IMG/VR virus record: IMGVR_UViG_3300017757_000175
Span: 1 to 22,746 of that record
Length of the DNA: 22,746 bases
Strand: one strand, 5' to 3'
From: a virus
The notes beneath the pieces were generated by a model that was not told where the DNA came from, ran no database searches, and worked only from the letters and a program-made list of their open reading frames with translations. Numbering within the stretch: position 1 is the stretch's first letter; the number at the start of each line of letters is the position of its first letter. A program made the position numbers and the translations under genes. Below are positions 1 through 22,746 of this stretch, one piece after another.

Positions 1-348
1 AGGAGTTGATTGATATAATCCACCTATAAGCATATGTTTAGATGAACCATCTGACCAATCAGCGTCATCTGTATAAACAGCATCTGCGCTTCCACCGCTA
101 GATATTTCTACATATAAAGCTCCAGAAGCATTCATTTGAAATGGAACATAATCTCCATTCGCTCCTAAAGCAGATAATGTATCACTTCGTACACCTAATA
201 CAAATTGTCCTGTATCACCACTTGAATGTTCAGCATCCTCTGCGTATTCAGCTCCAGCTACTATATCTACTTTTATTGAATCGTTAGAAGTATTTAATAC
301 CTTATTAAGAACTTCTTGTTCGGTGTACCCTCTTAAATCAGTTGCCAT
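1..348 (-). CDS. Virion structural protein, C-terminus cut by window edge
   Basis: The frame is open from an ATG at 348 (minus strand) to the left edge, giving 116 residues with no stop, so the C-terminus lies outside the window. It starts MATDLRGYTEQEV and later has VLGVRSDTLSALGANGDYVP followed by FQMNASGALYV. I recall this pattern (short beta-strand stretches, 'GDYVPFQ..ASGALYV') from phage tail or virion structural proteins, but the exact role is unknown. A GAGG-type ribosome site sits just upstream. It is the last gene seen of the leftward structural operon. The short reading frame on the opposite strand is a shadow. Recognition is from memory and the role within the virion is inference. 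Confidence 0.75.
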   Translation of the reverse strand, partial: MATDLRGYTEQEVLNKVLNTSNDSIKVDIVAGAEYAEDAEHSSGDTGQFVLGVRSDTLSALGANGDYVPFQMNASGALYVEISSGGSADAVYTDDADWSDGSSKHMLIGGLYQSTP

Positions 349-350
349 AA

Positions 351-659
351 TTAACCTCTATAAACTATTGCTGTATCGCCAGAACCCATTGTAACAGCAG
401 AAAATCTACCATAAATCGTACAACCTTCTGGTACTTCTACAGTAGATAAACTATCACCTAACTCTGTATCAACAGATGTTGCTGATACTGTACCACTTGC
501 TGTGTTATCAGCAATTACTTCACTACCTACTAATACTGTAATAGCAACGTAAGTATGTGAATTAACAGTTTGTCCTCCTGCTACTATATCCCATCCAGCT
601 TGACCTAATTGTACATTAATGCCTTCGGATGCTGTATATGCGTTTAATCCTTGTGCCAT
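351..659 (-). CDS. Small beta-rich virion protein, function unknown
   Basis: This 102-aa protein is rich in Thr, Val, Ser, Gly and Ala, has no Cys, no membrane segment and no Lys, and is predicted by eye to be nearly all beta strand. The start ATG at 659 is preceded by AGGAGA seven bases upstream, which settles the start. It ends two bases before the next structural gene. Composition (near the C-terminus VEVPEGCTIYGRF contains one Cys, otherwise Cys-poor) and location suggest a small decoration, stopper or tail-associated protein. No catalytic motif is visible. The function is not recognised; only the virion role is inferred, from position in the structural operon. Confidence 0.75.
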   Translation of the reverse strand: MAQGLNAYTASEGINVQLGQAGWDIVAGGQTVNSHTYVAITVLVGSEVIADNTASGTVSATSVDTELGDSLSTVEVPEGCTIYGRFSAVTMGSGDTAIVYRG

Positions 660-711
660 ATTTTCTCCTATTTACCAAAAATTCTTTCTAATCCATAACA
701 TGAAAAACATA

Positions 712-966
712 TTATCCTAAATCTTCCCACTTACCTGAGCTTTCAGTTTGCTGTGTAGCACCATAAGTATCAGTATAAGCCATTGTATCTTCCCAATTAT
801 AATCTACACCTTCCCAAAATAAGAATCCAAACTGCATTAATTCAGTACCTAACCAAGATGCAGCTATTTCACCACTAGATTGTGTCCATGTAGCAGATAT
901 ATCTCCTGAAGAACTAGACCAAGTAGCTGCTTTATCGCCTGATGATTGTGACCAAGTAACAGCCAT
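712..966 (-). CDS. Small protein with a four-fold Trp/Ser repeat at its N-terminus
   Basis: This 84-aa protein begins with four tandem near-copies of a ten-residue unit, of the form (A/V)-T-W-S-x-S-S-G-(D/E), over residues 3-38: VTWSQSSGD, ATWSSSSGD, ATWTQSSGE, and a shorter ASW. The second half is acidic and aromatic (FGFLFWEGVDYNWEDTM). The start codon overlaps the stop of the upstream gene by one base (TAATG), so translation is probably coupled. The repeats look like short beta-hairpin or fibre-type units. The position in the structural operon suggests a virion component, perhaps of the tail or a fibre. I do not recognise a named family. Confidence 0.7.
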   Translation of the reverse strand: MAVTWSQSSGDKAATWSSSSGDISATWTQSSGEIAASWLGTELMQFGFLFWEGVDYNWEDTMAYTDTYGATQQTESSGKWEDLG

Positions 967-1448
967 TATTTAATCGCAAACGGTGTTATAGGATAATTCA
1001 CAAATATTCTTCTTTTATTACTTTGGTCATCTCCAACTTTTTTCCAAAATTCTCTCATGTAATATTCTTTTTTATCTAGTTCCCCATTAGAATCAGCTAC
1101 CATAGATTTTAAATAATCTACACAAGCTAAACTTAACATTCTAGTTAGGTTTACATGGTCAGCCTCATCTGGACTAGTTTGATTAGTCAGAGTTGGCTCA
1201 TCATTACCATTCAATTCATTTGGGTCATTATTAACAAAAGGTTCTACAAATGCAGTACCTTCAAATCTTAATCCACTAGTAATACTTTCATCAGGGTATA
1301 TTAATTGTTTACCATAATATTCATCAGGTAAAGATATTCTAATACCTGCTAATGTATCAGTAGCTCCACTAGTTTCTACATACTGCCATAGATGTATATT
1401 TCTACCTACAGTTTGAAAGAACCACGTTTTATGTGTATCATAACTCAT
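966..1448 (-). CDS. Putative head-tail connector or adaptor protein
   Basis: This is a 160-aa protein. The N-terminal half is beta-rich (WFFQTVGRNIHLWQYVE, then RISLPDEYYGKQL). The C-terminal half is helical with a pattern 'hVNLTRMLSLACVDYLKSM...EYYMREFWKKV' and a basic tail ending in RRIFVNYPITPF. I associate this arrangement (an 'lPdey' strand, then a helix with 'a..Yl', then 'yy...F...v') with small connector proteins between portal and tail in aquatic phages, but I could not run a search. It follows the 92-aa gene and overlaps the next gene by one base. The ribosome site is weak. Family assignment is low confidence; being a real structural gene is high confidence. Confidence 0.7.
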   Translation of the reverse strand: MSYDTHKTWFFQTVGRNIHLWQYVETSGATDTLAGIRISLPDEYYGKQLIYPDESITSGLRFEGTAFVEPFVNNDPNELNGNDEPTLTNQTSPDEADHVNLTRMLSLACVDYLKSMVADSNGELDKKEYYMREFWKKVGDDQSNKRRIFVNYPITPFAIK

Positions 1449-1456
1449 ATTTTATT

Positions 1457-1735
1457 CTATTCTGGGTCTGTATCCTCAGTCACAACTGGACTGTTTGTTA
1501 ACCTTCTAATTTTTTTATACTTCGAATCTGTCGTATCTTTCACAGATACACTCTTTAATTTAATCATATTTGCAGGAAAAGGGTACTCTCTTGTGCCATC
1601 TGATATATTTGTTTTCCATGTAGCTGTATGTACATCTACTTGAGATTGCATCAGGTGAATAGCGTCTTTAATAAACGCTATAGCTAAAGAGGTATTTTTT
1701 ATACCTGACCTTTCCATCATTTCTAATACTGTCAT
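1457..1735 (-). CDS. Putative head completion or connector protein
   Basis: A 92-aa protein. The N-terminal third is a helix (SLAIAFIKDAIHLMQSQV), followed by beta strands with DGTREYPFPANMIKLKSVSV and a Lys/Arg-rich end. The 'n.....a..fI.dai......dGtr.Y.lP.dm.kl..V' pattern resembles small adaptor proteins that dock on the portal or tail in phages, judged from memory. The start ATG follows directly on the stop of the preceding gene (TAAATG), with GGAG just upstream. Neighbouring genes are all structural. It could also be a tail protein. Confidence 0.65.
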   Translation of the reverse strand: MTVLEMMERSGIKNTSLAIAFIKDAIHLMQSQVDVHTATWKTNISDGTREYPFPANMIKLKSVSVKDTTDSKYKKIRRLTNSPVVTEDTDPE

Positions 1736-2227
1736 TTAAACTCCTGCTACCATTACGTTAACTGTTGCTTCTCTAGAACCATCTGAATAATGACCTGCAT
1801 GTATTTGACAATCAGCTATAGCTTCTCCCATTTCCATAGGAATTACAACAGATTGACCTGGGTCTAATACAGCAAAAATTTCACCACTAACTGTTATACT
1901 TATTGTAGTATCTGTTCCTAGCATACTTACAAATTCAACAGCTAAAACATGGACTGTAGCTGGTAAAGTTCCATCTGTTACAGCCACATTACCTTCAAAA
2001 GCAGTTCCATCATTAAGACCATCTGCTGATGTTACATCTACTACTACATTATTCCAATATGCAACATCCGCATCTGTATATGCTGTATTCATTGTATAAC
2101 TACCACCCCATGAGCGAGAATCAGCGTTTCCATCTAAAGCTCTATGTGTATATGCTATTCCATCTACAGTTACATCATTATCTTGAACAATTTCTACAGA
2201 TGTAGTTACTCTTATTTCATTTGCCAT
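1736..2227 (-). CDS. Virion structural protein, beta-rich, function unknown
   Basis: The 163-aa protein is acidic and rich in Thr, Val, Ala and Asp. Strands alternate throughout (TTSVEIVQDNDVTVDGIAYT near the N-terminus; TDTTISITVSGEIFAVLD around residues 104-121). The middle has the aromatic stretch SRSWGGSYTMNTAY. It has no signal peptide or membrane segment. It begins three bases after the stop of the coiled-coil gene with only a weak ribosome site, suggesting translational coupling. Composition matches phage tail or decoration proteins. I do not recognise the family. Confidence 0.65.
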   Translation of the reverse strand: MANEIRVTTSVEIVQDNDVTVDGIAYTHRALDGNADSRSWGGSYTMNTAYTDADVAYWNNVVVDVTSADGLNDGTAFEGNVAVTDGTLPATVHVLAVEFVSMLGTDTTISITVSGEIFAVLDPGQSVVIPMEMGEAIADCQIHAGHYSDGSREATVNVMVAGV

Positions 2228-2230
2228 TTG

Positions 2231-3673
2231 TTAAGCTCTTTGTTGAGCAGCTTGAGCTGCCATTGTTCTACCAATTATTTTTGAATTATTTTGAATGTAC
2301 ATATTTATTTCTTGTACAGCCCACTCATAATACTTTTTAGATTCATTTGCATAATGATTAGGTTTTAAGTTAGAATTTTGTATAGACACTTGTAACTGAG
2401 CTTGATATTCAGAATTTTCTTCATTGAATTTATTAATAGCATCTTGAACTTTAGCTTGATATCTTGCAAGTTTTTCATTCTGTTCTTGTTGCCAAGCTTG
2501 TAATGATGTTTGTAACTCAGTTTGATATTGTGATAATTTTTGTGAATATTCTGATACTTCAGTATTTACTTTAGCTTGATATGTATTTACTTCAGCTCCA
2601 TACTTTTGTAACTCTAATGTATAATCTTGTATTGAAGCTTGTAATGTTAAGTCACCTTCTTTTTGAGCTTCTTGAGCATCTATATTAGATTGTTGAATAT
2701 TTTTTTGTAGACCAGCTTGATAAACAGCATTTGTTTGATTAAACGCTGCTGTAGCATCTCCTAACTCAGCCTGAAAAGCGCTTATATATGTACTTATTTT
2801 TTGTACTTGAAGAGCTGCTAATTCACTATCCTCTTCATTTTCTATAAATTCTCCTAAAATATCCCACCATTTATCATAATCTATTTGGTCTCCATCTATA
2901 TCTACAGTTCCATCTGACATAGAAAGTAATCCTTTTGTTACTGCAGCTCCTTCTACACTTGGAGCTGTATAAGTAGGAGCCGAAGGAAGAGAAGCTACGT
3001 TAACAGTTCCTACACCTGGAGATGATATTGTAGGATTAGCTGGTGGGCTAGGAGCTACAACTGTAATATTAAACACTCCAGGGTCTGTCTCACTCAATCC
3101 ACTAGTATATGAACTAAATGCAATTCTAGCTTCCATAGACGGAGCTATATAAGTTGGAGCATTTTGTGTAAAAGATACACTAGCATTGCTCGAAGCTAAT
3201 TTACTAAATTCAGAAGAACACGCATGAAATATGACAGCTCCTCTTAAATCACAATCATCATCTACCTTTAAAAAATCTACATAATTTACAAGAGCAGTTT
3301 CCGAATCACTTGGATTAGGCTTAACTATTACCTCATTACCAGCTTTTATATAATACTTAGGAAATGTCTCTGTAGCAAAATGAAGACTTGAACTATTTGA
3401 AATAAAACCTTGCATTGACTCAGGTACTTCTTCTGCACTAAATCCATTTCTTTGTACATCTATAATATTATCAGTTGGTTGTGGTAATGTTATTGTTGTC
3501 GGTGATGAATCTCCACCATGAGTACCAACAGCTGTACTTGTACCAGCCCATTTCATTAAATCTTTAGGTATACTTGAAACTACCCATTTCTGAGCAGTCT
3601 TAATAAACTGGTCATCTGCATCTGCTACACCAGTTATATTTTCTATATCTAATTCTATATTCGTTGTTGCCAT
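2231..3673 (-). CDS. Long coiled-coil virion structural protein
   Basis: A 480-aa protein with two regions. Residues 1-210 are mixed and globular, with a beta section (YYIKAGNEVIVKPNPSDSET) that resembles part of a connector or tail protein. Residues 205-245 are Pro/Ser/Thr-rich (PSPPANPTISSPG, LPSAPTYTAPS). Residues 280-465 form a long Gln-rich helix built of units close to 'YQAxLQ / YQAKV' every 10-20 residues. This layout is common in structural proteins of aquatic phages as I remember them, and suggests an extended rod or trimeric shaft. No enzyme motif is visible. Upstream lies a 125-base gap with a long inverted repeat. The role as a virion rod is inference. Confidence 0.7.
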   Translation of the reverse strand: MATTNIELDIENITGVADADDQFIKTAQKWVVSSIPKDLMKWAGTSTAVGTHGGDSSPTTITLPQPTDNIIDVQRNGFSAEEVPESMQGFISNSSSLHFATETFPKYYIKAGNEVIVKPNPSDSETALVNYVDFLKVDDDCDLRGAVIFHACSSEFSKLASSNASVSFTQNAPTYIAPSMEARIAFSSYTSGLSETDPGVFNITVVAPSPPANPTISSPGVGTVNVASLPSAPTYTAPSVEGAAVTKGLLSMSDGTVDIDGDQIDYDKWWDILGEFIENEEDSELAALQVQKISTYISAFQAELGDATAAFNQTNAVYQAGLQKNIQQSNIDAQEAQKEGDLTLQASIQDYTLELQKYGAEVNTYQAKVNTEVSEYSQKLSQYQTELQTSLQAWQQEQNEKLARYQAKVQDAINKFNEENSEYQAQLQVSIQNSNLKPNHYANESKKYYEWAVQEINMYIQNNSKIIGRTMAAQAAQQRA

Positions 3674-3691
3674 AAATTTTTATCTTTCATC

Positions 3692-3749
3692 AGGAAGACC
3701 CTCTCTCGGAAGAAAGGAAGCAAAAAACCAAAAGAGGGTTAGTCTTCCT
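3692..3749. repeat. Long imperfect inverted repeat between virion genes
   Basis: Two arms form 13 pairs: AGGAAGA at 3692-3698 with TCTTCCT at 3743-3749, and CCCTCT at 3699-3704 with AGAGGG at 3733-3738, with a four-base bulge (TTAG) on one side. It sits in the 125-base gap between the putative decoration gene and the coiled-coil gene. Read on the transcribed minus strand it is not followed by a run of T, so it is not a typical intrinsic terminator. It may be an RNA processing site, an attenuator or a stabilising hairpin. Confidence 0.6.
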
Positions 3750-3798
3750 AATTACATCATCACATCACGATATTAACCATGAGTTTCAGACTTTCAGT

Positions 3799-4221
3799 TT
3801 ACGATACTGAGAAACTAGCGTCATGAGCTCCATGTCCACTAACATACCAGTAAGTGCCATCACAAATAAAATCAAGATGGTCTCCTACAGAACCAGCTGC
3901 TTCTACTATAATAGTAGTTCCAGCTAGAGTAAGATACGCATCTCCACATTCAGCTCCACCCTTTAAAAGAGCAGTGCCTTCACTAGTTGTGATTGAACTA
4001 TCCGCTGTTGTATCTGTTGCTATGAACTTAAAACTACAACCAGCTTTTACGGCTGGTAATGTAATAGTTCTAGCTACAGTACTTTCAAGGAAGTATGTTT
4101 TTCCACTATCATTCATATCTAAGACATGAGTTGAAGCGGATGAACTATCCATAGTGAAACAATATTCACCTGGGCTATAACTAGCTTTCGCTTTTTGATT
4201 AGTTCCGCTACCATTAGCCAT
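3799..4221 (-). CDS. Putative capsid decoration or head fibre protein
   Basis: A 140-aa beta-rich protein. Key features are a strand-rich core with 'ARTITLPAVKAGCSFKF' at about residues 50-67, 'STTIIVEAAGSVGDHLDF'-like strands around 102-118, and the closing motif CDGTYWYVSGHG at 119-130. The 'tiTLP...aG..f.f......g....i..dGt.W.v.g' pattern is one I know from phage decoration or fibre-like domains. An excellent ribosome site, AAGGAGG, lies before the ATG at 4221, which predicts strong expression. It is followed downstream by a long inverted repeat. It shares the same pattern with the next upstream gene (4233-4742), so the pair is probably a tandem duplication. Confidence 0.65.
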   Translation of the reverse strand: MANGSGTNQKAKASYSPGEYCFTMDSSSASTHVLDMNDSGKTYFLESTVARTITLPAVKAGCSFKFIATDTTADSSITTSEGTALLKGGAECGDAYLTLAGTTIIVEAAGSVGDHLDFICDGTYWYVSGHGAHDASFSVS

Positions 4222-4232
4222 TAGTTACCTCC

Positions 4233-4742
4233 TTAACCAGCATTAATAGCTGCAATAGCATCTGGGTCATTACCATCAGATACTAAAGCGCCATTAACCA
4301 TCCATGCAGTATCATCCACAGCGATTAGCCTAACACTATCACCAGCTTTTCCACCTAGTGTTTGAGAATCGTGAACAAAGTCCAGATTATCATAACTAGC
4401 TACTGTACCGATAGCTGTAGCATGGTCAATAGACTGAGCACTAGATTTAGTCTTAGTTGTTGAATTGACAGTTACAGTTCCGAAGAAACAATCGCCTGAG
4501 CTAGCTACAATAGTAGCTCCAGCTGTAGTATCTATCATAAACACAAAATCAAAGACCATTCCAGCTTCAGCGGTAGGTAATGTAACTGCAATAGCAGCTG
4601 CATTTACAACTATAATCTTTCCTGCATCAGCAGAAGTTAAAGTTGTAGCAGCTGTTAAAGTTCTCACACCTAAGTTTTTCCCGCTTTTAAGTCGGTCTAT
4701 CTTATCGTCAGCTTTATTTTGTCCATATAAAGGATTTGCCAT
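4233..4742 (-). CDS. Putative capsid decoration protein, paralogue of its downstream neighbour
   Basis: A 169-aa protein. After a basic N-terminus (ADDKIDRLKSGKNLGVRTL) come repeating strands: AAAIAVTLPTAEAGMVFDF at about 48-66, 'DTTAGATIVASSGDCFFG' next, and a C-terminal 'VDDTAWMVNGALVSDG'. The 'vTLP.aeaG..f.F' and 'W.vnG' motifs match those of the 140-aa neighbour, which suggests that both carry the same domain. AAAGGAGG precedes the ATG, and the gene lies directly downstream of the major capsid gene, the usual place for a decoration or head-stabilising protein. The function is inferred from position and fold. Confidence 0.65.
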   Translation of the reverse strand: MANPLYGQNKADDKIDRLKSGKNLGVRTLTAATTLTSADAGKIIVVNAAAIAVTLPTAEAGMVFDFVFMIDTTAGATIVASSGDCFFGTVTVNSTTKTKSSAQSIDHATAIGTVASYDNLDFVHDSQTLGGKAGDSVRLIAVDDTAWMVNGALVSDGNDPDAIAAINAG

Positions 4743-4757
4743 AATTAGTACCCTCCT

Positions 4758-6320
4758 TTATGACCAGTAGGCATGGGATTCAGGCATCTGAAACTCCATA
4801 CCAGCTTCGGTTTGGATTAAGTCAACTCTACGGTCAACACCACTATTTTCTAAGGTTTGAACACCAACATAGATTGATGTGTCTCTATTAAGTCCGTTAC
4901 CGACCAATGGTCTATAAGCAACGTGCTTCATATTAACAGCTAACATCTTAACTTTAGAACCATCAAGGTGAACATTACGAGTTACGTTCATGTCACCATA
5001 AGGGGTACTAATAGTTGTAATATCAGCTCCAAATACCTTCTTCTTACCAGTTAACGCCATATCAGCTCTAAAGTTAGGTGAAATCTCAAGATTATTTGAG
5101 AAATAACCACTTAGCTTATGCAACCAATTATAGGTTGAAGTATCCACAAAGAACAATGTTGCGTTAGCATTATTGTATCGTGGGTCTAAGAAGTTACTTA
5201 AATCATCTAAGAAATCATCTTGTGTTTTAGTTGCTGTTGACAAGATAAAGACATTACCATAGCTTGAAATGAAGTCAACTGCTCCTTGTGTATACCACTC
5301 AGTACCTGAGTCGTATTGAGAACCAAACAATAAAGATTGTTCAATATCCCATTTGTGTTCTACTAATTTCTCTCGCCATATTCGAGCCCACTCGTTAGGT
5401 TCATACTTTAGCACAGTAGCACGAGTTGTGTTATCCATTGCCATCGCTGTTTTCCATATTTGAGTACGACCGTATGCAGTCGAGAAAGGCTGGTCTTTCC
5501 ATGTTTCAGGATAGCCAGTACCTTGACCATGCGCAGTACCAATCACATAAGACCTAATTGGTTCTAATTGACCCGCTATTGAGCGGTCATATGTTTCGTT
5601 AGAACCATTACTTGAACCAGTTTGAAATCCGTTGTCAGCAGAAGAAGCATTAAAAGCGAAAGACGCTAACTCATTTCCTGCACTATCGAATTTAACAATT
5701 GGTCCACTAATCTTAACACACTCCATGTTATCATTATCAACACCTCCATTACTGCTAATATCTGAAGTAACTACTGTGCTAATTTTCATAACGTGGTATC
5801 CATCAACGGAAGTACCAGTAGTTCCATTCATAACAGGTATTTTCACCAGTTGACCTGGTAAAAAGAATGTAGGTCTTGTTCCGGTTCCACCAACAGTTAC
5901 CTTATCGCCTGACTGACCATAAACGCTGGAATTATGTCCAGACGCTTTATAATCAGTAGCCATATAAAGAGCAACATTGTGAGCGACAGCAGAAACTGCT
6001 GCACCCGCATCAGATTTGTCTAACTCGGAATTATGATACTCAGGTGAGCCATTTGAATCAAATGCCACAACATAAGCGTATCTTTTGTGAGATGAAGGTC
6101 TGCGTTCGGTATATTTAAACTCTGGGTCATCTGTTGGTTTCTTCGCAAGTTTAGATACGAAACGAAAGAAAGGGTCCTGAGCTATTGCTAGTTCAGAAAC
6201 TCTGCTTCCGAAATCATATTGTCTACGAAGTACGCCAGTATCGAGACTTGTCCCTAATCGGGACCCAGCCGCACCAGCGCCTACATCAGCAGTTGATTCC
6301 ATTGTAAATAAATCAGCCAT
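4758..6320 (-). CDS. Major capsid protein
   Basis: A 520-aa protein directly downstream of the scaffold gene. The N-terminal arm is 'MADLFTMESTADVGAGAAG' then 'DTGVLRRQYDFGSRVSELA'. The middle (about residues 105-245) holds a Gly/Ser/Thr-rich insertion that may form a surface domain. The C-terminal part carries HVAYRPLVGNGLNRDTSIYV, then 'GVQTLENSGVDRRVDLI' and 'TEAGMEFQMPESHAYW'. I recognise this ending from major capsid proteins of aquatic tailed phages with the HK97 fold, though not from any one named phage. AGGAGAAGG lies eight bases before the ATG. A strong hairpin separates it from the scaffold gene, which would allow different expression of the two. I am confident of the role; the exact family needs a profile search. 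Confidence 0.9.
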   Translation of the reverse strand: MADLFTMESTADVGAGAAGSRLGTSLDTGVLRRQYDFGSRVSELAIAQDPFFRFVSKLAKKPTDDPEFKYTERRPSSHKRYAYVVAFDSNGSPEYHNSELDKSDAGAAVSAVAHNVALYMATDYKASGHNSSVYGQSGDKVTVGGTGTRPTFFLPGQLVKIPVMNGTTGTSVDGYHVMKISTVVTSDISSNGGVDNDNMECVKISGPIVKFDSAGNELASFAFNASSADNGFQTGSSNGSNETYDRSIAGQLEPIRSYVIGTAHGQGTGYPETWKDQPFSTAYGRTQIWKTAMAMDNTTRATVLKYEPNEWARIWREKLVEHKWDIEQSLLFGSQYDSGTEWYTQGAVDFISSYGNVFILSTATKTQDDFLDDLSNFLDPRYNNANATLFFVDTSTYNWLHKLSGYFSNNLEISPNFRADMALTGKKKVFGADITTISTPYGDMNVTRNVHLDGSKVKMLAVNMKHVAYRPLVGNGLNRDTSIYVGVQTLENSGVDRRVDLIQTEAGMEFQMPESHAYWS

Positions 6321-6322
6321 TT

Positions 6323-6337
6323 TTTACCTTCTCCTAT
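6323..6337 (-). promoter_or_regulatory. Strong ribosome binding site of the major capsid gene
   Basis: On the minus strand AGGAGAAGG stands just before the capsid ATG at 6320, with about six A-rich bases between. It is one of the strongest ribosome sites in the window and fits a very highly expressed gene. Confidence 0.7.
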
Positions 6338-6347
6338 TTACTATTAA

Positions 6348-6389
6348 GCGTCTGCTAATGGCTGAAAAAATCAGTTATTAGCCAAACGC
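6348..6389 (-). promoter_or_regulatory. Hairpin between scaffold and major capsid genes
   Basis: GCTAATGGCTGA at 6354-6365 pairs with TCAGTTATTAGC at 6371-6382 (twelve pairs, two of them G-U on the plus-strand reading), with a five-A loop. A further four pairs (GCGT 6348-6351 with ACGC 6386-6389) extend the stem across a small internal loop. On the minus-strand transcript it covers the scaffold stop codon (6378-6380) and ends just before the capsid ribosome site. With no U-run after the stem it is more likely an RNA processing or stability element than a full terminator, but partial termination is possible. Confidence 0.65.
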
Positions 6390-7265
6390 GTTGTCCAGTT
6401 TCTGGTCAATACCTAGTATAGAATCAAATACTTGGTCATCCTTAGATGTTTCAACTGTCGCACTACCTGCTGTAGCTAATGAACGTGGTTGCTCTTGTGT
6501 CTTTCTCATCTGTGTAGCAACTTGCTGTCTTGCGTTATCAGCAATATTAGATTCACGTTCTCTTCTTTTCATAAGATAATAAATATCATCCAATTCAAGA
6601 GATTTGTTTTTAGCGAAATCAACAAAAGTAGACCATTCATCATCTGTCATGTCTACCTTTTGCCTAAATGCAGTCTCCCGTGCGAGTCTTTGGTTTTCTG
6701 TTTTTTGTTTTCCTAACTCATTGTTAAGTCTACGTTGAACAATACCATCAACTGTAGCCCCAAATACTTTAGCTGAATCCGACTTAGGGTCAGTAAAAGC
6801 ATCATCTGGGTCAAATTGAAAATCCTCAGGAAGTTCCATGTTCTGAGACATACTCTCTGGTGCTTGACCACCACCCTCAAAATAATTCCGCACATGCTGA
6901 ATTAAATTAGGGTCTTCTCGCATTGCATCGAGTATCGGCATATATGGTTCTAATTCATTAAGCTTGCCATTAAGACGTTTAGCTTCACGACTAGAATCAC
7001 TATACCTTTTTTGCAAAGCATCATCACCTTGCTCTTGAACTCCGCTAGGGCTCGCTGGCGTGTTATCGCTTAAATCTTGCGAGGTTGACTGCGAATATTC
7101 GCTATCTATAATGCCTCCATTAACGCTAGAATCTAATTCTGCGAAAAAATCACTAGTATCAATACTATCTCCGCCATCATCAACAGAATTAATATCTACG
7201 TTATTGAGGTCTTTGACTTGACTTTCGGGGGCTTCTTGAGCGTTACCTACTTGTTCTTGTGCCAT
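6378..7265 (-). CDS. Capsid scaffolding protein
   Basis: A 295-aa, acidic, Gln/Ser/Asp-rich protein between the portal/HNH genes and the major capsid gene. The N-terminal 90 residues look disordered. A helical region follows (DALQKRYSDSSREAKRLNG, then 'ELEPYMPILDAMREDPNLIQ'), a layout typical of phage scaffolds: 'kry...s.e...l....e...P.l..m..dp.l...v'. The C-terminal third is basic and helical, as expected for the capsid-binding end of a scaffold. AAAGGA precedes the ATG at 7265. No protease motif is visible, so maturation protease activity must come from elsewhere or be absent. Assignment rests on position, composition and the helical pattern. Confidence 0.8.
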   Translation of the reverse strand: MAQEQVGNAQEAPESQVKDLNNVDINSVDDGGDSIDTSDFFAELDSSVNGGIIDSEYSQSTSQDLSDNTPASPSGVQEQGDDALQKRYSDSSREAKRLNGKLNELEPYMPILDAMREDPNLIQHVRNYFEGGGQAPESMSQNMELPEDFQFDPDDAFTDPKSDSAKVFGATVDGIVQRRLNNELGKQKTENQRLARETAFRQKVDMTDDEWSTFVDFAKNKSLELDDIYYLMKRRERESNIADNARQQVATQMRKTQEQPRSLATAGSATVETSKDDQVFDSILGIDQKLDNAFG

Positions 7266-7320
7266 ATTTTATCCTTTTATTGGTTTTTCTAAGTTAATAC
7301 AAAAGTAATTATAAAAACAA

Positions 7321-7611
7321 CTAATCTTTTCTGCTTACGCAAGATTTAATTTTGCTACTCCAAACGTAACCACTCTTACATTTTCTATTACCACCCTTCT
7401 CAGGGTGTTCTTTATTATGCTGAGCCTTACTAATAAGTTTAAGATTAGATTTATTAGTATTCTTTTTGTTACCATCTGAATGATGAACAACTTGACCTGG
7501 CTTAGCTTTAGCTTTATTACGATAATGTGTTTGACTAGTTCCATCTACCCATCTACCATTTGAACTTCCTGTTCTTGACATCTTTGGATAAGATTTCTTT
7601 TCCCAGGCCAC
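7321..7611 (-). CDS. HNH homing-type endonuclease
   Basis: A 96-aa protein. Residues 42-70 carry the HNH motif: VHHSDGNKKNTNKSNLKLIS followed by KAQHNKEHP, with His43-His44, Asn53/Asn56 and His65/His69 as likely metal and catalytic residues. The N-terminus (SRTGSSNGRWVDGTSQTHYR) is basic and may bind DNA. Two Cys (78 and 91) lie in the tail CKSGYVWSSKIKSC. The start is GTG at 7611, overlapping the portal stop codon by one base (TAGTG); GAGGAAG lies further upstream than usual. A second possible start is the Met at residue 11. Such genes are often selfish, but small HNH proteins near terminase and portal genes can also help packaging; here it is separated from the terminase by three genes. Confidence 0.85.
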   Translation of the reverse strand: MAWEKKSYPKMSRTGSSNGRWVDGTSQTHYRNKAKAKPGQVVHHSDGNKKNTNKSNLKLISKAQHNKEHPEKGGNRKCKSGYVWSSKIKSCVSRKD

Positions 7612-9875
7612 TATTCAGTTTCTACTTCCTCAGCTTCTTGAGCTTGACCACCTTTAACCATCTCTTGCATATCTTTTCTCATTCTATCAAATTCAACTTT
7701 CATCATACCTCTAAGAAGTTTTTGTTGAGCTTCTGTTTCAAGAACATCTTTTCTAACTTCATTAGCAGCATCTCCAACTTTCATCTTAATACCAGCTTGT
7801 ACTAATTGACGTTCTAATGTTTCTATCGTACCATCTTTATCTTTTACAGCTTCTTGCATAGATTCTAATTGACCTTGAAGTTGTGAATACATTGATTTTC
7901 TTTCAATAATTTGTTTCTTATTCCTAATATCAGTTTCACCTATCATAGCAATATCATCAATTAATCCAGACTGGAACCATCTAAAGTATTCTTCTAGTAA
8001 TGCCCATCTATTTATTGGCATTGTAGCTCCAGCTATTATTCTTATATCAAATCTTGCAGATGCATAATCTTTAAATACAGATATAGCTTCACCATAATCA
8101 TTATAAATTGGAATATTAATTCTTACTTCTTTTTCTTCATCAGGTATTTGACCCGCTTCAGGTTGTACGATTCTAAATACCTTTTCTACAGAATAATGAT
8201 TTTGAGACATCATTTGAAAGCATCTTCCTAAATGTTCTAAAGCTGGTTCTACTACACTACCCATCCAAGCTTTAAGTCTTCTTGTACCAAATTCATCATT
8301 AGCAAGTAAACCTCTATATGTTTCAGATTGTTCTTGAGTAAATCCCATCATAGCTGAAGGAACACCAGCTATATATTCAGCATCTCCTTTGCCTTCTTGT
8401 GTAATAGTATAGAAAGCATTATTAATAGAAGCTGGCATTACTGGTGTAGGAGGTGTGAACCCTTGTCTATATTTCAATAATGCTCCAGGTGAAGATGAAT
8501 ACTGTTCCCATTCTTCTTCTGGCACAGAACCTTCTTCATACATCCATCTTAGATTAGATGCTAGATTTGCATTATGTAACATAATCTGATGAGCTTTATT
8601 TATTTCTTGTTGTTTACCAATTAAAGGAACAACTGCACTCATTGGATATGGTGTTCCACTATACATATAAGGAACAGGAATAATAGGATATTCAGAAACT
8701 GGAAGAATTCTTTCATAAAGAAAAACATCATCACCAACAGTACAAGTAAGATGAACTCTATCTTCATAGAATTTTATAGCTTCAACTATCTGACCTTCCA
8801 TTTCACCACCTTTTTCAAGGACTTGATAGCTTTCTTCTGTCATAACTTGTTGGTCAATAATAGTAGCTGAATCTTGAGCTTGTGAAAGTAATTGAACTCT
8901 TTTTTCTTCAACAGCTTGTTGAGTCATTTTTGTAGCTCTATCTATTTCAAGCTCAGCCCTTTCAGGAATTATTTCACCAGATTGTAATGATTCTTGTATA
9001 CTTAATAATTTTTCTTTTAATTGAACTTGAACTTCTTGTTCAAAATCAGCTAATTCTTGTTCAACTGATTCTTTTATTTGTTCCATTTCAACGGGTGAAG
9101 GCAATACTTTTATAAATACATTTCTGTAAGCATGTTTCTTTTTTGAATATGTTTCATAGTATGGGACAATATCATCATCTTCTCCTTCAATAGTAACACC
9201 CATTGTAATATCTTCAGGTTGAATTGATTGATAATCTGTTGAAGGTCTTTGTGAATAACTTACACTATCAGCTGAACCTGATACTTTTCTTATTTTACTA
9301 GCAAATTCAGGGAATATATTTATTAATTGAGTTTTAGCTACATTCTTCCTTACAGAAATAAAATTAGCATCTCTAAATAAAAAATCTCTACTAGCTGGGT
9401 CTACATATACATCATATGGGTCTAATCTTTTGAATACAACTTCACCCATTCCCTTATCAGCATCTTTATCAACATCAACCATAAAGTATCCGATACCTTT
9501 TGTAAGACTATCTAATACTACTTGACTATATATTGACTTACCATTTGAATGATACCAACAATAATCTGCTATGTCAGAATGAACTTGAGCGACATCTACA
9601 TCATCACCAGTAGCTCCTACAGCTTTCCATCTTGGATTATTAGCTGTAACGAAATACTTCATAATTTCTATAATAGGAGTTACTCTATTAATAGTAAATG
9701 TAGGCATACCAGCTTCATGTAAAGAATCTGTTTCATCTTTAGTAAGCTGTTCATTCAAATAAAAATCATAACCTTTTTGACTTAATACATGCCATCTTTG
9801 TCTATGAGAATTATTAGCTTTATCCCATAGTAATTTATTTTGCTCCGCTCTTTTTTTGTTTGTCATTCTAGCCAT
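7611..9875 (-). CDS. Portal protein, P22-like family
   Basis: A 754-aa protein, within the usual length of P22-type portals. The N-terminal region has RWHVLSQKGYDFYLNEQLT and GMPTFTINRVTPIIEIMKYF, with the 'G.P.ftiN.v.pii..i' pattern, then 'FKRLDPYDVYVDPASRD' at about 148-164, a typical portal wing motif. Residues 262-338 form a long charged coiled coil, an insertion relative to the core. The central part has 'PYPMSAVVPLIGKQQEINKA' near 425-445, the clip/stem region pattern. A C-terminal coiled coil (about 680-750) could be the barrel that lines the DNA channel. AAGGTAAG precedes the ATG. It forms the vertex ring through which the terminase packages DNA. Confidence 0.88.
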   Translation of the reverse strand: MARMTNKKRAEQNKLLWDKANNSHRQRWHVLSQKGYDFYLNEQLTKDETDSLHEAGMPTFTINRVTPIIEIMKYFVTANNPRWKAVGATGDDVDVAQVHSDIADYCWYHSNGKSIYSQVVLDSLTKGIGYFMVDVDKDADKGMGEVVFKRLDPYDVYVDPASRDFLFRDANFISVRKNVAKTQLINIFPEFASKIRKVSGSADSVSYSQRPSTDYQSIQPEDITMGVTIEGEDDDIVPYYETYSKKKHAYRNVFIKVLPSPVEMEQIKESVEQELADFEQEVQVQLKEKLLSIQESLQSGEIIPERAELEIDRATKMTQQAVEEKRVQLLSQAQDSATIIDQQVMTEESYQVLEKGGEMEGQIVEAIKFYEDRVHLTCTVGDDVFLYERILPVSEYPIIPVPYMYSGTPYPMSAVVPLIGKQQEINKAHQIMLHNANLASNLRWMYEEGSVPEEEWEQYSSSPGALLKYRQGFTPPTPVMPASINNAFYTITQEGKGDAEYIAGVPSAMMGFTQEQSETYRGLLANDEFGTRRLKAWMGSVVEPALEHLGRCFQMMSQNHYSVEKVFRIVQPEAGQIPDEEKEVRINIPIYNDYGEAISVFKDYASARFDIRIIAGATMPINRWALLEEYFRWFQSGLIDDIAMIGETDIRNKKQIIERKSMYSQLQGQLESMQEAVKDKDGTIETLERQLVQAGIKMKVGDAANEVRKDVLETEAQQKLLRGMMKVEFDRMRKDMQEMVKGGQAQEAEEVETE

Positions 9876-9879
9876 ATTC

Positions 9880-10368
9880 TTACCTTAAAAACTTCTTTAC
9901 AACTTCTACAAAATGTTTAGGGTCACCCTTGCCACCCTCTGTATTATAATACTTTTTCCAATAATCAGCTTGACCTTCTATTGTATTAGGCATCTTCTTA
10001 GGAACTCTCCAATACTTTATTCTCGCATGAACTATACCAGCTGCAATATTCTTTTCTAGTATTTCTTCCCATAATTTCTCATCATATGTTTGCCAATGCT
10101 TTAAATCAACTAATGTTGCTTCAGCGCATTTAGCCATTAACTTTGGTCTATGCTTGAGATAATGAATTAAATTATCTACAGCGGAACTGGGCTCTACCTG
10201 CCAAAAGCTTCTCGCGGGACCATCTCCCATCTGTCTAATATATTCATATCTAGACTCTACAATACCAGTCGCTAAAACTAAATCTACAGCTGAGCTACTT
10301 GCATACTTATCACCAAGCTTTGAACAAGTGTCAGCAACTAGTGTTCTCATTTGACTTATACTTATCAT
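9880..10368 (-). CDS. Lytic transglycosylase, lysozyme-like fold
   Basis: A 162-aa protein if it starts at the ATG at 10,368 (chosen because AAAGGA lies upstream); an in-frame ATG at 10,413 adds 15 residues with no signal peptide and no ribosome site. VLATGIVESRYEYIRQMGDG (about residues 31-50) contains the likely catalytic Glu38, followed by PARSFWQVEPSSAVDNLI. Later 'ARIKYWRVPKKMPNTIEGQ' and 'YWKKYYNTEGGKG' complete a pattern I know from phage murein transglycosylases. No signal sequence is visible, so it is either released by a holin not in this window or carried in the virion for cell-wall entry. Its position just upstream of the portal gene in the packaging module makes a virion-associated role quite possible. 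Confidence 0.8.
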   Translation of the reverse strand: MISISQMRTLVADTCSKLGDKYASSSAVDLVLATGIVESRYEYIRQMGDGPARSFWQVEPSSAVDNLIHYLKHRPKLMAKCAEATLVDLKHWQTYDEKLWEEILEKNIAAGIVHARIKYWRVPKKMPNTIEGQADYWKKYYNTEGGKGDPKHFVEVVKKFLR

Positions 10369-10449
10369 ATCAAACTTATCCTTTCTTATTGAACTTCCAA
10401 CAGTAGATATCATCAGAAGTAACCAACATATTATTTTTTTTAAAATAGA

Positions 10450-10923
10450 TTAAGCTGGGTCTTGAGGGCTTCTTCCGCCCTTAGATATTGGTTTATTAGC
10501 TTTCTTAGGACCTGCTTTTGCACAGCTATAACTTCTACCATCCCAAGAAAAAGACTTGGCTCCACCAGCACATCCAGATTTAAAAGCAGAACGGAAGTTT
10601 TTAGCCGCACCTGACTTCTTTTCATACTTGACGTAATCGCCGCCTTTAGTAGAAACTTTTTTAACAGCTGCTCTACGAACTTTAGTTCCAGCTTTAGCTC
10701 CTATTGCCTTAGCTCTAGATTTCTTAGTACTAACTACACCAGTACCTTTAGCTTTTTTACCAGCTAATTGTCTTTCACCAGCTTTAATAGCTTTTTTACC
10801 TTCTTTACTACGCTTACGAGCTGCGACTCTTTCTCTACCAGATTTAGTAAGTCTATCACCTATTGTATACTTACCTGCCGCTTGTCGTTTTTTTCTTCGC
10901 TCTTTTAATTTACCTATTGGCAT
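10450..10923 (-). CDS. Very basic Lys/Arg/Ala-rich protein with a C-terminal FSWDGRSYS module
   Basis: A 157-aa protein with about a third of its residues Lys or Arg. Residues 1-95 are histone H1-like (KERRKKRQAAGKYTIG, AGKKAKGTGVVSTKKSRAK). Residues 96-135 form a separate small module: GGDYVKYEKKSGAAKNFRSA, then FKSGCAGGAKSFSWDGRSYS and a second Cys. I associate the 'FR.AF......F.WnGk.Y' pattern with a short module found on phage virion or lysis proteins. AGGAGA precedes the ATG. It probably binds nucleic acid, and could condense DNA or act on the portal side of packaging. Function is inference. Confidence 0.65.
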   Translation of the reverse strand: MPIGKLKERRKKRQAAGKYTIGDRLTKSGRERVAARKRSKEGKKAIKAGERQLAGKKAKGTGVVSTKKSRAKAIGAKAGTKVRRAAVKKVSTKGGDYVKYEKKSGAAKNFRSAFKSGCAGGAKSFSWDGRSYSCAKAGPKKANKPISKGGRSPQDPA

Positions 10924-10941
10924 AAGATTCTCCTATTATTA

Positions 10942-12522
10942 TTATGCTACTATCCAATTCTTCGCTTTCTTTTTAGGCTTATACCAAGTCAAATCCTTTT
11001 CATTCTTCCTTAAATCAGGAGGAAATGCATGCGTTTGAGCATAATACAGAGTCTCTATGGTATCATCATGAGCCATTCTAGGTCCAAAAGTAACAATTTC
11101 ATTTATTAAATCAAACATATTTTCTCTTAAATGTACTGTTCCTGTACTAAAACGACCCGAAAGCCCACTATATATTCTATTTATCTTCTGTCTACCTCCT
11201 GGTTTTTCAGGAATAACAGCAATATCAAACTTATTTATACGTCTTCTTTCTGAATTCAATGCTTGGAAAACACTCCTATTCATAGCAACATCTTCTACTG
11301 TACTTGATATACAATGATACTTTTCATGCATATCCATTATATAATCAACTACACCCTTTCTTCCTATCACTTCACCTTCTACAGATTTTTGACCTACAGT
11401 TGGAATGCTTCTATGTCTTTCATATTCTAAAGCATATAAATTATTTTCTGAGTCAATCGCAATAGCCATGATAACAGAAAAATCAGAATCCTTAGTATCA
11501 ATATCTGTGGCAGGGTCACAACCAACAAAGGTATTAACAGGAAATCTTTCTCCATCAATAACCAAGTAATTTTGATTTTCTTGTACATTGTGTTCATAAT
11601 ATCCTTCCCAGTATTTAATATGTTCTCTAGTCCATAATGAATCTTCAAGGCTTTGTACCTCCATCATATATTCTTGGAAAAACTTTTGAGGCTGACCAGA
11701 ATCTGAATAAAACTTTTTCTTTTCTTCTAGTTTTGTCTTTGGAAAGAAACTTGACCATAATGGGTCACCATCTTTAGTTACAGCTTTATATGTAATAACT
11801 TTCCAAGCAAAGTCTTTATTAGCTTTTTTAGCTCTGCTATGATTGATAAGAAGATTATTAATAAAGGAATCATGATGTACGGGAGTACCATTAACACGCA
11901 GCCTACCAGTATGAGGCTCAAGCGCGGGATAAACAACAGCAGTAACCAGATTTGCATTTTTATCTCTAGCGTCTCTTGTGATTGTATTTGCTTCATGTTC
12001 AAAGTCATCTAATATAATAAGGTCATATCTTTTATGTAATTTAGCTCCACCACGAATACCTGCTACATTTGATTTACTTATTAATTTACATCCATTTGAT
12101 AATTCAATATCTTCTTCTGTCCACTTAGGACCTTTCATCATACCAAAATAATACTTTATTTTATCATTAAATTCAAGGTGATATTTAATATAATCCATAT
12201 TTCCTACTGATAACTTTTGAGTAGCAGATACCCAAGCATAAAAATGCATATCATCTTTAGGGCAAAATAAGAAATCTTTTAATATAGATGCTTTGGTTAG
12301 AACTGTCTTCCCGTGACCTCGAGGGAGTATTATTGCGAGTTGCTTTACGGATGGGTCGTCAATATTATCAGCGACCTCATAGTGGAAGGGGGGTGTTTCA
12401 CTCCGCATGAAGTCATCGGGCAAGAACAGTTTTCCAAATGATATTAAATCTTTACTTGCTAGTTCAAAAACTTCTTCAGCTTGACTAACATTATTTAGGT
12501 TTAGATTCGGGGCTTTCTGCAT
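10942..12522 (-). CDS. terL: Terminase large subunit
   Basis: A 526-aa DNA packaging motor with ATPase and nuclease domains. Walker A is LPRGHGKT at 66-73, Walker B is YDLIILDDFE at 166-175, and the coupling motif NGTPVH is at 211-216. The nuclease domain has the first acidic residue Asp336 in FVGCDPATDIDTKDSD, a second in STVEDVAMNR (Glu410) and a third in MAHDDTIETLYYA (Asp486/487), consistent with the RNase H-like terminase fold. The length is typical. The ATG at 12,522 lies inside the end of the upstream 70-aa gene (32-base overlap), so translation is probably coupled. The enzyme cuts concatemers and pumps DNA through the portal. Confidence 0.95.
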   Translation of the reverse strand: MQKAPNLNLNNVSQAEEVFELASKDLISFGKLFLPDDFMRSETPPFHYEVADNIDDPSVKQLAIILPRGHGKTVLTKASILKDFLFCPKDDMHFYAWVSATQKLSVGNMDYIKYHLEFNDKIKYYFGMMKGPKWTEEDIELSNGCKLISKSNVAGIRGGAKLHKRYDLIILDDFEHEANTITRDARDKNANLVTAVVYPALEPHTGRLRVNGTPVHHDSFINNLLINHSRAKKANKDFAWKVITYKAVTKDGDPLWSSFFPKTKLEEKKKFYSDSGQPQKFFQEYMMEVQSLEDSLWTREHIKYWEGYYEHNVQENQNYLVIDGERFPVNTFVGCDPATDIDTKDSDFSVIMAIAIDSENNLYALEYERHRSIPTVGQKSVEGEVIGRKGVVDYIMDMHEKYHCISSTVEDVAMNRSVFQALNSERRRINKFDIAVIPEKPGGRQKINRIYSGLSGRFSTGTVHLRENMFDLINEIVTFGPRMAHDDTIETLYYAQTHAFPPDLRKNEKDLTWYKPKKKAKNWIVA

Positions 12523-12703
12523 CTTCAGCTTTTTTATCTAAAAATTTTGTAAAATTATCAACATCGCCATTCATTTCAATATAATTCTCAAAGATTATTT
12601 CAAAATTACGATTATTATTTATTACTTTAGAAACTACATACTCTAAATATTCAATCCTTTTTATAAGTTGTTTCCTTTGTATGCCCCTTTTTGTTCCTCT
12701 CAT
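12491..12703 (-). CDS. Small helical protein overlapping the large terminase gene
   Basis: A 70-aa protein, basic at the N-terminus (MRGTKRGIQRKQLIKRIEYL) and acidic at the C-terminus (KKAEDAESPESKPK). The middle is a short heptad-like helix (LIKRIEYLEYVVSKVI). AAAGGA precedes the ATG at 12,703. It ends 32 bases inside the terminase gene. Located between an unusual 648-aa gene and the terminase, it could be a small terminase accessory factor, but I do not recognise the family. Confidence 0.6.
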   Translation of the reverse strand: MRGTKRGIQRKQLIKRIEYLEYVVSKVINNNRNFEIIFENYIEMNGDVDNFTKFLDKKAEDAESPESKPK

Positions 12704-12714
12704 ATTATATTCCT

Positions 12715-14661
12715 TTAAAACATTATTTCATTATCAAACACTTGAGATTCAACAGAATTAGGGTCATAACTTAAAAAATCTAAAAATTCTTTATTAGTCA
12801 TACCCATAACACCAGCAAATGTATTCGTTAATTTTTCTATTGTTATTGAATTATACTCCATTAATCCAAAACCTTTTCTCATATTTCTATCAGTTGCTTT
12901 AAATGCATGAGACATTAGCTTAGCATCTATTCTATCTTTTAATTCTTCACCTGTTAATTCTGGATACATATTTCTAGTTTCTTCTGTTACTTCTTTTCTA
13001 ATTTTTATTTCAACTTCTCTTGTATATCTTGGCATCTTGTCTTGCAAAGCAGCATCCGCATCCAAATCTGATACATCTGGGAATGAAGGGTCAGGAGAAC
13101 CAACGATTTCACCTTTTTGACCAGGAATTTCACCTTTTCTTGCTCTTTCAATTAATTCTTCAAAATCTCTCATTACAGTATCCATACCGTCTTCTATAAA
13201 ATCACCTTTTTCATCAATAAAATATTTACCAGCTTTTTTACTCCAATCTGATTCTCTACCAACACCTGCGAAAACTCTACCGTCACCACTAAATATTATT
13301 CTAGCTTTTTGTTTTACAGCTTGATTTATCATAGCGTATAAAGAATCTAAACTCAAGTTAGTTTCTTTTATAACCCAATTATTATTTAATGAATATTCTA
13401 TAAAATCTCTTAACAGTAAACCACTATGAACTCCAGCACGGTCATTATTTCCAGCTTTAAAGAAACTTATACCATCTATTATATTTCTACCTTTATCATC
13501 AACATCATTACTTACATTAAATTCGAATTTAGATTTAAGAGTATTATCTGTATCAACACTATAAAGTTTTATTTTATTATCAAATTCTCTTTGTTGTCTA
13601 CCAATAATAATATTTCTATCTTTTTCACCTTTACCAGCTTTCCTTTGAACTATTACCCCTATATCTTCTGGTAATTCAAGTACATTTAAATTTTTATAAC
13701 TTGATTCAGGAGGTAATATCTCAACTCCTTTTTTCATATTTAAATCTTTATATGCTATATATTCTATATCTTCTAATTCTGATAATCCTGTAGTTTTAAA
13801 TTTACCACTTTGAATTTCATCTACAAAAGTACCTCTATTTCTACTACCTCCCCCTCCTCTTATTATTTCATTAAATCTTTGAGTAGCTTCTGGCGGTACA
13901 GCAAACGCTTCTGATACTCTATCTACCATTTCACCTCGAGCAGTTTGGTCTCTAAATGACTCTCTTTGAACTGGTGTTAAATTATTATATATTCTATCTA
14001 CTTCTGTGATAGGAGCTTCTGACATAGGTCGTGAACCATTTTGTGTAAGATTTTCTATGGATTGAGTAACTTCATCCATATCCCCTGTTGCATCAAGATT
14101 ATCTGGTGATGCTAACATTCTTTCACGGTATCGTCTTTGTTGAAATTCTCTTGCATGAGCATAAAATTCTGAGTCACTCATATCATCAAAAGCTTTTGGT
14201 TTTTTCAATTTCTTTATTGCTTTACTAGCAGCGGCTCCATAACCAGTAGCTTCTAAAGCTCCAAATGCTACATCAAGATTTGAATACTTACCAGTTTCAG
14301 GGTCGCCTGTTAATGGAGCTAACATTGATAATGTAGTACTTGGCATTGGCATTCCTTTTTCACCAGCTAAAGGACTACCTGGTTCAACGATTGAATCCAT
14401 CATCATACCAGTAGCAGGATTATATAATCTAGATACACCAAGTTCTTTAAATTTTTTATTACTTTTTTCTACTGGAGCATCTAATATTTTTGATAATTTA
14501 CCTACAGCTCTTGAATATGAAGATAGTCCACTAAGTTCATACTTAGGCTTTATTATAGTTTCTAATACGCTTTCTTTAGGTTCTTCCACATTTCTATCTA
14601 TTGTTTCATCTAGTTCTTCTAAAAAAGAACCAATATTTACTCTAGACAATCCGTTAGCCAT
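12715..14661 (-). CDS. Large protein of unknown function between the two terminase genes
   Basis: A 648-aa protein, mainly soluble and charged, with no signal peptide. The N-terminal part (LSRVNIGSFLEELDETIDR) is polar, followed by 'SRLYNPATGMMMDS' and a small hydrophobic stretch GALEATGYGAAASKAIKKLK (about 133-152) that recalls parts of phage internal or 'polyvalent' proteins. Residues 385-470 form a mixed domain including FFKAGNNDRAGVHSGLLLRD and NNWVIKETNLSLDSLYAM. The C-terminal 100 residues are charged and helical. AAAGGA precedes the ATG. The gene overlaps its upstream neighbour slightly. Size, location and mosaic character suggest a virion-packaged, possibly ejected protein. No catalytic motif is recognised, so this is inference. 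Confidence 0.7.
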   Translation of the reverse strand: MANGLSRVNIGSFLEELDETIDRNVEEPKESVLETIIKPKYELSGLSSYSRAVGKLSKILDAPVEKSNKKFKELGVSRLYNPATGMMMDSIVEPGSPLAGEKGMPMPSTTLSMLAPLTGDPETGKYSNLDVAFGALEATGYGAAASKAIKKLKKPKAFDDMSDSEFYAHAREFQQRRYRERMLASPDNLDATGDMDEVTQSIENLTQNGSRPMSEAPITEVDRIYNNLTPVQRESFRDQTARGEMVDRVSEAFAVPPEATQRFNEIIRGGGGSRNRGTFVDEIQSGKFKTTGLSELEDIEYIAYKDLNMKKGVEILPPESSYKNLNVLELPEDIGVIVQRKAGKGEKDRNIIIGRQQREFDNKIKLYSVDTDNTLKSKFEFNVSNDVDDKGRNIIDGISFFKAGNNDRAGVHSGLLLRDFIEYSLNNNWVIKETNLSLDSLYAMINQAVKQKARIIFSGDGRVFAGVGRESDWSKKAGKYFIDEKGDFIEDGMDTVMRDFEELIERARKGEIPGQKGEIVGSPDPSFPDVSDLDADAALQDKMPRYTREVEIKIRKEVTEETRNMYPELTGEELKDRIDAKLMSHAFKATDRNMRKGFGLMEYNSITIEKLTNTFAGVMGMTNKEFLDFLSYDPNSVESQVFDNEIMF

Positions 14662-14842
14662 TTTTACTATTTCCTTTAAATATTAGGTTATGTGTATCGA
14701 GTTGGTCAACAAGTTGTTTCATTGTCATAATCTTCCTAACAATATATCTATCTGGAAACTCAACTTCTAACTGCGTTAAACCTTCTGATGTCTTTTTAAG
14801 AGCATCAATCGTCTGACCCAGAGTCAATTTGTCTACTTGCAT
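14654..14842 (-). CDS. Small protein of unknown function next to the small terminase
   Basis: About 62 aa. A first in-frame ATG at 14,848 is directly against AGGAG, with no spacing; the second Met (14,842) lies six bases away and is the better start, giving MQVDKLTLGQTIDALKKTSE. It is mostly helical (KKTSEGLTQLEVEF, RKIMTMKQLVDQLDTH) and overlaps the 3' end of the terminase small subunit gene by about 38 bases, so the two are co-translated. The family is not recognised. Confidence 0.6.
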   Translation of the reverse strand: MQVDKLTLGQTIDALKKTSEGLTQLEVEFPDRYIVRKIMTMKQLVDQLDTHNLIFKGNSKNG

Positions 14843-15599
14843 TTCCATCTCCTAATTTATCCTTTTCTATATTTTCAAGTTGTTCAGGGCTAAATCCTTG
14901 AAAAACTCCAAACATTCCAACTTCTTTTTGTTTAACTGTAGTACCAGTGGTACCTATAATCTTACCAATTTCTTTTGTAGATTGCAAAACTATATTATCA
15001 TCTTCACTATGGTCTGCCAATAATTTTAATTTCCTTAGAACAAATTCATGGTCTAGACCTAATGTCTTTGAAACTTCTAATACACTTCTCTCTACTTCTT
15101 GCATAATTCTTTCCTGTTTTAATAATACTACTGCTTTCTTTCTAGCTTTTTCAGGGTTCGCTTCTTCATATGCTTCCATATATGATTTAACTGCACCCAT
15201 ACCACCTGCTACGTTTACGGAGAATATACGCTCATTTTTAGTTAAGTTCTCACGCTCTTTTACCCTAGTTGATGTATTCTTAATTTTTGTACTAAATGTA
15301 TATCTATTAGGATGTTTACTAAAATCAGTATCCATCTTAGTATTCTCTCTATTGAGAAACGTACCTACAATCGTTCTGACCCATCCTTTCGCCCAAGTAT
15401 AATTCTTTCTATCTTGAGGATGCTTTATATCACTTACCTTTAATAATTGTACAATTCTTTCATCATCGCTCCACACCCAATCGTTTTCTTGTGCAGTGCG
15501 CCAATTTTTTAATGGTAGTTTATTTGGATAGTCTTCTTGAAATTCATCTATATCATCATAGACGTAGTGACGCTTTCCTTTTATTTTTTGATATTCCAC
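14805..15599 (-). CDS. terS: Terminase small subunit
   Basis: A 264-aa protein. An N-terminal 95-residue part (DWVWSDDERIVQLLKVSDI, YTWAKGWVRTIVGTFLNREN) resembles the extension found on some phage small terminases. The core starts at LTKNERIFSVNVAGGMGAVK, then SYMEAYEEANPEKARKKAVV, a helix-turn-helix DNA-binding region, then an oligomerisation helix set (MQEVERSVLEVSKTLG, VLRKLKLLADHSEDD). The C-terminus is acidic (ending DSGSDD), as in other small terminases that contact the large subunit. The start is GTG at 15,599 with a weak ribosome site and a one-base gap from the stop of the upstream gene. It binds the packaging start site of the phage DNA. Confidence 0.85.
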   Translation of the reverse strand: MEYQKIKGKRHYVYDDIDEFQEDYPNKLPLKNWRTAQENDWVWSDDERIVQLLKVSDIKHPQDRKNYTWAKGWVRTIVGTFLNRENTKMDTDFSKHPNRYTFSTKIKNTSTRVKERENLTKNERIFSVNVAGGMGAVKSYMEAYEEANPEKARKKAVVLLKQERIMQEVERSVLEVSKTLGLDHEFVLRKLKLLADHSEDDNIVLQSTKEIGKIIGTTGTTVKQKEVGMFGVFQGFSPEQLENIEKDKLGDGNASRQIDSGSDD

Positions 15600-15600
15600 T

Positions 15601-15798
15601 TTATTTTATCTCATCTATCTTAAATTCACTTAGTAGACTATCTTCATTTGCATCATTTGTAAAAGATACAATCGCATCTACGAATCCTTGGATATATGAT
15701 TTTGATTCTATAGTAGTATCGAAAGACCTCATTACAGCATGAGAGCCATCTTCTTTTCTTTCTTTCCACAATACTATATATTTTCCTCCGTATTGCAT
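15601..15798 (-). CDS. Small protein, function unknown
   Basis: 65 aa with a beta-rich first half (MQYGGKYIVLWKERKEDGSH) and an acidic C-terminal half (VSFTNDANEDSLLSEFKIDE). The ATG overlaps the preceding stop by one base (TAATG), and an AAGGGG-type site lies upstream. It is part of the head-module operon. No family is recognised. Confidence 0.6.
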   Translation of the reverse strand: MQYGGKYIVLWKERKEDGSHAVMRSFDTTIESKSYIQGFVDAIVSFTNDANEDSLLSEFKIDEIK

Positions 15799-16010
15799 TA
15801 TGCTACCCCTTCATCTTCTGTACCTAATTCATTTATTCTATTATCCTCTAAAGCCCTTATTAACATATTAACTTCTATAGGAATCCAATACACACTATTG
15901 TTTATTTCTAATGGAACTAGGTTTACATTCTCATTACTAGTTAAATCGTGTACCAACTCTTCTCTAGCATCTAATGGTATCGCTTCTAGCCATGTTATTT
16001 TTTCTGCCAT
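15798..16010 (-). CDS. Small acidic protein, function unknown
   Basis: 70 aa, acidic, with a helical start (WLEAIPLDAREELVHDLTS) and hydrophobic middle strands (NLVPLEINNSVYWIPIEVN). It overlaps both neighbours by one base (TAATG at each end), which suggests translational coupling. No membrane segment or motif is visible, and the family is not recognised. Confidence 0.6.
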   Translation of the reverse strand: MAEKITWLEAIPLDAREELVHDLTSNENVNLVPLEINNSVYWIPIEVNMLIRALEDNRINELGTEDEGVA

Positions 16011-16378
16011 TATTTTTTCTTATCTTGATATTTAGAGAACCCATGTGATAAAAATTGACCAGCTTCAAGTGAAGGTACTGGAATATAATCTTTTCTTTCT
16101 TTTGCCATTTTTTGAGCTTCCCTTATTCCATATTCTTTAAGTTTTTTAGTTGGATTTCCTTTTGAATCTCTAGTTCTTCTTACCCTAGGAAATACAATCC
16201 ATTGTTTTAATTCATCATCATATTCAACTTGAGTAAATACTGATTGATTTTTTTTGGTTCTTAAACCTGAACTTACAGCTCTTTCAACCCAAGGATACTT
16301 TATTCTAAGTGATTTAACATAATCTTCACCTAATGTGAATGTATCCATTAGTTTATCTTCTATTTTTTGTCCAGCCAT
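16010..16378 (-). CDS. First gene of the leftward operon, basic protein of unknown function
   Basis: 122 aa if it starts at the ATG at 16,378; a GTG at 16,396 would add six residues but stands directly against a GGGG with no spacing. The protein is basic (KYPWVERAVSSGLRTKKNQ, IVFPRVRRTRDSKGNPTKK) and ends EAGQFLSHGFSKYQDKKK. The 'v..GLr......fP.vRr' pattern is one I have seen at the start of packaging modules in aquatic phages, without a known role. As first gene in the module it may be transcribed from the AT-rich region at 16,397-16,480. Confidence 0.65.
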   Translation of the reverse strand: MAGQKIEDKLMDTFTLGEDYVKSLRIKYPWVERAVSSGLRTKKNQSVFTQVEYDDELKQWIVFPRVRRTRDSKGNPTKKLKEYGIREAQKMAKERKDYIPVPSLEAGQFLSHGFSKYQDKKK

Positions 16379-16480
16379 AATAACTTTAATATACACCCCT
16401 TATATATATAATGTTTATAAATATATAATATCTATAAGCGCTCTATTATTTAATAAGGGGGGGTAGTCGAACCTAAGGTA
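16379..16480 (-). promoter_or_regulatory. Probable promoter area of the leftward structural operon
   Basis: The stretch is highly AT-rich (repeated TATATA runs) and lies between the first minus-strand gene and the plus-strand promoter. Several TATAAA- or TATATT-like boxes are possible, so I cannot single out one promoter. A short palindrome (TTATTTAATAA) lies at about 16,447-16,457. Confidence 0.3.
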
Positions 16481-16492
16481 AATGACCATGTG

Positions 16493-16521
16493 TTGTCAAG
16501 AATTTTTTTACAAAATGTTAT
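16493..16521 (+). promoter_or_regulatory. Sigma70-like promoter for the rightward genes
   Basis: TTGTCA at 16,493-16,498 and TGTTAT at 16,516-16,521 are separated by exactly 17 bases. The -35 box matches five of six consensus bases and the -10 box four of six. Transcription would start near 16,529 and give a 100-base leader before the ATG at 16,629. Confidence 0.5.
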
Positions 16522-16545
16522 GGAGTGTTTTATTGATAGGTACAC

Positions 16546-16557
16546 CTCATTAATGAG
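16546..16557. promoter_or_regulatory. Twelve-base perfect palindrome in the leader, possible operator
   Basis: CTCATTAATGAG is perfectly self-complementary and lies about 20 bases downstream of the predicted transcription start. It could be an operator for a dimeric regulator, or a weak hairpin in the leader. No regulator gene is visible in the window. Confidence 0.35.
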
Positions 16558-16628
16558 ATTCGTGTTTATTGATTTTAGTTATTTTTGATTTTAAATGTTT
16601 TATGATTAATTAATAAGGAGTAATAGTA

Positions 16629-16967
16629 ATGAATAAAATAGTTGAGTTGATACTCAGTCAAATGGGTAATCAAGAACCAGTCTTAGGTAAAGCTGAGATG
16701 AAGGCTGTAGCACTTGCTACTATAAGTCAGAACTTCGCGATAGCTGCTCGAAGGGGTAGACCTATCTTTGCTAGTAATCTAGTCAAGGATATGGGTGCCT
16801 TTAACAATGCAGCATCAGGAGGTATTGACCTAACTTCTTTACTCATGTTAGCTCAAGCTGAGAAAGCAGAGGCAACTGACACAGTAGACGCGACAGCCGT
16901 TGATACTTTTAGTCAGAGGTTAGATGCTATTGAAGCTGCTGTAGCTAAGGTAGCAAAAGCAAAGTAG
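16629..16967 (+). CDS. Ala-rich 112-aa protein, first rightward gene
   Basis: The protein is Ala-rich with a basic start, a central GRPIFASNLVKDMGAFNNAA, and a helical end (VDTFSQRLDAIEAAVAKVAK). It has no Cys or Trp, no signal peptide and no clear enzyme motif. TAAGGAG stands seven bases before the ATG, so translation is strong. By eye it is less AT-rich than its neighbours. It lies alone at the strand switch, its own promoter upstream and a hairpin and long non-coding region behind it. A role in early expression or as a highly made small protein is possible; no family is recognised. Confidence 0.7.
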   Translation: MNKIVELILSQMGNQEPVLGKAEMKAVALATISQNFAIAARRGRPIFASNLVKDMGAFNNAASGGIDLTSLLMLAQAEKAEATDTVDATAVDTFSQRLDAIEAAVAKVAKAK

Positions 16968-16982
16968 GCTCTTTGCCTACTT
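16962..16982 (+). terminator. Hairpin over the stop codon of the first rightward gene
   Basis: AAGTAGGC at 16,962-16,969 pairs with GCCTACTT at 16,975-16,982, eight perfect pairs with a TCTTT loop; three more pairs can be added outside a one-base bulge. The TAG stop codon is inside the stem. No T-run follows, so it may be a weak terminator, an RNA stabiliser or the start of the structured region behind it. Confidence 0.45.
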
Positions 16983-17194
16983 GCTCCATCGCCGCTACGC
17001 TCGCAATTAGAAACAGCTGCTTGTGTATCGGAACTATGTAGTTATGTAGGGTTATTTGTATATTTATACTACTCTCCAATGTGTATTGAATGTTACAACT
17101 ACAGATAGCCCTATAAACTACTTGTATATTACAAATATTTAATAACATGGTCATAAAACTATTGTACCACTAAAACCAATAGTTAACTTCTTTA

Positions 17195-17225
17195 GCTCTA
17201 TAGGAAGTAAAGCAGGAGATAGAGC
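17195..17225 (+). repeat. Seven-base-pair perfect stem-loop
   Basis: GCTCTAT (17,195-17,201) and ATAGAGC (17,219-17,225) are fully complementary, with a 17-base purine-rich loop (AGGAAGTAAAGCAGGAG). The exposed loop contains ribosome-site-like AGGA and AGGAG strings, though no start codon follows at a suitable distance. Confidence 0.5.
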
Positions 17226-17290
17226 ATATCATAAAAAATAATAAGCAATCACCCACATGGCAGTATTGAAGCTGTAGAGGGAGAGGATAT

Positions 17291-17315
17291 GAAGATATTC
17301 TTCGGTCGCGTGACC
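17291..17315 (+). repeat. Two adjoining small hairpins
   Basis: GAAGA-TAT-TCTTC (17,291-17,303) is followed without any gap by GGTC-GCGT-GACC (17,304-17,315). Helices that abut in this way can stack on one another in RNA, which supports a folded molecule. Confidence 0.5.
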
Positions 17316-17355
17316 ATAGTTGGTTAGACAGAGTGAGGTTAAGATGTTAAGGGAG

Positions 17356-17370
17356 CTCATAACTTATGAG
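17356..17370 (+). repeat. Palindromic hairpin
   Basis: CTCATA and TATGAG flank a three-base loop (ACT), a perfect six-pair hairpin inside the structured region. Confidence 0.45.
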
Positions 17371-17431
17371 TGTTGACGTAGCGCATTGCTAAAAGAGCCG
17401 TAAATGCCAAGCAACCAAGCTTATTATTAAT

Positions 17432-17545
17432 TTGTGATTTTGTTTGAGAAGCCGTAGACATGTTGGTAGAATTCGGACTCTATCTTAAAAGACGTGTAGT
17501 GGAGTTAGGTAGGTGTAGTGCACTGCAAGTCCTAATAAATCACAA
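17432..17545 (+). ncRNA. Stem-closed element with tRNA-like parts, candidate small RNA
   Basis: TTGTGATTT (17,432-17,440) pairs perfectly with AAATCACAA (17,537-17,545), closing 114 bases. Inside are GGTAGA/TCTATC (17,465-17,470 and 17,479-17,484, one G-U), and TTAGG/CCTAA (17,505-17,509 and 17,531-17,535), placed like a T-stem next to an acceptor stem but with a 21-base loop that ends GCAAGT where a T-loop would read TTCAAGT. The sequence TCTTAAAA resembles a tRNA-Leu(UAA) anticodon loop. It does not fit a tRNA model: the D-arm is wrong and the T-loop is too long. It may be a tRNA-derived element or an independent RNA. Confidence 0.4.
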
Positions 17546-17582
17546 TAATAATTAATTAAATTAAAGATAAGGAATAATAATA

Positions 17583-17918
17583 ATGTGGATAGAAATTAAA
17601 AAACAATTAATAAATCTTAATAATATTCAAACTATAAGATGGGATGACACAGATAATGATGTATTTCTTTATTTATATCCTCCATCAAATATATCAGCTG
17701 GAAATGGTAGAATTGATTTTCATTGGCCTGTTAAACATAATGATGGTAAGTATAATGATAGTGCTATAGATGATTTACATATTGTTAATAAAGAATTAGC
17801 TAAATTAACAAAAACTTTCCAAAGAATCTTTAAGTGTGACTTAGCTGATAATAGTGATGATGTGATAGTTCAAGCCGTAAGAGATATTGGTCAAAGAGGT
17901 GAATTTATAGGTGAATAA
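17583..17918 (+). CDS. Small protein of unknown function
   Basis: A 111-aa protein, start ATG at 17,583 with AAGGA about ten bases upstream. The N-terminal half is beta-rich (MWIEIKKQLINLNNIQTIRW, then DVFLYLYPPS), similar in general form to small bacterial proteins starting 'W.ei...liNl.nI..I'. The C-terminal half is helical (ELAKLTKTFQRIF) and acidic. No Cys cluster, signal or membrane segment is seen. The family is unknown. It stands between two structured intergenic regions. Confidence 0.6.
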   Translation: MWIEIKKQLINLNNIQTIRWDDTDNDVFLYLYPPSNISAGNGRIDFHWPVKHNDGKYNDSAIDDLHIVNKELAKLTKTFQRIFKCDLADNSDDVIVQAVRDIGQRGEFIGE

Positions 17919-17936
17919 CAACCCCTTTCACATAAT

Positions 17937-17946
17937 ACTAGTATGC
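17937..17946. repeat. Ten-base palindrome
   Basis: ATACTAGTAT is perfectly self-complementary, in the intergenic region downstream of the 111-aa gene. It is followed by CCTAG...CTAGG and GTCTC...GAGAC inverted pairs, so this gap too may fold as RNA. Confidence 0.3.
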
Positions 17947-18001
17947 CGAACGCCTAGATAGATTGAAATGGCACTAGGGTCTCATTCGATATAAAGAGAC
18001 A

Positions 18002-18119
18002 ACGGGAATATAATAAAATGGTATGGTGATGATGTACACATCTTTATTATTGGTGATAAATTTGCTTAGATGAAATACTCTATATAAAATAAACGAAGGC
18101 AAGCCCGTAGACATACCAT
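18002..18119 (+). ncRNA. Stem-closed element with a possible pseudoknot, candidate small RNA
   Basis: ATGGTATG (18,018-18,025) pairs perfectly with CATACCAT (18,112-18,119). ACGGG (18,002-18,006), outside this stem, is complementary to CCCGT (18,104-18,108), inside it, so the two helices would cross as an H-type pseudoknot. Within the stem are GATG/CATC (around 18,029-18,042) and TTTAT/ATAAA (18,043-18,047 and 18,056-18,060). CCCGTAGACAT at its 3' side matches a string in the 17,432-17,545 element. The ribosome site of the next gene (AGGAG before 18,147) lies 20 bases after the stem, so it could be a cis-acting translational control. Confidence 0.4.
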
Positions 18120-18146
18120 ATATAAATAATTAAATAGGAGAGAATA

Positions 18147-18275
18147 ATGCCACATAAAGAAGCAAAGTCTAATAAACGTAAAAGAATATTATTAAATAAA
18201 AAATTAAATAGTCAAGGCAGAACAGCTGCTCAGATTGCAGCTAAGAAGCGTAAATTAGAAAGAAGAGAGCAATGA
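18147..18275 (+). CDS. 42-aa very basic protein
   Basis: The protein starts MPHKEAKSNKRKRILLNKKL and ends KKRKLERREQ, with about 40 percent Lys and Arg. TAGGAGAG stands before the ATG at 18,147, and the stop TGA overlaps the next start (ATGA), so the reading frame is well supported despite being very short. It lies directly downstream of the pseudoknot-like element. It probably binds nucleic acid or serves as a small phage-encoded inhibitor; the family is not recognised. Confidence 0.65.
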   Translation: MPHKEAKSNKRKRILLNKKLNSQGRTAAQIAAKKRKLERREQ

Positions 18276-18460
18276 TTATGAAATTGAAATCAAAAGATGA
18301 AATAACTGTTAAATTAATAGAAAAATTAGAACAACATCAAAAATGTGATATTAATGATGTAGGTGAAAGAGTAGAATTAGATGGTGCAATAAATATACTA
18401 AAATGGGTATTAGGTATTCCACAAGATTATACAAAAGGTGAGAATAATGAATCAGATTAA
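18272..18460 (+). CDS. Small acidic protein, function unknown
   Basis: 62 aa, helical and charged (DEITVKLIEKLEQHQKCDIN, then GAINILKWVLGIPQDY). It begins inside the stop of the basic 42-aa gene (ATGA), and a second Met two codons on could be used instead. It overlaps the next gene by about 14 bases. No family is recognised. Confidence 0.55.
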   Translation: MIMKLKSKDEITVKLIEKLEQHQKCDINDVGERVELDGAINILKWVLGIPQDYTKGENNESD

Positions 18461-18815
18461 TATAATTACTCCATATAAAATGTATGGAACATGGGTATTT
18501 GATGATAGTTCAGTTGGATTAATCAGAGAACCATTTGTAGCAGGTGCTGATGTAGCTATTGATAAAATAGTTGAGCATCTTGGGATTAAAACAGATAAAA
18601 TTGTAATGACATTTTCTAAAGATGATTTTCCTGGTAGTCATGTTAGATTAGATTACCTAGTTAAAGATATAGAAAAAGAAGGTGATTATTATAATATAGT
18701 TGATGATAATTTTAATTTAGAACTTTGGTTATGTCCAGCTTTATTAAAATATTTTGATGAACCACCTAAAGAAATTTATATAAAAATTGAAGAATATAAA
18801 GAGGAGATATCATGA
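18447..18815 (+). CDS. Conserved phage/bacterial protein of unknown function (DUF6717-like)
   Basis: 122 aa from the ATG at 18,447, chosen because AAGGTGAG lies just upstream; the in-frame GTG at 18,438 has no site. The sequence runs ITPYKMYGTWVFDDSSVGLI, REPFVAGADVAIDKIVEHLG, then DDFPGSHVRLDYLVKD and LELWLCPALLKYFDEPPKEI. I recall this pattern ('P.k..GtWvFDd..vGL..EpFvaG...iid', '...F.G', 'WLCPAL.kYF...P..iyi') from a small domain of unknown function, which I believe is DUF6717. The biochemical role is unknown. Its TGA stop overlaps the next ATG. Confidence 0.65.
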   Translation: MNQINIITPYKMYGTWVFDDSSVGLIREPFVAGADVAIDKIVEHLGIKTDKIVMTFSKDDFPGSHVRLDYLVKDIEKEGDYYNIVDDNFNLELWLCPALLKYFDEPPKEIYIKIEEYKEEIS

Positions 18816-18991
18816 CAACATTCGTAACAATACCAGCTATAATGTTTATAGTGATGGTAGGATTTATAATATTTTTAATAGCATTTAACTTCTATCTATT
18901 CTATAAATGGGGAAAATCTCTTGAAGAGTTGGATTATATAGAAAAAGAAAATAACTATAAGGAGAAACAATATGTCAGTTCAAATAACTAA
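18812..18991 (+). CDS. Small single-pass membrane protein
   Basis: 59 aa starting at the ATG at 18,812, in a four-base ATGA overlap with the preceding gene; GAGGAG stands just before. Residues 5-31 are strongly hydrophobic (TIPAIMFIVMVGFIIFLIAF and beyond), one membrane span with a short N-terminal tail. The C-terminal half is charged (KSLEELDYIEKENNYKEK) and probably cytoplasmic. One span with a short polar end also fits a pinholin- or accessory-type phage protein, but nothing beyond topology supports that. Confidence 0.7.
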   Translation: MTTFVTIPAIMFIVMVGFIIFLIAFNFYLFYKWGKSLEELDYIEKENNYKEKQYVSSNN

Positions 18992-19151
18992 GAAAGATTT
19001 CTTAGAGTATAAAGAAGTACAAGAAAGTGGTGAGTTTAATATGTTTGACCCTAAAGCAAGAGAGATGACATCATTAAGCAAAGACCAATGGCTTAGAATT
19101 ATAAAAGAATATAATAAACTAGATGAAGCATGGGGTAAAGATAATGAATAA
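18972..19151 (+). CDS. Small acidic/helical protein, function unknown
   Basis: 59 aa: MSVQITKKDFLEYKEVQESG, then MFDPKAREMTSLSKDQW and a helix LRIIKEYNKLDEAW. AAGGAGAAA precedes the ATG at 18,972, which lies inside the end of the membrane-protein gene. The 'fe..r...sgl....' pattern resembles short phage proteins seen beside larger replication genes, but the family is not recognised. It overlaps the next gene by eight bases. Confidence 0.65.
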   Translation: MSVQITKKDFLEYKEVQESGEFNMFDPKAREMTSLSKDQWLRIIKEYNKLDEAWGKDNE

Positions 19152-19374
19152 GACAGTTAAAAGAAAAGAGCCTAGAAGATATAGATTAAACAATGTATCA
19201 ATGAGAGAAATTAAAGATAAGTATCCAGATAAAATTGTTGATGCTTATACTGAAGGCGGAAGATTAGTATTACAACTAGACACTTGTAGAATAAAGTTTG
19301 ATGAAAGAGTTAAGCAAAGATTTGGTGATAGATATGGAGCGATTCATACAGGCAAACTAGTAGAGAGTACTTGA
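19144..19374 (+). CDS. Small basic protein, function unknown
   Basis: 76 aa from the ATG at 19,144. An earlier in-frame ATG at 19,123 is deep inside the previous gene and has no better site. The N-terminus is very basic (NKTVKRKEPRRYRLNN); the remainder has alternating strands (GGRLVLQLDTCRIKFDERVK). It probably binds nucleic acid or another protein. No family is recognised. A 49-base gap follows. Confidence 0.55.
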   Translation: MNKTVKRKEPRRYRLNNVSMREIKDKYPDKIVDAYTEGGRLVLQLDTCRIKFDERVKQRFGDRYGAIHTGKLVEST

Positions 19375-19410
19375 TTTTCTGAGTAGAATTTTGTAAATTA
19401 AAATAGTGTA

Positions 19411-19417
19411 AAGGAGG
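19411..19417 (+). promoter_or_regulatory. Ribosome binding site deciding a TTG start
   Basis: AAGGAGG at 19,411-19,417 is followed by two TTG codons in a row, at 19,421 and 19,424. Spacing is three bases to the first and six to the second, so the second TTG is preferred. Confidence 0.7.
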
Positions 19418-19423
19418 TTATTG

Positions 19424-20185
19424 TTGAAGTTAGAGTTATCAAAGATATATAATGATTATCTGTCTGAAATAGAATCAGATAACAAATCCAAGTACAAAGA
19501 GAAGAATCCAGGAAAGTATTATAGAGCCTCATCAGCAGGTCATTGTTTCAAAAAGCATTGGTATTCTATCAATGGATATGAAGGCAAAGAGATAGATGAG
19601 AAAAGTAAAAGACTTCTCAGGCTTGGTACAATAGTACATGAAGATATTCAAAAAGCAATAGAGTGGGATAATAAAAGAACTTATGAAGTAGAGTTACCTG
19701 AAGGAGCTCAACGACAATTTGGATACACATCACATGTAGAATATGCAGTAGTAATAGAAGAATTAAATGTTATGGGTAGTGCTGATATAGTTGTTATTGA
19801 AGATGCAGAATCAGCCTGTGTTGTTGATATTAAAACTACTCATTCATATAAGTGGAAGATGATGTTCGGAAGAAATAGAGAGCCAAAGCCAAGTAGAATG
19901 TATGAGTTACAATTAGGTACTTATGCTTTAGGTGTATGTCATCAAGAAGATATTCCTCCAGAGAATATATCTATGTATTTAATGTATTATAAAAAAGATG
20001 ATAGTCTTATGAAGCCAGTAGAAGTTAATAATGCATGGATGGATAACGCTGCTGAGTATTGGATATCATTAAAAGAAACATTAGACATGGTTAAAGATGA
20101 ATCAGACTTACCAAGAGATACATTTAATGTTCCAGTTGAACAATGGGAATGTAGATATTGTCAGTTTGAACCAATCTGTAACTAG
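19424..20185 (+). CDS. PD-(D/E)XK exonuclease, Cas4/RecB-like with Fe-S cluster
   Basis: 253 aa, start TTG. The nuclease core has LGTIVHE (His72, the RecB-family His), GSADIV with Asp121, VVDIKTT with Asp135 and Lys137, and QLGTYALG with Gln163. Four Cys form a likely 4Fe-4S site as in Cas4 and AddB: Cys41 in SAGHCFKKHWY and Cys243, Cys246 and Cys252 in WECRYCQFEPIC. The enzyme would resect DNA ends and leave single strands. The Rad52-like annealing protein lies four genes downstream in the same operon, a standard phage recombination pair. It could instead act mainly in genome processing or replication. Family is clear; substrate direction (5'-3' expected) is inference. Confidence 0.88.
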   Translation: MKLELSKIYNDYLSEIESDNKSKYKEKNPGKYYRASSAGHCFKKHWYSINGYEGKEIDEKSKRLLRLGTIVHEDIQKAIEWDNKRTYEVELPEGAQRQFGYTSHVEYAVVIEELNVMGSADIVVIEDAESACVVDIKTTHSYKWKMMFGRNREPKPSRMYELQLGTYALGVCHQEDIPPENISMYLMYYKKDDSLMKPVEVNNAWMDNAAEYWISLKETLDMVKDESDLPRDTFNVPVEQWECRYCQFEPICN

Positions 20186-20195
20186 AGGAGAAATA

Positions 20196-20423
20196 ATGAA
20201 AGTAAAAGAATTAATGTGGATTCTTACTACATTAGATAAAAATGCTGTAATAGATATATCTAGTGATGAAGAAGGAAATAGATATGGAGATATTGATAAT
20301 GGAGTAGCTGAAGGAAAATTAGTTAGTGGTGAAAAAGTATATAGTCTCTATCCTATGTCATCAGAAGACCCAGAAGATAGATATCTTGAAAATTATAAAG
20401 ATATTAAAAAGGATATAATATGA
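20196..20423 (+). CDS. Small acidic protein, function unknown
   Basis: 75 aa, beginning MKVKELMWILTTLDKNAVID with GAGGAG before the ATG at 20,196. An upstream in-frame ATG at 20,097 lies inside the exonuclease gene and is less likely. The form 'mkvkeLi..L..ld.na.i.i..de.g..y.dI' is common among small phage and bacterial proteins of unknown role. It overlaps the next gene (ATGA). Confidence 0.6.
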   Translation: MKVKELMWILTTLDKNAVIDISSDEEGNRYGDIDNGVAEGKLVSGEKVYSLYPMSSEDPEDRYLENYKDIKKDII

Positions 20424-20710
20424 CAGATATAACTATGGAAGAAGCATCTGAGTTTGTATTTCACAAATGCGAAGATGAAACTGTAAATAATTTAATGAAT
20501 AAACTATCTAATAGAGCTGTTAATTCAAATGCAAAACATGGCAACACAATCAATAATGTTAAGAAGACAACCAAACAATGGGTTGTTGAAGCATTGGAAG
20601 AGTCTATGGATATGTCAGTTTATTTACAAAGACTATTAGAAAAAATAGAGAAAGAGGAAATTAATGAACGAGTTGACATTAATAGAAAACGGCTCCCTAA
20701 CTGCGGTTAG
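20420..20710 (+). CDS. Possible MazG-like nucleotide pyrophosphohydrolase
   Basis: 96 aa. The helical core NAKHGNTINNVKKTTKQWVV, followed by EALEESMDMSVYLQRLLEKI, resembles all-alpha NTP pyrophosphatases: an 'E.A.EE..D...Y' signature in which acidic residues bind Mg2+ (here Glu-Glu-x-x-x-Asp). Such enzymes clean the dNTP pool in phage-infected cells. Its 3' end overlaps the annealing-protein gene by 47 bases. The family is tentative: the motif is short and the usual E-x-x-E pair upstream is not obvious. Confidence 0.5.
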   Translation: MTDITMEEASEFVFHKCEDETVNNLMNKLSNRAVNSNAKHGNTINNVKKTTKQWVVEALEESMDMSVYLQRLLEKIEKEEINERVDINRKRLPNCG

Positions 20711-21263
20711 TGAAGCATTAAATAATATTACTAAACATCATAAGAAAGTTAGTGATATTAAAACACCTAAACCTTTTGTTAAACAGAAGATGGGTATGGA
20801 TTATGTAGAATACTCTTATATGAGAGAGATTGCAGATAAACATTATCCTGGTTGGAGTTGGACTGTAATTAAAACAGAGTTTGCTGGTACAGAAGCTTAT
20901 GTAGTACATGGTAGATTGAAGTGGTTTGATAATGGAGTATGGAGAGAAGGTGATTCTACAGCCGCTCATAGAGTTCAAAAGAAACGTGGTAGCGATAATT
21001 ATGTAGACTTAGGTAATGATATTAAAGCAGCTAATACTGATTGTATCAAGAAAGCCTTTAATATGTATATGAATATTGCTGATGATGTATATCGTAATCA
21101 AGTAGAAGACCCTGAATTAGATGATAAGCAATTAGAAATTATTACAGATTTATCAAAGATAGCAAATCGTGAGAAAGAAATAATGGAAAAAGTAGAGAAT
21201 GGTGACATCAATGCATTTAATTATAAAGCTGCTGTTGCCAAATTAGAAAGGCTTGCTAAGTGA
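20664..21263 (+). CDS. Rad52-like single-strand annealing protein
   Basis: 199 aa. The core has MDYVEYSYMREIADKHYPGW at 45-63, SWTVIKTEF at 65-73, VVHGRLKWFDNGVWREGDST at 80-99, then AHRVQKKRGSDNYVDLGNDI and KAANTDCIKKAFNMYMNIAD at 121-140. The beta-hairpin plus a C-terminal 'D.iK.A.tD.iKKAf....' helix is characteristic of the Rad52/Sak superfamily. The last 60 residues are helical and charged. GAGGAAAT lies before the ATG. Within an operon with a Cas4-like exonuclease and an SSB-like protein it should anneal complementary strands during phage recombination and repair. A profile comparison would be needed to separate it from RecT- or Erf-type proteins. Confidence 0.8.
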   Translation: MNELTLIENGSLTAVSEALNNITKHHKKVSDIKTPKPFVKQKMGMDYVEYSYMREIADKHYPGWSWTVIKTEFAGTEAYVVHGRLKWFDNGVWREGDSTAAHRVQKKRGSDNYVDLGNDIKAANTDCIKKAFNMYMNIADDVYRNQVEDPELDDKQLEIITDLSKIANREKEIMEKVENGDINAFNYKAAVAKLERLAK

Positions 21264-21589
21264 GTGAATATTGGTTAGAAGAGGGTTACTCAATGAATGA
21301 GTATTATCAAGAAATGTATGAACAAAGGATAAAGAATATGAATAGTTCTTATGATGAAAATATATTAGTGCCAGGTTCTCAATATACAGTAGGTACTAAT
21401 GATGGTAAAGAGTTTAAGAAAGTAGCATATATTGGACTTAAACAATTAAATGGAAAGCCAATGATGGTTTTCAAAACTATGGAAGATAAGCAGGTAACTG
21501 TTAATCCCAGTTTTCATAGTTTTATAATAGAAGAAGAAACCGAAATGAATCCTGTTGCTTATGAGCAATCAGGGTGGAATAAGGAGTAA
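21260..21589 (+). CDS. Small protein of unknown function in the recombination operon
   Basis: 109 aa, starting at GTG 21,260 (overlap GTGA with the stop of the annealing protein; AAAGG nine bases upstream). An internal ATG at 21,293 is an alternative. The N-terminus is acidic and Tyr-rich (SEYWLEEGYSMNEYYQEMYE); a beta region follows (VGTNDGKEFKKVAYIGLKQL, MMVFKTMEDKQVTVNPSFHS). No recognised motif. Position between Rad52-like and SSB-like genes suggests a DNA-transaction accessory role. Confidence 0.6.
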   Translation: MSEYWLEEGYSMNEYYQEMYEQRIKNMNSSYDENILVPGSQYTVGTNDGKEFKKVAYIGLKQLNGKPMMVFKTMEDKQVTVNPSFHSFIIEEETEMNPVAYEQSGWNKE

Positions 21590-21591
21590 TA

Positions 21592-21915
21592 ATGGGAAAA
21601 CTAACAGTAGCAGATGCTAATGAGTTGCTAGAAAAAGGAGTCATCACCAAAGAAACTTTAACAAAGATGCAGAATGATGGTCTTGTTTCGACAAGAAGTA
21701 AATCTGCTGAAAGATATATTGAGTCTTCTAATGGAAGTTGGGTAACACCAATATTCTATTATAGAGGACTAGGTGATGGCAAATATACTCAAAAGATGAC
21801 TGAACTCAGAACAGAAGTCAACAAAGTCATAGAGAAGTATACAGTAACTAAGCATGAAGTAGTAAATACAGAAACAAAAACAAAGAAAAATAATAAAGGA
21901 AAGAATGGAAAATGA
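21592..21915 (+). CDS. Small protein, function unknown, with Lys/Asn-rich tail
   Basis: 107 aa: the N-terminus is helical (KLTVADANELLEKGVITKE, TLTKMQNDGLVSTRS), the middle has VTPIFYYRGLGDGKYTQKMT, and the tail is low-complexity and basic (KTKKNNKGKNGK). AAGGAG before the ATG supports it. 'l..G.it....l..m...Glv..r' resembles small phage proteins whose role I cannot name. The TGA overlaps the ATG of the next gene. Confidence 0.6.
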   Translation: MGKLTVADANELLEKGVITKETLTKMQNDGLVSTRSKSAERYIESSNGSWVTPIFYYRGLGDGKYTQKMTELRTEVNKVIEKYTVTKHEVVNTETKTKKNNKGKNGK

Positions 21916-22484
21916 TTGAAACTAAGACAACTTTTAATGAGACAACTGATGGATTTACACCAAGTCCAGAAGGAGTATATCCTTGTCATGTAGTAGCTGT
22001 TGATTCAAGAGAATACAATGGTAATAAAGTATTTAACTTCCAGTTTAAAGTAGCTGATGAAGTTGAAAAACTTAAACTACCTACAATGGAAAGTGATGGC
22101 AACGGATGGTATACAGTTAAAGTAGATGAAGATGGTAAAACTGTTGTTCAGAGCGGTAAGCCTTTTGCTGGTAGAAAATTCTTTAGTAAAGGTGTATGGT
22201 TTACACCAGAGCCTGTTAAAGAAGAAAGATGGAAGAATAGAACATACAAAGAGTTTTGTGAAAACTTAGGTGTTATATTTAGAACAGAAGGTGATGAAGT
22301 ATGCTTAGATGAAGTTGAAGCATCAGATGTAGTAGGAAAACCTTGTCTAGCTAAAGTCTCAATGAATGAGTATGAAACTAGAGATGGTGAAACTAAAAGA
22401 ACTATGCAAGTATTTAGCGTAACGCCATGGAAAGATGGTGTTGCACTATCAGCTGATGAAGTTGAAGAAGACTTGCCCTTCTAG
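21912..22484 (+). CDS. Probable single-stranded DNA-binding protein
   Basis: 190 aa. The N-terminal part is beta-rich (EGVYPCHVVAVDSREYNGNK, VFNFQFKVADEVEKL), resembling the phage DUF669 or SSB-type OB fold as I remember it. A Gly/Lys-rich section around residues 60-100 follows, then a C-terminal domain with KNRTYKEFCENLGVIFRTEG. It ends EVEEDLPF, an acidic tip closely like the DDDIPF that bacterial SSBs use to bind partner proteins. It comes last in the recombination operon and would protect strands made by the exonuclease. OB-fold assignment is inference; the C-terminal tip is directly visible. Confidence 0.65.
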   Translation: MIETKTTFNETTDGFTPSPEGVYPCHVVAVDSREYNGNKVFNFQFKVADEVEKLKLPTMESDGNGWYTVKVDEDGKTVVQSGKPFAGRKFFSKGVWFTPEPVKEERWKNRTYKEFCENLGVIFRTEGDEVCLDEVEASDVVGKPCLAKVSMNEYETRDGETKRTMQVFSVTPWKDGVALSADEVEEDLPF

Positions 22485-22493
22485 TTAAATTAT

Positions 22494-22565
22494 GTATGGC
22501 TATGAAAATTTGATAATTGACTTGGGTTGGATGCACTAAGTTTAATTAGGTTGGATTAGCCATAC
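22494..22565 (+). ncRNA. 72-nt cloverleaf-like element, candidate small RNA
   Basis: GTATGGCTA (22,494-22,502) pairs perfectly with TAGCCATAC (22,557-22,565), nine pairs. Inside, AATT/AATT (near 22,508-22,519), ACTTGG/CTAAGT (six pairs, one G-U; loop of ten) and TAATT/GATTA (one G-U; outermost bases shared with the closing stem) could form three arms in the order of a cloverleaf. GGTTGGAT occurs twice (once in the middle arm, once next to the 3' stem). It is the size of a tRNA but lacks the usual T-loop and D-loop bases, so it is not a standard tRNA. Located between the SSB-like gene and a zinc-binding gene, it could also regulate translation of the latter. Confidence 0.4.
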
Positions 22566-22591
22566 TATTTTATATTAAAGAAAGAAGTATT

Positions 22592-22746
22592 ATGAAAGCA
22601 ACACAAATTATAGCAAAGAGAAAATCTTTATGTCCTGGGTGCTCTCAAAACATATTTCCAGGAGTTCCATGTAAAGTATATAATGACAAATGGTATCATG
22701 TAGAATGTTGGCAAGAGATGTGGGATAAGATTGCAGAAGAAAAAGA
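22592..22746 (+). CDS. Small zinc-binding protein, C-terminus cut by window edge
   Basis: An ATG at 22,592 starts MKATQIIAKRKSLCPGCSQN and stays open to the right edge (51 codons). The Cys/His pattern CPGC, then a Cys 15 residues later (VPCKVY), then YHVECW, suggests a treble-clef or LIM-like zinc site (C-x2-C ... H-x2-C). A ribosome-site-like AAAGAAAGAAG precedes the start. It lies one intergenic element downstream of the SSB-like gene. Function could be DNA or protein binding; not recognised as a specific family. Confidence 0.6.
   Translation, partial: MKATQIIAKRKSLCPGCSQNIFPGVPCKVYNDKWYHVECWQEMWDKIAEEK

Follow-up and report, generated by a model that had tools for sequence, protein, structure and literature searches.

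A probable mosaic of structured RNA cassettes in a non-coding gap of an uncultivated phage

To our knowledge, GOLLD, ROOL and similar large phage RNAs have gone without an assigned function for over a decade. Accessory hotspots, which serve anti-defence or host takeover, are characterized by their position in the early region, hypervariable content, gain and loss of cassettes and horizontal sharing, while RNAs of the ToxI type consist of a single short repeat in tandem. In phages and prophages, GOLLD has been reported close to tRNA islands, and it rises during phage lysis; both GOLLD and ROOL, which are phage or prophage RNAs without an assigned function, form RNA cages (PMC12286853). The pseudo-ToxI escape RNA of phage PhiTE is reported to counter, in trans, an abortive-infection system of the host (PMC3475682). 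We found no precedent for arrays of RNA cassettes in phages in the literature searched, which excluded subscription papers and preprints.

We analysed an uncultivated virus record of 22.7 kb (the window, that is, the whole stretch of 22,746 nt), in which the terminase, portal and head genes are directed leftward and the genes for a Cas4-like exonuclease and SSB rightward. Its early region also encodes a DUF6717 protein at 18438-18815 (+) (Pfam E = 2.9e-14). Relatives were gathered through a terminase search, which yielded 80 IMG/VR loci; the terminases of named phages were only about 25% identical to that of the window phage. We found no relatives among cultured phages, no relative or host link in the bacterial genome contigs searched, and no DNA match of the window or of the arrays of four relatives to named phages or plasmids. 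The relatives keep the same layout, in which packaging genes directed leftward and a divergent region are followed by a small first rightward gene and then by non-coding sequence, which in the phages read closely extends over about 500-1,400 nt and at times holds a small ORF. The 112-aa product of the first rightward gene is 69-75% identical to relatives in L002, L003 and L004, and its searches gave no PHROG and only a sub-threshold Pfam match. The 111-aa protein encoded after the first array has weak relatives in L010 and L002 (32%).

The first gene is followed by a gap without a protein gene (16968-17582, 615 nt), which is bounded by the stop codon ending the 112-aa ORF and by the ATG at 17583. 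We consider it probable that this gap represents one case of a mosaic array made up of structured RNA cassettes, and such an array would be early-transcribed, exchangeable, trans-acting and hotspot-like. The array resembles GOLLD in being phage-encoded, structured and non-coding, and the GOLLD copy of one relative, L050, lies on the same strand and in the same early region as the cassettes; the RNAs of the window differ from it in that they are about 100-200 nt long, unrelated to GOLLD, exchangeable and without tRNA. With ROOL, a large ornate phage or prophage RNA (PMC12286853), the likeness is one of style, and the closest to it is an unnamed 475-nt module of L007, L043 and L056, outside the window. 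Like accessory hotspots, the array stands just after the first early gene, is hypervariable, is gained and lost, and is exchanged between diverged phages, but its payload is mostly structured RNA and not small proteins, with an ORF cassette in L017 and L020. The likeness proposed to the PhiTE pseudo-ToxI RNA would be that of a phage RNA acting in trans. Unlike ToxI, the arrays line up larger folds that are unrelated to one another and have no repeated unit, and no tandem or direct repeats, ToxI-like or other, that could explain the gap were found in 16400-18300.

Table 1. Coordinates of the features discussed, in positions of the window.
Feature	Position	Strand	Basis
Leftward motif copy ACATGGTCATTTA (consensus ACnTGGnCA), divergent region	16479..16491	-	motif scan
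First rightward gene, 112 aa, without known family	16629..16967	+	ORF
Hairpin AGTAGGC-TCTTT-GCCTACT at the end of the 112-aa gene, without U-run	16961..16982	+	sequence
Conserved promoter-like head	about 16988-17157 (helix-to-motif part 17039..17157)	+	9-phage alignment
W1, possible small module: 8-bp stem and 7-bp stem with purine-rich loop	17157..17231	+	z = 0.05
W2, 192-nt structured RNA module, ends AATAATAAGC/GCTTATTATT paired	17237..17428	+	covariation with L070, L094
W3, probable 114-nt module, 9-bp closing helix TTGTGATTT/AAATCACAA	17432..17545	+	z = -1.86, 5/100 shuffles
111-aa gene after the first array, without known family	17583..17918	+	ORF
Second non-coding gap, 230 nt, holding W5 and probable W4	17919-18148		
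W5, start of the second gap, structure unsupported	17919..18017	+	z = -0.45
W4, probable module closed by ATGGTATG/CATACCAT	18018..18119	+	L060 homologue

A sequence-only reading of this DNA had described the gap as a non-coding stretch dense with helices and had taken it for a candidate large phage RNA. The ORF list and the sequence confirm that the gap is non-coding, and the stems named in that reading are present: 7 bp at 17195-17225, the 9 bp that close W3, and two abutting hairpins at 17291-17315. It had overlooked the longest stem, the 10 bp closing W2. We counted 14 perfect stems of at least 7 bp in the gap versus 8.9 +/- 2.8 in shuffled sequences, 8% of which reached 14; as evidence of structure this count is weak and not significant. 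The folding energy of the whole gap beats chance on the + strand (z = -2.98, 0/20 shuffles as good), and on the - strand z was -0.68. Fixed 120-nt windows, which cut across the modules, gave a mean z of -0.65 in gaps versus -0.42 in genes. We did not take the fixed-window energies or the stem counts as proof, because the former are near background and the latter not significant. The evidence that we regard as decisive for a structured RNA is compensatory change in the aligned relatives.

Such changes were found in W2, which has homologues in the arrays of two other phages, L070 and L094. Ten of its 53 consensus pairs are double-changed and still pair, a number that none of 500 shuffles equalled and that slid structures (at most 3) did not approach; as L070 and L094 are near-identical, this covariation amounts in effect to one comparison. 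The terminal helix, for example, reads AATAATAAGC/GCTTATTATT in the window versus TGCAATAAAC/GTTTATTGCA in L070. Judged by the window's own MFE fold, L070 retains pairing through 8 double and 7 single changes and has 13 pairs broken. Upstream of W2 stands W1 in the window, module H in L070 and another module in L094, so that W2 is a closed, covarying module common to non-syntenic arrays. Judged by its compensatory changes, W2 is the sole proven structured RNA module of the window.

These observations bear directly on the idea that a single large ornate RNA of the GOLLD or ROOL kind fills the gap. The whole-gap folding energy would suit such an RNA, as would the occurrence of a 475-nt ornate RNA in relatives and of GOLLD in one of them. 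However, Rfam gave no match in the window, and none to GOLLD or ROOL even when E was allowed to reach 10, W2 is self-contained in two other phages where its neighbours differ, and the head that precedes the array is conserved whatever follows it. A single giant RNA was rejected because the modules are separable and individually shared with other phages, and we regard it as highly improbable. Thus, the part of the sequence-only reading that stands is a structured RNA on the + strand, borne out by the compensatory changes at 17237-17428 and by an arrangement that relatives keep; the part that fails is the one large RNA, in place of which we find a conserved head and modules that are each closed on their own and are recombined in other phages. 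Two of its helices lose their standing as well: the purine-loop stem at 17195-17225 exists, yet its module has a z of 0.05 and no homologue, and the second abutting hairpin (GGTC-GCGT-GACC) is not preserved in the relatives.

The other modules of the window are less secure. W1 has no homologue among the compared relatives' arrays, and both W1 and W5 look like chance level. For W3 no homologue was found in relatives. The second gap, which lay outside the earlier finding, contains W4, whose L060 homologue is 91% identical over 35 nt and is closed by AGAGGTATG/CATATCTCT; the closing helix is thus re-paired with different letters, and RNAalifold on the two sequences gave 2 double changes. The fold energy of W4 itself has a z of -0.39 and that of the L060 copy -2.75. 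W3 and W4 are likely structured modules.

We defined module families by an all-against-all comparison together with a family map. About 20 families were obtained in 25 contigs (the window included, some being close strains), 16 of them in at least two contigs, and all family hits in the map lie on the + strand, i.e. the early-gene strand. Adjacent modules are separated by spacers of mostly 0-14 nt, which are AU-rich and often read AAATTT or ATTTAA. The order of the modules is shuffled among phages: D is preceded by H in L010, by K in L011 and by X1 in L050 and L105; C by A in L013 and by E in L020; A by B or by other sequence; and the 475-nt module by the head in L007 and by X3 in L105. In L007 and L013, module F also turns up 7-8 kb further along, and an 84-aa ORF cassette replaces RNA modules in L017 and L020. 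Overall, the modules come out as compact, structured, strand-biased, exchanged and reordered, each with a terminal helix of its own and, in many relatives, at a constant place after a motif-bearing head.

This shuffling also speaks to the alternative that the modules are cis-acting leaders (riboswitch, attenuator or RNA thermometer) controlling the next gene, for which it can be said that each array is followed, at a short distance, by a ribosome-binding site with a small gene. However, many modules stand in one row, and one and the same module precedes different modules or genes in different phages; the right-hand neighbours of W2, D, A, C and H differ between phages, and for none of these five did we find a constant type of downstream gene. 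The genes after the arrays differ too, the window and L010 having one in common at 32% and the others none. We consider cis-acting leaders unlikely.

Covariation extends beyond W2. In module D, 10/34 pairs covary, and a fold made from one sequence, compared between L010 and L050, showed 9 double and 3 single changes with no pair broken; being made from one sequence alone, such folds are blind to covariation. In the 475-nt module, 24/156 pairs covary in 3 sequences, with 97.6% of cells paired. On three measures (covariation score, percentage paired and double-changed cells), all three modules (W2, D and the 475-nt module) beat 500/500 shuffles, as well as every slid version of their structures. 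Among the variable pairs, G-U outnumbered A-C by 49 to 3, as expected for an RNA of the + strand, a count that is supporting only because the structures were chosen by RNA-energy folding, which biases it.

The alternative that the modules work at the DNA level, as replication origin hairpins, recombination sites or protein-binding palindromes, draws on the fact that the array adjoins the divergent switch point and that the head contains the palindromes TTGTAnnnTACAA. It is at odds with a structure that survives G-U but not A-C changes, with the better folding of the + strand, with the GNRA-type loops and with the presence of a known RNA, GOLLD, in the region of one relative. We consider it very unlikely for the modules, while a DNA-level reading is possible for the head itself.

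The head consists, in order, of a helix (TAGTTAT..GGGTTAT / ATAGCCC..AACTA) and its loop, of TTGTAnnnTACAA and of the rightward motif ACATGGTCATAAA (17145-17157), and its 3' end is ACATGGTCAT. The helix (GGGTTAT/ATAGCCC and TAGTTA/TAACTA) pairs in nine phages, with G-U/A-U exchanges and one double change, whereas its loop varies in sequence and in length (roughly 20-70 nt). Searching with an exact 25-mer from the head gave no match, and a degenerate head pattern gave 11 stretches. The rightward ACnTGGnCA motif directly precedes the array. At no more than one mismatch the window contains just two motif copies, on opposite strands (0.21 expected). In many relatives, leftward and rightward copies flank the first gene, often with identical variant letters; the variants common to both copies are ACATGGTCA, ACATGGGCA, ACTTGGTCA or ACCTGGGCA. 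From this pairing we infer that the motif may be bound by a phage-specific transcription factor or polymerase and would therefore be a promoter or operator; the head and motif could also be an operator or origin instead of a promoter. In L070, the array lies between two near-identical copies, each of about 75 nt, of the head end (6630-6700 and 5880-5955, -), which suggests a second promoter/operator before the next gene. While the hairpin at the end of the 112-aa gene has no U-run, the terminator scan and the sequence show canonical terminators at the matching place in some relatives, e.g. GGGGGCTCTTTGTCCCCTTTTTTT in L070. In the head of L017 (E-coordinates around 885-929), one cassette sits inside another, X1 being nested in the head-helix loop.

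Insertion at AAATTT-like boundaries, even into the head-helix loop as with X1 in L017, and clear horizontal spread would also be expected if the module families were selfish mobile elements (intron-like or IStron-like remnants) for which the AT-rich region is a safe harbour. Against this, the families are mutually unrelated and range over 60-480 nt, they lack a common catalytic core, Rfam scans at gathering scores gave no group I/II match, and no nuclease or transposase ORF accompanies them in the loci read. The group I intron core gave only a chance-level match in 16400-18300 (11.6 bits, E = 9.3), on the wrong strand. Selfish elements are, in our estimation, quite improbable.

For the mosaic array of RNA cassettes, the Rfam scans provide a connection to known RNAs. 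The window had no match to any family at gathering scores, and across the window and 32 loci the only matches were GOLLD in L050 and a single tRNA in L059. A GOLLD (RF02032) score above 150 bits was reached only in L050; the window showed none, even at E up to 10. ROOL was absent from the window at the gathering score, from 16400-18300 at E up to 10, and from the relatives' loci scanned, and permissive scans of 16400-18300 and of six further loci gave nothing meaningful. ARAGORN called no tRNA or tmRNA in the window, hence no tRNA island of the kind seen near GOLLD, and among 16 relatives called a tRNA in L059 only. On these scans, the short cassettes are new RNAs, absent from Rfam, and the GOLLD copy in L050 links the island to known phage non-coding RNAs. 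The earlier suggestion of ROOL or GOLLD thus does not hold for the window itself and proved useful as a pointer, since a sister phage carries a real GOLLD and others an unnamed 475-nt ornate RNA.

The GOLLD of L050 (5532-5949, -; 177.5 bits) lies in the early region, on the early-gene strand, after X1-D-X2-X3-K-M. The RNA of roughly 475 nt occurs in L007 (5888-6408, -), L043, L056 and L107, and partially in L105. Its fold z ranges from -4.9 to -6.1, and the L007 copy gave nothing meaningful in a permissive Rfam scan. On its covariation, it is a candidate for a new class of ornate phage RNA.

If the gap is such an array, the motif in the head would drive an early rightward transcript, and the AU-rich spacers (often AAATTT/ATTTAA-like) may let host RNases of the RNase E or RNase III type free the modules, each of which would then have a host target on which it acts in trans. 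As an accessory hotspot for host takeover or counter-defence, the site would carry RNA, and sometimes small ORFs, as its payload; we name this benefit as the likeliest because of the position and the hypervariability. A more specific version, which we put forward tentatively and hold to be possible and not probable, is an RNA-based accessory island with a dedicated early promoter, at least about 20 unrelated, interchangeable structured RNAs on a polycistronic transcript, cutting at the AU linkers, host targets of their own (e.g. defence systems), and ornate RNAs of the 475-nt type as larger cassettes alongside GOLLD.

One relative thus has its GOLLD in the early region where its sisters carry smaller, exchangeable RNAs absent from Rfam. 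If the cassettes act in trans, RNA effectors would have a hotspot in this region, and thanks to the cassette logic single modules can be screened for function against host defences or essential machinery. If true, 'empty' phage early regions can be dense arrays of RNA genes that ORF-based annotation has overlooked.

Two further cassettes deserve mention. The 84-aa ORF (MLKQLIERLSHKYRHQDYYKWIGPEDG...) is mobile, being present in L017, L020 and L075, with a cassette position in L017 and L020. Module E (L020, L090 and L023) carries a tRNA T-arm-like AGGTTCGAATCCT though no tRNA was called there, and is a possible tRNA mimic or RNase P substrate.
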